Shown: one piece after another, positions 1 to 64,000 of the stretch | Position numbering within the stretch: position 1 is the first letter of the stretch | How the letters are laid out: every line of letters starts with the position of its first letter | NCBI GenBank assembly: GCA_025916675.1 | Contig: CP098402.1 | Coordinates: forward strand, 1,855,205 to 1,919,204 | Reading direction: 5' to 3' | Length of the DNA: 64,000 nt | Source: Phycisphaera sp. | GTDB taxonomy: Bacteria > Planctomycetota > Phycisphaerae > Phycisphaerales > UBA1924 | Notes under the pieces: generated by a model | What the model was told of the DNA's origin: nothing | Seen by the model: the letters and a program-made list of their open reading frames with translations, nothing else | Database searches by the model: none | Translations under genes and position numbers: made by a program

Positions 1-800
1 GCTTGGGCGAGTTCCATGATCGCTCGGCGGAGCGGCTCGGGATAGCTCGGATTCCGTGCGATCGCCTGCGCCTCGTCGGCGAGGATCGATAGCTCCCCCG
101 CCGCGCCCCTCGCGGGCGCGGCAATCGCAGACCGAGCCCGATCGAGCGCAGGCACATTCACGCCCGGCATGATGGCCGATTGGAGCTGGCTCTGCACTTC
201 GCCAGCCGCGCTACGCAGATCCTGGGCCAATCCCGGGGCGGTCTGTGCCCGCCGTTGCATGATCGCTCGGATCTGCTGCTGGCCATCACCAGCGGCCGCT
301 GCCGTGGCGGTGAGGTTCGGCACCACCGCGTCGTCGATCACCTCGGCCGCGCGCGCCAGCTCGGCCGCCGCACGGAGCAAGGCCTGTGCTTGGGCCTGCA
401 TCTCCCCCGCCTCGCGCGCCGCCAGCCGCTGGCCGAGGGCTTCCAGACCGCCGCGGGCAGATTCACCCTCCAAAGCCGTCACCGTCATCGCGCCGGCGGC
501 TTCCAATTCGCTCCCGACATCGAGCAACGCCTGCCACGCCCGCGGATCAACGCGAGTGACATCCGCCGCCACGACCAATTCGAAGCCCGCCCCCGGCTCG
601 ACCGCCTCGATCAACCGCCGCGTCTGGGGCGCGAGCCGGTGCTCGCCGGTGGCCGTCACGTCGAACCGCACGCTGTGCCGGTCGGCCAATGCGATCAGGA
701 ACACCGCCGATACGGCGTTGGCCACCAGGAACGTGCCGGCCAGCCACGCGACCGACACGCGGCGCAGCCACGGGCCCTTCTGGGAAGGCTTGCGCTTCAC
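1..800 (-). CDS. GldG-like ABC exporter auxiliary protein, C-terminus cut by window edge
   Basis: The frame is open from a GTG at 800 to the left edge (about 266 residues seen). After a basic start (VKRKPSQKG) there is one hydrophobic helix (about residues 17-38), then an extracytoplasmic region with LADRHSVRFDVTATGEHRLA. That layout and the phrase 'R.D.T....LAPQTRRLIE' are typical of GldG/DUF4350-type proteins, which work with an ABC-2 permease. A central stretch rich in Ala, Gln and Glu looks coiled-coil. The GTG overlaps the stop of the permease gene by 4 bp (GTGA), so the two are translationally coupled. The family call is by layout and neighbours; the substrate is unknown. Confidence 0.7.
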   Translation of the reverse strand, partial: MKRKPSQKGPWLRRVSVAWLAGTFLVANAVSAVFLIALADRHSVRFDVTATGEHRLAPQTRRLIEAVEPGAGFELVVAADVTRVDPRAWQALLDVGSELEAAGAMTVTALEGESARGGLEALGQRLAAREAGEMQAQAQALLRAAAELARAAEVIDDAVVPNLTATAAAAGDGQQQIRAIMQRRAQTAPGLAQDLRSAAGEVQSQLQSAIMPGVNVPALDRARSAIAAPARGAAGELSILADEAQAIARNPSYPEPLRRAIMELAQ

Positions 801-1528
801 AGCCACCTCCGCACGCCCAGGCACATCGAGGCCGCCAGCACGAACCAGCCGGTGAGCACCACGAAGAAGCCCACGTCGCCCGTGTCGATCACGCCCTTGG
901 CAAACCCCTCCAGCCGATCGGTAATCGCGAGGGCCGCCAGCACGTCGGCCACCGCCTCGGGTGCGCGCGAGCGGCCGGTGGTCGTCGCCAGCAGCCACAC
1001 GAACAGCGCGAGCATCGCGCCAAGAAAACTCAGCGTCTGGCTTGCCGTCAGGCTCGACGCCAGCAGCCCGACCGACAGGAACAGCAGCCCCAGCAGCGTG
1101 ACGCTCAGGTACCCCGCCAGCATGGGCCCGGGGTCGGGCATCGGATCGCTGAAGACCAGCAGCACCCCCACCAGCGGCAGGGTGCAGGCCAGCAGCGCCA
1201 GCAGGAAAAGCCCCGCGCCCACGAACTTGCCCAGCGCCAGCGACAACTCGCTCACCGGCGAGGTCGCCAGAAGCTCGTAGCTGCCCGTCCGCAGCTCATC
1301 GCTCACCAGCCGCATCGAGATCGCCGGTGCGATGGGCAGCATCAGCCAGGCCGCCGTGGCGAACAGCGGCCGCATCGTCGCGGGCGCCCCGGGCACCAGC
1401 ACGAACTGCACGAACATCCCGCCCCACAGCCCGGCGTACAGCGCGAGCACCAGCCAGCCCACCGGCACGCGGAAGAGCGCCACGAACTCGCGCATCGCGA
1501 TGGCCCAGGTCGTTTTTAGTACTCTCAC
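797..1528 (-). CDS. ABC-2 type transporter permease, GldF-like
   Basis: A 243-aa integral membrane protein with six hydrophobic segments. It begins MRVLKTTWAIAMREF, the usual N-terminus of ABC-2 permeases (short amphipathic helix before TM1), and contains SDELRTGSYELLATSPVS, close to the 'EEkrsGTlElLlt.Pvs' signature of GldF/NosY-type permeases. It lies between the ATPase gene (overlap of 4 bp upstream) and the GldG-like gene (overlap of 4 bp downstream), so the three form one operon encoding a complete exporter. In Bacteroidetes GldFG is linked to gliding; in planctomycetes the cargo is unknown, so I do not give a symbol. Confidence 0.85.
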   Translation of the reverse strand: MRVLKTTWAIAMREFVALFRVPVGWLVLALYAGLWGGMFVQFVLVPGAPATMRPLFATAAWLMLPIAPAISMRLVSDELRTGSYELLATSPVSELSLALGKFVGAGLFLLALLACTLPLVGVLLVFSDPMPDPGPMLAGYLSVTLLGLLFLSVGLLASSLTASQTLSFLGAMLALFVWLLATTTGRSRAPEAVADVLAALAITDRLEGFAKGVIDTGDVGFFVVLTGWFVLAASMCLGVRRWL

Positions 1529-2505
1529 GCCGCGCTCCCGGCCGGGGCCGCGTCAGGCCCGTGTTCCATGAGCTTGAGGAACAGCGTTTCCAGCGAGGCC
1601 TTCTCGCGCTCGAGCAACCGCACTTCGGCCCCCGCCGCCGCCAGCTTCGCACCGAGCACCCTTCGCAACTCAGCTTCACCGATGTCCGCCGGATCGAACC
1701 CCACGCGCCACCGCACCACACCGTCGTCCATCTCACGCGGCAGCACCGCACCGACACCCTCGACCGCCCCCACCGCGCGCGCCGCTTCGGTGGCCGATTG
1801 CTCGGTCGGGAACCTTGCCTCGCACACCAGCTCGTGCTCGCCCCGGGCCAGCAACTCGTCGAGCGGCCCCTGGGCGCACAGCCGCCCGCGCGCCAGGATC
1901 ACCACCCGGTCGCACGTCCGCTCGATCTCGGGCAGGATGTGGCTGCTCACCAGCACCGTCCGCCCCTCGGCCAATCGCCGGATGAGCGAGCGTGTCTCGG
2001 TGATCTGCCCCGGGTCGAGACCGTTGGAGGGCTCGTCGAGCACGAGCACCGGCGGGTCGTGCAGGATGGCCGTCGCCAGGCCCACCCGCTGCTTGTAGCC
2101 CTTGCTGAGCTGGCCGACCCGACGCCGCCGGACCGACTGGAGCACACAGGCGTCGATGGCCTTGTCGACCGCGCTCTTGCGCGCCTTGCCACGCATTCCA
2201 TGGAGCGAGGCCCGAAAACTCAGCAGGGCTTCGACCGGCATCTCGCCGTAGGTCGGGGCCGATTCGGGCAGATAACCGATGTGCTGGCGAACCCTGATCG
2301 GATCGCGGGAAGCCTGGACACCCCCAACACGGACCCAACCGGCGTCGGGAGCCGTATAGCCGGTGATGATTCGGATTGTGGTGCTCTTACCGGCACCATT
2401 GGCTCCCAGAAGCCCGGTGACGCGGCCCGGGGGCACGTCGAAGCTCACGCCGCTGAGGGCGTGGACCCGGCCGTAGCTCTTCTGGAGGTTTCGGGCTTCG
2501 ATCAT
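1525..2505 (-). CDS. ABC transporter ATP-binding protein
   Basis: A 326-aa ATPase. Walker A is GANGAGKST, the signature motif region reads LSKGYKQRVGLA, and Walker B is VLVLDEPSNGLD followed by the H-loop SSHILPE. All nucleotide-binding residues look intact. The last hundred residues form the C-terminal extension typical of ABC-2 exporter ATPases. I start at the ATG at 2505 (MIEARNLQKSYG), where family similarity begins; the frame is open 59 codons further upstream, but that part reads as low-complexity leader. It is the first gene of the exporter operon and shares 4 bp with the permease gene. Confidence 0.9.
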   Translation of the reverse strand: MIEARNLQKSYGRVHALSGVSFDVPPGRVTGLLGANGAGKSTTIRIITGYTAPDAGWVRVGGVQASRDPIRVRQHIGYLPESAPTYGEMPVEALLSFRASLHGMRGKARKSAVDKAIDACVLQSVRRRRVGQLSKGYKQRVGLATAILHDPPVLVLDEPSNGLDPGQITETRSLIRRLAEGRTVLVSSHILPEIERTCDRVVILARGRLCAQGPLDELLARGEHELVCEARFPTEQSATEAARAVGAVEGVGAVLPREMDDGVVRWRVGFDPADIGEAELRRVLGAKLAAAGAEVRLLEREKASLETLFLKLMEHGPDAAPAGSAA

Positions 2506-2596
2506 GGGTGGGAGCGAGATAGGCGGGAATCGGAGGGTCGATCGGGACTCAAAAGGCCGGATGGGACGGCCGGGATGGAATCTTCGTTGTGAATGG

Positions 2597-2615
2597 TTTA
2601 TCCGTTCGGATGAAA
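2597..2615. promoter_or_regulatory. Candidate operator dyad in divergent promoter region
   Basis: The 234-bp gap between the ABC operon (minus) and the receiver protein gene (plus) contains a near-perfect dyad with core ATCCG-TT-CGGAT and matching TTT/AAA flanks. This is a visible symmetry only; no regulator is known, and chance is possible. Confidence 0.25.
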
Positions 2616-2739
2616 CAAGTCGTCTTGATATGCCGATCCTTGGAGTTGGTGAGGGGCGATCTCTCTGGGCTGGCATGGGCATTCCACGCCAACCCGCCCG
2701 CTACAGTTCGTGGCGGGGGCGTCCTGGGGCAGGTTCGGA

Positions 2740-4515
2740 ATGGGTGATCCAGCGTACACCATCCTGATTGTCGGCACTTCGGAGGCTGAAGCTTCCGAGC
2801 TTCGCCAGCAGGCCGGGCAAGTCGCCCGGATCGCCTGCTGCACGCCCGAGCGTGCCGACGCCAAAGCCGACGAACTCCGCTCGTCGGGCGCCACCGTTGT
2901 GGTCATCAACGCCAGCGACAGCCACCAGGCGTCGAGCGAGCCCGAATTCAGCGAGATGGACCGAGCCTACGCGCTCCTCGACGCCGTCAATGAGGGCGTC
3001 TGCCTGCTGGGTGCGAACGGCTCGATCGTCTGGGCCAACGCCTTCTTCCGCACGCTCGACCCCGTCGTGGGCGAACGCGTGAAGGGTGCCGCCCGCGACA
3101 GCCTGGCCTGGCTGCTCGAGCAACGCGACCGCCGCGGCCGCTGCACCACCCGAAACGTCGAGATCGGCGATGAAGACTCGGACAACTGGTACGAGGTCGT
3201 CATCTCCCTGGCCCAGGGCGAGGGCGCGAGCGTGGCCGACACCCGGCTGGTCGCCGTCATCCGCGACGTGTCGGAAGCCCGACGCATGGATCGCAAGATG
3301 ACCGCCATCGAGCAGGCCGGCCGTGATCTGGTCTCGATCGACCCGGAATTCGTCCGCTCGAAGAACGCGATGGAACGGCTGAGCGTGCTCGAGAGCCGGA
3401 TCATCGAGACGGCCCACAAGCTACTGAACTTCGACCACTTCGCCATCCGCCTGGTAAACGAAAAGTCCGGCAAGCTCGAGCTGGTCATCTCCGAGGGGCT
3501 GAGCCCCGAGGCCGCCGAACTCGACCTGTACCCCTCGCGACAGGGCAACGGCATCGCGGGCTTCGTCGCCTCCACGGGCGTGAGCGAGGTCTCGAACGAC
3601 GCCGCCCACGACTCGCGTTTCCTGCCCTGCCTGCAGGGCGCCAGCAGCGCCATGGTCATCCCCCTACGGCTGCACGACCGCGTCATCGGCGTGCTCGACG
3701 TCGAATCGCTCAAGCCCGGCGCGTTCAACGAGGAAGACCGCCGCTTCGCCGAGCACTTCGCCCGCCACCTCGCGATGGCCCTTCGAGTGCTCGACCTGCT
3801 GGTGGTCGAACGCTGCGAGACCAACGCGACGGTCTCGGGCCGGATGCAGGGCGAGCTGCGCGAGCCGCTGGACGACATCGCCGAGATCGTCGAGCAGATG
3901 CGCGACGCGACCGACGCCGACCCCAACCTGGGCGCCCGCCTGGCGCGGATCGCCGGCGACGTCGACTCCATCCGCGACCGCATGCGCCGCGTGGCCGAGG
4001 GCCCCCGAGCCCTGCTGGGTGTCGAGCGTGCGATGAGCTCAACCGAGAGCGAGCCGCTCATCCAGGGCCGCCGGGTGCTGGTGGCCGACGATGAGCCGGC
4101 CGTCCGCCGCGTGATCGCCGACGTGCTCCGCAACCGCGGCGCCACGGTCGAAGTCCGCGACAACGGTGCCGCCGCCATCGAGGCCGTGCGGGCCTCCGCC
4201 GCAGCCGGCGAGGGCTTTGACTTGGTCATCAGCGACATCAAGATGCCCGACCGCAACGGGTACGAGGTCTTCTCGGCCGCCCGTCGCACGCTGCCCGACG
4301 TGCCGGTGATCCTCATGACCGGCTTCGGCTACGACCCGAGCCACAGCATCGTGCGGGCGTCGCAAGAGGGCCTCCAATGCGTGCTCTTCAAGCCCTTCCA
4401 GGTCGAGCGCCTGCTCGAAGAAATCCGCTCGGCCCTTGAAAAAAAGGACGAAAAACAAGCCGAGAAGCGGGCGCAGGCCGACGCCAAAGACCCCGCCAAC
4501 CCGCAGACCGTCTGA
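2740..4515 (+). CDS. PAS-GAF-receiver signalling protein
   Basis: About 591 aa, apparently cytoplasmic. In order: an N-terminal alpha/beta segment, a PAS-like domain (about 73-185; EGVCLLGANGSIVWANAFF), a GAF domain (about 230-358), a helical stretch like a histidine kinase dimerisation region (about 370-430) with no ATPase domain after it, and a receiver domain (about 446-570). The receiver has D450/D451, phospho-acceptor D499 (VISDIKMP), T527 (LMTG) and K551 (FKPF), so it should be phosphorylatable. With no kinase or output domain it may act by protein interaction. The start is ATG 2740, preceded by AGG; a GTG at 2710 in the same frame is possible. Confidence 0.85.
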   Translation: MGDPAYTILIVGTSEAEASELRQQAGQVARIACCTPERADAKADELRSSGATVVVINASDSHQASSEPEFSEMDRAYALLDAVNEGVCLLGANGSIVWANAFFRTLDPVVGERVKGAARDSLAWLLEQRDRRGRCTTRNVEIGDEDSDNWYEVVISLAQGEGASVADTRLVAVIRDVSEARRMDRKMTAIEQAGRDLVSIDPEFVRSKNAMERLSVLESRIIETAHKLLNFDHFAIRLVNEKSGKLELVISEGLSPEAAELDLYPSRQGNGIAGFVASTGVSEVSNDAAHDSRFLPCLQGASSAMVIPLRLHDRVIGVLDVESLKPGAFNEEDRRFAEHFARHLAMALRVLDLLVVERCETNATVSGRMQGELREPLDDIAEIVEQMRDATDADPNLGARLARIAGDVDSIRDRMRRVAEGPRALLGVERAMSSTESEPLIQGRRVLVADDEPAVRRVIADVLRNRGATVEVRDNGAAAIEAVRASAAAGEGFDLVISDIKMPDRNGYEVFSAARRTLPDVPVILMTGFGYDPSHSIVRASQEGLQCVLFKPFQVERLLEEIRSALEKKDEKQAEKRAQADAKDPANPQTV

Positions 4516-4551
4516 TCGCAACCGAATGGTCCGAGCCCCATATCATCGGGC

Positions 4552-5592
4552 ATGAGCCCCATCGACCCACGAGAACTGGGCCAAAGCCCGACCCCACAGG
4601 GCAGTTTCGAGGACGGGTCTCGCTGCGTCAAGTGCAATTATGATCTGACGGGCCTGCCCCAGGCGACGGTGTGCCCCGAGTGCGGCACCTCGAACGCTCG
4701 AATCACCTACGAAAAGAAACGCGGCACGGGTGTCTCGCGGGCACCGATCGCCTACGTCAATCACCTGAGCAAGACGCTGTGGCTCGCGGCGCTTGGGTTC
4801 TTTGGATATATCTTCTTCACCGTCGTGCTGGCCATCGCGGAGAACTATGTCACGCTCGGCCTCGAATTCCTGGCGATCTGTGGCTGGGTCGGCGCCCTGT
4901 GGCTGGTGACCAAACCCAAACCCGATCGGTTCGAGGCAAAGCAACTGGACACCTTCGATGATCCGCGCTGGCGTTGGGCCAGCGTGGGCACACAGGCGTG
5001 CCACATCGTCGCCGCGATCATCTACGCCCTGCTGCTCGTGCCGAAACTGAGCGTTGTGGAGGGCCTGCTCATCGCCGGGGTGTACATCTTCGACACGATC
5101 GCGGTCCTGGGCTTCATCCCCGTGTGCGTGCAACTCGCATCACTCGCCGGATGGATGGGCGACGAGGACGCCGAACGCCGGCTCCAGACGGTGGCGTGGT
5201 TGCTGGCCGTGGGCGGTCTGGGACTGCTGCTGACGCCCGTGATGGCCATGGTGTTACCGATCTTTGGCGTTCTCATCATCGTGTTCGTTATCTGCATGCT
5301 GATCGGCGTGGTGATGCTGTGCTTGAGCCTCATTTCACTCGCGAAAGAGGCCAACTGGGCCGTCCAGAACACGAAGCACAAGAGCGTGGTCTCGGGCCGC
5401 CGCGCCGTCATCGAGCGCGATCGCGCCACCGCCGCCGAAGAGAAACTCGAAGAGCGTCTGGACGCCCTCGACAATCCCAACCCCTCAACACGAGCCGGAC
5501 GCCGCGGCATCCCGAAGGACATCCCCGTGCCCAGGAGCCACAACATCGAGCGGCATGATGGCACGGATCCCTACGACATCGACGAAGACTGA
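4552..5592 (+). CDS. Zinc-ribbon multi-pass membrane protein
   Basis: A 346-aa protein of unknown function. Near the N-terminus is CVKCNYDLTGLP followed by CPECGT, a four-cysteine zinc-ribbon that recurs in four other genes of this window. About six hydrophobic segments follow (about residues 72-280), the strongest at 225-265, then a charged hydrophilic tail with a predicted helical EEKLEERLDAL stretch and an acidic end (DPYDIDED). Its 3' end overlaps the convergent dioxygenase gene by 22 bp. The coding status is supported by good membrane topology and the conserved motif; the role is not known. Confidence 0.75.
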   Translation: MSPIDPRELGQSPTPQGSFEDGSRCVKCNYDLTGLPQATVCPECGTSNARITYEKKRGTGVSRAPIAYVNHLSKTLWLAALGFFGYIFFTVVLAIAENYVTLGLEFLAICGWVGALWLVTKPKPDRFEAKQLDTFDDPRWRWASVGTQACHIVAAIIYALLLVPKLSVVEGLLIAGVYIFDTIAVLGFIPVCVQLASLAGWMGDEDAERRLQTVAWLLAVGGLGLLLTPVMAMVLPIFGVLIIVFVICMLIGVVMLCLSLISLAKEANWAVQNTKHKSVVSGRRAVIERDRATAAEEKLEERLDALDNPNPSTRAGRRGIPKDIPVPRSHNIERHDGTDPYDIDED

Positions 5593-6257
5593 CCCAGGAT
5601 CTCGGCCTCGTCACGCCACCGCAGCCCGCCACCAGGATCCCCGGCCGCGAACTCCATGTGCAGCACGCGGCGGTGGCGGTCGGTGGTGTTTCGGCCCGAG
5701 GCGTGGGGCACCAGCGGGTTCATGACAACCGCCTCGCCGGCCTCGGCGGGTACGGGTACCACTCGTTCGGCGCACGCCCGGAGTTCTTCGGGCGAGAGCT
5801 TCGCGAACGTGCGGCCCGCTGGCATCGGCGCGACCAAGAGGCAGCCGTTCTCTTCATCCGCATCGTCTAGGTGTACACGAACCGTCAACATACGGCTCAA
5901 CAAGTCTGCCGGGGCCTCACAGTGCCATACGCCATGCTTGCGCGACCAGGGCCCGAAGCCAGCGGCTTCGATCCGATCGGCCACACCGATGGTCAGGTCC
6001 TGGTGCACTTCGAGATGCCAGTTTCGTCCCGGCAGTTTGTCGAAAAGGATGGCTCGCGTCAAACGAGCCGAGGTCTCGAAAACCTCAGAAGCGATCGAGC
6101 GTGCGGGTTGCAGCAACAGGTTCGCATCTGACCAAGTCGCGAAGGGCTCTCGGATGCCGGCTTTGGGAACCACGGGGCAGGTCTGCCCCAAGCGGTCGAC
6201 CACTTCGGGCCTTACCACACCACGCTCGACCCAACAACCGATCGCATGCTCGGCCAT
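5571..6257 (-). CDS. Phytanoyl-CoA dioxygenase (PhyH) family protein
   Basis: A 228-aa protein with the facial triad of Fe(II)/2-oxoglutarate oxygenases: H85-x-D87 in HLEVHQDLT and H185 in PLVPHASGRN, with an Arg about 11 residues later (RHRR) suited to bind 2-oxoglutarate. Motifs and size fit the PhyH family, which hydroxylates many small molecules; the substrate cannot be told. It lies 3 bp downstream of trxB on the same strand, so the two are probably co-transcribed, and it overlaps the membrane protein gene on the other strand at its 3' end. Confidence 0.8.
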   Translation of the reverse strand: MAEHAIGCWVERGVVRPEVVDRLGQTCPVVPKAGIREPFATWSDANLLLQPARSIASEVFETSARLTRAILFDKLPGRNWHLEVHQDLTIGVADRIEAAGFGPWSRKHGVWHCEAPADLLSRMLTVRVHLDDADEENGCLLVAPMPAGRTFAKLSPEELRACAERVVPVPAEAGEAVVMNPLVPHASGRNTTDRHRRVLHMEFAAGDPGGGLRWRDEAEILGQSSSMS

Positions 6258-6260
6258 CGC

Positions 6261-7283
6261 TCACACCAGCGCGTGCTCACCCAGCCAATGCTCGGCGTCG
6301 AGCGCCGCCTGGCAGCCCATGCCCGCGGCCGTCACGGCCTGGCGGTACTTGGCATCCGCCACGTCGCCCGCGGCGAACACGCCGGGGATGTTGGTCACGC
6401 CGCTGCGCTTCTTGAGGTCGATGTAGCCGGCCTGGTCGAACTCGAGCCCGCTGTCGCGGAGGAACTTGGTCGCCGGCGTATGGCCGATGGCCACGAACAT
6501 GCCGCTGACTTCGAGCTCGCGACGCTCGTTGGTCACGGTGTCTTCGAGCACGACCGCGCGGATGACGTCGGCACCCGAGGCCTCGTCCTTCTTGTCGAGC
6601 ACGTCGACCACGGTGCTGTTCCACACCATCTCGACGTTGCCCTTGCCGAGTGTGCGTTCCTGCATCACCTTGCTGGCGCGCAGCTCATCGCGGCGGTGGA
6701 TGATGTAGACCTTCGACGCGAACTTGCTCAGGTGGTGGCCCTCTTCCATGGCCGTGTCCCCGCCGCCGACCACCGCCACCGGGTTGTCACGGAACATGGG
6801 CAGAGCGCCGTCGCACACCGCACACGCCGAGACACCCCCGCCGGACGTGGCCAAGCGGATCTCGTTGTCCAGGCCCAGCCAGTTGGCGGTCGCGCCCGTG
6901 GCGATGATCACCGCGTGGGCTCGGATGGTCTTGCCGCTTGCTGTCGTCATGGTGTGTGGCTGCGTGTAATCCTTGTTGAATTGCACCGTCTTGACGTCGT
7001 CGTTCATCACCCGAGCGCCAAAACGCTCGGCCTGCTTCTGGAACAGCGTCATCATCTCCGGGCCGGCGATGCCATCGGGGAAGCCGGGGTAATTCTCCAC
7101 GTCGGTCGTCAGCATGAGCTGGCCGCCCGGCAAGACGGGCCCGGGGTCCTGCTTGGGCACACCGATCACGCAGAGCGGGTCGAGCTGCGCCCGAGAGGCG
7201 TACAGCGCGGCCGTCCACCCGGCGGGGCCCGACCCGATGATGACCAGCTTCTCGATTGTTGAATCCTGACCGTTCTCGCTCAT
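6261..7283 (-). CDS. trxB: Thioredoxin reductase
   Basis: A 340-aa FAD/NADPH flavoenzyme that reduces thioredoxin. FAD-binding GSGPAG lies at residues 17-22, the redox-active CAVC (SACAVCDGALP) near 150, an NADPH-binding GGGDTA near 172, and the C-terminal FAD motif GVFAAGDV. Length and order match bacterial low-molecular-weight TrxB. I start at ATG 7283 (MSENGQ), which has GAGGAA about six bases upstream; the longer open frame from 7322 lacks this. The cell uses this system for ribonucleotide reductase and disulfide repair. Confidence 0.95.
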   Translation of the reverse strand: MSENGQDSTIEKLVIIGSGPAGWTAALYASRAQLDPLCVIGVPKQDPGPVLPGGQLMLTTDVENYPGFPDGIAGPEMMTLFQKQAERFGARVMNDDVKTVQFNKDYTQPHTMTTASGKTIRAHAVIIATGATANWLGLDNEIRLATSGGGVSACAVCDGALPMFRDNPVAVVGGGDTAMEEGHHLSKFASKVYIIHRRDELRASKVMQERTLGKGNVEMVWNSTVVDVLDKKDEASGADVIRAVVLEDTVTNERRELEVSGMFVAIGHTPATKFLRDSGLEFDQAGYIDLKKRSGVTNIPGVFAAGDVADAKYRQAVTAAGMGCQAALDAEHWLGEHALV

Positions 7284-7380
7284 GCTGTTCCTCGGCTGTT
7301 GCAGGGGTGTGGTCCAAGACAAACTGGCAACAGGGCCGGGATGTTCCCCAGCCCCGCGGAAGCCATGGACGCGATCAGGA

Positions 7381-8997
7381 TCAGCGCAGGACGCCCTCGG
7401 TCTGGAGGAACTCGCGGTAGAGCGAGATCACCGGCGGCCAGATCAGGTAATCGCCATCGAACAACTGCCGCGTGTTCTCGCGCACTCGGCTGGCGGTGTC
7501 GTCGTCCGAATCCGGCCCGGTGGACCAGATCACGAATTCCTCGTCATCCAGACCGATCGCGATGCCGAAGTTGCGCTGGTTGAGCATGATCACGTCGATC
7601 GGCAGCGGCTGGGGACCCACACGCGGATCGATCGGCAGGTCGCGCTTGGGTACCAGATACTGGAACGGGCTGACCAGTGGCCGGTTCTGCACATCGCGAA
7701 CCGGTCCGAACGGATCGATCTCACGCTCGGGCAAGATCTGGGGTTGCAGGCTCGACAGGCTCACCGGCAGCGTGCGCAGGCGGGCCCTGTACGCCATGAC
7801 GCCAAGAGCCGATCGCGTGCCGCCGATCTCGGTCCTCAGGATCCGACGATCGTTGAACAACCCGGTCATCTCGGGCATGATCGCCATCACGACGCCCTCG
7901 GTGATGGGGTTCAGCCGGTCGTACTCACGCACGAGCTTGTGGCCCGGAGCGAAATCGCTCTGCGTCCACAACTGCGACCAATCGTTGAAGACATCCGAGA
8001 GCGTGCCTCGGGTTTGCAGGCCGTCGCCGTGGACGTTCTGCACCTGGTTCCAGAGCCCGGCCTCGCTAAAGCGACGCAGCGGTCGATCGCTGGTGGTCAG
8101 CGCACTCATGGTTGGCGCGAAACGATCGGTTGGTCGCCCCCGGCCGTCGAAGATCCGCGAAAGGATCTGCTCGCCACCAATGTGATCGCCCTCGGGCAAC
8201 CGCAGCCGATCGATCATCAAGAATCCGCGGCGGCCCAGATCCAGCCTGTTGATCGCTTGCATGAGCTGGTCGTAGTCGAGCACCTGGTCATTCGACGTAT
8301 AATCCACGTACGCAACGTCACGGACGCGGATCGCCGCGTCGATCATCGTGCGATAGCCCCACGCGACCTCTTCAAAAAACTCGCGGTTGGCCATCATCCG
8401 ACCCAGGTGCATCAGGTCGATCAGAACATCGAGCGCCCCGGCCGGGTCACCCTCGCTCAGCCGCCGGCTGGCCTCGACGTGCGCCAGAATGGACACGTTG
8501 GTCAGCTTTGGAAGGTACCGGAAGTCGGCAGTGGTCAGCGTCGGCGGGTCACCAAGTTCGGTGTACAGCCCTGCGCGGATCAGGTCAACGGGCACACCGT
8601 CGATGCCGTAGGGCTGGGCCATCACCATCGAGCCGAGGAATGAGGCCTCCTCCGTGATCTCGTCGAGCGCGGTGACCACCGCCTGCTGGCTGTCGGCGGC
8701 TGCCCACGCGGCGGCGCCGTCCCAGCCTTGCAGGCCCGGGCCGAGCAGCATGGCGTCGGTCGGGCGACCATCTTCGAGCAGGCTCACCACCGCTGGCGGC
8801 TCGGCCATGCCCACCATCGCCGGGAAGAGCACGAGGTCGGCCCGCTGGTCGTTGGGTATGGCCCTCGATGAGGCGTTGACCCGGGAGATGTAGTTCTCAC
8901 CCTGCGCCAAGGCCGAAGCGGGAACGAAGAAGGCCAACGCGACCGCCAGCAGGGCGGCGGGTCGGATGTTGAACCTGCGAGCAAGCTTGAAGCACAT
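7381..8997 (-). CDS. Unknown exported protein
   Basis: A 538-aa protein I do not recognise. It starts with a basic region and a hydrophobic core (AALLAVALAFFVPASALAQ), a good Sec signal peptide with likely cleavage after ALA. The mature part has no cysteine cluster or known motif; a helical region resembles tallying of elements (ASRRLSEGDPAGALDVLIDL), suggesting TPR-like helices, and the C-terminal third is richer in beta residues and Pro. I use ATG 8997, which has GGAGG ten bases upstream. It stands alone on its strand, divergent from ald. Probably periplasmic. Confidence 0.75.
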   Translation of the reverse strand: MCFKLARRFNIRPAALLAVALAFFVPASALAQGENYISRVNASSRAIPNDQRADLVLFPAMVGMAEPPAVVSLLEDGRPTDAMLLGPGLQGWDGAAAWAAADSQQAVVTALDEITEEASFLGSMVMAQPYGIDGVPVDLIRAGLYTELGDPPTLTTADFRYLPKLTNVSILAHVEASRRLSEGDPAGALDVLIDLMHLGRMMANREFFEEVAWGYRTMIDAAIRVRDVAYVDYTSNDQVLDYDQLMQAINRLDLGRRGFLMIDRLRLPEGDHIGGEQILSRIFDGRGRPTDRFAPTMSALTTSDRPLRRFSEAGLWNQVQNVHGDGLQTRGTLSDVFNDWSQLWTQSDFAPGHKLVREYDRLNPITEGVVMAIMPEMTGLFNDRRILRTEIGGTRSALGVMAYRARLRTLPVSLSSLQPQILPEREIDPFGPVRDVQNRPLVSPFQYLVPKRDLPIDPRVGPQPLPIDVIMLNQRNFGIAIGLDDEEFVIWSTGPDSDDDTASRVRENTRQLFDGDYLIWPPVISLYREFLQTEGVLR

Positions 8998-9338
8998 GCG
9001 GGACTGCCTCCGGAAGCGTCGAGAAACCAACACCCCAAACCATCAATCAGTCCAGGGGCGTCGAGGGGGCTCTATACCCCGACCGGACCGGGCGCTACAT
9101 CGAAACGCGTCCCGCAAACCCGCCAGGGGCGGATACTAGCCAAAACCCCGGGCAGGGGCATCCCAGCCGATCTCGCCGCCGAACACCAGGCCAGAACCGG
9201 ACCGCAGCACCCGCCCGGGGCATAGCATTCTCGATGCGCTCCGCGCGGCCAATCGGGCCACGCTGGCGGCCCGCACAACCCCCGGCCAGGCCGCCACGAA
9301 CATTCAGGGCAGCCCAGAATCGACAGGAGTTCCCGAGC
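8998..9338. other. Divergent intergenic region upstream of ald
   Basis: 341 bp between the exported protein gene (minus) and ald (plus). It must hold both promoters. I see no convincing -35/-10 pair, riboswitch or repeat. The only clear site is AGGAG nine bases before the ald ATG. Confidence 0.5.
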
Positions 9339-10451
9339 ATGATCGTTGGCGTTCCCACAGAGGTCAAACCCGATGAGTACCGCGTTGGCCTGATGCCCGT
9401 GGGCGTCGATCTGCTGATCCGTGACGGCCACAGCGTCGTGGTCCAGTCCGGCTCGGGCCTGGGCATCGGCTTCGAGGATTCGGCCTTCGAGAACGTCGGC
9501 GCAAGCATCGCCAAGACCGCCGACGACGTGTGGGCCCAGGCCGACATGATCGTCAAGGTCAAGGAGCCACAGCCCATCGAATGGCCGCACATGCGAGCCA
9601 ACCAGGTGGTGTTCACCTACTTCCACTTCGCCGCCGATCGCGACCTCACGCTGGCCTGCCTTGACCAAAAGATCTGCGCGGTCGCCTACGAAACCCTCGA
9701 GGCACCGGGCCTGAGCGGCAGACCCACCCTCCCGCTGCTGACCCCCATGAGCGAGATCGCCGGCCGCATGGCCACCCAGGAGGGCGCCAAGTACCTCGAG
9801 CGACCCCAGCAGGGGCGCGGCGTGCTGCTCGGCGGCGTGCCGGGCGTCGAGCCGGGCAAGGTGCTGGTGCTCGGCGGTGGCGTGGTGGGCACCAACGCCG
9901 CCAAGATCGCCAGCGGCATGGGCGCTGACGTCATCATCATGGACATTGACCTCGACCGCATGCGCTACCTCGAGGACGTAATGGACGACAACGTCACGAC
10001 CATATACAGCGATCCGCACGCCATCCGCAAGTACCTCCGCTGGGCCGACCTGGTCATCGGTGCTGTGCTGCTGCCGGGTGCCAAGGCCCCCAACCTCGTC
10101 ACCCGTGAAGACCTCAAGATCATGCCCGAGGGCGCTGTCATCGTCGACGTCTCCATCGATCAGGGCGGCTGCGTCGAGACCAGCCGCGTGACCACACACG
10201 GCCAGCCGACCTACATCATCGACGGCGTGGTCCACTACTGCGTGGGCAACATGCCGGGTGCCGTCGCCCGCACGAGCACCCACGCGCTCAACAACGCGAC
10301 CATCCCCTGGGCCCGCCGCCTGGCCAAGGTCGGCCCCCACGAGATCGCCGCCCGCGACGCCGGCTTCGCCATGGCCATCAACTGCGACGACGGCCGCCTG
10401 CTCAACCGCCCCGTCGCCGAGGCCCACGACCTGGAAGTCGCCACCGCCTGA
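9339..10451 (+). CDS. ald: Alanine dehydrogenase
   Basis: A 370-aa NAD-dependent enzyme interconverting L-alanine and pyruvate plus ammonia. It opens MIVGVPTEVKPDEYRVGL, the family N-terminus; substrate-binding Arg and Lys (K in VKVKEP) are present; the NAD-binding Rossmann motif is VLVLGGGVVGTNAAK; VSIDQGGCVETS and HYCVGNMPGAVART are family signatures. Length equals bacterial Ald. ATG 9339 is preceded by AGGAG. An intrinsic terminator follows directly, so it is probably monocistronic. Likely roles are ammonium assimilation or alanine catabolism. Confidence 0.96.
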   Translation: MIVGVPTEVKPDEYRVGLMPVGVDLLIRDGHSVVVQSGSGLGIGFEDSAFENVGASIAKTADDVWAQADMIVKVKEPQPIEWPHMRANQVVFTYFHFAADRDLTLACLDQKICAVAYETLEAPGLSGRPTLPLLTPMSEIAGRMATQEGAKYLERPQQGRGVLLGGVPGVEPGKVLVLGGGVVGTNAAKIASGMGADVIIMDIDLDRMRYLEDVMDDNVTTIYSDPHAIRKYLRWADLVIGAVLLPGAKAPNLVTREDLKIMPEGAVIVDVSIDQGGCVETSRVTTHGQPTYIIDGVVHYCVGNMPGAVARTSTHALNNATIPWARRLAKVGPHEIAARDAGFAMAINCDDGRLLNRPVAEAHDLEVATA

Positions 10452-10474
10452 CCAAGCACAAAGAACCAAATGAG

Positions 10475-10498
10475 GCCCGGGCGCAAGCCCGGGCTTTT
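10475..10498 (+). terminator. Intrinsic terminator after ald
   Basis: Stem GCCCGGG/CCCGGGC (10475-10481 with 10488-10494), six-base loop, then TTTT. It starts 23 bp after the ald stop codon. Confidence 0.85.
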
Positions 10499-10520
10499 CG
10501 TGCGCGTACGCTGCAACGTC

Positions 10521-10940
10521 ATGCCAGGAGACCAGAATTCACCCCCACCGCCGAGCGCATCTCGCCGGCACGCGATCTGGGGCATACTTGGTGTCGGCCT
10601 GGCCATGCTCAGCATCTGGGGTGGATTCGCCGCGAGCATAGTCTTCGGCCGTCCCATGACGCTCGCCGTGGTGGGGCCGATCAGCGTGCTGCTGTTCTTT
10701 GGCGGACTGATCCTTCCCATAGCGTTGTGGCAGCGAGACCTACGGCGTGTGCGGACGTGCCACGGTCAGGCGTGCCTCCACTGCCTGTACGACTTGCGCA
10801 GCTTGCCCGCCGAGGGTTGCTGCCCCGAGTGCGGCACGCCATACACCAAGGCCGACGTCGTCCGCCAGTGGCGACACGCGGACCGCTCGTACCAGGCAAA
10901 GAAGGTCTACACACTTGACGAAGACACGAGCGGCGACTGA
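10521..10940 (+). CDS. Small zinc-ribbon membrane protein
   Basis: A 139-aa unknown protein. Two membrane helices (about residues 17-39 and 47-70) are followed by CLHCLYDLRSLP and CPECGTPY, the same four-cysteine ribbon seen at 4552, 54226, 54793 and 58345. The C-terminus is charged. I start at ATG 10521; an in-frame ATG at 10470 would put the ald terminator hairpin inside the coding region, so it is rejected. It is convergent with the ACT-domain gene, 4 bp apart. Confidence 0.7.
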   Translation: MPGDQNSPPPPSASRRHAIWGILGVGLAMLSIWGGFAASIVFGRPMTLAVVGPISVLLFFGGLILPIALWQRDLRRVRTCHGQACLHCLYDLRSLPAEGCCPECGTPYTKADVVRQWRHADRSYQAKKVYTLDEDTSGD

Positions 10941-10944
10941 CACC

Positions 10945-11424
10945 TCACGCCGCCGGCAGATCCGCCTCACCAAACAGCCGGAAGCACTTCCGCCGCAGGA
11001 TCTGCCCCGCCAGCGTCATGTCGTCCACCGACAGCGCGATGGTGGCCGTGCCCGTGGGCAGGCTCATGAGCGGGTAGGCGAAGTGGATGTTCAACTCGGC
11101 ACCCAGCAGCGACAGGCACAGGCTCTCGAGGCTGTGACCCTCGCTCAGCTCGACCACGAGCACTTCCTTCTCGCCGTAGGGCAGCCGCTGCTCTTTCAGG
11201 ATCCTCGACGCGATGGACGCCCGGTTGGCGATGATCCGCACCACGGCGTAGTCGGACGCCTCGTGGACGCTCAGAGCGCAGATCTTGGCGGCCGACTCGT
11301 CGAAGGCGGCCACGAGCTCGTGCAGCCGGCCGACCCGGTTGTCGAGGAACACGCTGAATTGCGTGACCGTGGGCGTCGCGTAGCCCTGCGTGGTTTCAAG
11401 CGGCGTCGCGCTCTGTGAGGCCAT
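10945..11424 (-). CDS. ACT-domain protein
   Basis: A 159-aa protein with two ACT-like halves. The first shows the classic ACT opening FSVFLDNRVGRLHELVAAF, the Gly-Arg-Leu loop that binds amino acids; the second begins near residue 88. No catalytic domain is fused, so it is probably a free-standing ligand sensor or regulator. ATG 11424 has GGAAGGA seven bases upstream. It is the last gene of a same-strand group with the Fe-S assembly genes, but gaps of about 186 bp argue for its own promoter. Ligand unknown. Confidence 0.8.
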   Translation of the reverse strand: MASQSATPLETTQGYATPTVTQFSVFLDNRVGRLHELVAAFDESAAKICALSVHEASDYAVVRIIANRASIASRILKEQRLPYGEKEVLVVELSEGHSLESLCLSLLGAELNIHFAYPLMSLPTGTATIALSVDDMTLAGQILRRKCFRLFGEADLPAA

Positions 11425-11610
11425 TGAGAATCCTTCCCCAAAAAGATCGATCGGCCATCAGTGGCGGCCGGGCCCCGTGCCTATGCATCGGCACCCCAAT
11501 CGGGATTCTGGAGCCCACCGACAAGAATACCCGCAAGGGCGGGTACGGTGCAACAGGACTTCGCGTTGCGGCGGTCGATTTATCGGAGAAATCCCCTGTT
11601 CAGCCCCGAA

Positions 11611-11982
11611 TCAAGCCGAGAAACTAGAGCCACACCCACAGGTAGCACTGGCGTTGGGGTTCTGGAAGACGAACCCGCGGCTCATGATCTCGTCCTTGAA
11701 GTCGACCACGGTACCGTGGAGGTAGAGCAGGCTCTTGGGGTCGCACACCACCTTGATGCCGTGCATCTCCATGACCTCGTCGGTGTCGCGGACGGCCTCG
11801 GTAAGGTCCAGGATGTAGTTGAATCCCGAGCAGCCCCCACCCTTGACGCCCACGCGCAGGTGAACCTTGCTGGCGTCCAACTCCTGCTCCTGCACGATCC
11901 GCAGGATCTCGCTGGCGGCCTTCTCGGTGATGCTGACGGCGTTGGTGTCGGCCTGGCTGGGATTGGCGGAAGTGGCTGTCAT
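11611..11982 (-). CDS. A-type Fe-S carrier (IscA/ErpA/HesB family)
   Basis: A 123-aa scaffold or carrier that passes Fe-S clusters to apoproteins. The three ligand cysteines are C51 (GGGCSGFNY), C115 and C117 (TCGCGSSFSA). Length and motif spacing match the family; I cannot tell IscA from ErpA, so I give no symbol. It lies downstream of iscU on the same strand with a 117-bp gap containing a TATAC-like box on the minus strand near 12030, so it may have its own promoter. Confidence 0.92.
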   Translation of the reverse strand: MTATSANPSQADTNAVSITEKAASEILRIVQEQELDASKVHLRVGVKGGGCSGFNYILDLTEAVRDTDEVMEMHGIKVVCDPKSLLYLHGTVVDFKDEIMSRGFVFQNPNASATCGCGSSFSA

Positions 11983-12099
11983 GGATGCTCCTGCGATGCT
12001 GAGGGCCAGAATTCGGACGCTCTAACTGTATAACGGCCCACTGGCAAGTTCTGTTCAATGAATGGGCGGGGAAGTCCCCTCTTCACCCGAGAACACCGC

Positions 12100-12522
12100 C
12101 TAATGGGCGTGAGCGGCCTCGGACTGGATCCCGTTCTTGGTCTTGTAATCCTCGATGGCCGCCCGGATGGCATCTTCGGCCAGCACCGAGCAGTGGATCT
12201 TGACCGGCGGAAGACTGAGCTCCTCGACAATCTGGGTGTTCTTGATGGTCAGCCCCTCGTCCAAGCTCTTGCCCTTGAGCCACTCGGTGGCCAGGCTGCT
12301 GCTGGCGATGGCCGAGCCACAGCCGAAGCACTTGAACTTGGCGTCCTCGATCTTGCCCGACTCGTCGACCTTGATCTGGAGTTGCATGACGTCGCCGCAC
12401 TCCGGTGCGCCAACGAGGCCAACTCCAACGTCCTTGTTGGCCTTGATCTCTTTCTGCGTGCCAAAGCTGCCCACGTTCCGTGGGTTCTCGTAGTGATCGA
12501 TGACCTTGTCGCCATATGCCAT
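12100..12522 (-). CDS. iscU: Fe-S cluster assembly scaffold IscU
   Basis: A 140-aa scaffold on which IscS-derived sulfur and iron are built into clusters. Ligands are C42 with D44 (PECGDVMQLQI), C68 (FGCGSAIASSS) and C111 (LPPVKIHCSVLAEDAI). The LPPVK motif recognised by HscA-type chaperones is intact, although no hscA or hscB lies in the window. I start at ATG 12522 (MAYGDK) with AGGAG nine bases upstream. It follows iscS by 40 bp, clearly one operon. Confidence 0.95.
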   Translation of the reverse strand: MAYGDKVIDHYENPRNVGSFGTQKEIKANKDVGVGLVGAPECGDVMQLQIKVDESGKIEDAKFKCFGCGSAIASSSLATEWLKGKSLDEGLTIKNTQIVEELSLPPVKIHCSVLAEDAIRAAIEDYKTKNGIQSEAAHAH

Positions 12523-12562
12523 TGCTGGACTCCTATCGCGGCTGAGCCGCGTCAAATTCTGT

Positions 12563-13801
12563 CTAGTGCGCCTGCCACTCGATCTTGGTGATGTCGATGC
12601 CCTCGTTGTGCATGTCGTACAGCGGGCTCAGATCTCGCAGCTTCTTGACAGCCGCCACGATCTTCTCGATCGCGTAGTCGACCTGTGCTTCGGTGGTGTA
12701 TCGGCCCATGCTGATCCGCAGCGAGCTGTGGGCTAGGTCATCGCCGATGCCAAGGGACTTGAGCACGTAGCTGGGCTCGAGGCTGGCGCTCGTGCAGGCT
12801 GAACCGCTGCTCACCGCGATCTCCTTGATGGCCATCATCATGCTCTCGCCCTCGACGAAGCCGAAGGAGATGTTGGTCATGTTGGGCAGCCGCTTGTCGG
12901 CGTGGCCGTTGACCTGCACGGTGTCGAGTTGGCTCGTGATCGAGCTCTCGATCTTCTGGCGCAGGGCCAGCAGGCGTTCACGCTCGTCGTCCATCTCGGC
13001 GGCGCAGAGCTCGCAGGCCTTGCCCAGCCCAACGATGCCCGGCACGTTGAGCGTTCCCGAGCGGAATCCGCGCTCCTGCCCACCGCCCTCCTGCAACGCC
13101 GTCAGGCGGATGCGGGGCTTGCGGCGGCGGACGTACAACGCGCCCACCCCGTTGGGCCCGTAGATCTTGTGGCCGCTCATGCTGAGCAGATCGACGTTGT
13201 CCTTGGTGACATCCGTGGGCATCTTGCCGACCCACTGCGTCGCGTCGGTGTGGAGCACCGCGCCGCGATCGTGGCAGAGCTTGCCGATCTCGGGGATCTC
13301 GTTGATGGTGCCAAGCTCGTTGTTGGCCCACATGATGGTCACCAGGATGGTGTCCTCACGCATGGCCTCCTCGATCATCTTGGCGGTGATCAAGCCGTCC
13401 TTACCAGGCGCGAGGTAGGTGACGTCGAAGCCTTCCTTCTGCAACCGCTTGCACGGGTCGAGCACGGCCTTGTGCTCGTGCTGGGCCGTGATGATGTGGC
13501 CGCGATTCTCGGTCCCGGCCGGGCCCTTGGCGTACATGCTGGCCGCACCCTTGATGGCCAGGTTGTTGCTCTCGGTCGCCCCACTGGTGAAGATGACCTC
13601 CTTACGGTCGGCGCCGATCAGGTCGGCCACCTGCTGGCGGGCGGTATCGATGCCCTTCTCCGACGCCCAGCCGAAGCTGTGGTTGCGGCTGCCCGGGTTG
13701 CCGAAGGTCTCGGTGAAGTAGGGCAGCATCGCCTCGACCACCCGCGGGTCGGTGCGAGTCGTGGCGGCGTTATCGAGATAGATTGGGAGGTCAACGGCCA
13801 T
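12563..13801 (-). CDS. iscS: Cysteine desulfurase IscS
   Basis: A 412-aa PLP enzyme that takes sulfur from cysteine for Fe-S clusters and tRNA thiolation. K212 (SGHKIYGPNG) binds PLP; C336 in SSGSACTSAS is the persulfide cysteine, on the loop typical of group I desulfurases (IscS/NifS). The start MAVDLPIYLDNAATT is the family N-terminus. First gene of an iscS-iscU unit; unlike the E. coli operon no iscR is in front and no ferredoxin or chaperone gene follows. Confidence 0.95.
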   Translation of the reverse strand: MAVDLPIYLDNAATTRTDPRVVEAMLPYFTETFGNPGSRNHSFGWASEKGIDTARQQVADLIGADRKEVIFTSGATESNNLAIKGAASMYAKGPAGTENRGHIITAQHEHKAVLDPCKRLQKEGFDVTYLAPGKDGLITAKMIEEAMREDTILVTIMWANNELGTINEIPEIGKLCHDRGAVLHTDATQWVGKMPTDVTKDNVDLLSMSGHKIYGPNGVGALYVRRRKPRIRLTALQEGGGQERGFRSGTLNVPGIVGLGKACELCAAEMDDERERLLALRQKIESSITSQLDTVQVNGHADKRLPNMTNISFGFVEGESMMMAIKEIAVSSGSACTSASLEPSYVLKSLGIGDDLAHSSLRISMGRYTTEAQVDYAIEKIVAAVKKLRDLSPLYDMHNEGIDITKIEWQAH

Positions 13802-13917
13802 GGTGTCTCCGTATGGCGGAATGGACCGAGGCTTGGGCGGTCGAGCGTTCGCTACCCGTCAGGGTAGGCTCGGGTGCCCTCGTCATCGGCATCGGAAGGC
13901 CCGCTTGGCCATCCGTT

Positions 13918-13930
13918 TAGAACCGTTCTA
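13918..13930. promoter_or_regulatory. Candidate operator upstream of iscS
   Basis: A dyad TAGAA-CCG-TTCTA lies about 117 bp upstream of the iscS start in a 199-bp non-coding gap, inside an AT-richer patch. It does not match the E. coli IscR boxes I know. It could be an operator for an unknown iron or stress regulator; evidence is symmetry and position only. Confidence 0.3.
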
Positions 13931-14000
13931 GTTTAGTGGTACTCGGCTGCGGTCGCAAGAGAGATTGGAGTCAATCGGGAAATCCCGATGAGTCCGCGTC

Positions 14001-14444
14001 TCAATTTTCGGCCTCGGGAGGTCGATCGTAGACCATCTCGAGCCGCCTGCCATGGTTCTTGAAGTCTGCTCGCGTCATGTACGAGCGGATGAGCAAGATG
14101 CCCCGGCCACCCGGTCGGGTGAGATTCTCTTCCGAAGTGGGGTCGGGCACGTCGGTCGGATCGAAGCCCGGCCCCGGATCCTCGACGGCGATGCGGACGC
14201 GCTGCGCATCGATGCCGTAATCGACGGTGATGGGCGTGTCGTCGGGCAGGTCTTTGAGGCCATGGCGGAAGGCGTTGGTCATGGCCTCTTCGAGCGCGAG
14301 GCGGACGGCGAACATCGAAGCCTTCGGATAGCCCTGGTCCTGCATCGCCGCCTCGATCGCCAGCCAGAGCTGGTCGATGCGCTGCCGATCGTTGGTGATC
14401 CTGGCCGAGTCGCTCACGCTGGCTTGCTCGTCTCGCTGTGCCAT
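14001..14444 (-). CDS. RsbW/SpoIIAB-like anti-sigma serine kinase
   Basis: A 147-aa GHKL ATPase. The N-box is EEAMTNAFRHG (N57), G1 is EDPGPGFDP (D89), and G2 is GGRGILLIRS (112-121). This is the compact form in RsbW, SpoIIAB and HATPase_c_2 proteins, which bind a sigma factor and phosphorylate a STAS antagonist. It lies 28 bp downstream of a STAS gene on the same strand, the expected partner. No sigma-B type gene is adjacent; its target could be elsewhere or not a sigma factor. Confidence 0.88.
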   Translation of the reverse strand: MAQRDEQASVSDSARITNDRQRIDQLWLAIEAAMQDQGYPKASMFAVRLALEEAMTNAFRHGLKDLPDDTPITVDYGIDAQRVRIAVEDPGPGFDPTDVPDPTSEENLTRPGGRGILLIRSYMTRADFKNHGRRLEMVYDRPPEAEN

Positions 14445-14472
14445 CCGGTCTGCCCTGGAAGGAAGGGGTCGA

Positions 14473-14832
14473 TCAGCCGAAGCTCTTCATCGCGCTCTCG
14501 GAATCCTCGTGGATCGTGAAGATGCGGTCGAGCTTGGTGATGCTGAACACCTCCTGGATCTGCGGATCGATGTCGGCCAAGCGGAGCTCGCCCGATCGAT
14601 TGCGGATCTTGTGGTGGATGGTGATCAGGGTGCCCAGGGCGGCCGAGGACATGTGGTCCACGTTCGTGAAGCTGATGAGCATCTTCGGTTCGCTGGCGGC
14701 GTCGATGATCTCGGTGATCTCTTCGCCGATGCGTTGGATGCTGGCCTCGTCGAGGATATTGCGGTCGAGGAACTCAACCCGCGTCACCCCGTCCTGGTTG
14801 GTGATGCGCAAACGTGTCTCTTCGGCAGGCAT
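14473..14832 (-). CDS. STAS-domain anti-sigma factor antagonist
   Basis: A 119-aa STAS protein (SpoIIAA/RsbV family). NVDHMSSAALGTLI stands where SpoIIAA has its MDSSGLG motif, so S62 or S63 is the likely phosphoserine, although the Asp and Gly around it are changed to His-Met and Ala. It begins an operon with the kinase gene. By family knowledge the unphosphorylated form would bind the kinase and release its target. The 135-bp gap upstream holds its promoter region and the terminator of the secretin gene. Confidence 0.88.
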   Translation of the reverse strand: MPAEETRLRITNQDGVTRVEFLDRNILDEASIQRIGEEITEIIDAASEPKMLISFTNVDHMSSAALGTLITIHHKIRNRSGELRLADIDPQIQEVFSITKLDRIFTIHEDSESAMKSFG

Positions 14833-14900
14833 GCTGGGCTCTCCGAGTGGGCTGGGCGGGTCGAGCCGTCGACACGCCGGGGCGCAAGCGTAGCAACAAC

Positions 14901-14928
14901 GCCCGCCCCGGGCTGTCCCGGGGCGGGC
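14901..14928 (-). terminator. Strong GC hairpin after the secretin gene
   Basis: A perfect 12-bp stem (14901-14912 with 14917-14928) and four-base loop. On the minus strand it is followed by gttgttgc, T-rich but not a pure run. It lies 40 bp beyond the secretin stop and insulates the STAS operon. Confidence 0.65.
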
Positions 14929-14967
14929 GTTTCTGGTGGTTCGGGGGCCCTCAGCCGTGTTTGAGGC

Positions 14968-17900
14968 TTAGTTGAAGCCCAGCCCGCCGCCCATGGCCGG
15001 GAAGTTGCGGGCTTCCTGCTCGCTCTGGATGAGCACGGTGGGCTTCATGAGGATGAGCAGGGTCTGCTCTTCCTTGCTCTGGATGCGGTTGGTGAAGAAG
15101 CGGTTCAGCACGGGCAGCTTGCTCAGCAGCGGCACGCCCGTCTCAACCTCGAACTCGCTCACCAGGCGCTGGCCGCCCAGCAGCAGGGTGCCCTCATCGG
15201 GCACGGTGACCGTCGTGCGGACGCGGGTAACCGTCACGGTCGGGAGCTGGATGAACGACTGGGTGTCGGCGGAGCTCACCAGCGTGCCGCCGGCCACCGC
15301 CGTGACCTGCTCGCTGGCGAACCCGTCGATCTGGGCCAGACCCGCATCGACGTTAATGGTCACGTAGCGGCGATCGCTGGAGATCGTGCCGCGGACGAGC
15401 AGGGTCACGCCCTCGGTCGCGACTTCGACCGTGGGGTCGAAGCCGACGGCGCTGTCGCTGACCACCGGCTCGAGATCGCCCACGTACGCGACCTGGGTCG
15501 CCACGTAGATGTTGGCGAGCTGGCCGTTGGTCAGGGTCAGGCGGGGCGCGGTGAGCTGGGTCGATCGGCGGTCGGCCTGCGTGGCCCGCACCAGGAAGTC
15601 GACCTGCACGTCATCAAGGAACTGGCCCGCAACGCCCAGGGCCGGAGCGGCACCGAGGATGGTGCTAGCCAGGCCCTCGGTGGGTGCCAGAGCGCCGGCG
15701 AGGCCCAGCGAGTTCTGGCCGGCACCGATGACGCTGGTGTTGGTCGGTGCGTTGACGGGCTGGGTGACCTGCTGGGCGGCGTTGCCACCACCGACGACGG
15801 TGCGGCGGCGGCCGTTGGGGCCCGCGAAGTCGAACAGGTCGCTGGGCAGCACGGTCGGATCGTTGCCTGCCAGGGTCTGGAACTGGTCGGCCTTGGCGTT
15901 GAAGTAGATGTCCAGATCGAAGCCGATCTGCTCGAAGTAGTCCTGGTTGACCAGCAGGAATCGCGTTTCGACGTTGAGCTGGAGGGCCTGCTGGGCGCGG
16001 AGCTGGTCGAGCAGGCCGCCGATCTGGCGGTGGGCCCGGGGCGTGGCGCGCACGATCAGCACGCCGCGGAAGGGCGTGATGGACCAAGTGCCCTCGATGA
16101 AGCCCTGGTCGTCGTCGATGTTGTTCTCGACGATATCGATGATCTCGTTGATGCGGTCCTCAAGGGGGGTCTCCTCGAGCTCGTTGTTGCCCTGGTCCTG
16201 GAAGGGGCTCTGGCCGCCGCCACCCTGGCTGCTCTGCAGGGCTTGCTGGAGGTCGATCTCGGGAACATCCGGATAGTCGGGGATCTCGTGCAGCAGGTCG
16301 TTGATGTCGTACATGCCCACATCGGTCTCATTGACCAGCTTCTCGGCCGTCGAGATCGTCAGCAAGCCGTCGACGATGGCCCAATCAGCCTTGCTGAATT
16401 CGTCGAAGCTGACCTTGTCCAGCAGGCGTTCGATGGCCGTGATCGCGTTGACGCTGCCCGCCAGGCGGAGGGTGACCGGCGTGTTGCGGTCGATGCTCTT
16501 GGTATCGAGGGCCTCCCAATCGATGTCCATGTCGACCTCGGCCTGGTTGGCGATGTACGCCAGGGCGTTCTCGAGGGGGTTGTTCTGGAGGTCCATCTGG
16601 ACGCGGCTGGACTCGAGTTGGGCCAGCACGCGGCGGTTCGCGGCGGAATCGACGAACTCGGCCTGGGCGTCGCGGCTCTGGCTGATGGCCGGCCAGTTCT
16701 CGGGATAGTTCACGATGTTCAGGTCGGGGATCAGGGCCCGCTCGGCCTCGACACGAAGCCCGGTCAGCTTCTTGTCGCGTTCCTTCCTGATCTGGTTGTA
16801 CTCGACATAAATCAGGATGTTCTCGTAGGCGTTCTTGAGCAGCAGGCCCGACGGGTTAATCGGGTCGATCAGCAGGAGCTGCTCGATGGTGTCGAGCGCC
16901 TCGCGGTACCGCATGTTGAACTGGAACTCGCGAGCCTGGTCGAGAAGGAGGCTGATCGTGCGCTCGCGCTCGTTCCTTTCGGATTGGGCCCGCTCTTCGG
17001 TGGCCCTCCGGGCGGCCTCGGCGATCTGATCGGCGGTGGCCTCCCCTCGTTCGAGTTCCGCCCGATCGATACGGGCTTCAAGATTCTCGAGCTCGTTGAT
17101 CTTGCCCTCGAACTCGGGCTGGCTAAACACGTCGCGGTTGCGCTGGAAGTCGAATTTCGTGCGCGAGACCTGGGCACGGGCCGCCCTCAGGTTGCCCTGG
17201 CCGAGTTGCCGCTCGACCTCACGGACACCCACGTTGAACTGGGCCAGAGCGTTCTGGCGGATGATGTCCAAGTCCCGGCCCAGCTCTTGCCCGGGCTGGC
17301 CGCTGGGAGCACCGGACAACCGCACGTCGATCTCGTCGATGCGGGTGGCGACGTGCTCACGCTCCTCGGGGGTCAGGCGGTCTTGGTTGGCACGCACCAG
17401 AACGTACAGGCGGCGAGCCTCGGCCAGGCGGCCGGCCTCGAACGCGGCATCGGCCTGGGAAAGGTTGGCCCGGGTCTCCTGCTCGAGGGCCTCGCGCCAG
17501 AGCGCTCCCGGATCGCCCGGCTGGCCGTCCTGGCGGCCGCGGACGACGCCGGCCTGCACGCCCGCGGCGGCGGTGGCCTTGGCGTCAAAGGTCGTGCCGG
17601 CCTGGCGCTCGGCGTCGGCGACGCGGAGTTCCATGCGGGTGAGCTTGTCGCCCTGCTTGCGGTCGAGTTCGAGCCCCGCGCGGCGCACCACCGAGAGTTG
17701 GGCCTTGGCCTGGGCATAGCGGCCCGCGTCCAGATCGTCACCGGCCTGGGCCAGCGCGTCTTCCACCATCGGGCGCAGGGCCTGCTGGCGGCGGGCGATT
17801 TCGGCCTGGGCCTGGGTCGCGCGGGTCCACAGGGCCGAGCCCTCGTCGGCCGACTCGAGCACGGCACCGACGCGGGTGGCGGCGAAGGCCAGCTTGCCCT

Positions 17901-18213
17901 CGCTGATGGCCATGTCGGCCTGCTGCAGGGCGATCTCCTGGCGATCGGCACCGGCCATCTTGCGGCGGATGTTCTGGAGGGCCACCAACGCCTCGGCACG
18001 CTCGTCGCTGTTGCCCGTCGCGTCGCTCAGGGCCTCCATCAGCGTGGCCTGGGCCCGCACGAACTGGCCCTGGGCCATCAACTGGTCGGCCTGGGTCCGG
18101 GCCTGGGCCAGGGTCTCAAAGCTCGTGTCGTTGGCCATCGCCGTGAACGAGGTGGCCAGCGAGGTGGCCAGGGCCAGGGCGAGGAGACGACGGGGGGTGC
18201 GGCTGGTGCTCAT
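14968..18213 (-). CDS. Secretin (type II/III secretion or pilus outer-membrane channel) with long TPR-like N-terminus
   Basis: A 1081-aa exported protein. A signal peptide (LLALALATSLATSFTAMA) is followed by about 450 residues of helical, Ala/Gln-rich TPR-like repeats, then an N-domain region with a repeated LAYIANQAEVDMDIDW-type secretin/TonB short domain, and a C-terminal secretin domain (about 860-1065) with VPDEGTLLLGGQRL, GVPLLSKLPVLNRFF and LLILMKPTVL. GspD is usually near 650-700 aa, so this is long because of the TPR half. The ATG at 18213 has GGAG six bases upstream. No other secretion genes lie nearby, as often seen for planctomycete secretins. The exported substrate is unknown. Confidence 0.88.
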   Translation of the reverse strand: MSTSRTPRRLLALALATSLATSFTAMANDTSFETLAQARTQADQLMAQGQFVRAQATLMEALSDATGNSDERAEALVALQNIRRKMAGADRQEIALQQADMAISEGKLAFAATRVGAVLESADEGSALWTRATQAQAEIARRQQALRPMVEDALAQAGDDLDAGRYAQAKAQLSVVRRAGLELDRKQGDKLTRMELRVADAERQAGTTFDAKATAAAGVQAGVVRGRQDGQPGDPGALWREALEQETRANLSQADAAFEAGRLAEARRLYVLVRANQDRLTPEEREHVATRIDEIDVRLSGAPSGQPGQELGRDLDIIRQNALAQFNVGVREVERQLGQGNLRAARAQVSRTKFDFQRNRDVFSQPEFEGKINELENLEARIDRAELERGEATADQIAEAARRATEERAQSERNERERTISLLLDQAREFQFNMRYREALDTIEQLLLIDPINPSGLLLKNAYENILIYVEYNQIRKERDKKLTGLRVEAERALIPDLNIVNYPENWPAISQSRDAQAEFVDSAANRRVLAQLESSRVQMDLQNNPLENALAYIANQAEVDMDIDWEALDTKSIDRNTPVTLRLAGSVNAITAIERLLDKVSFDEFSKADWAIVDGLLTISTAEKLVNETDVGMYDINDLLHEIPDYPDVPEIDLQQALQSSQGGGGQSPFQDQGNNELEETPLEDRINEIIDIVENNIDDDQGFIEGTWSITPFRGVLIVRATPRAHRQIGGLLDQLRAQQALQLNVETRFLLVNQDYFEQIGFDLDIYFNAKADQFQTLAGNDPTVLPSDLFDFAGPNGRRRTVVGGGNAAQQVTQPVNAPTNTSVIGAGQNSLGLAGALAPTEGLASTILGAAPALGVAGQFLDDVQVDFLVRATQADRRSTQLTAPRLTLTNGQLANIYVATQVAYVGDLEPVVSDSAVGFDPTVEVATEGVTLLVRGTISSDRRYVTINVDAGLAQIDGFASEQVTAVAGGTLVSSADTQSFIQLPTVTVTRVRTTVTVPDEGTLLLGGQRLVSEFEVETGVPLLSKLPVLNRFFTNRIQSKEEQTLLILMKPTVLIQSEQEARNFPAMGGGLGFN

Positions 18214-18577
18214 GCCAAGCTCCAAAGTTGTGCGTCAGGACGGGTGTGGGCGCGGGGGCTGGGGTCGGTGTGGGGACGTGTACGCATATGCGCGGCTCGT
18301 AGCTCGTGGGCCATCATTGGCAACTGCCGGGCACCGATCCTCCAAGGAAGGATGGGGTCGGGAGTTGTTCGAGCCGGCATCGGCCCCGAGCGGCGGCCCG
18401 GGGCGGGGTGGGTCTTCTACTTGATACCCGAGGCACGCGCCGCGGGATGCACGATCGGGGCCAAAATGGCTCGGAACCGAGCGGGGGGAGGATAATCACC
18501 ACCCCCTGCCAGAGCAACCGACCATTTCCGTGTTCTGGCCATCTCGAATCTGGCCGATCCGTGGATCTGGTGGCGGG
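18214..18577. other. Intergenic region upstream of the secretin gene
   Basis: 364 bp between the 452-aa protein gene and the secretin gene, both on the minus strand. It should contain the secretin promoter. I see several GC-rich stretches (for example a CCCGAGCGG/CCGGGGCGG cluster near 18390-18410) but no clear promoter, repeat or small gene. Confidence 0.5.
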
Positions 18578-19936
18578 CTATTCGAGCCATCGGCTGCCGA
18601 GGATCCGCCCGGGCGCATCATTGCTGAGCGCTTCGTCGAGGAGCTTCGCGATTTCGGGGGGCTCGGGAGGATGGGGATCGTCAAAATCGTCGGGATTTGC
18701 TGGGGGATTGGCCGGTGGCGTGATGAGCACGGGTGAGGCCGGCGGCTCCTGTGCTCGCGCAGCGTGGGACTCGGGCCGGCCGGGCGTGGACGCCGGCTGC
18801 GATGCTGTCGGCGTCGTGCTCCCCGCGAGAATGGTTACCAATTCGTGGCGCCAGAGGCGGTCCGCGGAGATCAAACGCGGTCCGAACTCGTCGGTCAGCG
18901 ACACGCCGCTGGGCCCGCCGGGCAGCTTCGCGACAGCCTGGAGCGCCAGATCCTCGGCCTCACGCCAGCAACCAGCGGCGAGCACGGCCTCGGCGTAGCG
19001 GTCGCGTGGACGGGCGTCGTTCTTCTTTGGCTCCACAACGGACTCGCGCTCGGTCTCGGGCCTCGTTTCAGGTTTTGATTCGGGCCTTGTTTCCTTGATC
19101 TGCGCGGGCTCTTCATCCGCCGGCTGCGGCTCGACACGGATCAAGCAGCGCCAGCCGGTGACACCCAGATCCCGGCCATCGTCGTCCAGGTTCCGCTCCA
19201 CATCGATATTGAGCGTCATGCCCCACAGGTCGACCAGCGCTTCGGAGACCTCCTCGGGGCCGGGCAACTCGGGGCGATCGTCGGGGGTCAGCAGCACGCT
19301 GCGGTGCTCGTGGCTGACCGCGTCGGCCGCCATCACCTCGACCTGTTTGGCTTGGGGCGGCCGCCCGTCGGGCTTGCGGGCACGCCCGCCGCCTGTCCCG
19401 TTCTCCGCCCCGCTGCCCAGGTTGGGCAGCTCAAAGGCGGTCAGCAGCCGATCGACCCGTTCCTTTTCATTGGTCTCGACGCGGACGGTCAGCACCTTGT
19501 GCTCGTCGAGGAAGAAGTACATGAATGGCTCCTCGCTCATGGCGCCGAAGCCGCATAATCCATCTTCAAAGAGGAAGGGCTCGTACCAGCGGATGCCGTC
19601 GTAGAGCGACTCGACGCCCACCAGTTCGTAGGCGATGTAGGGGTCGATCTCCCGGAACGCGTCGTTGCCAAGCACGTCCAGGATTGGGTACACCCGCCCG
19701 GGCAGCAGGCTCAGCAGGGCCGAGCACAGGGGCTTGAGCCGCTCGGCCGAGACCAGGACCTCGTAGACGTAGCGGTCGGGCCACTCCTCCCACTCCTCGT
19801 CGCCGTCGGCGGGCTCGAAGTCGGCGGTGTAGCCGCTCTTGGGCGCGATGGGCTCGACGGGGTAGACACCCAGGGGGAAGGCAAAGCCGTTGACCCGGAC
19901 ACGTTCGAGGGCGGGGTTGAGCAGGCATCGGTGCAT
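18578..19936 (-). CDS. Unknown protein
   Basis: A 452-aa protein I do not recognise. The N-terminal half (1-165) is well ordered, with aromatic and acidic residues (YVYEVLVSAERLKPLCSALL, FMYFFLDEHKVLTVRVE); a linker follows; a second folded part (about 225-275) has LVDLWGMTLNIDVERN; the C-terminal 170 residues are charged and then Pro-rich and disordered. There is no signal peptide, so it is probably cytoplasmic. Start ATG 19936 faces the SUI1-like gene across a 78-bp divergent gap. Confidence 0.7.
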   Translation of the reverse strand: MHRCLLNPALERVRVNGFAFPLGVYPVEPIAPKSGYTADFEPADGDEEWEEWPDRYVYEVLVSAERLKPLCSALLSLLPGRVYPILDVLGNDAFREIDPYIAYELVGVESLYDGIRWYEPFLFEDGLCGFGAMSEEPFMYFFLDEHKVLTVRVETNEKERVDRLLTAFELPNLGSGAENGTGGGRARKPDGRPPQAKQVEVMAADAVSHEHRSVLLTPDDRPELPGPEEVSEALVDLWGMTLNIDVERNLDDDGRDLGVTGWRCLIRVEPQPADEEPAQIKETRPESKPETRPETERESVVEPKKNDARPRDRYAEAVLAAGCWREAEDLALQAVAKLPGGPSGVSLTDEFGPRLISADRLWRHELVTILAGSTTPTASQPASTPGRPESHAARAQEPPASPVLITPPANPPANPDDFDDPHPPEPPEIAKLLDEALSNDAPGRILGSRWLE

Positions 19937-19976
19937 TGGGGGATGGTAGGGGGAACCGGCCGCGCACCGGCTGGCG

Positions 19977-19994
19977 TGGCAATTGCCAATTCCC
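19977..19994. repeat. Copy of the attgcc/ggcaat intergenic motif
   Basis: Sequence tggcaattgccaattccc in the divergent gap between the 452-aa gene and the SUI1-like gene. The core ggcaattgcc is a palindrome. Similar motifs occur at 21044-21150 and 62724-62935. Confidence 0.5.
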
Positions 19995-20014
19995 TTCCCT
20001 CACTACCCTCCCCC

Positions 20015-20362
20015 ATGGCCGGACTCTTCGATGGCACCGCGCTCGAGCAACCCGTGACGTGCGAGCGGTGCGGCAAGGCGGTCGATGGCTGCGCGTGCCC
20101 GAAGGTTGACCCCAGGGCCACCAGCCCGCGCGTGCGGCGCGAGAAGCGGCGGGGCAAGTGGAACACGATCGTCGGCGAGCTGGGGCTGCCGAAGGACGAC
20201 GCCAAGGCCTTGCTGAAAGACCTGCGCACGGCCATGGGTACTGGCGGTGGCTTGGGCGACACGCCCCAAGGCGTGGAGATCGTGCTGCAGGGCGACCATC
20301 GCGAGGCCGTCGTCGAGCGGTTGAAGGCCGCGGGGTACAAGGCCAAGGCGGCCGGCGGCTAG
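20015..20362 (+). CDS. SUI1/eIF1-like translation factor (YciH family)
   Basis: A 115-aa protein. The N-terminus has CERCGKAVDGCAC, a probable zinc knuckle; the C-terminal 75 residues form a SUI1 fold with RREKRRGKWNTIVGEL, LGLPKDDAKALLKDL, GTGGGL and a G-V-E-I-V-L-Q-G-D strand, matching bacterial YciH/eIF1 homologues that monitor start-codon selection. I start at ATG 20015 (MAGLFDG), directly after the attgcc motif; an upstream ATG at 19931 would extend into non-coding repeat. Its stop overlaps the convergent HAD gene by 4 bp. Confidence 0.88.
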   Translation: MAGLFDGTALEQPVTCERCGKAVDGCACPKVDPRATSPRVRREKRRGKWNTIVGELGLPKDDAKALLKDLRTAMGTGGGLGDTPQGVEIVLQGDHREAVVERLKAAGYKAKAAGG

Positions 20363-21033
20363 GCGGTCGCGTCGTGGACGGCTTCCAGGAGCGAATCCAG
20401 CACTGTGGCCGGTGTGCCGCGCGCAGCCGATTCGAGCTCGGCTCGGTCGTGCGCGCCGCAGGTGAGGCCAAAGACCCTGCCGCATCCCGCTGCCAACCCG
20501 CTCTGGATATCGACGGGTGTATCGCCGGCATAGGCGAGCGCTGACGGGTCGGCCAGGCCTAGCCGGCGCATCGCCTCGTGGATGAGGTCGGGGGCGGGGC
20601 GGCCGTGCTCGACCTCGTCGCTCCCCACCAGCACGGCGGAATCCAGCTTTGAGACCTCTAGCAACCGCTCGGCGGGCTGGCGGGCGAAGCCCGTGACGTA
20701 GCCGACGGTGATGTCCTTGGACGCGAGCAGCTCCATCGCCTCGCGCACGCCGTCGAGCACGGGGGGTGGGTGCTGCTTGATGGCCTGGAGCATGAACGCG
20801 TCGAAGGCGTCGGTCATGCGGTCGATCAGGCCGGGCTCATCCACGCGATCTGGCGCGTGGGCATCAAGCACCTCGGCGAAGAGGTGGGCCTTCTTGCGAC
20901 CGGTGTTCACGCGGATCTCGTCGGCGCCCACCTCGACGTTGAGCAACTCGCAGTAGACGCGATGGAAGACCGCCTCGAAGCCGCCCGAGCGGACGACGGT
21001 GCCGGAGATGTCGAGCAGGAAGGTGGTCATCAT
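20359..21033 (-). CDS. HAD-superfamily hydrolase, phosphonatase-like
   Basis: About 224 aa. Motif I reads LLDISGTVV: the nucleophile Asp is there, but the second Asp of the usual DxDxT is Ser, as in the phosphonatase subgroup where the motif is DxAGT. Motif II is GYVTGFA (Thr), and motifs III/IV region has GRPAPDLIHEA and AYAGDTPVDIQSG, typical of HAD type I cap (beta-phosphoglucomutase/phosphonatase) proteins. A helical cap lies between motifs I and II. Substrate unknown. Start is ATG 21033 or the adjacent ATG 21030; neither has a good ribosome binding site. Confidence 0.8.
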   Translation of the reverse strand: MMTTFLLDISGTVVRSGGFEAVFHRVYCELLNVEVGADEIRVNTGRKKAHLFAEVLDAHAPDRVDEPGLIDRMTDAFDAFMLQAIKQHPPPVLDGVREAMELLASKDITVGYVTGFARQPAERLLEVSKLDSAVLVGSDEVEHGRPAPDLIHEAMRRLGLADPSALAYAGDTPVDIQSGLAAGCGRVFGLTCGAHDRAELESAARGTPATVLDSLLEAVHDATA

Positions 21034-21043
21034 GGCGGGGATA

Positions 21044-21150
21044 GCAATTTGCGATTGGCAGTTGGCAATTGGCAAGATGGAACGGACGCGAGGAGCGAAG
21101 CCTTCGCCGCAGGCGAACCCGATTGCCTATTGCCCATTGCCAATTGCCAC
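21044..21150. repeat. attgcc/ggcaat inverted-repeat element
   Basis: Left arm carries ggcagttggcaattggcaa, right arm carries ttgcccattgccaattgcc; they are inverted copies around about 50 bp that include gcgaagccttcgc. The element fills nearly all of the gap between the HAD gene start and the xthA stop, so it could form a stem-loop ending xthA transcription. Confidence 0.6.
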
Positions 21151-21154
21151 TCCT

Positions 21155-21940
21155 TCATGCCGGCCACTCGAAATCGGCAATCACCGGGGCGTGGTCGCTG
21201 GGCTGCTTGCCCTTGCGCTCGTCGCGGTCGATGCGGGCGTCGATGCAGGTGCCCGCCAGATCCTTGGTCGCGTAGATGATGTCGATGCGCAGGCCGTCGC
21301 CCTTGGGGAAGGCGAGCTGGCGGTAGTCCCACCAGCTATAGATGTTGCCCTCGGGGTGCCTGGCGTGGTGGGTGTCGACGAAGCCGAAGCCTTCGACGTG
21401 CTTGAGGCCGTCGCGGGCCTCGGGCACGCAGTGGGTGGTGCCCTCCCACTTCTCCAGCTTGGCGACGTCGGAATCGAAGGGGGCCACGTTCATGTCGCCG
21501 GCCAGGATGATCGGCTCGCTGTTCTTGTGCCGCGCGTCGAGCAGGGCGCGGAGGCGTTGCATCCAGGCGAGCTTGTAGACAAACTTGTCGCTGCCGACCT
21601 CGCCGCCGTTGGGGAAGTACGCGCTGTAGACGCGGACGCCGGCGACCATGGCCGAGATGAGGCGGGCGTGGTCGTCCTCGGGGCCGTTGTCGCCCTCGAA
21701 GCCCCGGACCACCTCTGTGGGTTGGGTTTTCGACAGAATTGCCACGCCGTTATAGGTCTTCTGGCCATACACCGCCGCGTGGTAGCCCAGGCGTTCGAGG
21801 TCGTCGGCGACCGGGCCGGGCAGCTCGGGGCTCTTGAGTTCCTGGAGGCAGACCACGTCGGGCTCGTGGCGTTCGAGGACGCCGGCGAGGCGTTCCTGGC
21901 GGACCTTCACGGAGTTGACGTTCCAGGTGATGACGCGCAT
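21155..21940 (-). CDS. xthA: Exodeoxyribonuclease III / AP endonuclease
   Basis: A 261-aa EEP-family nuclease of base excision repair. It begins MRVITWNVNSVKVR, has the metal-binding Glu in VVCLQELKSP, catalytic Tyr region SAYFPNGG, Asp/Asn in LAGDMNVAP, SWWDYR, and catalytic SDHAPVIADF. Full length with all catalytic motifs. It ends against the attgcc element and is transcribed divergently from the glutamine synthetase gene. Confidence 0.95.
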   Translation of the reverse strand: MRVITWNVNSVKVRQERLAGVLERHEPDVVCLQELKSPELPGPVADDLERLGYHAAVYGQKTYNGVAILSKTQPTEVVRGFEGDNGPEDDHARLISAMVAGVRVYSAYFPNGGEVGSDKFVYKLAWMQRLRALLDARHKNSEPIILAGDMNVAPFDSDVAKLEKWEGTTHCVPEARDGLKHVEGFGFVDTHHARHPEGNIYSWWDYRQLAFPKGDGLRIDIIYATKDLAGTCIDARIDRDERKGKQPSDHAPVIADFEWPA

Positions 21941-22243
21941 GTGGCCGATGCTAGGTGGAAGTTGAGATCGGGCATATCATGGTTCGCCTAAGTCTGCCCA
22001 TGTGGCGGATCGGGGCCGTGGGGTGAGATTTGTACGGGTATTAGACGGTTTTTATGTCCGATGGGCTTGGCCCCGGGAATCGGGGCGCATAGACCTTTCC
22101 TGTCCGATGTGATTGATACTGGAACTTGCTTGGGTCACGAGCCGGCACGTACGCCGGCAAGGCCCGAGCGCCCTTGGGGTATTGGCCGACCGAATCGGCC
22201 CGTCCCAAAAAACCGGAAGGATGCACTCGCCGTGCGCAACGGA
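21941..22243. other. Divergent region between xthA and glutamine synthetase
   Basis: 303 bp with both promoters expected. Visible structure: a hairpin GCCGGC-acgtac-GCCGGC near 22141-22158, and a second near 22180-22200 built on ggccga/tcggcc. They may form a leader in the glutamine synthetase mRNA. Repeated gtccgatg words occur near 22054 and 22103. No nitrogen-regulated sigma-54 site was recognised. Confidence 0.4.
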
Positions 22244-24463
22244 ATGACCATGGAGCAGGAACCCGCCTCAACGAACCATGGAGGCTCGGCCCGAGCCGGG
22301 CAGCAGGCCCGCCAGAACCAGAACAACCAACCCGAAGGCCAGCACGCGCCAGAGGCCGGCTGGGCCATGGCCGAGGAGTCCTTTGCTAAGGACGTCTTCA
22401 CCGACGCCCAGATGCGGCGAAGGCTGCCCGCCGAGACGTACCGCAAGCTCCAGCAGACCATCCGCCATGGCGAATCGCTCGACGCGGGCATCGCCGACGC
22501 TGTTGCGGTGGCCATCAAGGACTGGGCGGTGGCCAACGGTGCGACGCACTACACCCACTGGTTCCAGCCGCTCACGGGGCTGACCGCCGAGAAGCACGAC
22601 ACGTTCGTCAAGCCCGATGGGCACGGCGGGGCCATCAGCGAGTTCACCGGCCAGGCGCTGGTGCAGGGCGAACCCGACGCCTCGAGCTTCCCCAGCGGCG
22701 GCCTGCGCACCACCTTCGAGGCCCGCGGCTACACCGCCTGGGACGCGACCAGCCCGGTGTTCCTGAGCCGGTACGGCGACACGGTTACGCTGTGCATCCC
22801 CACCGCTTTCGTGAGTTGGACGGGCGAGGCGCTGGACAAGAAGACGCCGCTGCTGCGATCGATGGACGCGATCAACACGCAGGCCATGCGCGTGCTCACC
22901 GCGCTTGGCGAGACCGATGGCGCGACGCGCGTGTTTTCTACTGTCGGGGCCGAGCAGGAGTACTTCCTGGTCGACGCCCGTCTTGCCGAGACGCGTGAAG
23001 ACCTGACCATCTGCGGCCGCACGGTCTTCGGTGACACGCCCATCAAGGGCCAGAAGCTCGACGACCATTACTTCGGCTCGATCCCCGAGCGTGTGCTCAG
23101 CTTCATGAGCGAGGTCGAGCTCATCCTGAATCGCAAGGGCGTGCCCATCGCCACGCGGCACAACGAGGTGGCCCCCGGGCAGTTCGAACTAGCCGCCCAC
23201 TTCGAGCCGGCCAATGTCGCGTGCGACCACCAGATGCTGGTGATGGAGACGCTCCGCCGCGTGGCTCCCCGACATGGATTTTTGTGTACGCTGCATGAGA
23301 AGCCCTTCGCGGGCATCAACGGCAGCGGCAAGCACGTGAATTGGTCGCTCTCGACCGACACGGGCCGCAACCTGCTGAGCCCCAAGAGCGAGCCGCACAC
23401 CAACCGCACGTTCCACGCGTTCCTGGTGGCGGTCATCCGCGCCGTCGACCTGCACGCCGACCTGCTCCGCGCGAGCATTTCGAGTGCGGGCAACAACCAC
23501 CGATTGGGCGCTAACGAGGCTCCACCATCGATTATTAGCATCTTCCTCGGTGACATGCTCACCGACCTGATCGAGCAGTTTGCGAGTGGCGGCACGGCCA
23601 GCAGCTCACGCCAGGGCTCCACGATGGACCTGGGAGCGCAGACGCTCCCCGAGTTCGTGCGCGATGCGGGCGACCGCAACCGCACCAGCCCGTTCGCTTT
23701 TACTGGCAACAAGTTCGAGTTCCGCGCCGTCGGCTCTTCGGCGGCGGTCGCCTTCCCGGTCACGGTGCTCAACACGATCGTGGCCGAGGCGCTCGCGAGT
23801 TTTGCCGACGAGCTCGAGAAGGCCGAGGACACGCAAGAGGCTCTCAGCTCGATCATCCAGCGTGTGTCGACCGAGCACAAGCGGGTGATCTTCAACGGCG
23901 ACAACTACTCCGAGCAGTGGGTGGAAGAAGCCGAAAAACGCGGCCTGCCGCACATCCGATCGTCGGCCAAGGCGTTTCGAGCCCTGACCAATGACAAGAA
24001 CCGCACGCTCTTCAACAGCCTGGACGTGCTCAGCCCGCTGGAAACCCAGAGCCGGGCGAACATCTTCGCCGAGAAGTACGCCACGCAGGTGCGCATCGAG
24101 GGCCTAACGCTACGCAACATGACCAAGACGCTCGTGCTTCCCGCGGCGCTCCGCCAGCTCACCGAAATCGGCAGTGCGGTCGCCTCGCTCATGGCCGCCG
24201 ACATCGACCCTGCGGAGAACCGCACGGCGCTCGAGGAACTGGCGGGCTTGGTAGGCGAACTCCGGCGGAACCTCACGGCCCTCGACTCGGTGCTCGAAGG
24301 CGGCGAGCCCGAGTATCCCCTTGACGCGGCCGACCACACCGAGAAGCACCTCATCCCTACGATCGAGGCGGTCCGCACTCAGGTAGACGCGATCGAGAAG
24401 GTCGTGGCCAAGGACCTGTGGCCGGTAGCCGACTACAACGAGTTGCTGGTCATGCAGGCCTGA
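22244..24463 (+). CDS. glnN: Glutamine synthetase type III
   Basis: About 739 aa, the size of GSIII (GlnN), which makes glutamine from glutamate, ammonia and ATP. Motifs include [12 protein letters not shown] with [40 protein letters not shown] and [15 protein letters not shown], all GSIII signatures around the metal and ATP sites; the long C-terminal helical tail is also typical. An N-terminal Gln/Asn-rich stretch of about 40 residues is extra. Start uncertain among GTG 22232, ATG 22244 and ATG 22250. A terminator follows. Confidence 0.95.
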
Positions 24464-24492
24464 TTCGGCGCACACCCCTGATTAAGTCTCGT

Positions 24493-24517
24493 GGCCCGGG
24501 CAAGCGTCCGGGCCATT
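24493..24517 (+). terminator. Terminator after glutamine synthetase
   Basis: Stem GGCCCGG/CCGGGCC (24493-24499 with 24508-24514) followed by ATTTC. The T run is short. Confidence 0.65.
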
Positions 24518-24560
24518 TCATGCTCTGTCTTCTTGGCACGAATTGACCAGCAAAATGGCC

Positions 24561-24589
24561 TTGTGCTTGTCGGCGAATTCGGTTAATCT
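24561..24589 (+). promoter_or_regulatory. Candidate promoter of the dockerin-tagged propeller gene
   Basis: TTGTGC and TAATCT are spaced by 17 bp in an AT-richer patch, 45 bp upstream of the ATG. Similar to a sigma-70 site; read by eye only. Confidence 0.4.
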
Positions 24590-24633
24590 AGTGGGTTGAC
24601 CCCAATCCGAACTAATTTTTGGAGGCCGAGATT

Positions 24634-25659
24634 ATGGAGACTCGAATTCTCGTGGTGGGCTTGGCTGCATCAGCGATGTCCGCAGCGTGCATGGCCCAGG
24701 ACGCGTTACTGCTGGTGGCGGATTCCGGAAACGACACCATCGCAGCTTTCGATCCATCCGATGGCAGCCTGGTCGACCCCGTGTTTATCGATCTTGTGCC
24801 CCTTGACGCCGGCACACCGAAGGGCATCGCTCAGGTCGGCGATGAGATCTGGGTGAGCGACCAGATCCGCGATCGCATCGACCGCTTCACGCTCGACGGC
24901 GACTTCATCGATTCCATCGGCGGGCAGGTGCCCGGCGGCGGGCTCGACAATATCCGCGGCGTCATGGTCATCGGCGACGAGGTCTGGGTGGCCAACTCGG
25001 GCACCAACAACGACGCACCGGGCGATGCTTTCGTCCGCATCGATCCCAGCACGGCCAGCATCGTGGGCAACATCCCAGTCGACGCCGATCCCTGGTTCGC
25101 GCTGCCCTACAACGGCGAGAATCTGCTCAGCTTTAGCGGCGATTCCCGCATCGATCGCGTGGACGACACCGGCGCGTTCCTCGGCACGTTCCTGCCCTCG
25201 GGAAGCCTGAACTTCCTCCAACAGATGAGCGAGACCAGTGCGGGCACCGTGCTCGTGGGCGCGTTCAGCTCGCCCTCGGGCGTTTGGGAGATCGACTCCG
25301 GCGGCGGGCTCCTTGACGTTGTCGCGGGCACGGCGGACTCCGGCGCACGAGCCGGCCGGGAACTCGGCGATGGGAACATCCTGTGGACCAACGGCGACGG
25401 CGTCAACGTGAGCGACCCGGTCTCGGGCGCGACGACGAACGTGCTCGACGGCAACGGCCAGTTCATCCTCCTTCTCGGTGAGATCGAAGGCTGCTACCCC
25501 GACTTCGACGAGGACGGCCAGTTAACCATCTTCGACTTCCTGGCCTTCCAGAACGCGTTCGATGGCGGCGACCTGCTGGCCGACTGCGACGAAGACGGCA
25601 GCCTCACGATATTCGACTTCCTGTGCTTCCAGAACGCCTTCGACGCCGGCTGCGATTAG
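24634..25659 (+). CDS. Exported beta-propeller-like protein with GC-type dockerin
   Basis: A 341-aa protein. A signal peptide (ILVVGLAASAMSAACMA) precedes repeated blades of about 40-45 residues with patterns like DEIWVSDQIRDRIDRFTLDG and DEVWVANSGTN, as in NHL/SMP-30-type propellers. The C-terminus holds two EF-hand-like repeats (DFDEDGQLTIFDFLAFQNAF and DCDEDGSLTIFDFLCFQNAF) and stops at AGCD. ATG 24634 has GGAGG eight bases upstream. Likely exported and anchored or assembled through the dockerin. Ligand unknown. Confidence 0.85.
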   Translation: METRILVVGLAASAMSAACMAQDALLLVADSGNDTIAAFDPSDGSLVDPVFIDLVPLDAGTPKGIAQVGDEIWVSDQIRDRIDRFTLDGDFIDSIGGQVPGGGLDNIRGVMVIGDEVWVANSGTNNDAPGDAFVRIDPSTASIVGNIPVDADPWFALPYNGENLLSFSGDSRIDRVDDTGAFLGTFLPSGSLNFLQQMSETSAGTVLVGAFSSPSGVWEIDSGGGLLDVVAGTADSGARAGRELGDGNILWTNGDGVNVSDPVSGATTNVLDGNGQFILLLGEIEGCYPDFDEDGQLTIFDFLAFQNAFDGGDLLADCDEDGSLTIFDFLCFQNAFDAGCD

Positions 25660-25683
25660 TCCCAACCGGCCCGGAACAGCCTC

Positions 25684-25713
25684 AAACGGCCGCTCATTCG
25701 TGGGCGGCCGTTT
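25684..25713 (+). terminator. Terminator after the propeller gene
   Basis: A perfect 10-bp stem AAACGGCCGC/GCGGCCGTTT with a ten-base loop, starting 24 bp after the stop codon; the 3' arm ends in TTT. Confidence 0.85.
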
Positions 25714-25846
25714 ATCCTTGTAAAATCCAAACATACGTTCGACTTGGTCGGTCCATCGGGGTAGCATTCCGCAGCGGGCACCGGAGAAACCCGCACCCAC
25801 CCCACACGCCCGCCCGTGGTGGCCGGGCCAATTCAGGAGAAGGACC

Positions 25847-26305
25847 ATGAGCGCCAACAGCACCGTCGACCCGAGCAAGACCGCCGAGACCCTGAAGGTG
25901 GGCAAGCGGCTTGTCGAGCTCTGCCAGCAGGGCGAGAACCGCAAGGCCATCGAGGAGCTCTACGCCGACACCGTCAACGTCGTTGAGGCGATGAGCCCGA
26001 CCGACATGCCTGGTTACGACCAGTTGCCCGACGATGCCAAGAAGGCCCACTGCACGGGCACCACCGACAAAGCCCAACTGCTCGAAAGTTCCGATTGGTT
26101 CTTCGAGAACCACGAGATCCACGGCGGAGAGGTCACCGGCCCGTACCCACTGGGCGACGAGTTCGCCTGCTTCATGCGCATCGACTGCACGCCTAAGGTC
26201 GGCCCAATGGCCGGGCAGCGCATGGACATGAAGGAGGCCTGCCTCTACAAGGTCAAGGATGGCAAGATCGTCGAGAGCCGGTTCCATTACGCGATGGACT
26301 GCTGA
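25847..26305 (+). CDS. SnoaL/NTF2-like protein
   Basis: A 152-aa cytoplasmic protein of the NTF2-like (SnoaL) fold. The opening helices KRLVELCQQGENRKAIEELYAD, then the strands around FFENHEIHGGEVTGPYP, FACFMRIDCTPKVGP and MKEACLYKVKDGKIVESRFHY fit the fold, the last being the typical 'y.v.dGKIve..ffy' ending. Such proteins bind or isomerise small hydrophobic compounds; no catalytic residue can be assigned. ATG 25847 has AGGAG about nine bases upstream. It stands alone between two terminators. Confidence 0.85.
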   Translation: MSANSTVDPSKTAETLKVGKRLVELCQQGENRKAIEELYADTVNVVEAMSPTDMPGYDQLPDDAKKAHCTGTTDKAQLLESSDWFFENHEIHGGEVTGPYPLGDEFACFMRIDCTPKVGPMAGQRMDMKEACLYKVKDGKIVESRFHYAMDC

Positions 26306-26328
26306 GAACGCGGGAGAGGGAGAACGAG

Positions 26329-26353
26329 CCCACGTTGCAAGACGTGGGTTTTT
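26329..26353 (+). terminator. Terminator after the SnoaL-like gene
   Basis: Stem CCCACGT/ACGTGGG (26329-26335 with 26342-26348) followed by five T. The convergent ClC gene ends 19 bp beyond, so the hairpin may serve both strands, though only the plus strand has the T run. Confidence 0.85.
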
Positions 26354-26371
26354 CGATGCGCTTCCCGATGG

Positions 26372-28267
26372 CTAGAGCTCTTCCTCGAGCGCCCGACGGT
26401 AGCGTTCCAGCACGGCGGCCCTGGTAATCAACCCCAGCGGCCGGCGGTGGCCGGTCAGGTTTGGCGGGCCCAGCAGCGGCAGGCTGGCAATGTCGTCGTC
26501 CTCGAAGCGCTCCAGAACTACGTCGAGCGTGTCGCTGGTGAGCACCGCCGGCAGGTCGTCGCGCATGAGCTCGGCAACGAGCAACAGCGGGATGGCCTCG
26601 CGGTCGATCAGGGCCGTGCGCATGTCCTTGCCGGTCACCATGCCGATGGCGTCACCCTGGGCGTCGACCACCACAAAGTCGGGCACTCGGCTGTGGGCGT
26701 GCAGGGTGATGAGCTTGCTGAGCGGATCACTGGCATACACCGGCTCGCCCGGCAGCGGGATGACCGGCACGCTGGTCACCGCGATCTTGCGGAGGATGGC
26801 CAGGTCGCCCGTGCGGCCGATGCGCAGGCCCGCACGGCGGAGCGGGTGCGTGTAGATGTTGTCCCGGTCGATGGCCTGGCTCATGAGCGTGGCGACCACG
26901 GCCGCCAGCATGATCGGCAGCAGCACGTAGGGGTCTCGCGTCAACTCAAAGAGCATCAGGATCGCCGTCAACGGACCGTGCGTGCTACCCGCCACGACGG
27001 CGGCCATGCCCACGAGCGCGTAGGCCGCCGGGCTGCTCTGCTCGGGCAACAAGCCGATGCGGTCGAGCGCGACGCCCAGGGCCGCGCCGCCGGCGGCGCC
27101 GATGAACAGGCTGGGCGCGAACACGCCGCCCGAGCCGCCGCTGGCGAGCGTCACGCTGGTCGCCGCACCCTTGAACAGCACGAGCAACGCGATAAGCCAT
27201 ACAGCGAGTGGCAACGCCGCCGACCCGTGGGCACCGTGCCCTCCGGCGTCACCATGCGCCACGGCATCGGCCGCGACCACGGCTGTCTGATAGCTGCCCG
27301 GGTCGAGCAGCCAGCGGATGGTCTCGTAGCCGTTACCGAAGAAGCTGGGGATGTCGGTGGCCTCGCTGGAAGCATCTCCACCCGCGGCCCGCACCATCAG
27401 GATCCAGCCGATGCCCATCGCACCCAGCACCAGGGCACCGGTGATGGGCGCGACGAACCAGTGCAGCTTCAGGCGGGCGTACAGATCCTCGCAGGCGTGC
27501 AAAGCTCGGTTGAAGCCGATGGCCAGCAGGCCGCACAAGAGCCCCAGCACGATGTAATTGGGAAACTCGAGCGCGGTGAAGTTCAGGTCGCCCAGGGCCC
27601 GGACGGTGAAGATCGCTTCGTTCTGCCCCTGGGCCATGTGCGTGACGGCCGCCGCGAACACGGCCGACACCACGATGGGCGTGAACGTCTTGAGCGAGAA
27701 GTCGCGAAGGAGGATCTCGAGGGCGAAGAAGACGCCGGCGATGGGCGCGTTGAAGATGGCCGCGATGCCCGCCGCCGCGCCGCAGCCCACGAGCGTCATC
27801 ATCTGCTCGCGGTCGACGCCGATGCGCTGGCCCACGACCGAGCCGGCCGTCGCCCCGATCTGCACGATGGGGCCTTCGGTACCGGCCGACCCGCCGCTGG
27901 CAACCGTGGCGATGCTGGCGGCGACCTTGGTCAGGCCAACCCTGGCGGGGATGTGCCCGCCCTTCTCGATCAGGGCCCGCATGACCTGCGGCACGCCGTG
28001 GCCCTTGGCGTCGCCGGCGAACAGCCGAACGAGGATGCCCGTGAGCGTCAGGCCGATGACGGGCCAAACAAACAACAGCCACAGGGGCATGGCGATCTGG
28101 GAATGGCGGACCTGGGCCTCGGCGTAGTGCAGGGTCCACGCGAAGCCCAGGGTTCCCAGGCCCGTGAGCGTGCCCACCACGGCCCCGAGGCACACGACGT
28201 ACCACTCCTTGCGCAGCCTCAGCCGCTTGGTGAGGATCGCGGCAATGCTCTGCTTGGGGTCGGCCAT
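26372..28267 (-). CDS. ClC-family chloride channel or antiporter with CBS domains
   Basis: About 631 aa: ten or more membrane helices followed by two CBS domains (about 490-620). ClC selectivity motifs are SGGSAGTEGP (gating Glu, about residue 130), and GGVFAPSLFIGA. In IAGVFFALEILLRDF the Glu matching E. coli ClcA E202 is present, but the proton-glutamate position E203 is Ile, so it may be a channel or use another proton path. The start ATG 28267 (MADPKQS) matches the family; the longer open frame is Pro-rich leader. The gap to the divergent beta-helix gene is 142 bp. Confidence 0.9.
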   Translation of the reverse strand: MADPKQSIAAILTKRLRLRKEWYVVCLGAVVGTLTGLGTLGFAWTLHYAEAQVRHSQIAMPLWLLFVWPVIGLTLTGILVRLFAGDAKGHGVPQVMRALIEKGGHIPARVGLTKVAASIATVASGGSAGTEGPIVQIGATAGSVVGQRIGVDREQMMTLVGCGAAAGIAAIFNAPIAGVFFALEILLRDFSLKTFTPIVVSAVFAAAVTHMAQGQNEAIFTVRALGDLNFTALEFPNYIVLGLLCGLLAIGFNRALHACEDLYARLKLHWFVAPITGALVLGAMGIGWILMVRAAGGDASSEATDIPSFFGNGYETIRWLLDPGSYQTAVVAADAVAHGDAGGHGAHGSAALPLAVWLIALLVLFKGAATSVTLASGGSGGVFAPSLFIGAAGGAALGVALDRIGLLPEQSSPAAYALVGMAAVVAGSTHGPLTAILMLFELTRDPYVLLPIMLAAVVATLMSQAIDRDNIYTHPLRRAGLRIGRTGDLAILRKIAVTSVPVIPLPGEPVYASDPLSKLITLHAHSRVPDFVVVDAQGDAIGMVTGKDMRTALIDREAIPLLLVAELMRDDLPAVLTSDTLDVVLERFEDDDIASLPLLGPPNLTGHRRPLGLITRAAVLERYRRALEEEL

Positions 28268-28409
28268 GGGAACCGTCAATATAGCGGGTTCTCGGGTCGG
28301 ATTCGTGCCGAGCGGTCCCGCTGCGTGGCGAGCCCCGGGGTCCGCTAGCCTCCCCGGTCGGGTGAGGGGGCCTCGTGGGCCCGAAGCCCGACCTTGAGGG
28401 GAACACATC

Positions 28410-30083
28410 ATGCAGCAATTGAGCCAGACTCGATTTGTGGTGGGCGTCGTGGGCGCGTTCGCCGTCGCGGGCGGCGCGGCCGCCGACGAGCTCATCGTGC
28501 CCAGTCCGGACTATCGCGATATCGCCGCGGCTGTCGCGGCCGCCAGCGCGGGCGACGAGGTCGTGCTGCTGGACGGTGTGTACGAGACCACCGCCGACCG
28601 CAACATCACCATTGGCGTGCCCATCACCATCCGCTCGGCCTCGGGCGACGCGAGCGCCGTCGTGCTGCGCGGGCCCGAGGGCATGTTCCCGTTTCCGACC
28701 GATCGGGCGTTCACCATCAACGCGTCGGTCACGATCGAGGACGTCACCTTCAACCGCTTCTGGGGCGACGTGGGCGGGGCCATCCTCGTCGAAGGGGCCG
28801 ACCTCACCGTCGAGCGCTGCGTGTTCGATGGCAATCGCACGGGCGACGAGTTCGGGTGCCAGACCCGCCTGGGCGGCGCGATCGCGGTGCACGGCGGCGG
28901 CTCGCTGGTAGTCACCGCCAGCACGTTCACCGGCAACGGCGCCGCGCACCCCGGCTGCGCGGGCACGGGCGACGCCCGGGGCGGGGCCATCCACATCGAC
29001 GGCGGGGCGCTCACGATTCTCGACAGCCGGTTCGAGGACAACTCGGTCTCGGCGAACCTCTCGGGCACCGGCGGGGCGATCCACGCCCAGGACGCGATCG
29101 TCACGCTGACCGGCTGCACGCTGGTGGGCAACCGCGTCCGCGGGGTCTTCGTCGGTGGCGGGGCGCTCGAGGTGCGCGGCGGCACGCTGGCCATCATCGG
29201 CGGCGTCGTCCGCGGCAACGAGGCCAGTGGGTCGGGCGATGACTTCGCCAGCGCCGCGGGCGGGGGCATCGCCGCCCGCACCAGCGCCGCCCTGGTCGGC
29301 GTGACCATCGAGGGCAACACCGCCACGAGCGAGTGGGGCTCAACCGGCGGCGGGCTGCTGGCCACCGGCCCGCTCACGGCGGCCAACCTGGCGGTCACCG
29401 GCAACGCCGTGGCCATCGACCTGCCGTGCGACGACCCGGTCTGGGAGTCCTTCGCCGCCGGCGGCGGGCTGTTCATCGGCGCGGCGGCCGAACTGGCCCA
29501 CGCCACCATCACGGGCAACACCTCCGACTGCCAGGGCGGCGACGTCGCGGTCGGCGACGGCGGATCGCTGGCCCTGCGCAACGCCATCGTCCGCGGCGAC
29601 ATCGACGCGGCGGTCATCGACGCGCTCTACAGCAACGTCACCGGCGGGCTGCCCGGCGAGGGCAACATCGACGCCGAGCCCGCCTACGCCGACGGCCTGC
29701 GGCTCGCCAGCGGCTCGCCGGGCGTGGACGCGGGCGCGGTCGCCCTGATCCCCGGCGACGCGTTCGACCTGGACGGCGACGGCGTCTTCTTTGAGCCTCT
29801 GCCGCTGGACCTCGACGGCGGGCCGCGCCAGGCGGACGACCCGGCCACGCCCGACACCGGCGCCGGGCCCGCGCCGATCCCCGACATGGGGGCCTACGAG
29901 CTGGCCGCCACCCCGTGCCTGGCCGACTTCGACGGCGACGGCCAGCTCACCCTCTTCGACTTCCTCGCGTTCCAGAACGCGTTCGACGCGGGCGAGTTTC
30001 GGGCCGACCTGGACGGTGATGGCGAGCTGACCATCTTCGACTTCCTCGTGTTCCAGAACGCCTTCGACGCGGGCTGCGAGTGA
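28410..30083 (+). CDS. Exported beta-helix protein with GC-type dockerin
   Basis: A 557-aa protein. A signal peptide (VVGVVGAFAVAGGAAADE) leads into a right-handed parallel beta-helix: VPSPDYRDIAAAVAAASAGD is the usual entry ('..yatIqaAidaa..GD'), then many turns with GGAI and F.GN motifs as in polymorphic outer-membrane proteins. The C-terminus has the two dockerin-like repeats (DFDGDGQLTLFDFLAFQNAF, DLDGDGELTIFDFLVFQNAF) and stops at AGCE. A GGTCGGG/CCCGACC hairpin lies in the leader (28356-28393), and GAGGGG precedes the ATG. Probably a surface or secreted protein; no catalytic residue assigned. Confidence 0.87.
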   Translation: MQQLSQTRFVVGVVGAFAVAGGAAADELIVPSPDYRDIAAAVAAASAGDEVVLLDGVYETTADRNITIGVPITIRSASGDASAVVLRGPEGMFPFPTDRAFTINASVTIEDVTFNRFWGDVGGAILVEGADLTVERCVFDGNRTGDEFGCQTRLGGAIAVHGGGSLVVTASTFTGNGAAHPGCAGTGDARGGAIHIDGGALTILDSRFEDNSVSANLSGTGGAIHAQDAIVTLTGCTLVGNRVRGVFVGGGALEVRGGTLAIIGGVVRGNEASGSGDDFASAAGGGIAARTSAALVGVTIEGNTATSEWGSTGGGLLATGPLTAANLAVTGNAVAIDLPCDDPVWESFAAGGGLFIGAAAELAHATITGNTSDCQGGDVAVGDGGSLALRNAIVRGDIDAAVIDALYSNVTGGLPGEGNIDAEPAYADGLRLASGSPGVDAGAVALIPGDAFDLDGDGVFFEPLPLDLDGGPRQADDPATPDTGAGPAPIPDMGAYELAATPCLADFDGDGQLTLFDFLAFQNAFDAGEFRADLDGDGELTIFDFLVFQNAFDAGCE

Positions 30084-30186
30084 TCGGACCAATCGGACAC
30101 GGCCGCCAGCGATGATCGGGTTCTAGAAGGCAAATCGGCCCCCACGGGCTCCCAGCCCGGGCCGGACACGACCGCCGGCCTGCCCG

Positions 30187-30354
30187 GACATGACCACCGG
30201 GGCCCCGGACGTGACCACCGGGGCCCCGGACACGACCACCGGGGCCCCGGACACGACCACCGGGGGCCCGGTCATGGCCACCGGGGCCCCGGACATGGCC
30301 ACCGGGGCCCCGGACACGACCACCGGGGGCCCGGGCGAGACACCCGGGCCCCCG
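30187..30354 (+). repeat. 21-bp tandem array (minisatellite)
   Basis: Eight contiguous units of 21 bp, consensus gacacgaccaccggggcccc plus g. Units 1-3 and 5-6 carry the perfect palindrome CGGGGCCCCG; units 4 and 7 change it to gggggcccg; unit 8 is degenerate. The array fills the gap (30084-30399, 316 bp) between the beta-helix gene and the fumarylacetoacetase gene, ends 45 bp before the latter's ATG, and stays in its reading frame without a stop, where it would read as heptads such as TTTGAPD. Confidence 0.95.
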
Positions 30355-30399
30355 GCTCTACACTGCCCCCCACCCGTCCCGAGCCCCGCCGGAGGATCC

Positions 30400-31830
30400 A
30401 TGGCCAGCCCGACCAACACGCCCCCCACCAACCCCCACTACCCCCACTACCCCATCGACGAGACCCACAACCCCAAGCTGGAGAGCTGGGTCGAGAGCGC
30501 CAACGACCCGGGGACGGACTTTCCGATCCAGAATCTGCCGCTGTGCCGCTTCGCACCGCCCGGCGAGTGGGGCCTGTGCGACCATCTTGGCGTCAGGATC
30601 GGAGACAGCATTCTCGACTTGTCGGAGGTCGCCAATCAGGTCGCAATCCACTCGGACTCGGGCGGGCAAGCCGAAGCGGAGATCTACGACGGCGAGAACG
30701 AATCGCAGCTCTTCGCCGAGTGGTCGGGACCATTCGGTCGCAGGATTCGCAAGCGCGTCCAAGAGATCCTCGGCACATCGATCGACGCCGAGACCCGCAA
30801 GAAGCTCGAATCGCACCTGCACGACGTAAAGGAGTGCGAGTTCGATCCTCCGGCGACCATCCACGACTACACCGACTTCTACGCCTCGCTCTACCACGCC
30901 ACCAGCGTCGGCAGCATGTTCCGGCCCGACAACCCCATCCTGCCCAACTACAAGCACATCCCCATCGGCTACCACGGCCGGGCGTCGAGCATCGTGCCCA
31001 GCGGCACCGAGGTGCGTCGGCCCGTCGGCCAGCAGGCGCCCGCCGAGGACGGCGGCAGCCCAAGCTTCGGGCCTTGTAAGCTGCTCGACTACGAATTGGA
31101 GATGGGCGTGGTCGTCGGGCGAGGCAACGAGCTGGGCGAGACGATCGACATCGCCGACGCCGAGCAGCACATGCTCGGCCTGTGCCTGGTCAACGACTGG
31201 TCGGCCCGCGACCTGCAGAAGTGGGAGTACCAGCCGCTGGGCCCGTTCCTGGCCAAGAGCTTCGCGACGACGGTGAGCCCCTACATCGTGACGATGGAGG
31301 CGCTCGCGCCGTTCCGCGTGCCCGCCTTCGAGAGGGACGCGGGCGATCCGTCGCCGCTGCCGTATCTTTCGAGCGAGAGCAACAGCACCGCGGGTGGTTT
31401 TGATATCACGCTCGAGGTGTACCTCGCCAGCGAGCAGATGCGAGCCAAGAACATGGACCCCATCAAGCTGAGTAGCGGCAACTTCAAGGACATGTACTGG
31501 ACCCTCGCCCAGATGCTCACCCACCACAGCTCCAACGGCTGCAACATGCAGCCCGGCGACCTGCTCGCGTCGGGAACAGTCTCGGGTAAGACGCGCAACA
31601 GCCGCGGCTGCCTCTTGGAACTCACCTGGAACGGCGACGCCTTCGCCAATCCCCCCATGCTCGTGCCGGGCACCGACCGCACGCCCATCACCCTGCCCAC
31701 CGGCGAAGAACGCAAGTTCCTGGCCGACGGCGACGAAGTCATCATCAAGGGCTACTGCGAACGCGAGGGCTTCCGCCGCATCGGCTTCGGCGAGTGCCGG
31801 GGGATCATCACGCCGGCGAGGAGCGTGTAA
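30400..31830 (+). CDS. fahA: Fumarylacetoacetase
   Basis: A 476-aa enzyme of tyrosine breakdown that splits fumarylacetoacetate into fumarate and acetoacetate. Family motifs: IQNLPLCRF near the N-terminus, DYTDFYASLYHATSVG (metal-binding Asp), YHGRASSIVPSG with catalytic His, LDYELEMGVVVG (Glu ligands), NDWSARDLQKWEYQPLGPF and GSGT-like ASGTVSGKTRNSRG. I start at ATG 30400 with GGAGG five bases upstream; the frame is open back through the 21-bp array, but that would add a repetitive tail not expected in the family. A REP palindrome follows. Confidence 0.95.
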   Translation: MASPTNTPPTNPHYPHYPIDETHNPKLESWVESANDPGTDFPIQNLPLCRFAPPGEWGLCDHLGVRIGDSILDLSEVANQVAIHSDSGGQAEAEIYDGENESQLFAEWSGPFGRRIRKRVQEILGTSIDAETRKKLESHLHDVKECEFDPPATIHDYTDFYASLYHATSVGSMFRPDNPILPNYKHIPIGYHGRASSIVPSGTEVRRPVGQQAPAEDGGSPSFGPCKLLDYELEMGVVVGRGNELGETIDIADAEQHMLGLCLVNDWSARDLQKWEYQPLGPFLAKSFATTVSPYIVTMEALAPFRVPAFERDAGDPSPLPYLSSESNSTAGGFDITLEVYLASEQMRAKNMDPIKLSSGNFKDMYWTLAQMLTHHSSNGCNMQPGDLLASGTVSGKTRNSRGCLLELTWNGDAFANPPMLVPGTDRTPITLPTGEERKFLADGDEVIIKGYCEREGFRRIGFGECRGIITPARSV

Positions 31831-31848
31831 GAGCGCGTCTTGCACTTC

Positions 31849-31920
31849 ACGAGCCCCTTGCGCGAGCGAGGGGAATGGATGTTCGAGCGTCTATTCCCCT
31901 CGCTCGCGCAAGGGGCTCGT
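31849..31920. repeat. REP-like palindrome, full copy 1
   Basis: Perfect 28-bp inverted repeat (31849-31876 with 31893-31920) around a 16-bp spacer; arms contain gagccccttgcgcgagcgag. It separates fahA from the convergent UPF0316 gene, whose stop codon begins on the last base of the right arm. Probably a bidirectional terminator and member of a dispersed family. Confidence 0.95.
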
Positions 31921-32495
31921 TATTTACGCAGCTGCCCAAACCGCCATGGCTTCTCCGCCGCCCGCACGCTTGGCACGCCAGCGAACCCCGAGACCTTCTC
32001 GGCCCGCTCGACCGACACGATCGCGTCCGGAGCGATACGCGCGACCTTTTCCATGACATCGGGCACGATCTTCCGCCGCACGGCCAGGAAGACCATCTCG
32101 ACCGGGCCCTCGCGCGTGAAGCCGCCACCGCCGCCCTCGCCGTCGACGCGGGTGGTGTGATAGCCCTTGCGCCGCAGGCGTTCGGCCAGAAGCAATTCGG
32201 GGCGTGGGTTGATGACCCGGATCACACGCCAGCCAATGGCAAGGCGTTGCTCGATCTCCATGCCGATGAGCGTGCCCACGGCGAAGCCCGCGCCGTAGGC
32301 GACCAGGGCGACGACGCTGTCGATGTGCTGGATGGCTTTGCCCACGGCCACCATCCAGATCATGACCTCGAAGAAGCCCAGGATGGCCGACGCGTAGCGG
32401 TGCCCGTTCATCACCATGATCATGCGGACCGTGCCGATGGGCACGTCGAGCAGGCGGGCGCTGAAGATAAGCAGCAGGACGTACCATTCGGGCAT
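31920..32495 (-). CDS. UPF0316/DUF2179-like membrane protein
   Basis: A 191-aa protein. Three membrane helices (about 5-25, 35-55, 62-82) precede a cytoplasmic alpha/beta domain with GYHTTRVDGEGGGGG and VFLAVRRKIVPDVMEKV, as in the DUF2179 (YebE/UPF0316) family, whose soluble domain is linked to small-ligand sensing; function unknown. MPEWYVLLLIFSARLLDVPIGTVRMI is the family N-terminus. The TAA stop uses the last base of the REP palindrome, so the gene ends exactly at the repeat. Confidence 0.85.
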   Translation of the reverse strand: MPEWYVLLLIFSARLLDVPIGTVRMIMVMNGHRYASAILGFFEVMIWMVAVGKAIQHIDSVVALVAYGAGFAVGTLIGMEIEQRLAIGWRVIRVINPRPELLLAERLRRKGYHTTRVDGEGGGGGFTREGPVEMVFLAVRRKIVPDVMEKVARIAPDAIVSVERAEKVSGFAGVPSVRAAEKPWRFGQLRK

Positions 32496-32561
32496 GGGTG
32501 GGGTCTCCGGGAAGCCCGAATCTTCCCATCATCCATGCCCGCGATCAAGCGACTTGCCTAG

Positions 32562-34097
32562 CTAGGGCAGGCTGTCGTAGAACTCATCCAGGTCGGCCTT
32601 GAGCTGCTCGAGCGAGGGCTGGTGCACATACATCATGTGCCCGGCCGGGTAGTAGCCCAGGTCGATTCGGTCGCGGTACTCGGGGTCGAGCTTCATGCGG
32701 TTCAGGGTCGTCTCGGCCGCGAAGAAGGGCGTGGCCAGGTCGTGGTGGCCCATCGCCACGAACACCCGCGTGTGCGGCTGGCGGTGCATGGCATCACGCA
32801 GCCGGTCGGCCACGCTGACGTAGCGGTCTCGACCGGCCCCGCCGTAGTCCCAGGGCCACACGCCGGTGAGGATCTCGTAGGGCAGGTCGCTCTCGTACTC
32901 GAGTTCGCCCCGCACGTATGCGTTCAGGGCCTCGGTGTAATTGCTGCGGATAGCCTCGTACGACGAGTCGTACGAGTAACTGTCACCGACATGGTCGCCA
33001 TCGATGCCCTTAAAGCGGGCGTCGAGGCGGCCGACCGTCTTGCCACGATGCCGGAGCAGTTCCTTGGCAAAGCGGGGCAGGCTAACGCGGAGGTCGGCGT
33101 CTTCGAGGTACTGCGGGCTGAGGCCCGTGAGCTCGGACATGGTGGTTCGTACGCGGTTCCGTTCGGCTTCGTCGAGGCTCGCGCCGCGGAGCAGGGCGGG
33201 CAGGTAATCGTCCAGGGCGAACCGCCGGGCCTCGGCGATCACGTCCTCGACGGGCCGCTCCTGCCACTTCTGGGGCAGGGCCTCGTGGTAGTGGGCCGTC
33301 GCGGCGTAGCTGGGCAGGAACATCACGAAGGGCAGGTCGTTGCCCTCGCCGAAGCGGATGGTCTGGAACTCGAGCACCGGGCTGACGAGGATGACGCCGG
33401 ACGTGGCGATGCCGTGGCGCGAGTGCAGCCGCTGGATGAGGCCCGCCGCCCGCGTGGTACCATAGCTCTCGCCGGCGATGATCTTCGTGCTCCTCCACCG
33501 CTGCTCGCGGGTGAGGTACATGCGGATGAAGTCGGCGACCGAGTCCAGGTCGCTCTCGAGCCCGTGGAACTGCTTCTCGCTGGTCTCGCCCTCGGCCCGC
33601 GAGAATCCGGTCGACACCGGATCGATGAACACGAAGTCGCTCTTGTCGAGCAGGCTATGGGCGTTGGGAATCACGCTGTAGGGCGGGGGGCCCGGGTTGC
33701 CCACCTCGTCGGCGTACGCAACGCGCATGGGGCCGAAGATGCCCAGGTGCAGCCAGACGCTGCTGGAGCCCGGGCCGCCGTTGAAGCTGAAGGTGATGGG
33801 GCGCTCGGCGGCGTCGGGGAACTGTGCGCTGTCCGCCCCGCCGTCAATCTTGCGATAAGCCATGTAGAACAGGCTGGCTGTCGGCTCGTCCTTTTCGTTG
33901 ACGAGGGTGATCGTGTCGGCGGTGGCCTCGTAGTGGATCGTCTGGCCGTTGATCTCGACGCTGTGGCGCGTGACGCTGGGGGCGTCGGGGTAGCGCTGGA
34001 AGGTGGCCTTGGGGGTGGGCTCTTGGGGTTCGGGCTCCTGGGCGAGCCCGGCATGGGAAGACAGGATCATCGCGACGAGAAGGGCAAGGTACTTCAT
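32562..34097 (-). CDS. Exported serine carboxypeptidase (peptidase S10 family)
   Basis: About 511 aa with a signal peptide (YLALLVAMILSSHAGLAQ). S10 motifs: SFNGGPGSSSVWLHLG (oxyanion region), catalytic Ser in IIAGESYGTTR, Asp in a VFVAMGHHDLATP segment and His in YYPAGHMMYVHQPS. Also DPVSTGFSRAEG, the family's 'P.GtGfS'. All catalytic elements are present. S10 enzymes cut single residues from peptide C-termini at acid pH. ATG 34097 (MKYLALL); the upstream ATG at 34121 overlaps the REP half site and is less likely. Probably periplasmic. Confidence 0.9.
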   Translation of the reverse strand: MKYLALLVAMILSSHAGLAQEPEPQEPTPKATFQRYPDAPSVTRHSVEINGQTIHYEATADTITLVNEKDEPTASLFYMAYRKIDGGADSAQFPDAAERPITFSFNGGPGSSSVWLHLGIFGPMRVAYADEVGNPGPPPYSVIPNAHSLLDKSDFVFIDPVSTGFSRAEGETSEKQFHGLESDLDSVADFIRMYLTREQRWRSTKIIAGESYGTTRAAGLIQRLHSRHGIATSGVILVSPVLEFQTIRFGEGNDLPFVMFLPSYAATAHYHEALPQKWQERPVEDVIAEARRFALDDYLPALLRGASLDEAERNRVRTTMSELTGLSPQYLEDADLRVSLPRFAKELLRHRGKTVGRLDARFKGIDGDHVGDSYSYDSSYEAIRSNYTEALNAYVRGELEYESDLPYEILTGVWPWDYGGAGRDRYVSVADRLRDAMHRQPHTRVFVAMGHHDLATPFFAAETTLNRMKLDPEYRDRIDLGYYPAGHMMYVHQPSLEQLKADLDEFYDSLP

Positions 34098-34120
34098 GGA
34101 CGATGATATGACCCCGCGCA

Positions 34121-34140
34121 CCGCGCGAGGGGCTCGTTAT
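34121..34140. repeat. REP-like half site
   Basis: The sequence ccgcgcgaggggctcgttat matches the right arm end of the full palindromes at 31849-31920 and 39177-39249, without its inverted partner. It lies between the gltA stop and the carboxypeptidase start. Confidence 0.7.
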
Positions 34141-34158
34141 CGACGAATTGGGAAGCCC

Positions 34159-35289
34159 TTACCGCTTCTCGATCGGCGTGTATGCCACCTTGTGCGGCCC
34201 GACGTAGTTCGTCGTCGGCCGGTACAGACGGTTGTCCTCGAGCTGCTCGATGACGTGGCCGGCCCAGCCCGCCAGGCGGCTGAGGGCGAACATGGGGGTG
34301 AACAGGTCGAGCTTGAGGCCGATGCAGTGGTACGTGGTGGCGCTGTAGAAATCGACGTTGGGGTAGATGCCCTTGCTGGCGACCTCACGCTCCATGACCA
34401 CCTCGATGGCGTGGCTCTTCTCGTACAGGTCCATGTTGCCCGTGTCTTCGGCCAGTTGCTTGGCCAGGGTCTGGAGCTCGCTGGCGCGGGGGTCCTTGGA
34501 CTTGTAGACGCGATGGCCGAAGCCCATGATCTTGTCTTTGTTCTTGAGCTTGTTCGTGACGTAGGTCTCGGCCTCATCAGTGGACTTCAGCTCGTTGAGC
34601 ATGACCATCACGCCCTCGTTGGCGCCGCCGTGCAGCGGGCCGCGGAGGCTACCGATGGCCGCCGACATCGCGCTGTACAGGTCGCTCAGCGTCGAGATGA
34701 CCACGCGGGCGGTGAAGGTCGAGTTGTTGAGCCCGTGGTCGGCGTGGGTGATCATGCAGATGTCGAAGGCCCTCGCCATCGCGGCGGTGGGCTTCTCGCC
34801 ATTGAGCATGTACATGAAGTTCTCGCTGAAGCCCAGGGACTTATCCGCGGGCACGAACGCCTCGCCGCGGCGGTGGCGGTCGAACGCGGCGACGATCGCG
34901 GGCGTGGCGGCCAGGATCCGCAGCGACTTCTCCCGAGCGCTGGGCACGTCGTTGGCGTTCGGATTGGCGTCGAAGAGCGCCAGGGCGCTCACCAGCGTCC
35001 GCAGCACGTGCATCGGCTGGGCGTCCTTGGGCATGCCCTTGACCATCTCCAGCACGCCCTCGGGCGGGTCGTAGTTGGCCCGAAGGCCCTTGGTGAAGGC
35101 GTCGAGCTCGGCCTGGGTGGGCAGCTTCTTGTTCCAAAGCAGATAGACCGTCTCCTCGAAGGTCGAGGAACTGGCCAGGTCGCCGATAGCGATGCCGACG
35201 TACTCCAACACCCCCTGCTGCCCGTCGATGAAGGACATTTCGGTCTCGGCGGCGACAACGCCTTCCAGGCCTTTGCTGAACTCGGGCAT
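34159..35289 (-). CDS. gltA: Citrate synthase
   Basis: A 376-aa citrate synthase, the short Gram-positive/archaeal-like size rather than the 427-aa E. coli form. It condenses acetyl-CoA and oxaloacetate. Motifs: ADHGLNNSTFTARV, LHGGANEGVMVML (catalytic His), GFGHRVYKSKDPRA (catalytic His/Arg), PNVDFYSATTYH (catalytic Asp) and a C-terminal LEDNRLYRPTTNYVG. ATG 35289 has AGGAGG nine bases upstream. A 2-methylcitrate synthase role cannot be excluded from sequence alone, but no propionate genes lie nearby. Confidence 0.94.
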   Translation of the reverse strand: MPEFSKGLEGVVAAETEMSFIDGQQGVLEYVGIAIGDLASSSTFEETVYLLWNKKLPTQAELDAFTKGLRANYDPPEGVLEMVKGMPKDAQPMHVLRTLVSALALFDANPNANDVPSAREKSLRILAATPAIVAAFDRHRRGEAFVPADKSLGFSENFMYMLNGEKPTAAMARAFDICMITHADHGLNNSTFTARVVISTLSDLYSAMSAAIGSLRGPLHGGANEGVMVMLNELKSTDEAETYVTNKLKNKDKIMGFGHRVYKSKDPRASELQTLAKQLAEDTGNMDLYEKSHAIEVVMEREVASKGIYPNVDFYSATTYHCIGLKLDLFTPMFALSRLAGWAGHVIEQLEDNRLYRPTTNYVGPHKVAYTPIEKR

Positions 35290-35480
35290 CTTCTGCGATC
35301 CTCCTGCTGGTGCAAAATGGGCGGGCCGATCGGCTCGCGGGGGTAGTTTTGGGTCGCAGTCTAGTCGGGCTGGTGGTCCGGGGAGGGCCGGGCGAGGGCC
35401 GGGCGAGGGCCCCTGACGAGCCTTTCACACCCAACCCCCGCTGCCGGGGCCTGCGGCGGCTGATTGCGGTACCATCGGCC

Positions 35481-36620
35481 GTGCTGATCCCCCTGGGCAC
35501 CGACCGACCGCTCCGCCGAACCCCGGTGGTGACCTATGCGCTGCTGGCGCTGAACGTCGTGGCATATATGGTCCAATCCGCCCTGACGAAGGACCCACTC
35601 AGCCCGGTCGCGGCGATCGTCTGGAACGCGGTCCTCGTCCCCGGGGTCAGCGGCTGGTGGACCTGGGTGACATACGCCTTCCTCCACGGCAGCCCCCTGC
35701 ACCTGCTGGGCAACATGGTCTTCCTCTGGGTCTTTGCCCAGGCCGTCGAGGACCGCTTCGGCCGCATCGGCTTCTCAGCGTTCTACCTGGTCGGGGCGGT
35801 GGCTACCGGTGGAGCGCACGCGCTCTTCAGCGAGCACGCCGTCGTGGGCGCGTCCGGCGCCGTCGCGTGCTGCACGGGGGCGTACCTGGTGATGTTCCCG
35901 CGGGCCAACGTCAGGGTGCTGTTGCTGCTGTTCGTGGGCGTGACACTGTGGCCGGCGTGGGTGTTCATCGCGCTGGCCATCAGTTGGGACGTCCTCACCT
36001 GGGCCCGCGGCGGTATGGGCGTTGCCGTGTGGGCTCACTTCGGCGGATACGCCTACGGCTTCGCGATCGCGTTCACCCTGCTTGCCTTCCGGGTGGTGCC
36101 GCGCGAGCCGTACGACCTGTTCATGGTCATCAACCAGAAGCGGCGGCGCAACCAGATCCGCAGCGCGGTCCGCAGCGCCGGGCTCGACCAACCCATGGCC
36201 GCCAAGCCCCCGCGCCGAGAGAAGCCTCCATCCCCCGCCGACGCCGCCGCCGAGCTGCGCCGTGGCATCGAGAACGCGCTGAAGGACCGCCGCCCCGGCT
36301 CGGCCGCCACCATGTACCGCCGCCTGATCGAGAACCACGAGAATGCCGAGTCGAGGCTTTCCCGTGACGTGCAACTCGACCTGGCCAACACGCTGTACCA
36401 ACGCAAGCAGCACGAGCTGGCCGCCCGGGCGTACGAGGGCTTCCTGAAGGCCGAGGGCGACGACGACGAGGCCCCCATGGTCCGCGTGCTGCTAGCCCGA
36501 GTGCTGGCCGATCACCTGGACGACGCGGGCCGCGCCAAGGATCTGCTGCGCCAGGCGTTGCTCGAACTGCGCGATCCCCAGCTGCGCGAGCTGGCCCAAG
36601 CCGACCTGGACGCGCTCTAG
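35481..36620 (+). CDS. Rhomboid-family intramembrane protease with TPR-like tail
   Basis: About 379 aa. The N-terminal 200 residues hold six helices of the rhomboid fold: WTWVTYAFLHGSPLHLLGNMVFLW (loop and TM2), catalytic Ser in GASGAVACCTGAY, catalytic His in VWAHFGGYAYG. The C-terminal 160 residues are cytoplasmic and helical with TPR-like repeats (LRRGIENALKDRRPGSAATMY...). GTG 35481 is the likely start (VLIPLGTDRPLRRTP, the usual rhomboid opening); an ATG-less upstream extension is low-complexity. Substrates unknown. Followed by trpF at 14 bp. Confidence 0.88.
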   Translation: MLIPLGTDRPLRRTPVVTYALLALNVVAYMVQSALTKDPLSPVAAIVWNAVLVPGVSGWWTWVTYAFLHGSPLHLLGNMVFLWVFAQAVEDRFGRIGFSAFYLVGAVATGGAHALFSEHAVVGASGAVACCTGAYLVMFPRANVRVLLLLFVGVTLWPAWVFIALAISWDVLTWARGGMGVAVWAHFGGYAYGFAIAFTLLAFRVVPREPYDLFMVINQKRRRNQIRSAVRSAGLDQPMAAKPPRREKPPSPADAAAELRRGIENALKDRRPGSAATMYRRLIENHENAESRLSRDVQLDLANTLYQRKQHELAARAYEGFLKAEGDDDEAPMVRVLLARVLADHLDDAGRAKDLLRQALLELRDPQLRELAQADLDAL

Positions 36621-36634
36621 AAGGAGGCACGCCG

Positions 36635-37267
36635 ATGCCACGAACCCGCATCAAGATCTGTGGCGTGGGCGATATCAAGACCGCCGAGCTGGCCGCCGAC
36701 GCCGGTGCCGACGCCATCGGCCTGGACTTCCGCCCCGATGCCCGCTGCCACGTCGACCCGCATCTGGCGGCCGACATCCTGTCCTCCCTGCCGCCCTTCA
36801 CCACCGCGGTGGCCGTCTATGCCGACCCGACGCTCGACGACTTCCTCGACGCCGAGGCGATCTGCCCCGCCCCCTACACCCAACTCCACGGCCACGAGAA
36901 GGACAACCTCGTCCGTCGCATCGGCCCGGACGCCATCAAGTCCATCAAGCTGGACCCGGCGAACCTCGACGCCGACCTGCGGCACTGGCACGGCATCGAG
37001 GAAGTGTGCGCCATTCTGGTCGAGGCTCCCGCCGAGGCCGATTGGGACGCGCTCGCTCCGAAAGTTGCTCGGGCGATTGCCCTTACTCCAGCGCGGGTTC
37101 TCCTTGCCGGTGGGCTCACACCCGAGAACGTCGAAGGCATCGTGAAGGCAACGAAGCCCTGGGGCGTCAGCGTTTCAGCAGGCGTTGAGGCCGGACCGGG
37201 CGTGAAGGAGGCCAGCAAGTGCCGCGCGTTCTGCCAGGCCGTTCGCTCCGCCGATGTGGCGCGTTGA
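36635..37267 (+). CDS. trpF: Phosphoribosylanthranilate isomerase-like protein
   Basis: A 210-aa TIM barrel resembling TrpF of tryptophan synthesis: [13 protein letters not shown] (catalytic Cys region), [17 protein letters not shown], and [11 protein letters not shown]. Two points differ from the textbook enzyme. The usual catalytic Asp segment (LLDA..GGTG..FDW) reads [14 protein letters not shown], with Glu in place of Asp and no GGTG loop; and GFNFYPKS is replaced by GLDFRPDA. It may be an authentic but divergent TrpF, or a related isomerase. AAGGAGG lies nine bases before the ATG. No other trp gene is in the window. Confidence 0.7.
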
Positions 37268-37337
37268 GGGAATACTCGGCGGTTGTGCCGGCATTCGCAC
37301 GGCTCACCTGTTCCCAACACCCCCACTGGAGACCGCC

Positions 37338-38084
37338 ATGAGCACCATCGACATCAACGGCAAGGTTGCCCTGGTCACCGGCGCCAATCGCGGCATCGGC
37401 AAGGCCATCACAGAGACCCTCCTCGAGAACGGGGTATCCAAGGTCTACGCCGCCGTGCGCAAGCCCGAGAGCGCCCAACCGCTCATCGACAAATACGGCG
37501 ATCAAGTCGAGGCCATCAGATTTGACCTGACCGACGAAGCGAGCATCAAGGCCGCCGCGGGCACCGCGTCGGATACGCAGATCGTCATCGCCAACGCCGG
37601 CGTGCTCCGCACGTCCAGCGCCCTGGACGACGACGCGATCGACTCGATCGAGTTCGAGATGAACAGCAATGTGTACGGGCTCATGCGCATTGCCCGAGCG
37701 TTCGCCCCGGTGCTCAAGGCCAACGGCGGCGGCGCCCTCGTGCAGCTCAACTCGGTCGTATCGGTCAAGACGTTCCCCGACATGGCCACGTACTGCGCCT
37801 CAAAGGCCGCCTCGTACGCCATCACCCAGGCGCTGCGGGCGCAGCTCGGCGAGCAGGGCACCGCCGTGTTCAGCGTACACCCGGGCCCCATCGCCACCGA
37901 CATGGGCAGCCAGGCCGGCCTCGACGACGTGGCCGAGCCGCCAAGCCTGGTCGCCAACGCGATCCTCAAGGCGTTCAAGACCGGGGAGTTTCACATCTGG
38001 CCCGACAGTATGGCCAAGCAGATTGGCGACGCCTACCAGAGCTTCGCCCAGAACGTCGTGGAGGCCGAGATGGCCGAGGCCTGA
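37338..38084 (+). CDS. Short-chain dehydrogenase/reductase
   Basis: A 248-aa classical SDR. Cofactor motif [11 protein letters not shown], structural NAG (IANAGVL), catalytic Ser in LVQLNSVVS and YCASK with Tyr and Lys. The substitution of an Arg after the TGAN motif suggests NADPH use. Ends with PGPIATDMG. The substrate is not predictable. The start is ATG 37338 (MSTIDING), 70 bp after trpF. Followed convergently by the MoeB/ThiF gene after 3 bp. Confidence 0.9.
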
Positions 38085-38087
38085 GCC

Positions 38088-39143
38088 CTACGCCCCGATG
38101 AGCCGCGCGTAGATCGACCGCGCTTCGGCAGGGTCTTCAGTCCCCGAGATGATCGCGCGGCCGTCGGGGAAGATCGTCAGGCCGTATCGCTTGTTGCCCT
38201 GACTCGTTTCGGCCTTCAGCAACGGGCCAACGCGCTTGCATGGGCCGTGGGCGGCGAGGCGCTCCGCAAGCCCACCTAGCGCCACGACCGCTTGGTTCGA
38301 GGGCGTGACCTGCACCGCGCCTCGCCCGCACAGTGCCACGGCTTCGCTGCCCGACGAGCCATCCAGGTAGTCGAACAGACCACGCCCGCAACACCGACAC
38401 GCCGAGCGATCACCCGCAAGGTCTACCAGCCGCAGCCGACGACGCGTGCTCTTGAACAGATCGAAATCGAGCATCGTGCCGCTCAGCAGGTCGAGCCTGC
38501 CCAGCAGCACCTTCATCGCGTCGGCGGCCTGCTGGGCGGCCACGATCGCGACCGAGGGTCCGAGTACGCCCGCGGTGTCGCACGTCGGCACGCTGCCCGA
38601 GGGCGGCGGCTCGGGCAGCACGCACCGCAAGCAAGGCGTCGAGTGATCGCCATTCCCCGGCACGAACGTCGCCGCCATTCCTCGGCTGGCGATCACCCCG
38701 CCGTAGACGTAGGGCACGCCCAGCTTCACCGACACGTCGTTGAGCAGGAACCTCGTCTCGAAGTTGTCGGTACCGTCGAGGATGGCATCGCACTCCTCCG
38801 CCAGCCGTTCGGCGTTCTCGCTTGTCACGTCAGCAGTGACCGGTTCGATCGTGATGGTCGAATTGATCGCGCGCAGCCGCGCTGCGGCGGCGATGGCCTT
38901 GGCGTTCCCAACATCGGCCTCGGCGTACAACGTCTGTCGTTGCAGGTTCGTGGGCTCGACCACGTCACGATCGACGATACGAATGTGCCCGACGCCCGCT
39001 CGCACGAGCAGATCAGCCTGCGCACACCCGAGCGCACCGCATCCAACGATGAGCACCGAGCAACCAGCCAACCGCACCTGCCCGGCGTCACCGATCTCTG
39101 GCAGCAGCTTCTGGCGGTGGTAGCGATCGACCGGCATATCCAT
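38088..39143 (-). CDS. MoeB/ThiF-family adenylyltransferase
   Basis: A 351-aa E1-like enzyme that adenylates the C-terminus of a ubiquitin-like sulfur carrier (MoaD or ThiS). RYHRQKLLPEIG start, nucleotide-binding GCGALGCAQA, Arg finger and Asp in DGTDNFETRFLLND, and catalytic Cys in PTCDTAGVLGP. The zinc site is CLRC plus CRCC. The C-terminus (about 255-351) is not a rhodanese; it ends YGLTIFPDGRAIISGTEDP...ARSIYARLIG, an extension known from some MoeB-like proteins. Which carrier it serves is unclear. ATG 39143 or 39137. Confidence 0.88.
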   Translation of the reverse strand: MDMPVDRYHRQKLLPEIGDAGQVRLAGCSVLIVGCGALGCAQADLLVRAGVGHIRIVDRDVVEPTNLQRQTLYAEADVGNAKAIAAAARLRAINSTITIEPVTADVTSENAERLAEECDAILDGTDNFETRFLLNDVSVKLGVPYVYGGVIASRGMAATFVPGNGDHSTPCLRCVLPEPPPSGSVPTCDTAGVLGPSVAIVAAQQAADAMKVLLGRLDLLSGTMLDFDLFKSTRRRLRLVDLAGDRSACRCCGRGLFDYLDGSSGSEAVALCGRGAVQVTPSNQAVVALGGLAERLAAHGPCKRVGPLLKAETSQGNKRYGLTIFPDGRAIISGTEDPAEARSIYARLIGA

Positions 39144-39176
39144 AAAGAAAGGCTACGCGATCGCACAATACGAAAT

Positions 39177-39249
39177 ACGAGCCCCTCGCGCGAGCGAGGG
39201 GAATGGATGCTGATACACGCAAAACCCCTCGCTCGCGCGAGGGGCTCGT
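39177..39249. repeat. REP-like palindrome, full copy 2
   Basis: Perfect 25-bp inverted repeat (39177-39201 with 39225-39249) around a 23-bp spacer. Arms contain gagcccctcgcgcgagcgag; the spacer begins aatggatg as in copy 1. It lies between rpsG and the MoeB/ThiF gene, both minus, so it probably ends the rpsL-rpsG transcript. Confidence 0.95.
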
Positions 39250-39276
39250 TGGTTGTGCAATCGACTCTGGCTCGCC

Positions 39277-39768
39277 TTACGCGAAGTGAGCGAACGCCTT
39301 GTTCGCGTCGGCCATGCGGTGGACCTGATCGCGAGTGGTCATCGCCTTGCCCTCGCCGCGGGCGGCGTTGTAGAGCTCGTCGGCGATGCGGCCGGCCATC
39401 GGGCGGCCCTTCTCACCCCGAGCGCTCGTAATGATCCAGCGGAACGCGAGGCTCTGCTGGCGGCGGCCCTTCACGGGCTGGGGCACCTGGTAGTTGGCAC
39501 CACCGATGCGCTTCGAGCGCACCTCGACGTAGGGCTTGACGTTATCGATGGCCATCAGAAAGAGCGTCAGGGCGTCCTCGGGGGCGTCCGGGTTGCTCTC
39601 CTTCTTCAGGCGGGCGTCGATCAGGTCCATCGCGTCGTAGATGACCCTGGTGGCGCGGGTCTTCTTGCCATCGCGCATCACGCAGTTGATGAACTTCGCC
39701 AGGGTGATGTCGTTGTAACGGGGATCGGGACGCAGTTGGTCCTCGGAAGCGGTAATCCGACCGGCCAT
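39277..39768 (-). CDS. rpsG: 30S ribosomal protein S7
   Basis: A 163-aa S7, which nucleates assembly of the 30S head on 16S rRNA. Signatures include DPRYNDITLAKFINCVMRDG, PYVEVRSKRIGGANYQVP and QSLAFRWIITSARGEKG. Slightly longer than E. coli S7 in the middle. It follows rpsL by 136 bp, the usual str-operon order, but fusA and tuf do not follow: a REP palindrome and an unrelated gene do, so the str operon is broken here. Confidence 0.96.
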   Translation of the reverse strand: MAGRITASEDQLRPDPRYNDITLAKFINCVMRDGKKTRATRVIYDAMDLIDARLKKESNPDAPEDALTLFLMAIDNVKPYVEVRSKRIGGANYQVPQPVKGRRQQSLAFRWIITSARGEKGRPMAGRIADELYNAARGEGKAMTTRDQVHRMADANKAFAHFA

Positions 39769-39904
39769 GCGAATCTCCTTTGGCTCATCCGTCGACCGTT
39801 CGGGGCCGACCGTTGTTCACCCCGCCATGCACAGAGTGCAGACGGGATTACTTGCCATGAAATCAGAAAAGGCACTTCGGCACGACGCCCAGTGCCCGGG
39901 TTGC

Positions 39905-40276
39905 TTACTTGCCCTTCTTGGTGCCGTACTTCGAGCGGCCCTGCTTGCGACCGTCGACACCCAGGCTGTCCTGCGCACCGCGCACGACGTGGTAGCGCAC
40001 GCCGGGCAGGTCGGGCACGCGTCCGCCGCGCACGAGCACGATGGAGTGTTCCTGGAGGTTGTGGCCCTCGCCACCGATGTAGGCCGTGACCTCGCGGCCG
40101 TTGCTCAGGCGAACACGGGCCACCTTGCGAAGCGCCGAGTTGGGCTTCTTGGGCGTCATCGTCTTCACGCTCAGGCACACGCCGCGACGCTGGGGGCAGC
40201 CCTCGATGTCACGCACCTTGGACTTCACCTTGGGCGTCCGGCGGGGCTTGCGGCAGAGTTGATTGATCGTCGGCAT
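39905..40276 (-). CDS. rpsL: 30S ribosomal protein S12
   Basis: A 123-aa S12 of the decoding centre. [12 protein letters not shown] start, [20 protein letters not shown] (the Lys position of streptomycin resistance is the sensitive form, PKKPNS) and [14 protein letters not shown]. Start and length are typical. The 113-bp gap to the divergent MazG gene contains its promoter; a GATACT box lies on the minus strand near 40290. Confidence 0.97.
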
Positions 40277-40389
40277 AGGCGCGCCAGTATCCTGCTAAGG
40301 GTCTTTGATCCACATGAAACACCCGCCGAGACCTCTCGACAGGGCCACGAGTATAGCGCCCAAGGCCATCTCCGGTCTACCGTGGACGC

Positions 40390-40722
40390 ATGACCAGCAG
40401 CCAGACTCCCAGCCACGCTCCGGATATCAGCCTGCGGGACTTCCAGCGTCTCATCCGCGACCGCTACCACGCCACCGACAGCGCCAGGGGCGTGCCGGGC
40501 ACCTTCATGTGGCTCATCGAGGAGGTGGGCGAGCTGGCCACCGCCCTTCAGGACTGCGCTCCCGACCGAAACCCGAGCCAGGCCCAGCTCGACAACCTCG
40601 AAGAAGAGTTCGCCGACGTGCTTGCCTGGCTGAGCACGCTGGCCAACATCGCCGGCGTCGACCTCTCACAAGCAGTGGGCAAGTACACCGATCCCGGGCG
40701 CGTCGAGGGCGTCAAGCACTAG
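40390..40722 (+). CDS. MazG-like nucleotide pyrophosphohydrolase
   Basis: A 110-aa single-domain MazG/RS21-C6-like protein that would hydrolyse NTPs to NMP and PPi. The metal-binding motif is WLIEEVGELATAL plus EEEFADVLAWLS (E..E...E..D pattern). The N-terminal helix has LRDFQRLIRDRYHATD, the family opening. Single copy, dimeric or tetrameric by family knowledge. A hairpin follows 60 bp downstream. Confidence 0.88.
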   Translation: MTSSQTPSHAPDISLRDFQRLIRDRYHATDSARGVPGTFMWLIEEVGELATALQDCAPDRNPSQAQLDNLEEEFADVLAWLSTLANIAGVDLSQAVGKYTDPGRVEGVKH

Positions 40723-40774
40723 TAAACGAGGCCCTCTGGCGCACACCTGGGCTCTTCTGCCGTCAAGCACCCAC

Positions 40775-40801
40775 AAAAAACGCCCGGGCTCGCGCCCGGG
40801 C
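40775..40801 (-). terminator. Terminator of the sigma factor gene
   Basis: Stem GCCCGGG/CCCGGGC (40782-40788 with 40795-40801). On the minus strand it is followed by six T (aaaaaa on plus at 40775-40780), 26 bp after the sigma stop. On the plus strand CTTGTTT follows, so it may also end the MazG transcript. Confidence 0.88.
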
Positions 40802-40827
40802 CTTGTTTGGTCATGGATGGTCCCGCC

Positions 40828-41787
40828 TCAGCCGGCGCTGCGGGAGCGAGCGGCGGCGGCCATCGCGCGGGCACGGGCACGCTCGGGGCTTACGGCCTCG
40901 CCGGTGCGGGTGCGGTTCTCGCGGAAGAACCTGCTTGGCCGCTCGTCGGTGAGCTGCGAGTTCAGCCGCGTGATCGCCTCGTCGACGATCTGACGCACAC
41001 GCTCGCGGCTGAGACCAACACGCTCGGCGACCTGCTTCAGGGTCAGCGGGTCGCGGCCGTCGAGGCCGAAGCGGGCGTTCAGGATGGCCGCCTCCCGATC
41101 GTCGATGGTCTCCATCAGACGGCGGAGCGTGGCCATCTCGTCGGCCTGGAGCGGCGTCTCGGCCGGCGGGCCGTAGCGATCGTCGGCGACCACGTCCGAA
41201 AGGCCGGGCGTGTTCTCGTCGCCGGTGACCGATTGGGTCTGGGCGCGGGTGGCCCGGATGGCGCGGCGGATGGCGCGGACCTTCTTGACGGGCAATTCCA
41301 TGGCGTCGGCGACCTGCTCGATGGAGGGGGCAAAGCCCGTCTCGCCCTCGAGATCACGGGAGACCTGACGCATGCGGGAGATCAGCTCGACCATGTAGGC
41401 CGGAACGTGGATCGGCCGCGAGGCGTTGATCAGGGCACGCTTGATGGCCTGCTTGATCCACCACGAGGCGTACGTGCTGAAGCGGGCGCCCTGGTCTGGG
41501 TCGAAACCCTCGACAGCGCGCATCAGCCCGATGTTGCCCTCCTCGATCAGGTCCGAGAGGACCAGGCCGCGGTTGGCAAAGTTCTTGGCGATCGCCACGA
41601 CCAGCCGAAGGTTGGCCCGGATCATGCGCTCGCGTGCCTCGGGGCAGCTCTGGCGCTGGATCCGATAACCCAGCTCGCGCTCCTCCTCAGCCGTGAGCAG
41701 CGGCGTTCGTTTGATTTCGTCTAAGTACAGTTGGAGCTCGGAGCGGACCCCCGAACCCAAACTCTGATTACCGGCCATTGCACTCAT
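40828..41787 (-). CDS. RNA polymerase sigma-70 family factor (RpoD/RpoS/SigA type)
   Basis: About 319 aa, with regions 1.2 (LQLYLDEIKRTPLLTAEEE), 2 (DLIEEGNIGLMRAVEGFDP, RFSTYASWWIKQAI), 3 (PAYMVELISRMRQV) and 4 (LTLKQVAERVGLSRERVRQI). It lacks region 1.1 and the long insert of housekeeping RpoD, so it is either a short primary sigma or a group 2 factor. The C-terminus is Arg/Ala-rich. I start at ATG 41787, where an AGGTG lies eight bases upstream; ATG 41793 and 41778 are alternatives. A strong terminator follows. Confidence 0.92.
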   Translation of the reverse strand: MSAMAGNQSLGSGVRSELQLYLDEIKRTPLLTAEEERELGYRIQRQSCPEARERMIRANLRLVVAIAKNFANRGLVLSDLIEEGNIGLMRAVEGFDPDQGARFSTYASWWIKQAIKRALINASRPIHVPAYMVELISRMRQVSRDLEGETGFAPSIEQVADAMELPVKKVRAIRRAIRATRAQTQSVTGDENTPGLSDVVADDRYGPPAETPLQADEMATLRRLMETIDDREAAILNARFGLDGRDPLTLKQVAERVGLSRERVRQIVDEAITRLNSQLTDERPSRFFRENRTRTGEAVSPERARARAMAAAARSRSAG

Positions 41788-42091
41788 CTGCATCCCACCT
41801 TTCGCGATGTGCCCCCACGAAATACAACCTGGAGCACACCGTCCTCCTACCACGTATTCGTCCGCCAGCCGCAACGGATTCATCGAGCCTTCGCGCAAGT
41901 GGCTCGACTCCGAGCGGACGTACGGACTCCGACGAGGTTGGATTCACCCAACAGGCGAAAATAATCCGCCTGTGCCGAAGCCCAGCTTGCCTCTCTCCTC
42001 AAAGTGGCGCGGGTTTACGACATCAGCGAACGCGGGTGAGACTTCCTCAGGCACTATGCTACACGGACCCAGGGGCCCCACGCAAGAGCAA
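41788..42091. promoter_or_regulatory. Divergent region with two adjacent hairpins
   Basis: 304 bp between the sigma gene (minus) and the UVR-motif gene (plus). At 41937-41972 lie two abutting stems: GTTGG/CCAAC (41937-41941, 41948-41952) and CAGGCG/CGCCTG (41952-41957, 41967-41972). The loop of the second is the AT-rich aaaataatc. They could be operators or part of a leader. No -35/-10 pair is certain. Confidence 0.35.
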
Positions 42092-42895
42092 ATGAGCCAC
42101 GAAACTCCAAAAATTTCCATGAACCGCGATATATCGGACATACTGGAAGACTGGCCCTTCGACCGCACTCGGCCGAACATCCGCCTGATCCAGGGGGACG
42201 ACGGCGAGCCTTTGCTCCAGGTACGGCTGGACTTAGGGCTGCTACAGATGTACGTGGACGGCCGGCCCGACGGGCGATCGCCGCATGGTTATCGGAGTCT
42301 GCTCGAATACTACGAGAGCTTGGTCGACGACACCGAGATGATGGCCGAGGAGGGGGAGGGCTCGGGCGAGTTCGAGCTTTCGCCCGACGACTGCAAGCTG
42401 CTGCGTGAGGAGGCCGCCCAGTACTACCACCGCTACGTGGCTCTGCTTGTGCTCAACGACTTCGATGGGGTCATCCGCGACACGGGGCGGAACCTGCGGC
42501 TGATCGAGTTCCTCCAGAAGCACGCGCGTGAGGACAGCGATCAGCGGTCGATGATCCACTACCGGCCGTTCATTATCACCGTGCGCACCCGCGCTCTGGC
42601 CGGGCAGATGATCCGCTCGAACGAGACCAAGGCCGCCGTCGCGATGATCGACGAGGGGCTGGATGGGTTGCAGCAGGCGTTCGCCGAAACGGGGGAACCA
42701 GAGGCGTTCGAAGCGTCGGCCGAGCGGCGCACGCTCGTTGGCATGCGCGAGGCGATCCACCCCAAGCTCATGCCGAGCCAGTCGGCCGAGTTGGAGTCTC
42801 GCCTCGAGCGAGCGCTCGAAGCCGAAAACTACGAGCTCGCGGCTATCCTGCGCGACGAGATCAAGTCGTTGCGAGACCGGCCACCGAAGGCCTGA
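42092..42895 (+). CDS. UVR-motif protein (UvrB/McsA-type helix hairpin)
   Basis: About 267 aa, cytoplasmic. The N-terminal domain (DISDILEDWPFDRTRPNIRL, LQVRLDLGLLQMYVDGRPDG) is of unknown type; the central part is helical; the C-terminus ends LESRLERALEAENYELAAIL, the UVR hairpin that in UvrB/UvrC and McsA mediates protein contacts. It lacks McsA's CxxC zinc sites, so it is not McsA. ATG 42092 is chosen; ATG 42119 (MNRDISD) is equally possible and neither has a strong binding site. Six bp before the CCA-enzyme gene, so co-transcribed. Confidence 0.78.
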   Translation: MSHETPKISMNRDISDILEDWPFDRTRPNIRLIQGDDGEPLLQVRLDLGLLQMYVDGRPDGRSPHGYRSLLEYYESLVDDTEMMAEEGEGSGEFELSPDDCKLLREEAAQYYHRYVALLVLNDFDGVIRDTGRNLRLIEFLQKHAREDSDQRSMIHYRPFIITVRTRALAGQMIRSNETKAAVAMIDEGLDGLQQAFAETGEPEAFEASAERRTLVGMREAIHPKLMPSQSAELESRLERALEAENYELAAILRDEIKSLRDRPPKA

Positions 42896-42901
42896 CCTGA
42901 C

Positions 42902-44254
42902 ATGGCCGACTGGGATCAAGATCACACCACTCCGTTGGCGCGCCAGGCCGCAATGGCGGTCGTGACCCATTTGCGCGGGCAGGGGCACGAGGCGTGCTTC
43001 GCCGGCGGCTGTGTGCGTGACGAGTTGCTGGGCCTCACACCGGGCGACTACGACGTGGCCACGGATGCCACGCCCGATCGGTTGGCGGCCCTGTTCCGCG
43101 GCGCTCGGCTTGTCGGTGCGAAGTTTGGCGTGGTGCAGGTGCGCAGGCTGGGCGTGTGGACCGAGGTTGCGACCTTCCGCAGCGATGGCTCGTACTCGGA
43201 CAGCCGTCGGCCCGACACGGTCACGTTCAGCACGCCGCAGTCGGACGCCGAACGACGCGATTTTACGATCAACGCGTTGTTCCTTGATCCACTCGCCGAC
43301 CGCGGCGACTGGACGCTCCGGCCCAACGGACAACCCGTTCACGGGCGCGTGATCGATCTTGTGGGCGGGCTGGCGGACTTGAAGGCAGGTGTGCTCCGCG
43401 CGGTCGGCCCCCCCCACCGCCGTCTTGCGGAAGACCACCTTCGGGCATTGCGAGCCGTGCGATTCGCCGCGCGATTGGGATTTGAGATCGAGCCGGACAC
43501 CGCGCACGCGATCGCGGAACGAGCCGGACAACTCGTGGGCATCAGCCGCGAACGCATCGGCGGCGAGATGCGGCAGATGCTGGGCCACCCGACCCGGACG
43601 AAGGCAGCGAGTCTTACCGAGATGCTGGGGCTCGATGCGCCAGCATTCGAGCAGGAGCCTCGCGGAGCCGGCCTGGGGCATCCCCGCTTGTCGCATCTGC
43701 CCGGCGACGCCGATTTCACTGCTGCGTTAGCTGCCTGGATGCTGGATCGTGGTCATGGGCTGGTGGGTGCGGAAGTCCCCTCCTTGGCTGCGCAAGTGCG
43801 GGCGGCGTTGTGCTTGAGCAACGAAGAACATGCGGCGATCACTCACTGCCTGAACCGCAGGCTGTCCATCCTCGAAGAGTTTGTCGGATTGGACAAAGCC
43901 GGGCAGAAACGGCTCGCGGCCTCGGCGGGATTCGAGCTCGCTCTTGGGATCGTGGACGCCGAATCTCCGGATCTTGCCCGGGAGATCGCCAGCCGGGTTT
44001 CCGCCTTGGCAGCCGAACCGGGCGGGCTCGCTCCGGACCGATGGGTGTCGGGGAGCGACCTGCTGGACCTGGGATGGCAGCCAAGTCCGGTTTTTGCTCG
44101 GATATTGGAAGACCTCTACAATCTCCAATTGGGGGGAGAGGTGGCCGATCGCGCGGCATTGCTGGAACATCTGGCTAGGCTGAGCGTCGAACAAGAAGGA
44201 TCGGCCCGCACCGATGGTGCCGACCCAAACGAGAACCGGATCGGCCCCGGCTGA
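42902..44254 (+). CDS. CCA tRNA nucleotidyltransferase / poly(A) polymerase family
   Basis: A 450-aa class II nucleotidyltransferase. GGCVRDELLG binds the triphosphate, DYDVATDA has the catalytic Asp pair, RRDFTINALFLDP and the RNA-binding LRAVRFAARLGF follow. The C-terminal region differs from HD-type CCA enzymes and holds Ala-rich helices. CCA-adding or poly(A) activity cannot be separated by sequence here; as the only such gene in the window I favour CCA addition. Starts ATG 42902, overlapping the preceding operon by 6-bp spacing. Confidence 0.9.
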   Translation: MADWDQDHTTPLARQAAMAVVTHLRGQGHEACFAGGCVRDELLGLTPGDYDVATDATPDRLAALFRGARLVGAKFGVVQVRRLGVWTEVATFRSDGSYSDSRRPDTVTFSTPQSDAERRDFTINALFLDPLADRGDWTLRPNGQPVHGRVIDLVGGLADLKAGVLRAVGPPHRRLAEDHLRALRAVRFAARLGFEIEPDTAHAIAERAGQLVGISRERIGGEMRQMLGHPTRTKAASLTEMLGLDAPAFEQEPRGAGLGHPRLSHLPGDADFTAALAAWMLDRGHGLVGAEVPSLAAQVRAALCLSNEEHAAITHCLNRRLSILEEFVGLDKAGQKRLAASAGFELALGIVDAESPDLAREIASRVSALAAEPGGLAPDRWVSGSDLLDLGWQPSPVFARILEDLYNLQLGGEVADRAALLEHLARLSVEQEGSARTDGADPNENRIGPG

Positions 44255-44296
44255 GGCAAGCCGCCTCGGGGGCCGCGCAGATGGAGGCTCGAACGC

Positions 44297-45508
44297 ATGA
44301 ACGTTTACGACAGGGGAAGGCGGGGTCGGGTCGGCCGCCTACGCCACGCGATGACTGGTTTGGTCGGTGGTCTGGCCGCGATGCTGGCACTGGCCTTTGT
44401 CGCCAGCCCGGCGGTGGCCCAGCAAGAGCCCGCCCGGGTGTACACGTTCACGCTCGATGGCTGGTTCGGCAAGGACGTCTCCGAGACGCCCATCGCCGAA
44501 GCCCTCGAGGACGCCCGCCAGGAGAAGGCCGACTACATCATCATCACCGTAGATACGGACTGGCACCAGTACGGTGATCCGCTCAAGAGCGATCTTGATG
44601 AGGACGTCATCGGCGGATTCGATCAGTTCTTCCGGACCAAGGCGATGGCCCCACTCTTCCAAGAGAAGATGCTGGTCTGGGACAAGGAACCCAAGGTCGT
44701 CTTCTGGGTGAAGCAGGCCATGGGCGGGGCGGCGTTCATCCCGTTCTTGGCCGAAACCATGTATTTCCACCCCGAAGGCCGCATCGGCGGCATTCGCGGC
44801 ATCTTCGTGCAGTTCACCACCGGCGACCGTGTGGTGATCGAGAAGCAAGTGGCCCTCCGCCTGACGACCGCCCAGGGCATCGCCATCCAGAATGGGTACG
44901 AGCCCAAGCTGATCGAAGCGTTGACTCGCGGCGACTACGAGTTGTCGTATCGCCTCGAGGGTGGCCGCCCGGTATATCTCGAGCGCGAACCGCGAGCAAC
45001 CGACGAATTCCTGCTGACCAACGATGCCTTGGTCGATGGCAACGGCGATTCCATCCAGGCACTCGCTCGCGGCGAGGGCGTGAACTGGCTGACGCTCAAG
45101 GCCGATGTTGCGCAAGTCCTGGACGTGTCCAAGGGCACGGTCGAGAACATGGACGATCTGCTGTTCGAGCTTGGCATCGCCCGCAACTACGAGATGGTTG
45201 GCAAGGGCGAGAAGATCATGGACGACTGGTCCAAGAGCATCAAGCGGACCGAGGAATCGCTTGGTCGCCTGTGGCGTGATTGGAATGACATCGAGGTCGA
45301 AGGCGACTGGAACGAGCGTCGCCGAGCCCGCGGCCAGCAACGCGCCAAGCTGCAGCAGATGATCGGGCTGCTCGAGCGGTACGAGGAAGCCATCGTTCCG
45401 TACCACATCGACGTGTTCCGTAACTTCCGCAACGCCGCCCAGTTGATCGCCGACTTCCGCATCCGCCTCCAGCGTCTGGAGCTCGAGCAATTGGCCGACG
45501 AGCGCTAA
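44297..45508 (+). CDS. Exported ClpP-fold protein without catalytic Ser
   Basis: A 403-aa protein with a signal peptide (GLAAMLALAFVASPAVAQQ). Residues about 50-190 have the ClpP/crotonase fold of the NfeD/SppA type: YIIITVDTDWHQYGD, then VFWVKQAMGGAAFIPFLA and MYFHPEGRIGG. In its paralogue (next gene) this stretch reads AISAAAM with Ser at 198; here the matching residue is G143, so it should be proteolytically dead. The C-terminal 150 residues are coiled-coil and charged. GGAGG lies nine bases before the ATG. Possibly a partner or regulator of the downstream protein. Confidence 0.8.
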   Translation: MNVYDRGRRGRVGRLRHAMTGLVGGLAAMLALAFVASPAVAQQEPARVYTFTLDGWFGKDVSETPIAEALEDARQEKADYIIITVDTDWHQYGDPLKSDLDEDVIGGFDQFFRTKAMAPLFQEKMLVWDKEPKVVFWVKQAMGGAAFIPFLAETMYFHPEGRIGGIRGIFVQFTTGDRVVIEKQVALRLTTAQGIAIQNGYEPKLIEALTRGDYELSYRLEGGRPVYLEREPRATDEFLLTNDALVDGNGDSIQALARGEGVNWLTLKADVAQVLDVSKGTVENMDDLLFELGIARNYEMVGKGEKIMDDWSKSIKRTEESLGRLWRDWNDIEVEGDWNERRRARGQQRAKLQQMIGLLERYEEAIVPYHIDVFRNFRNAAQLIADFRIRLQRLELEQLADER

Positions 45509-45535
45509 GCGCCCGGGCCCCAGTGGAGAATGACC

Positions 45536-46849
45536 ATGATGAAGACTACCCAAAACACAATTGCCAGGCTGGCCCGCGGCGTGGCCTGCGTTATTGCCGT
45601 CCTGGTGTGCACGCACTTCGCCATCGCGATTGACCGCGTGACCCTCAACGACGGCCGTGTCGTCGAGGGCGAGATCGCCCGTGAATTGAACGGCTCGGTG
45701 TGGGTGAAGACCGCCGACGGCCAGACCCAGTTTTATTCGTCCTCGGACGTGTTGCGTATCGAACGCGATGTCAACACCGAGAGCGAGGAAGCGCCTTCCA
45801 GCCCGACGGTTACCGATCCAACGCCCGGTGAGGCGGAGTCGATGGCTCCCAAGCCCGAGAAACGAGCCGTTTCGGCCGGTGCTCCCCGGGCCGCGGTCCT
45901 GAGCTTCGGCGATGCCGACAGCGGCAAGGACATGGTGGGAACGTATCTGACCGCAGCCTCGCTCCGCGAGTGCATCCCGATGCTCGAAGAAGAGAACGTC
46001 GACATCGTCGTGCTTCGTGTCAACTCTGGCGGTGGTGCCATCCTTGAGATCAAGCGGATCAGCGATCTGCTCGAGAACGAGTACAAGCCGAAGTTCCGCA
46101 CGGTCGCATGGATCGACTACGCCATCTCGGCTGCGGCGATGACACCGCACGCGCTACCCGAGCAATACTTCATGCGTCGCGGCGCGTATGGGGCGTCGAC
46201 CGGCTGGTTCGGCAACCTGACGGCCGTGGCTGGTCGGGACCTCGAAGAGGTGCTCTACCTGATGGAACTCATTAGCGAGCGTGGGGGGCACGACCCGCGC
46301 ATCATGCGGGCCATGCAGATCATGGAGCCGCTGTCGGTCGACCTGGACGACAACGGCCGCGTGACGGCCATGTACCAGAACACCGAGGGCGAGGTGGTCG
46401 TCAACAAGCCCGAGCGTGTGCTGTGCATGACCAGCGAGACGGCGACCAAGATCGGTTTCGCGACGGGTATTGCCGACACGCTTGACGAGCTCGCGACGGC
46501 CATGGGACTCACCGAGGTTGAGTGGGTTGGCGAAGAGGTCAAGGGCAGCCCGTGGCCCGTGAGCAAGGCCGACAAGCACCTACGCCGCTTCCGCGATCAG
46601 ACCGCCCGGGACGAGCAGAGCATCAACGAGTACTTCGACGGCTACAACGTCTCGATCGCGCTCGCTCAGGGGGCCCAGCCGGAAAACCGCGGCAAGTTCA
46701 TCGGCTTCGCCCGGCGCAGCCTGAACTCGATCGTCCGCATGGTTGATAACAACCCGAACCTTGCACTGTTCATCCTGAACTCGTCGGAAGAGGACTTCCG
46801 CAAGTGGGTGCGTGAGCAGGAGCAGTTGTTGCGAGATCTGGCCAAATAA
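45536..46849 (+). CDS. Exported ClpP-fold (NfeD/SppA-like) protein
   Basis: About 437 aa. After a signal or anchor helix (VACVIAVLVCTHFAIAI) a small SH3-like domain follows (DGRVVEGEIARELNGSVWVK). Then the ClpP-fold domain: VDIVVLRVNSGGGA, FRTVAWIDYAISAAAM with S198 the likely nucleophile, and GAYGASTGWFG. The C-terminus is helical. Paralogous to the previous gene, 27 bp apart, so the two are co-expressed. Membrane or periplasmic; a peptidase of membrane proteins is plausible. Start is ATG 45536 (GGAGA eight bases before); ATG 45530 and 45539 are alternatives. Confidence 0.82.
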   Translation: MMKTTQNTIARLARGVACVIAVLVCTHFAIAIDRVTLNDGRVVEGEIARELNGSVWVKTADGQTQFYSSSDVLRIERDVNTESEEAPSSPTVTDPTPGEAESMAPKPEKRAVSAGAPRAAVLSFGDADSGKDMVGTYLTAASLRECIPMLEEENVDIVVLRVNSGGGAILEIKRISDLLENEYKPKFRTVAWIDYAISAAAMTPHALPEQYFMRRGAYGASTGWFGNLTAVAGRDLEEVLYLMELISERGGHDPRIMRAMQIMEPLSVDLDDNGRVTAMYQNTEGEVVVNKPERVLCMTSETATKIGFATGIADTLDELATAMGLTEVEWVGEEVKGSPWPVSKADKHLRRFRDQTARDEQSINEYFDGYNVSIALAQGAQPENRGKFIGFARRSLNSIVRMVDNNPNLALFILNSSEEDFRKWVREQEQLLRDLAK

Positions 46850-46887
46850 GCCGCCGGACACCGGCCGACATCTCGTCCGATCCAGAT

Positions 46888-46925
46888 CGGGGCCGTCTCT
46901 GCGAAGGGGCGGCCCCGTGTTCTTT
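46888..46925 (+). terminator. Terminator after the ClpP-fold pair
   Basis: Stem CGGGGCCG/CGGCCCCG (46888-46895 with 46910-46917) then TGTTCTTT. It starts 38 bp after the stop codon. Confidence 0.7.
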
Positions 46926-47034
46926 GGTGGATCAAAGCAAGCCGAATTGGTTGGCGGTCTACCATGCCCCTCACCGCCGGTAGGAAGGCCCTCCCGGCGG
47001 CGCCTTGAAGACGCAGACCAAGGAGGCCCCTGCC

Positions 47035-48783
47035 ATGACTACCGCCGCCACTCCGACCGGCCTGGTGCCCGAAGACATCGACGCCACGAACTGGGACAAC
47101 CTGCGCCCACTGTTCGACGAGCTGGCTGACCGCGAGGTCGCTGGCAAGGCCGAACTCGAGCAATGGCTGGTCGACCGTAGCGAGCTCGAGGCCGCGTGCA
47201 GTGAGGCGCAGGCAAACCTGTATATCGCGATGACGTGCGATACCGCGAGCGATGAGAAGCGGAAGGCCTACACGAACTTCCTGGAGAACGTTGCGCCAAA
47301 GCTCAAGCCCGCTGGCTTTCAGCTCGACCAGCGGCAGGTGGAGTTGGCCGAGAAGTTCGGCCTGGGCGGCGAGCGGTACGAGGTGCTGGCCCGCGACGTG
47401 AAGGCCGACGTGGAGCTGTTCCGCGACGAGAACGTGCCGATCCAGACCGAGGTCGACAAGGTCGAGCAGACGTACACCGAGACGGTGGGCGCGATGACCG
47501 TCGAGTTCGATGGGGAAGAGAAGACGCTGCCGCAGATGGGGGTGTATCTCCAGGAGACCGATCGGGACGTCCGCGAGAAGGCGTGGCGCGGCATCGCCGA
47601 CCGGCGGCTCCAGGATGCGACCAAGATCAACGGCATCTACGACCGGCTGATCGAGCTTCGCCACCAGATGGCCCAGAACGCCGGGCACAAGGACTTCGTG
47701 GGCTACTCGTTCGCCGCGATGCACCGGTTCGATTACACACCGGCGGATTGCAAGGACTTCCATGACGCCGTGGAGAAGGTCGTCGTGCCGTTCAAGCGTA
47801 AGCTCGACGCGCAGCGTCGTGAGAAGATGGGCGTTGATCCGCTGCGGCCATGGGATCTGGCCGTTGATCCGTTGGGACGCGACCCGCTCAAGCCGTTCAA
47901 GGGCGGCGTGGACATGGTGGCCAAGTCGAAGGCCGCGTTCGAGGCGATCGACCCCAGGCTGGCAAAGATGTTCGCCACCCTGGGCGACGGCAGCAACAGC
48001 AACGGGCCTGCCGACGGTGCGCTCATGGACCTGGACAGCCGCAAGGGCAAGGGCCCGGGCGGGTACCAATACATGCGTGATCGCGTGCGCGAGCCGTTCA
48101 TCTTCATGAATGCCGCGGGGCTGCATCGCGACGTGGAGACGATGGTGCACGAGGCAGGCCATGCGTTCCACAGCATGATGTGCAACGACGAGCCGCTGCT
48201 GCACTACCGGCATAGCCCGATCGAGTTCGCCGAGGTGGCGAGCATGTCGATGGAACTGCTCAGCATGCCGCACTGGGGCGGGCCCAACGGCTTCTACAGC
48301 GACAAGGCCAATCATGCCCGGGCCATGCGTGAGCAGCTCGAGGGCAGCATCTCGATGCTGGCGTGGATCGCGACGATCGACGCGTTCCAGCACTTTATCT
48401 ATAGCAATCCAGAGCACACGCACGAGCAGCGCACGGAGCAGTGGCTCGAGCTGGACGACCGATTTGGCAGCGAAGTGTCGTGGGACGGCCTGCAGCGCGA
48501 GCGTGAGACGCAGTGGCAGCGCCAGTTGCACCTGTTCAGCCACCCGTTCTATTACATCGAGTACGGCATCGCCCAGCTCGGCTCTCTCCAGCTCTGGATG
48601 CGCTCGCTCGACGAGGGCGAAGCGGTCGCGATCGATGCGTACCTGCACGCGTTGTCGCTCGGCGGCTCGCGGCCGCTACCCGAATTGTTCGAGGCGGCGG
48701 GCATCAAGCTTGATTTCTCGGTCGAGACGATCGCTCGTCTTGCCGAACGTGTCGAAGCGGAGCTGGCAAAGCTGCCCGAGTAA
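47035..48783 (+). CDS. Oligoendopeptidase F-like M3 metallopeptidase
   Basis: A 582-aa M3 family peptidase with the zinc motif HEAGH at 372-376 and the following EFAEVASMSMELL (third ligand Glu). Length and an N-terminal helical region (about 20-200) fit PepF of the M3B group. It digests peptides of about 5-20 residues in the cytoplasm. AAGGAGG eight bases before ATG 47035 decides the start over an upstream TTG. Neighbour of an M32 carboxypeptidase gene 38 bp downstream, so both probably belong to one peptide-scavenging operon. Confidence 0.92.
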   Translation: MTTAATPTGLVPEDIDATNWDNLRPLFDELADREVAGKAELEQWLVDRSELEAACSEAQANLYIAMTCDTASDEKRKAYTNFLENVAPKLKPAGFQLDQRQVELAEKFGLGGERYEVLARDVKADVELFRDENVPIQTEVDKVEQTYTETVGAMTVEFDGEEKTLPQMGVYLQETDRDVREKAWRGIADRRLQDATKINGIYDRLIELRHQMAQNAGHKDFVGYSFAAMHRFDYTPADCKDFHDAVEKVVVPFKRKLDAQRREKMGVDPLRPWDLAVDPLGRDPLKPFKGGVDMVAKSKAAFEAIDPRLAKMFATLGDGSNSNGPADGALMDLDSRKGKGPGGYQYMRDRVREPFIFMNAAGLHRDVETMVHEAGHAFHSMMCNDEPLLHYRHSPIEFAEVASMSMELLSMPHWGGPNGFYSDKANHARAMREQLEGSISMLAWIATIDAFQHFIYSNPEHTHEQRTEQWLELDDRFGSEVSWDGLQRERETQWQRQLHLFSHPFYYIEYGIAQLGSLQLWMRSLDEGEAVAIDAYLHALSLGGSRPLPELFEAAGIKLDFSVETIARLAERVEAELAKLPE

Positions 48784-48821
48784 CCTATTCATCCTACGAG
48801 ATTCTGAAAGGAAGACGACGC

Positions 48822-50351
48822 ATGTCGAAGTACGCCGAATTGTGCGCCTACGGGCGCCGGGGTGCCACGCTCAAATCCATCGCGGCCCTGCTGGGGTGGG
48901 ACCAGGAGACCTACATGCCGCGTGGTGGCGGTGATGCGCGGGCCGAGCAGATGGCGCTCATGGCGGGCATGATGCACGAACGCGGCACGTCGGAAGAACT
49001 TGGCAACCTGATCGCCGGTTGTGAGGACGAGGATCTTGATGCCCAGCAGTGGGCGTGCGTGCGGGAATTCCGACGAGACTACGACAAGCAGATGAAGCTG
49101 GATAAGCCGCTGGTCGAAGAACTGGCTCGCACGGGCAGCAAGGCCCAGGATCTGTGGAAAGAAGCACGCAAGAACAACGACTTCAAGTCTTTTGCGCCGC
49201 TCTTGAGCAGCATGGTCGAACTCTCGCGGGAGAAGGCCAAGGCGTTCGGCTACGCGGAAGGCGGCGAGTTGTACGACGCGTTGCTGGATGAGTACGAGCA
49301 CAACGCAACGGCCAAGGAAGTCGAGACGGTATTCACGCCGCTGGGCGAGCAGCTCTCGGCGCTGGTGAAGGAGTTGCAGGACTCGGGCAAGGCGCCCAAT
49401 GATGCGCCGACGAAGATCCATGCGCCGAGCGATCGCCAGCACGCGCTCGGGTTGCACGTGCTCAAGGCCATCGGCTTCGATCTCAACGCGGGCCGGCTAG
49501 ACATCACGACGCACCCCTTCTGCGAGGGGCTCGCCCCGGGCGACACGCGGCTGACCACGCGCTACGACGAAGAGTACTTCCCCGGTGCGCTGTACGGCAC
49601 TATGCACGAAGCCGGGCACGGCATGTACGAGCAGGGGCTGCCCAAGAGCGGCACGCACGAAGGCCCGGGCGGCGAGGCCATCCAGAGTTTCGGCACGCCG
49701 TTGGCCGACGACATCTCGCTGGGCATCCACGAGAGCCAGAGCCGCATGTGGGAGAACATGGTCGGGCGCAGCCGGCCGTTCTGGAAATGGATCTACCAAG
49801 AGGCGTGCGACCAGTTCGCCGAGCTTGGCAAGTTCGACCAGGAAGAGGTGTACCGCGCGGTCAACATCGTGCGGCCGACGTACATCCGCGTCGAGGCAGA
49901 CGAGGGCACGTACAACCTGCACGTGATGCTGCGTTTCGGCATCGAGCGGGCGTTGATCTCGGGGGACCTGTCGGTGAACGACCTGCCGGGCGCTTGGAAC
50001 GAACGATTCAAGGACATGCTCGGGCTCGACGTGCCCGACGACACGAACGGGTGCCTGCAGGACGTCCATTGGAGCTTCGGGCTGTTCGGCTATTTCCCGA
50101 CGTACACGCTGGGCAACCTGTACGCGGCCCAGCTCTGGCAGACGATCAGCCAGCAGGTGCCCGGGCTCGACAACGACTTCGCCAAGGGCGACTTTGGGCG
50201 GCTCAAGCAATGGCTGAACGAGAACGTCCACGCGCACGGCCGTCGGTATGGGGCGGGCGAGCTGTGCGAGAAGGTGACGGGACGGCCGTTGGAATCGCAG
50301 CCGCTGATGGAGTATCTTGGCGGGAAGCTCCGCGAGGTCTACAAGATCTAA
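48822..50351 (+). CDS. Carboxypeptidase Taq-like M32 metallopeptidase
   Basis: A 509-aa M32 enzyme: HEAGH at 262-266 (zinc), HESQSRMWENMVGRS (M32 signature) and a downstream IRVEADEGTYNLH motif with a zinc-ligand Glu. It cuts residues from peptide C-termini in the cytoplasm. AAAGGAAG precedes the ATG. Ends by 4-bp overlap with the convergent small gene. Together with the M3 gene it supports peptide recycling. Confidence 0.92.
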   Translation: MSKYAELCAYGRRGATLKSIAALLGWDQETYMPRGGGDARAEQMALMAGMMHERGTSEELGNLIAGCEDEDLDAQQWACVREFRRDYDKQMKLDKPLVEELARTGSKAQDLWKEARKNNDFKSFAPLLSSMVELSREKAKAFGYAEGGELYDALLDEYEHNATAKEVETVFTPLGEQLSALVKELQDSGKAPNDAPTKIHAPSDRQHALGLHVLKAIGFDLNAGRLDITTHPFCEGLAPGDTRLTTRYDEEYFPGALYGTMHEAGHGMYEQGLPKSGTHEGPGGEAIQSFGTPLADDISLGIHESQSRMWENMVGRSRPFWKWIYQEACDQFAELGKFDQEEVYRAVNIVRPTYIRVEADEGTYNLHVMLRFGIERALISGDLSVNDLPGAWNERFKDMLGLDVPDDTNGCLQDVHWSFGLFGYFPTYTLGNLYAAQLWQTISQQVPGLDNDFAKGDFGRLKQWLNENVHAHGRRYGAGELCEKVTGRPLESQPLMEYLGGKLREVYKI

Positions 50352-50551
50352 CCCAGCTTGTCCTTGCGCACGCGGACCTCGTCGATCGTCGTTGTCGTGC
50401 GGCGGAGGATGACCTCGTCGTCGTCGGACAGCTCTCTTGGCGCTCGATCTCGATCGTACTTGTCGGGATCGGTCTTGACCGCCTTGACGATCTCGCCCAC
50501 GAACGATCCCAGTGATCGCATGAGTCCCGGCTTGTGCTTGTCTCCGGTCAT
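50348..50551 (-). CDS. Small unknown protein co-translated with PfkB kinase
   Basis: A 67-aa protein, basic then acidic (DRDRAPRELSDDDEVILRR), with an amphipathic helix LGSFVGEIVKAVKTDP. No match that I know. Its ATG overlaps the TGA of the PfkB gene (ATGA), typical of translational coupling, and its stop overlaps the M32 gene's end by 4 bp on the other strand. The tight fit argues for a real gene; the product could be a small regulator. Confidence 0.6.
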   Translation of the reverse strand: MTGDKHKPGLMRSLGSFVGEIVKAVKTDPDKYDRDRAPRELSDDDEVILRRTTTTIDEVRVRKDKLG

Positions 50552-51570
50552 GCCTTGGCCTTCGCGGGGGTGGAACGCACCATCCTGGGCAGGGGCATCG
50601 AGTCGCGGAGACGCTCGAAGTCGGGGCATTTCAAGAGTTCCGTGCCCGGGGTGATGGCGGCGGCGGCTCCGGCGGCGACACCGTCACGCAGGATCTCTTC
50701 CGGTAAACTGCCGCGTTCGATGGCCAGGACCGCGGCGGCGACCATGCTGTCGCCCGCGCCGGTGGCGCTATGCACGTCGACCTTCGGGGCTTGGCAGAAG
50801 GCGTAGCCGTCCTTCATAGCCAAGACGGCACCGTCGCCGCCCATGCTAACCAGCACGTAGGTGATGTTGTGCGTTTGGGCCAGTTCGATGGCGGCGGCGC
50901 CCACGACGGCGGGATCGGACTCGTCGGGGTTCATGTTTCCAATCGTGTCGGCCAGCTCGCGACGATTCGGTTTGACCATGCACACGCCCGCGCCCAGGGC
51001 CTCTCGGAGCGCGGGTCCAGAACTATCAACGACGACGCGCCCGCCGACAGCGCGCACCCTGTCGATGATGGTGCGCACGAAGGGTGGCTCGACGCCCGGG
51101 GGCAGGCTGCCGCTGATGACCGCGAGCCCCCCGCCTTCCACACTCCCAACGCCGTCGACGAGCGCGGCCAGGCACGCCTCGGCCTCGTCGTCGCTCAGCT
51201 CGGCCCCGGGCATGTTGAAGCGGAACTGGTTGCCGGTGCTGGTCTCGTTGACGATGACGTTCTCGCGCGTGGGTGCCATCACGGGCACGCCCCGCTGGTC
51301 GCACAACTTACCGGTGCAATAGAGGCCCACCAGGAATTTCAGCAGGTCGCCCACCTTGCCGCCCGCGGGGAACACGGCCGTCGACTTGCCTCCCAGCTCG
51401 GCGATGGCCCGGGTGACGTTGAGCCCCCCGCCGCCGGGCTCGCGCTTGGGCTGGCCGCAGCGGAGCTTGTGCTCGGGCTCGACGGTGTCGACCTGGACGC
51501 CCATGTCGATGCATGGGTTGAGGGTGAGGGTGAAGATGCGGGCGGGGGTGTCGGAAGGGGGGGTGGACAT
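50548..51570 (-). CDS. PfkB-family sugar kinase, 1-phosphofructokinase/tagatose-6-P kinase-like
   Basis: A 340-aa PfkB kinase. The substrate-binding strand LTLNPCIDMGVQVD with GGGGLNVTRAIAELGG is the typical FruK/PfkB/LacC opening; the catalytic end has ATGAGDSMVAAAV (Asp base). It likely phosphorylates fructose-1-phosphate or tagatose-6-phosphate, but no fru or lac genes are present. It overlaps the small gene (50551) by ATGA, and its start lies inside the 3' part of the upstream open frame. Confidence 0.88.
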   Translation of the reverse strand: MSTPPSDTPARIFTLTLNPCIDMGVQVDTVEPEHKLRCGQPKREPGGGGLNVTRAIAELGGKSTAVFPAGGKVGDLLKFLVGLYCTGKLCDQRGVPVMAPTRENVIVNETSTGNQFRFNMPGAELSDDEAEACLAALVDGVGSVEGGGLAVISGSLPPGVEPPFVRTIIDRVRAVGGRVVVDSSGPALREALGAGVCMVKPNRRELADTIGNMNPDESDPAVVGAAAIELAQTHNITYVLVSMGGDGAVLAMKDGYAFCQAPKVDVHSATGAGDSMVAAAVLAIERGSLPEEILRDGVAAGAAAAITPGTELLKCPDFERLRDSMPLPRMVRSTPAKAKA

Positions 51571-51935
51571 GGGGGATGGTATCGGCAGATTCGGGGCCGA
51601 GGGCGAGGCGCTGGCTGCCTACCCACTAACAGCACGACGGTCACGCTGATGACCATCATGACGATGCTCACGAGTATCGAGAGGGTTACGTGGGCCACCC
51701 ACAGGCCGAATTGGCGGCCGCGGTCGGGGCCGGCGATGATCGCGGGAAGGAACACGGCCAGACCGGCGAGAAACGCGAACAGCGTCGCCGGCAAGAACAC
51801 CCACATGACGGACTGCATCTCCATCTTGCCAGATTGCTCGACGAACATTGCCAATACGACCATTCCTGCATACCCAAGGGCGATGGGTATGACGGTCCAC
51901 CCGAGTGCCTTATTGAAGCTGGGCGTCTCGGCCAT
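51339..51935 (-). CDS. Small membrane protein, C-terminal reading overlaps the kinase gene
   Basis: As read, 198 aa: three membrane helices (about residues 12-28, 43-68, 76-105) with convincing topology, then a Pro/Ser-rich tail that is out of frame with, and overlaps by 232 nt, the kinase gene. The helices probably form a real protein of about 110 residues; the tail may only be a GC-rich open frame, and the true stop may be lost or misread near 51610. Start ATG 51935 (MAETPSF). Function unknown. Confidence 0.5.
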   Translation of the reverse strand: MAETPSFNKALGWTVIPIALGYAGMVVLAMFVEQSGKMEMQSVMWVFLPATLFAFLAGLAVFLPAIIAGPDRGRQFGLWVAHVTLSILVSIVMMVISVTVVLLVGRQPAPRPRPRICRYHPPCPPPLPTPPPASSPSPSTHASTWASRSTPSSPSTSSAAASPSASPAAGGSTSPGPSPSWEASRRPCSPRAARWATC

Positions 51936-51986
51936 GTTGAGTAGTTGGGAATGAACCCCGGTAGCTTGCCTCAACTCCCGGAGACT

Positions 51987-52592
51987 TCAGCGGCGGCGAG
52001 GGCGGCCGAATCCGAAGACGGCGAGGCCCAACACCATTGTTCCGGCGGGCGCGGGGACGACGCGGATGGTGGCGCGGCCCTCGACGATCTCGTCGATCAG
52101 CGACACGGTCTCGGAACTGCTCATCTCGATGTAGGCGTCGAAACGGGTGGTGAGCGTCGAGAGTTCGACGTCGAAGGGAGCCGCGACGTCCGCTGGGGCG
52201 GTGTAGGTGGCCTGCCAGAAGGGGAGCGGGTAGGGCGGTGGCGGGAAGATCGGGAAGGGCCAGTTGAGCTTGCCGGCGAGGATGCCGTCGACGCCGGTGG
52301 GTGAGATCTCGCCGGCCATCGTGCCCGGGCCCGCCATGCCGTCGATGAGCATCGGGTCGCTCAGGCCCATGCTGCCGGCCGAACTCACTAGGTTCGTCTC
52401 GACCACGGCGATGTCGTAGGTCCGCGTGGATGCGCCGAGCCAGGCCGCAGAGAGCGTGACCAAGGTGCTTTCGCCTGGCCGCAGTTCGGGATTGTCCGCC
52501 GTCATCACGATACCGACATCGGGGATGACCTGGGCCGTAGCCGTCGCGGCCAGGAACCCTCCGACGAAGAGACCGATCACTCGCGGGCCCAT
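51987..52592 (-). CDS. Exported protein with PEP-CTERM-like tail
   Basis: A 201-aa protein with signal peptide (VIGLFVGGFLAATATAQ) and a C-terminus PAPAGTMVLGLAVFGF followed by RRR. This matches the PEP-CTERM sorting pattern (a short Pro motif, hydrophobic helix, basic cluster) as found in planctomycetes, usually processed by an exosortase that is not in this window. The middle is beta-rich with no known domain. Possibly an extracellular matrix protein. Its start faces the CBS gene across a 208-bp gap. Confidence 0.75.
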   Translation of the reverse strand: MGPRVIGLFVGGFLAATATAQVIPDVGIVMTADNPELRPGESTLVTLSAAWLGASTRTYDIAVVETNLVSSAGSMGLSDPMLIDGMAGPGTMAGEISPTGVDGILAGKLNWPFPIFPPPPYPLPFWQATYTAPADVAAPFDVELSTLTTRFDAYIEMSSSETVSLIDEIVEGRATIRVVPAPAGTMVLGLAVFGFGRPRRR

Positions 52593-52800
52593 ATACGTTT
52601 CTCCCCTGGTATCGCGAACCCCACGGTGGCGGCATCGGGGACGAGAGCCCCGGGGTGAAACCCACCACCCCCATCAGGTGACTCTCCGCAACACGCCCGG
52701 GCCCGGTTCCCCTACCCTGTGGGTGTGACCCCGGTCAGCATCCGGGCCTGGCACGGAAGCCCGGCTCACACCCGAATCGAAGTCTAGTGGGAATAACGAC

Positions 52801-54207
52801 ATGCACGCCTACGACACCATCCTCGACGCCATCGGCAGCACCCCCCTCGTGAGGCTCAATACTGTCGTGCCCCCCGGCGCGGCGACGGTGTACGCCAAGT
52901 GCGAGTTCATGAACCCGGCGGGGTCGATCAAGGACCGCATGGCCTGGCACATCATCCGCCGGGCCGAGGAGGAGGGACTGCTCAAGCCGGGCGGGACCAT
53001 CGTCGAGAACACCAGCGGCAACACCGGGGCCGGGGCGGCGATGGCCGCGGCGGCGCGCGGGTATCACGCGGTGTTCACCATGCCCGACAAGATGAGCCAG
53101 GAGAAGATCGACGCGCTGCGGGCGTTCGGGGCCGAGGTCATCATCACGCCCACCGACGTTCCCGGCGACAGCCCAGAGCACTACGTGAATCGCGCCAAGA
53201 AGGTCGCCGCCGATACGCCCGGGGCGTTCTACATGGACCAGTACCACAGCCAGTGGAATATCGAGGCCCACGAGACGAGCACGGGGCCCGAGCTCTACGA
53301 ACAAACCGATGGCGGGCAGGTCGACGCGATCGTCGTGGGCACCGGCACGGGCGGCACGATCTCGGGCATCGGGCGGTACTTCAAGAAGCAGAACGCCAAG
53401 ACGCTGATCGTGGGCGTCGACCCGCTGGGCAGCGTGCATTACAGCATGTTCAAGACGGGCGAGCCTAGCACGCCGTACGTGTACAAGGTCGAGGGCCTGG
53501 GCGAGGACATCATCTGCCGGGCGTTCGACCCATCGGTCGTCGACGAGATGCACCAGGTGAGCGACTACGAGTGCTTCACGATGGCGCGTCGGTTGATCCG
53601 CGAGGAGGGTTTGTATTGCGGCGGGTCATCGGGCGGCATGGCGCACATCGCCATCGAGGTGGCCAAGCGGCTTGGTGCGGGCAAGACCGTCATCGCCATC
53701 TGCCCCGACTCGGCCGGCCGCTACATCACCAAGTACCTCAAGGACGATTGGATGAAGATGCACGGGATGCTCGAGAAGCCGCGCGGGCTGGGGGTCGTGG
53801 GCGACCTCATCGACGAATCGACCACCGTCATCACCGCGAACCAGGACCGGCCGCTGCGCGAGGTGATCGACCTGATGCGCCGCCACGGCATCAGCCAGGT
53901 GCCCCTGACCGACGACGATGGCAAGCCGCTGGGCATGGTCCACGAGATCGACATCCTGCGCGGGCTGCAACGCGACGAGGTCAACATCGACTCGCCCGTG
54001 CGCACCATCGAGACCCAGATCGGCGGGCTGCTGAGCCCCTCGGCCAGGGTGGAAGAGCTCTACGGCGTGTTCGGCGAGCAGCAGGCGGCCATCGTGGTGA
54101 GCGAGGGCAAGATCGTGGGCGTGCTGAGCGAGATCGACCTGATCGAGCATCTGGCGAAGGCGGGTGGGAGTAGTGTGGCCAGCGGGATGCAGCCGGCTGG
54201 AGTCTGA
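52801..54207 (+). CDS. Cystathionine beta-synthase
   Basis: A 468-aa PLP enzyme with two C-terminal CBS domains, the domain order of eukaryotic CBS. K44 (GSIKDR) binds PLP; S72-G76 (SGNTG) holds the phosphate; GTGTGGTISG and GGSSGGM are the other PLP-phosphate motifs; the CBS domains lie at about 330-455. It would make cystathionine from homocysteine and serine, or act as a cysteine synthase; the heme-binding N-terminus of human CBS is absent. Followed at 18 bp by zinc-ribbon genes, which may be co-transcribed. Confidence 0.92.
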   Translation: MHAYDTILDAIGSTPLVRLNTVVPPGAATVYAKCEFMNPAGSIKDRMAWHIIRRAEEEGLLKPGGTIVENTSGNTGAGAAMAAAARGYHAVFTMPDKMSQEKIDALRAFGAEVIITPTDVPGDSPEHYVNRAKKVAADTPGAFYMDQYHSQWNIEAHETSTGPELYEQTDGGQVDAIVVGTGTGGTISGIGRYFKKQNAKTLIVGVDPLGSVHYSMFKTGEPSTPYVYKVEGLGEDIICRAFDPSVVDEMHQVSDYECFTMARRLIREEGLYCGGSSGGMAHIAIEVAKRLGAGKTVIAICPDSAGRYITKYLKDDWMKMHGMLEKPRGLGVVGDLIDESTTVITANQDRPLREVIDLMRRHGISQVPLTDDDGKPLGMVHEIDILRGLQRDEVNIDSPVRTIETQIGGLLSPSARVEELYGVFGEQQAAIVVSEGKIVGVLSEIDLIEHLAKAGGSSVASGMQPAGV

Positions 54208-54225
54208 ATTGTCGGAGACGCCGCG

Positions 54226-54789
54226 ATGGCCATCACCAGCGCCAAGGTGGACGATGAGAACGGGCGGCGAGTTCCGGTCGTGCCCGAGTTGTCCTCCGCA
54301 CCACGCTGGCCTTGGAACATCCCGAGTGCTCGCATCCTGAGCCCGAGCGTGCGGCGCTGGATGGTGTGCGAGGGGTTGATCGGGCTCATTGGCCTTGGCC
54401 TCGCCGTCTTGTGCGCGTTGATCGCCGTCGCGGTCCAGAACCGGACCGGGGCATTGATCTTGATGGCCATGATGCTCGTGTGCGTCGGTCTGTGGCTCGT
54501 GCTCAATCAGATCCACCACTGGATCTGGACTGGCCCGGGTCGCCAGTTCGCCGCCAGAGCGATGGCCGCCGACGGTACGTGCCCGAGCTGCGGCTACGGC
54601 ATCGCCGGCGTTAAGCCTGGGCACAATGGCCTCGCAACATGCCCCGCGTGCTCCGGTGCCTGGCATGTTGGGGCGATCGCCGCGTGTGGGAATTGTGGGT
54701 ATGACATGATCGGGACGCCGCACGACGAACGGGGCGTGATGGTGTGCCCCGAGTGTTCGTGGGAGTGGTCCTCCAAGGAACGACTCTGA
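54226..54789 (+). CDS. Membrane protein with two zinc ribbons
   Basis: A 187-aa protein. Two membrane helices (about 50-72 and 82-102) precede two four-cysteine ribbons: CPSCGYGIAG with CPAC, and CGNCGYDMIG with CPECSWEW. It is the same family as the gene at 54793-55372, with which it is tandem, and as 4552, 10521 and 58345. The cytoplasmic ribbons may bind nucleic acid or protein; function unknown. Confidence 0.75.
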   Translation: MAITSAKVDDENGRRVPVVPELSSAPRWPWNIPSARILSPSVRRWMVCEGLIGLIGLGLAVLCALIAVAVQNRTGALILMAMMLVCVGLWLVLNQIHHWIWTGPGRQFAARAMAADGTCPSCGYGIAGVKPGHNGLATCPACSGAWHVGAIAACGNCGYDMIGTPHDERGVMVCPECSWEWSSKERL

Positions 54790-54792
54790 GTG

Positions 54793-55372
54793 ATGGCATC
54801 GCGAAACCCCATCATCGAAGACGAACGTGGCCGACGCGTACAGGTGGTCGAACGGCTGCACAAGCTGCCGATGTGGCCGTGGAAGAGAGGCCGTGTCAAG
54901 GTCGGTGCGGCAACTGAGCGGTTGCAGCGGTCGTACACGATCGCGTGCGTGGTGTGCTTGCTCGTCGCGTTTGCGTTCATGTGGATGTGGGACCACGCCG
55001 TCATGAAGAAGCACGGCGTGCCGTTCACGGCTGTTCTCATGACCGCGTTGGTCCCAGCGTGGACAATCGGAGTGCTCGCGTTCCTTGCATTGGCGACGCC
55101 GGGGGCGGCGGATGAGCGCGAGGATCATCGCGTCCGGGGGCGTGTGCCCCGTGTGCGAGACCGACATCGGCGGGGCGATTGCCGAGGCCGACGGGTTCAC
55201 GACCTGCCCCAAGTGCTCTTCGGCCTGGAAGGTGGGCGTGCCGGTGGAGTGCCCGCGGTGCGAGTATGACCTGCGGGGCGTGCCGGCAACTATCGAGGGT
55301 GTGACCACGTGCCCGGAATGCTCCGAAACCTGGGGTCCGACACGTAAGCAGCCCATACCATCCCCGCGATGA
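54793..55372 (+). pseudogene. Frameshifted paralogue of the two-ribbon membrane protein
   Basis: The N-terminal part (from ATG 54793) has two membrane helices and the opening DERGRRVQVVERL, paralogous to the gene before it. It then leaves frame: the ribbons CPVC...CPKC and CPRCEYDLRG...CPEC are read only in another frame ending at 55372. Dropping one G from the run of five at 55101-55105 joins both as TPGRRMSARIIASGG, matching GPGRQFAARAMAADG of the paralogue. It may be a sequence error, a broken gene or a slippery site. ATG of the sulfotransferase overlaps its stop. Confidence 0.7.
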
Positions 55373-56877
55373 GCAGTGGCTATACAAAGATGCGGCTTTC
55401 GCCCCAGCAGGTCCAGCGGCGGCGCAAGGTGGTCGACCCGGTGCAGCGGGCGTTCGAGGGCGGGCAGCTCGCCGAGGCGCACAAGCTGGCGATGGCGGGG
55501 CTCAAGAAGATGCCCGGCGATGCGCAGCTGCACCTCTTCCTGGCGGCCATCGCCGAGCGGACGGGCGATGTCGAGCAGGTCCGCCACCACGGGCGTAAGG
55601 CGCTCGGGCAGGGGCCAAACGCCGGGGCGTTCGCGGTGCTCAGCCGGCTCGAGCGGCGGGCGGCGAATACCGAGCTGGCGTTGGATTTATGCGACCAGGC
55701 GCTCGAACTCGTGCCGGGCGACGTGCCGCTGCGGATCCATCGCGCGGGATGTCTTGAAGAAGCGGGGCGGACGGAGGAGGCGAGGGAAGTCGTCGACGCG
55801 ATGGCGGCCGAGTTGGACGCGAAGAACCAGCCAGTGCCCCCCCACCTGCGATACGAGCAGGCCAAGCTGCGCGTGCAGGACAAGGACTACGACGGGGCGA
55901 TCGAGATCATCGATGAACTCAGCGGGGCGGTCGACACGCCCCACGAGCTGCGCAGCGCCGCGTGGCACCTGCGGGCCAAGGCGTTGGATCGTGCGGGTCG
56001 GTATTCGGATGCGTTCGACGCGGCAACCCAGGGCAACGAACTCGAGACGAAACCGTTTGACCCCGACGCGTACGAACAACAGACCGCCGCGATCATCGAG
56101 ATGTGGTCGAAGGAGAACATGGCCGGCTTCCCAGAGAGCTCGTGCGAGAGCGAGGTGCCGGTGTTCATCGCGGGCATGCCGCGCTCGGGCACGAGCTTGC
56201 TGGACCAGATCATCCACTCGCACCCCCAGGGCGCGGGCGTGGGCGAGCTCGACACGCTGGAGCGGTTCTTCGCACAGGCCATGGCGGCGTACAAGCCCGA
56301 TGCGCCCGAGGGCAAACAGTTCGGAAGCCTGAACCGCTTCAAGTGGAACCGGGCCGCCGACGACTACGTGCGTGAGATCACGAAGATGGCCCCGGGTGCC
56401 GAGCGCATCGCCAACAAGGCCATCGGCAACACGCGCATCGCGGGGCTCATCGCGCGGCTGTTCCCCAGGACGCGCATCATCCACATCCGCCGAGACCCGC
56501 GCGACGTGGCGATCTCGTGCTACATGGGCGCGTTCAACAACGACGCGATGCCGTGGACGACCAGGCTCGACTGGGTCGCCAAGGCGTATGAGCAATCCGA
56601 GCGATTGATGGCGCATTGGAAGGAGACGCTGGGCGTGCCGATCCTCGAGGTGCGCTACGAGGATCTGGTCGCCGATCCGCAGACGCAGTTGCCGCGTGTC
56701 ATCGAGTTCCTTGGATTGCCGTGGGACGACGCCTGCCGCGAGTTCTACAAGACCAAGCGCACCCTCCGCACGCTGAGCTACGACCAGGTGAACCGGCCGC
56801 TCTACACGAGTTCGGCCGGCCGGCACGCGAATTACGCCGAGCAGTTTGCCGACATCGAGTTCCCAGAATACCCATAA
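55369..56877 (+). CDS. TPR-containing sulfotransferase
   Basis: A 502-aa protein: an N-terminal half of TPR-like helices (about 20-250; AEAHKLAMAGLKKMPGD, ALDLCDQALELVPGD) and a C-terminal sulfotransferase domain. The 5'-phosphosulfate loop is IAGMPRSGTSLLDQII (about 265-280) and the 3'-phosphate site IRRDPRDVAIS near 373. This TPR-sulfotransferase form is common in marine bacteria. Acceptor unknown; cytoplasmic. ATGA overlaps the stop of the preceding ribbon gene, so translation is coupled to it. Confidence 0.9.
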   Translation: MSSGYTKMRLSPQQVQRRRKVVDPVQRAFEGGQLAEAHKLAMAGLKKMPGDAQLHLFLAAIAERTGDVEQVRHHGRKALGQGPNAGAFAVLSRLERRAANTELALDLCDQALELVPGDVPLRIHRAGCLEEAGRTEEAREVVDAMAAELDAKNQPVPPHLRYEQAKLRVQDKDYDGAIEIIDELSGAVDTPHELRSAAWHLRAKALDRAGRYSDAFDAATQGNELETKPFDPDAYEQQTAAIIEMWSKENMAGFPESSCESEVPVFIAGMPRSGTSLLDQIIHSHPQGAGVGELDTLERFFAQAMAAYKPDAPEGKQFGSLNRFKWNRAADDYVREITKMAPGAERIANKAIGNTRIAGLIARLFPRTRIIHIRRDPRDVAISCYMGAFNNDAMPWTTRLDWVAKAYEQSERLMAHWKETLGVPILEVRYEDLVADPQTQLPRVIEFLGLPWDDACREFYKTKRTLRTLSYDQVNRPLYTSSAGRHANYAEQFADIEFPEYP

Positions 56878-56973
56878 GTCCGGCCGAGCCGCGAAAATCG
56901 CCTTGCATCGGGGTCCGGTTTCGGCGAGAATAGCCGAGTCCGAGGAACCGATCGACCCCGAGAGGAGATCCCG

Positions 56974-58305
56974 ATGCGTCCCACCACGCCCCTTGCCGTC
57001 CTCGCCTGCGCCGCCCTGACCGCCTCGATCACGCTGGCCGACCCCATCGACCCGGTGTTCGTGCCGGTGGGCGTGTCGAGCGGGCCGATCGTGGGCGACG
57101 ACCCCGCGGCGCCCATCGCCGACGACCTGGGCCGCGTCACGATCTACGAGCACACCGTCTCGGTGCCCGGGGCCGCGTGGATGCGGGTGGACTTCGGGTC
57201 GGTCGACCTTGGCGGGGCCCCGGCGGGCACGCCCCCCACCATCATCCGGCTTACGTCGCTCAGGGACGGGGCCGTGCAGCGGCTTGAGTCGACGCACGTC
57301 GAGCAATGGCGGAACATGTCAGCCTTCTTCAACGGCGACGCCGTGCGGGTCGAGGTGCTGAGCGTTCCCGACGCCAACGTGAGCGCCATCACGATCGATC
57401 GCGTGCTCGTGCAGCCCGGCTCGTTCCAGCCGATCGCGTCGCCGGGCGAACCCGACTCGATCTGCGGCGATACCGACGACCGCCAGCTCTCCAGCGACCC
57501 GCGCGTCGCGCGTGGCTGGAGCGCCAGCGGCAGCGCCAACTGCACGGCCTGGATCATCAGCGACTGCATGAGGTGCGTGCTGGCGGCCGGGCATTGCAAC
57601 TTCGTGCAGGTCCACTTCAACAACCCGCTGTCGACGCCCGGCGGCGTGCCGGTGATGCCCCATCCGGACCACCAGTACGCCATCGACGCGAGCAGCACGC
57701 AGGAGCAAGCCAGCGGCCTGGGCCAGGACTGGTACTACGCCGGCGCGTTCGCCAACCCCAACACGGGGATGCGGCCCCACGAGGCCCAGGGCGACGCGTT
57801 CGATCTCGCGACCGCCATCCCGCCGGTCACCGGGCAGGACATCCGCGTCACCGGCCACGGCGTCACGGGCGCTTCGGTCGATCCGACGTGGTTCCGCGCC
57901 CAAAAAACGCACACGGGCCCCTTCGTAGAGTTCGACGGGTCCCGCTTGCGCTACGCGATGGACACGTCGAGCGGCAACAGCGGGTCACCGGTCATCGACG
58001 AGGCCAGCGGCCAGGCCATCGGCATCCACACCCACGGCGGCTGCTCGGCCGGCGGCGGCGCCAACGGCGGCACGGCCATCACGTTCTCGAACCTGCAAAG
58101 CGCCCTGAATAACCCGATGGGCATCTGCGTGAATCCCTGTCCGGCCGACCTGACGTGCGACGGCGCGCTCAACATCTTCGATTTCCTGGAGTTCAGCAAC
58201 CTCTTCGCCACCGGCGACGCCCGTGCCGACCTGGACGGCGACGGCGACCTGACGATCCTGGACTTCCTCGAGTACCAGAACGCGTTCGTGATGGGCTGCC
58301 CCTGA
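56974..58305 (+). CDS. Exported trypsin-like serine protease with GC-type dockerin
   Basis: A 443-aa protein with signal peptide (LAVLACAALTASITLA). The chymotrypsin fold has AAGHC (catalytic His, about 204) and GNSGSPVIDEASGQAIGI (catalytic Ser, about 333), closest to V8/glutamyl endopeptidase-like S1B forms; the Asp lies between. An N-terminal beta-rich domain (about 25-150) precedes. The C-terminus has two dockerin-like repeats (DGALNIFDFLEFSNLF, DLDGDGDLTILDFLEYQNAF), slightly degenerate, ending MGCP. Extracellular. Confidence 0.85.
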   Translation: MRPTTPLAVLACAALTASITLADPIDPVFVPVGVSSGPIVGDDPAAPIADDLGRVTIYEHTVSVPGAAWMRVDFGSVDLGGAPAGTPPTIIRLTSLRDGAVQRLESTHVEQWRNMSAFFNGDAVRVEVLSVPDANVSAITIDRVLVQPGSFQPIASPGEPDSICGDTDDRQLSSDPRVARGWSASGSANCTAWIISDCMRCVLAAGHCNFVQVHFNNPLSTPGGVPVMPHPDHQYAIDASSTQEQASGLGQDWYYAGAFANPNTGMRPHEAQGDAFDLATAIPPVTGQDIRVTGHGVTGASVDPTWFRAQKTHTGPFVEFDGSRLRYAMDTSSGNSGSPVIDEASGQAIGIHTHGGCSAGGGANGGTAITFSNLQSALNNPMGICVNPCPADLTCDGALNIFDFLEFSNLFATGDARADLDGDGDLTILDFLEYQNAFVMGCP

Positions 58306-58344
58306 GTGCTGCCGCGTCCCAGCCCGAGCGGGCAATGGTCGGGG

Positions 58345-58950
58345 ATGGCCGACCGACCGCCGGATCTCCAATCGATGTTGGACCACCGTATCGCGCGGTG
58401 TGGGATCATCCCCGACCTGCGTGATGCGCCGGCGATGCTCCCGTTCCGCCGGGCCGATGTTCCCCTCGACGCGGACACGCTCCGCAAGCTCCGGATCGCC
58501 TTCTGGCTGTGGCTCGCGGCCGTGATCCAGATGTCCGCCCTGGCCAAGCTGGCCATGTTCGCCGCGGGCGGCATGGGGTGGTTCGCGTTCCGGATCGTCA
58601 TGGGCCCGGCGATCGCGAGCATCCTCGGGGCGTTCGTTGCGTCCGCCATCGTGCGGCGCTCTGCCCGATCGAGATGGGCGTCCGACGGACGCGCCGCGAG
58701 CGCGGCCCTGCTGGCCGCACGCGGCCAGTGCCCCGCGTGCGGCGCGTGGATGCTGGGTGCGGGTCGGGATGCCGACGGCCTGACGCCCTGCCCGAAGTGC
58801 GAAGCCGCCTGGAAGATCGGTAACGAGGGGGGCTGCCCGGGCTGCGGGTACGACATGAGTTCGGTGCCCGCGACGGCCGGGCCGCTGGCGATCTGCCCCG
58901 AGTGCGCGACGCTGAGCGCGGCGAGCGCGGGAGCCGAACCCCCGGAGTGA
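58345..58950 (+). CDS. Membrane protein with two zinc ribbons
   Basis: A 201-aa protein. Two membrane helices (about 50-70 and 75-105) then CPACG...CPKC and CPGCGYDMSSVP...CPEC ribbons, same architecture as at 54226. Start ATG 58345 (MADRPPD) with GGGG close upstream; an upstream in-frame ATG at 58306 sits right at the end of the protease gene. The frame stays open immediately after its TGA through the 21-bp array, so stop readthrough would append a heptad-repeat tail. Confidence 0.7.
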   Translation: MADRPPDLQSMLDHRIARCGIIPDLRDAPAMLPFRRADVPLDADTLRKLRIAFWLWLAAVIQMSALAKLAMFAAGGMGWFAFRIVMGPAIASILGAFVASAIVRRSARSRWASDGRAASAALLAARGQCPACGAWMLGAGRDADGLTPCPKCEAAWKIGNEGGCPGCGYDMSSVPATAGPLAICPECATLSAASAGAEPPE

Positions 58951-59007
58951 GCCCCGGCCACCGGCGCGGGGCCGGCGGCGGGCATCGCCCGACCGACCAC
59001 GACCATC

Positions 59008-59175
59008 GCGGGAGCGGCGGCGGCCCTGGTGGGAACGGGGGCCATCGGGGTCGGAACGGCGGCCATCCTCATGGACACGAGCGTGGCCCGCGTGGGAACG
59101 GGAGCGGCCATCGCGGGAACGGCGGCGGCCGCCGTGGGAACGGGAGTGACCGCCGTGGGACCGATGGTGGCCGCC
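59008..59175. repeat. Second 21-bp tandem array, degenerate
   Basis: Eight contiguous 21-bp units, recognisable by a recurring gtgggaacggg start (59029, 59092, 59134) with variants at 59050, 59113 and 59155. In the plus frame each is a heptapeptide of the type VGTGAxx. It differs in sequence from the array at 30187 but has the same period and unit number. It lies in the 369-bp gap 58951-59319 between a zinc-ribbon gene and the KAP gene; the rest of the gap shows nothing else. Confidence 0.88.
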
Positions 59176-59319
59176 GATGGGCGGGCGGGGTCCGGGAATG
59201 GGGGGCGGATCGGGGCTGGGAGGCCGTGAGGGGGGATTGCGCGGGGCTCAACGCATTCACGCTCCAAGAGGGCAGACCTGACAGGCCCGATGCCGGGAGA
59301 TTGGGTAGAGTTCTCCCGT

Positions 59320-62300
59320 ATGACTGAACAACAGCAGAACGGCGAAGCGGATCCGGTAGGGGAGACCACTCCCGTCGTGCCGGTGGTCGAACTGTTGGAT
59401 GACGAGCCCTCCGATGTGGACCTGGCCGGTGGCGGGCATGATCGCGTCGCAAGAGCGATTGCCGACATTGTTAAGGGGAAGAACGGCGGCAAGGCCATCG
59501 CGTTGGAAGGCTCGTGGGGCTCTGGCAAGTCAACGATCGTCAATCTCCTTCAAGAGAAGTGCGGCGACTCGGTCTTGGTCTACACGTTCGATGCGTGGAA
59601 GCACGAGGGCGATCCATTGCGAGTCGCGTTCCTGAGCGGTCTCGCCAGGGCGCTGCGAAAGAAGCGGTGGCTCAAGCGCACCGCCCATCGGAAGGCCGAA
59701 CGGGTCTTTGATCAGCTTCGCGGCAAGTTGCATATCGAGAAACGAACGGAGCGGGCGCTCTTCAGAGCACGCGACCTGCTGCTAATCGCGATTGTTTTCG
59801 TCATCGTGCCATTGCTGCTCAGCGATCGTGTTGCCGGGGTTCGCTCCGTGGACGACGTCCGGGCGCTTCTCAAGCAAGCTCCCGCATATTGGTTGCTGGT
59901 AGCGATCATCGTCGTCGTAGCGGCGGCATGGGTACAACGGTCCATCGCTTCCTTTTTCTTAATGCTCACGGATCCAAAACAGCATTGGATGATCTGTCCG
60001 ACACTTGAGGTTGTTGCGGGGCTCTCTATGCTCGCTTTTGGCACCTTTGTGCTCGCCACACACGGCCACCTTACGCTCGCTTGGGTTTGGGTCATTGCAT
60101 CCGGGACGCTCGCACTGGCCGGTGCGACTCAACTGTGGCTCCGCGACACCTCGTCCTGGGATCCCACACGGTCTAAGCAGAAGTACCCGCCTTGGCGTTC
60201 GGGGATTGAAATTGCCCGCGGCATCCAACGGCCTTCGTTCGTTGAACACCTGCTGCGGCGCCAGCCGCACGAGGTCGAGACTGAGATCCGTGGCAGTCGA
60301 TCGCTCGGCGTCGAGGAATTTGAGTCCAGATTCGTCACTTTGCTCAAACGATGCATCGGGACAAAGACCGAAACAGAGACACAGCATCCACACCGTCGAC
60401 TCGTCCTCGTGCTAGACAACCTGGACCGACTCGAAGCCCAGGAAGCCCTCGCCGTCTGGAGGACACTCCGTGCGTTTCTGGAACTGGACTCGCCTTCAAC
60501 GTTATTAGATGAATCACAGCGTGCGCTGGTCAAACAAGTATGGCTACTGGTCCCGTACGACCGAACACACATGGAGACGCTCTGGCCGATCGACAGCCAG
60601 CACGCCGACGATACTGGCACGCGAGGCTCTGGCAGAGATAGCTCGTTTCTTGATAAGACCTTTGCAGTGCGACTGGATGTCCCACCCCTTCGCGTTCTTC
60701 AATGGCAAGAGCAGCTTCGCCTGGCGCTTTGCCACTCGCTTGGAATCATGGGCACGCCAAAGGCGCTTAGTGAGATCGAACGCCTGTTTACCCACCTGAC
60801 GATCTTGTGGGGACGTCCGCCAACTCTCAGGCAGATCAAACTCTTTGCCAACGACCTGCGCGCCCGACAACTGCAGCACGCCCCAAGGCTGACGTTCGCA
60901 CCCAGGTGGCCGATGCCAGCGGACATGGAGTTCTCCATTGAATCCCTGGCCGCATACGAACTCCTCCGGAGAGAGGGCTATACCAGCGAGGTAATTCGAA
61001 GCAAGCTTCTGAACCAAGAGATGCATTCGATCCGGGAGTTGCCGATGGGCTGGCTCACTTCCGATCGCCAGCAGATGCTCGCTTGCCTTGTATTGAACAC
61101 GTGGAGTCGCTCAGACGCGGATGAGTTCTTGATGGCAGGCCGTATCGTTCATTCCCTTGTGTCGAGACAAGACCTCGAGTTTCACTCACCCGATGACGAC
61201 GCGTTGTTTTGGGCCACACTACATCAATCACAGAACACCATCGCATCATCGATTGTCTCCAACGGCATACCCGTCGTCACCACTGCTATCACTAGCCTCG
61301 CCGCCCTCAGCATAGCACATCCCACACACAGCAGAGAGTCGATCGCTGATCTCGTTGAACTCCTCATCACAAACGCAACGGGGTGGACTCTTCGCGCCGA
61401 TTCTCAAGACTTGTGTAATCAGGCCGTACAACTTTGCCCACGGCGTAAGACCATCCAAGTCCTCGCCATGCAGATCCAACAACTAGCACAAAACACAAGT
61501 ACGGCGGAGGCTGGGCGTCACCTTGGCGATGCATGGGGCTCGCTTTGGTCCACCATCCAGCCCGAGCTTAAGTACAACTACCTAACGATTGATGGCATAC
61601 CGTCGCTTACTGAGATCCAAGTTCCGAAAGAACGCTTGGGGTTCGTCTCATGTCTCAATACGCTTTACGGCAACTGGCCAGACACCACCTCATGGTGGAA
61701 ACGCCTCTGGAGCGCTTCGCCAAAGGACACTCAGGAATCGCTATACCCCACACAAAACAAGGAGGTTTCACTCCAAGATTTGAGCCGGGCCACCTGCGTT
61801 GCAATGCACGCTCCGAAGCTTGGTGTCGCATGGGATGCGGTAGCGAAAGACATCGCCAAATATCTCAAAGACTCTACCGGTAAAGATGCGGACGCAATCT
61901 CTTCGGCCTTGGCATTACTGCGATGCGACTGCCTTGATGAACTCTACACTGATGTACCATACACGAACGAAATCAACGACGGCATCAAGCACTTTCGCAC
62001 AATGATGGTGAGCCTGTGTGACAGTGGCTTGTTGTACGAAAGATTAATTGCAGTGTTCAACCAGAACGCACACGGCGCGGTTGGCGCAATTGTTCTCGGC
62101 TTGGGCGCTGTAAGGAGCCTTGATTTCTCAGTTCGGCAACGAACTAGCCAACTGCCCAACAAACGCGAACTGACCACTCTCGTGGATGAGACCACAAGCA
62201 TCAGCAAGTATGTCGACTATATCATACAAGCTCCATTGGTTGCGCTTCGAAAGTTCATCCAAAGGCGCATCGATGGCCAAGACGGCCTGAACCTGCTTGA

Positions 62301-62661
62301 TGCAATCGTCGTGGGCATGACGCCGGATCGAGTACGGCAAGTTTTTACACCTGAAGAGTTTATCGCCAACTGGCACAAATACGCAACCAACGACAACCAT
62401 CTCCGTGTCGTGCGTCGAGCGGTCTTGAAAGCCCTGGAGCCCGAGGACAGCAGTAAGCCTCGTCGTCTCTCCGAGGTCATACTCCGGCGGCCGGAGTTGC
62501 CGAATTCAGCATCGGTGGCACTTGCAATCGTGAACACCACGGGCTCGACACGTGAAGTTCACGCATTGGCAACACGGATGGTCGAGGCCGCAACAGGCAG
62601 CGAAGCCGAGGCTTGGACAGAGGTGCTCGAGGCAGCGGACAAAGATCAAGGGGCGGGGTAA
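59320..62661 (+). CDS. KAP-family P-loop NTPase
   Basis: A 1113-aa protein. Walker A GSWGSGKST lies at about 64-72 and Walker B LVLVLDNLDRL at about 361. Between them are four membrane segments (about 152-175, 190-207 and two near 235-280), the insertion that defines KAP NTPases (PF07693), often plasmid- or mobile-borne and linked to phage defence. The C-terminal 600 residues are helical and unrecognised. The start is ATG 59320 (MTEQQQ). The sequence is AT-richer than neighbours: 29 of 60 bases are G/C in line 61201 versus 44 of 60 at 58441. Likely acquired by transfer. Confidence 0.85.
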   Translation: MTEQQQNGEADPVGETTPVVPVVELLDDEPSDVDLAGGGHDRVARAIADIVKGKNGGKAIALEGSWGSGKSTIVNLLQEKCGDSVLVYTFDAWKHEGDPLRVAFLSGLARALRKKRWLKRTAHRKAERVFDQLRGKLHIEKRTERALFRARDLLLIAIVFVIVPLLLSDRVAGVRSVDDVRALLKQAPAYWLLVAIIVVVAAAWVQRSIASFFLMLTDPKQHWMICPTLEVVAGLSMLAFGTFVLATHGHLTLAWVWVIASGTLALAGATQLWLRDTSSWDPTRSKQKYPPWRSGIEIARGIQRPSFVEHLLRRQPHEVETEIRGSRSLGVEEFESRFVTLLKRCIGTKTETETQHPHRRLVLVLDNLDRLEAQEALAVWRTLRAFLELDSPSTLLDESQRALVKQVWLLVPYDRTHMETLWPIDSQHADDTGTRGSGRDSSFLDKTFAVRLDVPPLRVLQWQEQLRLALCHSLGIMGTPKALSEIERLFTHLTILWGRPPTLRQIKLFANDLRARQLQHAPRLTFAPRWPMPADMEFSIESLAAYELLRREGYTSEVIRSKLLNQEMHSIRELPMGWLTSDRQQMLACLVLNTWSRSDADEFLMAGRIVHSLVSRQDLEFHSPDDDALFWATLHQSQNTIASSIVSNGIPVVTTAITSLAALSIAHPTHSRESIADLVELLITNATGWTLRADSQDLCNQAVQLCPRRKTIQVLAMQIQQLAQNTSTAEAGRHLGDAWGSLWSTIQPELKYNYLTIDGIPSLTEIQVPKERLGFVSCLNTLYGNWPDTTSWWKRLWSASPKDTQESLYPTQNKEVSLQDLSRATCVAMHAPKLGVAWDAVAKDIAKYLKDSTGKDADAISSALALLRCDCLDELYTDVPYTNEINDGIKHFRTMMVSLCDSGLLYERLIAVFNQNAHGAVGAIVLGLGAVRSLDFSVRQRTSQLPNKRELTTLVDETTSISKYVDYIIQAPLVALRKFIQRRIDGQDGLNLLDAIVVGMTPDRVRQVFTPEEFIANWHKYATNDNHLRVVRRAVLKALEPEDSSKPRRLSEVILRRPELPNSASVALAIVNTTGSTREVHALATRMVEAATGSEAEAWTEVLEAADKDQGAG

Positions 62662-62723
62662 GCCAACAAATTCTCTAGCCGATCGTCGTTTCTCGACTCC
62701 CCCATGTCTCTGCGAGCTTACCG

Positions 62724-62935
62724 CGCCAATCGCCCATTGCAACTGGCAAAGCCCCCCTCCGCCTCGGAAGACCTCGGCACTGATCGAGAGCCCCCGCGGA
62801 GCGGCCCCGCCGGGGGCTGGGGAGGGAGTAAGAAGCTCCACGCGGGCACAGATCGCCGGTTTCCGGCCATTTTCCGGCATTCCTCCCCCTCTCCCCCATG
62901 GCCCATTGCCAATGGCCCATTGCCAGCGGCCACCC
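62724..62935. repeat. Third attgcc/ggcaat element
   Basis: Left end has gccaatcgcccattgcaactggc (read in two parts around 62724-62746); right end has catggcccattgccaatgg and cccattgccagcgg (62899-62931). Copies of the motif bracket about 150 bp of GC-rich sequence, as in the element at 21044-21150. Confidence 0.5.
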
Positions 62936-63093
62936 CGGCGGCGTCCTTCTCAACACACCCGCCCGCCACCGCCGATCCCTCCCCACACCCGGCAGCCTCC
63001 GCACCCGCTCAGCGCACGATCGCGTCGCAACGCGATGTTATCTTTCCGATAAAGACCGCCCTCCCGGACCGAGAGCCGCGATCGCGTTCGCAT

Positions 63094-63155
63094 GTTGCAT
63101 TTTCTTGATCGGCGAACGAAAGTTTCGATGCGGCCGCGCCGATGCAAAATGCAAC
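63094..63155. promoter_or_regulatory. Long imperfect hairpin upstream of the last gene
   Basis: Left arm gttgcatttt-cttg-atcggcg (63094-63114) pairs with cgccgat-gc-aaaatgcaac (63137-63155); the loop contains a smaller dyad cgaaa-g-tttcg (63117-63127). It lies 74 bp before the start codon. It could be a cruciform operator, an RNA leader or an attenuator. Confidence 0.5.
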
Positions 63156-63228
63156 GGCCACGCGGGCACCGTCGCCCTCGGCCGCAAGCGAACACGCCCC
63201 GACGCGGGCCACCCAGGGAGATGCAGCC

Positions 63229-63915
63229 ATGCCGATCGTTCCCGATTCCAAGGACGCGATGATCAGCTTCTATGCCACCCACGTGCCCGTGTGGGCCGAC
63301 AACGCCGCGGCCATCGGCCTCAGCGTGGAATCGATCACGACGCTTGAAGGACTGCTCACGAGCGCCCAGGACGCCGTGTCGACGCAGGCCGCCAAGGACG
63401 CCGAGAAGGAAGCGGCGACCGCCGCCGCCAACGACGCCGCCAAGGCGCTGCGCAGCTTCGGCGCGGGCAACCTGGCCACCATCAAGGCCTACGCCAAGGC
63501 GACCGGCGACCCCAGCGTGTACACGATCGCCCAGATCCCCGCGCCGGCCGACCCGACCCCGGCCCCCGCGCCCGGCATGCCCTACGACATCGACGCCAGC
63601 ATCGACAACAACGGCAACGTGGTGCTCGCCTTCAAGGCCGACAACGCCCAGAGCCACACCGGCACCTTCTTCGAGGTCCGCCGCCAGCTCAATGGCCAAT
63701 CGGGCTTCACGCTCGTGGGCTCGACAGGCACCAAGAGTTTTGTTGACACCGGGATCGAGGCCGGGACCGCCAGCGCGGTGTACAACATTACCGCCAAGCG
63801 GGGCGAGCTCTCCAGCGCCACCTGCGAGAACATCTACGTGCCCTTCGCCAGCGGCGGCAACGGGCAGCTGCAGATCAAGGCCGGCGGCACGGGAACCGGC
63901 GAGAAGGCCGCGTAA
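63229..63915 (+). CDS. Unknown Ala-rich protein
   Basis: A 228-aa protein I do not recognise. Residues 1-100 are helical and Ala-rich (DAVSTQAAKDAEKEAATAAA) and no signal peptide is visible; a Pro-rich linker (PAPADPTPAPAPG) follows; the C-terminal 95 residues are beta-rich (VVLAFKADNAQ, FFEVRRQLNG, AVYNITAKRG), resembling a fibronectin type III-like sandwich. One Cys (TCENIYVPF). ATG 63229 has GGGAG nine bases upstream; an ATG at 63142 lies inside the upstream hairpin and is rejected. A terminator follows. Confidence 0.75.
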   Translation: MPIVPDSKDAMISFYATHVPVWADNAAAIGLSVESITTLEGLLTSAQDAVSTQAAKDAEKEAATAAANDAAKALRSFGAGNLATIKAYAKATGDPSVYTIAQIPAPADPTPAPAPGMPYDIDASIDNNGNVVLAFKADNAQSHTGTFFEVRRQLNGQSGFTLVGSTGTKSFVDTGIEAGTASAVYNITAKRGELSSATCENIYVPFASGGNGQLQIKAGGTGTGEKAA

Positions 63916-63952
63916 GCAAGAGGCCGAGAACGGCAACCAGAAGGTGTCGTGG

Positions 63953-63987
63953 AACCCGTCCGAGCTCTCATGGGGCTCGGGCGGGTT
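63953..63987 (+). terminator. Terminator after the last gene
   Basis: A 13-bp stem with one T-G pair (63953-63965 with 63975-63987), ending in TT and followed by ATCTGTTG. It begins 37 bp after the stop codon. Confidence 0.7.
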
Positions 63988-64000
63988 ATCTGTTGTGTCG

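Follow-up and report, generated by a model that had tools for sequence, protein, structure and literature searches.

REPIN-like hairpin doublets at gene ends of a Phycisphaera genome and a probable class-3 HUH/Y1 transposase behind them

Two perfect inverted repeats in a 64,000-nucleotide stretch of the Phycisphaera sp. contig CP098402.1 (the window) are doublets of short hairpins that recur throughout the host genome. We consider it probable (about 0.85) that they are non-autonomous REPIN-like miniature elements which descend from a class-3 HUH/Y1 transposase, the gene of which is bordered by the same repeat, and that this enzyme most likely mobilizes them in trans.

RESULTS

Hairpin doublets in the window

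An earlier note on this DNA had reported two perfect inverted repeats with arms of 28 and 25 bp and a common spacer start. Both are present, the first at 31849–31876/31893–31920 (36 nt at 92% when extended) and the second at 39177–39201/39225–39249, and AATGGATG opens the spacer in each. The half site placed at 34121–34140 is equally real, consisting of an exact 16-nt GCGCGAGGGGCTCGTT at 34123–34138; the window holds five matches to this string at up to two mismatches, against 0.21 expected. Position 31920, previously taken for the first base of a reverse-strand stop codon, is instead the last base of that TAA stop (31922–31920). With three mismatches allowed, the window contains four matches to the 25-nt arm, and shuffles 0.00.

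The hairpin nature of each single arm had been overlooked. The 25-nt window arm consists of an unpaired 5-nt foot (ACGAG), an 8-bp stem and a GCGA loop. With every arm a hairpin by itself, the unit combines one long palindrome with a doublet of short hairpins. The arm is, like a REP, a palindrome of 20–50 nt with an unpaired tetranucleotide at one end, although this tetranucleotide is not GTAG. As DNA, the two doublets fold far better than shuffled sequence (z −14.2 and −12.6), and their left arms, taken alone, each fold into a hairpin (z −2.4 in doublet 1 and −3.4 in doublet 2). The right arms, folded on the plus strand, which lacks the 5′ foot, did so well in doublet 2 (z −2.9) and weakly in doublet 1 (z −0.46). 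An Rfam scan of window positions 29500–41500 matched doublet 1 to eukaryotic microRNA models at 34.5 and 29.6 bits, far below the respective gathering scores of 124 and 83; we regard these matches as an artefact of the perfect hairpin.

Table 1. Coordinates of the hairpin elements and of the cognate transposase gene (window positions, unless marked C1 for the host contig of genome G000)
Feature	Position	Strand	Description
REPIN-like doublet 1	31849–31920	.	72 bp, 22-nt spacer; convergent fumarylacetoacetase and DUF5698/DUF2179 protein genes either side
Doublet 1 arm	31849–31873	+	Foot ACGAG, stem CCCCTTGC/GCGAGGGG (one T-G pair), loop GCGA
Doublet 1 spacer	31874–31895	.	22 nt; at its ends AATGGATG / AATAGACG, similar to the transposase element's inner ends
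Doublet 1 opposite arm	31896–31920	-	Same sequence as the plus arm, on the minus strand
Arm remnant (outer half)	34123–34138	-	Between citrate synthase and peptidase S10 genes
REPIN-like doublet 2	39177–39249	.	73 bp, 23-nt spacer; ribosomal protein S7 gene and ThiF-family gene, both minus
Doublet 2 arm	39177–39201	+	Identical to consensus
Doublet 2 arm, S7 side	39225–39249	-	Identical to consensus; then TTTTGCG on the minus strand, not AATGGACG
HUH/Y1 transposase gene	G000:C1:97002–97472		156 aa; between inverted arms; single copy of the cognate gene
Arm bordering transposase gene	C1:96938–96962	+	AATAGACC / AATGGACG on the inner side of the two bordering arms, as in doublets
Arm bordering transposase gene	C1:97502–97526	-	See preceding line

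Copies in the host genome

At up to three mismatches the arm has 42 matches in the host genome, 21 per strand, with none for the reversed control. Three of these are opposite-strand readings of places already counted, which leaves 39 distinct places, and 21 of the 42 are identical to the 24-nt consensus. A wider catalogue (up to six mismatches) holds 45 arms at 25 loci, among them 16 inverted doublets with their feet outward, 12 of which have spacers of 22–26 nt; several arms are damaged or halved. According to a crude gene caller, 20 of the 25 loci are intergenic with both neighbours assigned, four lie inside an ORF and one is unassigned. The family accordingly has the hallmarks of REPs and REPINs, namely many dispersed copies, mostly extragenic and arranged in inverted doublets.

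The gaps between convergent genes are favoured, as they hold 11 of the 20 assignable intergenic elements, against 8 convergent pairs among 52 adjacent gene pairs of the window (Fisher p 0.0019). In two elements (C1:1980378–1980407 and 2856246–2856275) one stem-loop has feet at both ends, the outcome that central deletion of a doublet would give.

Target duplications did not rise above shuffles in 17 elements (sum 12 versus a mean of 7.9, with 226 of 2000 shuffles as high), nor was a common outer target motif found, the best 6-mer occurring at 7 of 24 loci (null mean 7.0). Among 48 flanks, A is mildly preferred 5′ of the foot (28 flanks; five of the 48 belong to single arms and adjoin no foot). 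Inverted repeats surrounding the element scored 11, 9 and 8 at three of 24 loci, above the null 95th percentile of 6; as the null (200 random pairs, 30-nt flanks) reached a maximum of 9, only the locus scoring 11 exceeds it altogether.

The cognate transposase

The supposition that a RAYT-type transposase spreads these repeats is supported, with one qualification: a Y1 (IS200-like) transposase gene does lie between the same arms elsewhere in the genome, flanked by the repeat as expected of a REP system, but its product is not a classical GTAG-type RAYT. The protein matches Y1_Tnp (PF01797) above the cut-off (E 2.4e-8), whereas its scores for the NCBIfam models NF047646 REP_Tyr_transpos (RAYT; 32.3 bits, cut-off 80) and NF033573 transpos_IS200 (IS200/IS605; 35.4 bits, cut-off 55) are below theirs. 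NF047646 is also matched at E ≤ 0.001 by 25 of 27 relatives, with 26.8 for the first member. The reading frame is open, and the HUH, W and Y-x4-Q motifs are all intact (NHVH, VWTK and YVRNHQ), in agreement with the class 3 signature NHVH, W[TA], Y-x4-Q. Among 77 relatives, NH[VIL]H is present in 76, W[TAV] in 72 and Y-x4-Q in 65. By motif, the enzyme fits class 3 TnpA-Y1 as defined by Quentin et al. (2018) rather than the GTAG-type RAYTs (class 2 TnpA-REP); the GT[AG]G foot of the latter is found neither in its own family, with ACGAG, nor beside the second gene described below, with CCGAG.

The fold was compared by means of a 76%-identical homologue (L095) instead of the protein itself. Its AlphaFold model (pLDDT 89.6) resembles solved IS200-like transposases, with Z scores of 13.4–14.6 for the best 14 entries (2ec2 14.6, 2vju 14.2) and 10.5 for the RAYT–REP complex 4er8, which points to a HUH/Y1 transposase fold.

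A second Y1 gene in the host genome is associated with a different arm, which has the foot CCGAG and a family of its own of 45 matches. In seven of these, both halves of the stem have changed (GTGC/GCAC to GAGC/GCTC), which speaks for the explanation that we favour. Twelve of the 45 have lost a stem pair through a change on one side, which counts against it.

Distribution among relatives

The four largest numbers of window-type arms in 301 sampled genomes of the order were 260 (G020), 39 (the host, G000), 18 (G279) and 17 (G003), and it is in these same four genomes that the closest transposases (61–100% identity) reside. A homologue at E ≤ 1e-5 was detected in 87 of the 301, the weaker ones being homologues for which class 3 membership is not implied. 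Five congeners with no detected Y1 gene have 1, 3, 5, 9 and no arm matches, so some copies persist or arose without the gene being present now.

Inverted repeats above all mononucleotide shuffles flank 24 of the 28 homologues tested from 30 loci (30 shuffles; misses L057, L060, L063 and L070, with L054 and L069 unanchored) and, above 100 shuffles, 65 of the 77 tested from 80, the two sets overlapping in many genomes and not being independent. At one locus (L046, L096 in the larger set) the upstream arm is in reverse orientation. Distances between arms are correlated with those between transposases (r 0.34, 0 of 3000 permutations) over 49 of 64 loci, of which 14 were not anchorable and one more was dropped, some anchored strings being off by a few bases; the correlation also reflects shared descent. 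It supersedes an earlier test of 18 loci (r 0.43, 0 of 5000). Since an arm had to show [GT]A[GA]C to be anchored, this foot pattern is present in 49 of 49 by construction; the first foot base is C in the arms of 13 of the 49 homologues. The loops, which were unconstrained, read G-N-N-A at 15 of 18 loci, 13 of them GNRA. Arms with the same foot and other stems occur across the genus, including the place equivalent to doublet 1 in one congener (G001), which could be a favoured or an ancestral site. Alignment A1 comprises 20 of 30 loci, those without usable anchor or stop being omitted, and alignment A2 comprises 27 of the 38 first-listed rows, L102 and L121 having been dropped for a stop in the matched stretch and L116, L117, L122, L131, L136, L138, L145, L160 and L172 also being left out.

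At the four sites compared, the same doublet is missing from the inspectable congeners, with one exception at serS, where congener flanks differ beyond the element itself. The congeners are only 75–95% identical in the marker proteins used, too far apart for an empty site to be drawn to the exact base. At rpsG, the doublet occupies the place where four of six congeners have a terminator. In a terminator scan the distal arm of doublet 2 came out as terminator-like but the arm adjoining rpsG did not, so that terminator use there would rest on position and on the TTTT in the sequence. All three checks that the earlier note had named in advance speak for its reading of a REP-like family: copies are numerous in the genome, a transposase gene is bordered by the arms, and the places occupied vary from congener to congener.

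DISCUSSION

The doublets would have kept the arms and about 8–10 nt of inner end sequence (AATGGACG-like) of the transposase element and lost the gene. If it works as IS200/IS605 and E. coli TnpA-REP do, the enzyme would bind the folded arm in single-stranded DNA and read its unpaired foot, whereupon its tyrosine may cleave beside the foot; the ends would then be joined and the doublet carried to a new single-stranded target. The lack of a target duplication and of an outer motif fits such an IS200-like mode, though it is negative evidence. Surviving insertions would be found mainly at gene ends, often convergent ones, where a hairpin may be harmless or usable as a terminator.

Alternatively, a class-3 enzyme may have spread these REPs in the past, leaving a fossil family that is now inert and shaped by drift and by gene conversion between arms. 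The modest size of the family (some 39 places), the one copy of the cognate gene and the several damaged or half arms would agree with this, as would the stem change shared by both arms of doublet 1, which is expected from arm-to-arm correction. We nevertheless consider extinction the unlikely state of affairs, since half of the matches are identical to the consensus and the transposase frame is open with its motifs intact, so that activity looks recent or continuing.

Beyond the preferred reading of REPIN-like elements mobilized by a class-3 enzyme, it is tempting to speculate, although we think this rather unlikely, that Phycisphaerales-type planctomycetes harbour a large class-3 REPtron lineage with its own recognition code, whose doublets enter or replace terminators and then serve as gene-end signals. 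Such a code would hold the unpaired foot (GAG-type) and the G-N-N-A loop constant and let the stem letters diverge with each enzyme, so that one genome could accommodate two REPIN families, each run by its own enzyme. At rpsG, the intrinsic terminator of the four congeners may have given way to a doublet, the first arm of which continues into TTTT; the further inverted repeat around three of the 24 elements may likewise hint at entry into terminators.

That the doublets are ordinary bidirectional terminators, alike by chance and kept at gene ends by selection, is very improbable, and as an account of their origin this is largely refuted. Their RNA hairpins are very stable, convergent sites are enriched, both gene neighbours lie within about 25 bp in seven of the 11 convergent elements, and the rpsG doublet stands at a terminator position. 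Termination, however, does not need a near-identical 25-nt sequence with an unpaired foot in some 39 places, and it would explain neither the arms bordering a transposase gene nor an arm abundance that tracks the transposase. Moreover, most inspected congeners lack the doublet at the same place, and the usual inner flank of the arms is AATGG, not a run of T. Still less credible are classical MITEs, for which the 25-bp terminal inverted repeats would be those of a DDE transposon: despite a length of about 72 bp and perfect terminal repeats, target duplications in 17 elements do not exceed shuffles, every arm forms a hairpin, and the transposase found between these arms is of the HUH/Y1 type.

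Comparison with known systems places the element, as a fresh example, within an already known kind of REPtron. Planctomycetes are among the hosts for which class 3 TnpA-Y1 and REP-like copies have been described, with hairpins on either side of the gene that recur in the genome, and about 600 copies are reported for Solibacter usitatus (PMC6006769). The planctomycete host, the NHVH, W[TA] and Y-x4-Q motifs, the conserved N-terminus and the repeated flanking hairpins all agree with that class as portrayed there. The foot is given in the same source as CnGA; the arms studied here read ACGA-G, with A as first base and G-A in the same place, whereas those of the second gene, with CCGA, fit. Class 3 proteins are called rare in that account (<0.3% of species), as compared with 87 of 301 genomes of the order here with a homologue at E ≤ 1e-5, the weaker ones of unassigned class. 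Double-foot REPs are also described in PMC6006769, where they belong to subclass 2.4, and the two single stem-loops with feet at both ends in the present genome have the same form.

The doublets resemble REPINs, as presented by Bertels and Rainey (2011; PMC3116915), in being extragenic, dispersed inverted REP pairs with a spacer, linked to a Y1 enzyme, and in that more than one family occurs per genome, each near its own transposase. They differ from the REPINs of that paper in having no GTAG tag, in occupying some 39 places and in the class of transposase. The REPs of SBW25 are GTAG-tagged (PMC3733652). With the GTAG REPs and RAYT REPtrons, the TIRtrons and the CGTC REPs treated by Di Nocera et al. 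(2013; PMC3733652), the family shares sites between convergent or tandem genes and a repeat-flanked transposase, but its foot is neither GTAG nor CGTC. Double palindromic TIRs are mentioned in the same paper; the arm GGGGAATG, judged by eye, does not fit the GGGGWSAS motif given there for TIRs.

Bench work on REP recognition, as reported by Corneloup et al. (2021), concerns GTAG elements from E. coli and two others, and class 3 was put forward, on few examples, as perhaps connecting REPtrons with IS200 insertion sequences (PMC6006769). The present genome offers a compact case, a single contig of 3.6 Mb with two such genes and two cognate families of about 40 places each, among relatives that span 0 to 260 arm matches. 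Paired enzymes from one host would allow the recognition code of foot, loop and stem to be tested.

Palindromes of the window and their copies in the host genome

An earlier note on this DNA described two inverted repeats and a half site. All three were confirmed at their coordinates, although position 31920, according to the note the first base of a stop codon on the reverse strand, is in fact its last (31920–31922). In single-strand folding, one 25-nt arm forms a hairpin by itself: a GCGA loop caps an 8-bp stem (CCCCTCGC/GCGAGGGG; doublet 1 has the variant CCCCTTGC), and the five bases of the foot (ACGAG) are unpaired. Both arms of a doublet can also fold jointly as one hairpin, of 34 bp in doublet 1 and 25 bp in doublet 2. 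The fumarylacetoacetase frame next to doublet 1 starts with a 21-bp tandem repeat (8.1 copies); because there is no Pfam similarity before residue 114, the true start may lie further downstream.

Coordinates of the repeats, the transposase genes and associated features (window positions unless a contig is named)
Feature	Position	Neighbours or remarks (neighbours from Pfam)
Tandem repeat	30183–30352	start of fumarylacetoacetase frame
Doublet 1	31849–31920	fumarylacetoacetase and DUF5698/DUF2179 protein, convergent
Half site (arm remnant)	34123–34138	citrate synthase and peptidase S10
Doublet 2	39177–39249	ThiF-family protein and ribosomal protein S7 (rpsG)
Left arm, first transposase	G000:C1:96938–96962	
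First transposase gene	G000:C1:97002–97472	156 aa, HUH/Y1
Right arm, first transposase	G000:C1:97502–97526	
Second transposase gene (L094)	G000:C1:1762168–1762617	class-3-like, own inverted arms
Doublet in congener G001 (L082)	G001:C21:7345–7429	place equivalent to doublet 1

The window (C1:1855205–1919204) belongs to a 3.6-Mb single-contig genome, and the genome-wide count that the earlier note proposed yielded many copies. Exact matches to a gapped pattern of the arm number 26 (13 on each strand). The 24-nt arm has 42 matches with up to three mismatches, 21 per strand, which amount to 39 places because three read, from the opposite strand, a near-palindromic place already counted; the reversed 24-nt control gave 0 matches in this genome at the same threshold. 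Reading of 25 loci (up to six mismatches) gave 45 arms. Sixteen doublets have their feet outward, with spacers of 22–26 nt in 12 and of 15, 33, 43 and 57 nt in the others; the remainder comprises the pair around the transposase gene, a weak pair that faces inward, five arms standing singly, two weak arms close to such single arms, and two double-foot elements that have only one stem-loop. Inside the feet, the consensus of 34 inner ends is AATGGACG or near it, and a AATGGACG-like sequence also lies just inside both arms bordering the transposase gene. Inner ends of this kind would be expected to remain if the transposase element had lost its interior. A further dispersed repeat, of type GAACGCGAAGGTCGCGAAGGGCGCGAAG, adjoins several arms in the host genome and in G001 (L009, L010, L012, L028, L036).

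Gene context was taken from a crude GC-based caller, the window pairs being called in nearly the same way. Among 20 assignable intergenic elements, 11 have convergent neighbours, 7 tandem and 2 divergent ones, as compared with convergence in 8 of the 52 adjacent gene pairs of the window (11/20 vs 8/52, Fisher p 0.0019). Four more of the 25 loci were called inside an ORF and one could not be assigned.

Two transposases with their own repeats

A search with PF01797 (Y1_Tnp) in seven genomes of the genus found two genes in the host genome and one in congener G003. The earlier note had raised spread by a RAYT: a Y1 transposase does lie between the same arms, its gene beginning 39 bp past the left arm and ending 29 bp ahead of the right one, but the protein reaches neither the RAYT nor the IS200/IS605 cut-off of NCBIfam. 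It carries the motifs NHVH, VWTK and YVRNHQ. The predicted model of a 76% identical homologue (not of the protein itself; pLDDT 89.6, confident) matches the solved IS200, IS608, ISDra2 and Sulfolobus transposases and the RAYT–REP complex 4er8.

The second transposase is 44% identical to the first, and its gene lies between inverted arms of another sequence, a CCGAG foot followed by CCGCGTGC-GTGA-GCACGCGG. This arm has 45 dispersed matches in the host genome (up to three mismatches), 13 of them exact, including the two that flank the gene. A T-A pair is swapped to A-T on both stem sides in 7 of the 45, a sign that the stem is being kept; a one-sided change breaks the same pair in 12.

Distribution in relatives

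In a sample of 301 genomes from the order, 87 have a transposase homologue (E ≤ 1e-5), and flanking inverted repeats exceeded 30 shuffles at 24 of the 28 anchorable loci among 30 fetched. In a second scan, of named genomes, 361 relatives were obtained. The best 80 of these come mostly from metagenome assemblies of Phycisphaerales and other Planctomycetota, the rest including some labelled Acidobacteria or Vicinamibacteraceae, Dehalococcoidia, Myxococcota and Proteobacteria; 77 had enough flank, 65 of the 77 had inverted repeats above all 100 shuffles, and the foot-and-loop pattern also fits 43 of those 65. The shuffles preserve base composition only, and the 30-locus and 80-relative sets overlap. 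With the loop left unconstrained, 15 of 18 loci show G-N-N-A, most commonly GCAA, GCGA and GTGA. In L053, L061, L068, L071 and L072, homologous transposases have open frames that extend past the usual end into the residues PLPHGRGS, which, as worked out by hand, are encoded by the reverse strand of those loci's arm.

Arm distance correlates with transposase distance, as shared descent would also produce. The host's own arm (up to two mismatches) has any match in 17 of the 301 genomes, with the highest count in G020 (260), followed by the host (39), G279 (18), G003 (17) and G006 (9), the others having at most 5. The top four are exactly the four genomes with the closest transposases (62, 100, 61 and 76% identity, respectively), a coincidence with a chance of about 3e-9 if genomes were independent, which they are not, two being from one genus.

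Positions in congeners

Comparison of insertion sites in relatives, also proposed by the earlier note, indicated that positions are not conserved (four sites, up to six congeners, about 200–230 nt read past the gene at each). Doublet 2 is absent at the rpsG site in all six congeners; four have an intrinsic terminator there (CCGCGA-type stem and T run), in G006 a different hairpin with T after it takes that place, and G002 has neither. The gene neighbouring doublet 1 was located in four of the six: G004 and G005 have the same neighbours and no doublet, in G006 the gene adjoins a different neighbour, and G001 carries a doublet with other stems, a foot of the same kind (ACGAA) and GTGA loops. At serS, a doublet with a different spacer was seen in G003 and none in the other five congeners; at ubiD, none was seen in the six. 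No base-exact empty site was obtained from the four sites. The main rival explanation is that the family is a fossil that no longer moves. Terminator replacement at rpsG and the presence of two enzyme–repeat pairs in one genome are each a lead worth more than the finding of a new member.

Comparison with known systems

The structure of the repeats, their number, their pairing with an HUH/Y1 gene, their co-distribution and their differing positions are established. By analogy with IS200/IS605 and E. coli TnpA-REP (Corneloup et al. 2021, PMC8266576), the transposase would recognise the hairpin in single-stranded DNA, cleave through its tyrosine and transfer the strand. It is well supported that the repeats and their transposase are a further member of an already known kind. 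Searches of an open literature library for later work, with papers judged by their listings, gave none besides Quentin et al. 2018 and Di Nocera et al. 2013 that appears to deal with these planctomycete repeats.

According to Di Nocera et al. 2013 (PMC3733652), REPs of other bacteria lie mainly between unidirectional and convergent genes, with which the convergent and tandem placement found here agrees. The class 3 TnpA-Y1 of Quentin et al. 2018 (PMC6006769) is defined by Y-x4-Q, W[TA], a foot CnGA, secondary structures of an atypical kind and REP-like copies in the genome; its members come mainly from Planctomycetes, Acidobacteria and Proteobacteria. The first transposase shares the motif features of this class. 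The foot of its arms keeps G-A in the corresponding position and begins with A where class 3 has C, while the CCGA of the second gene's arms fits the class 3 foot.
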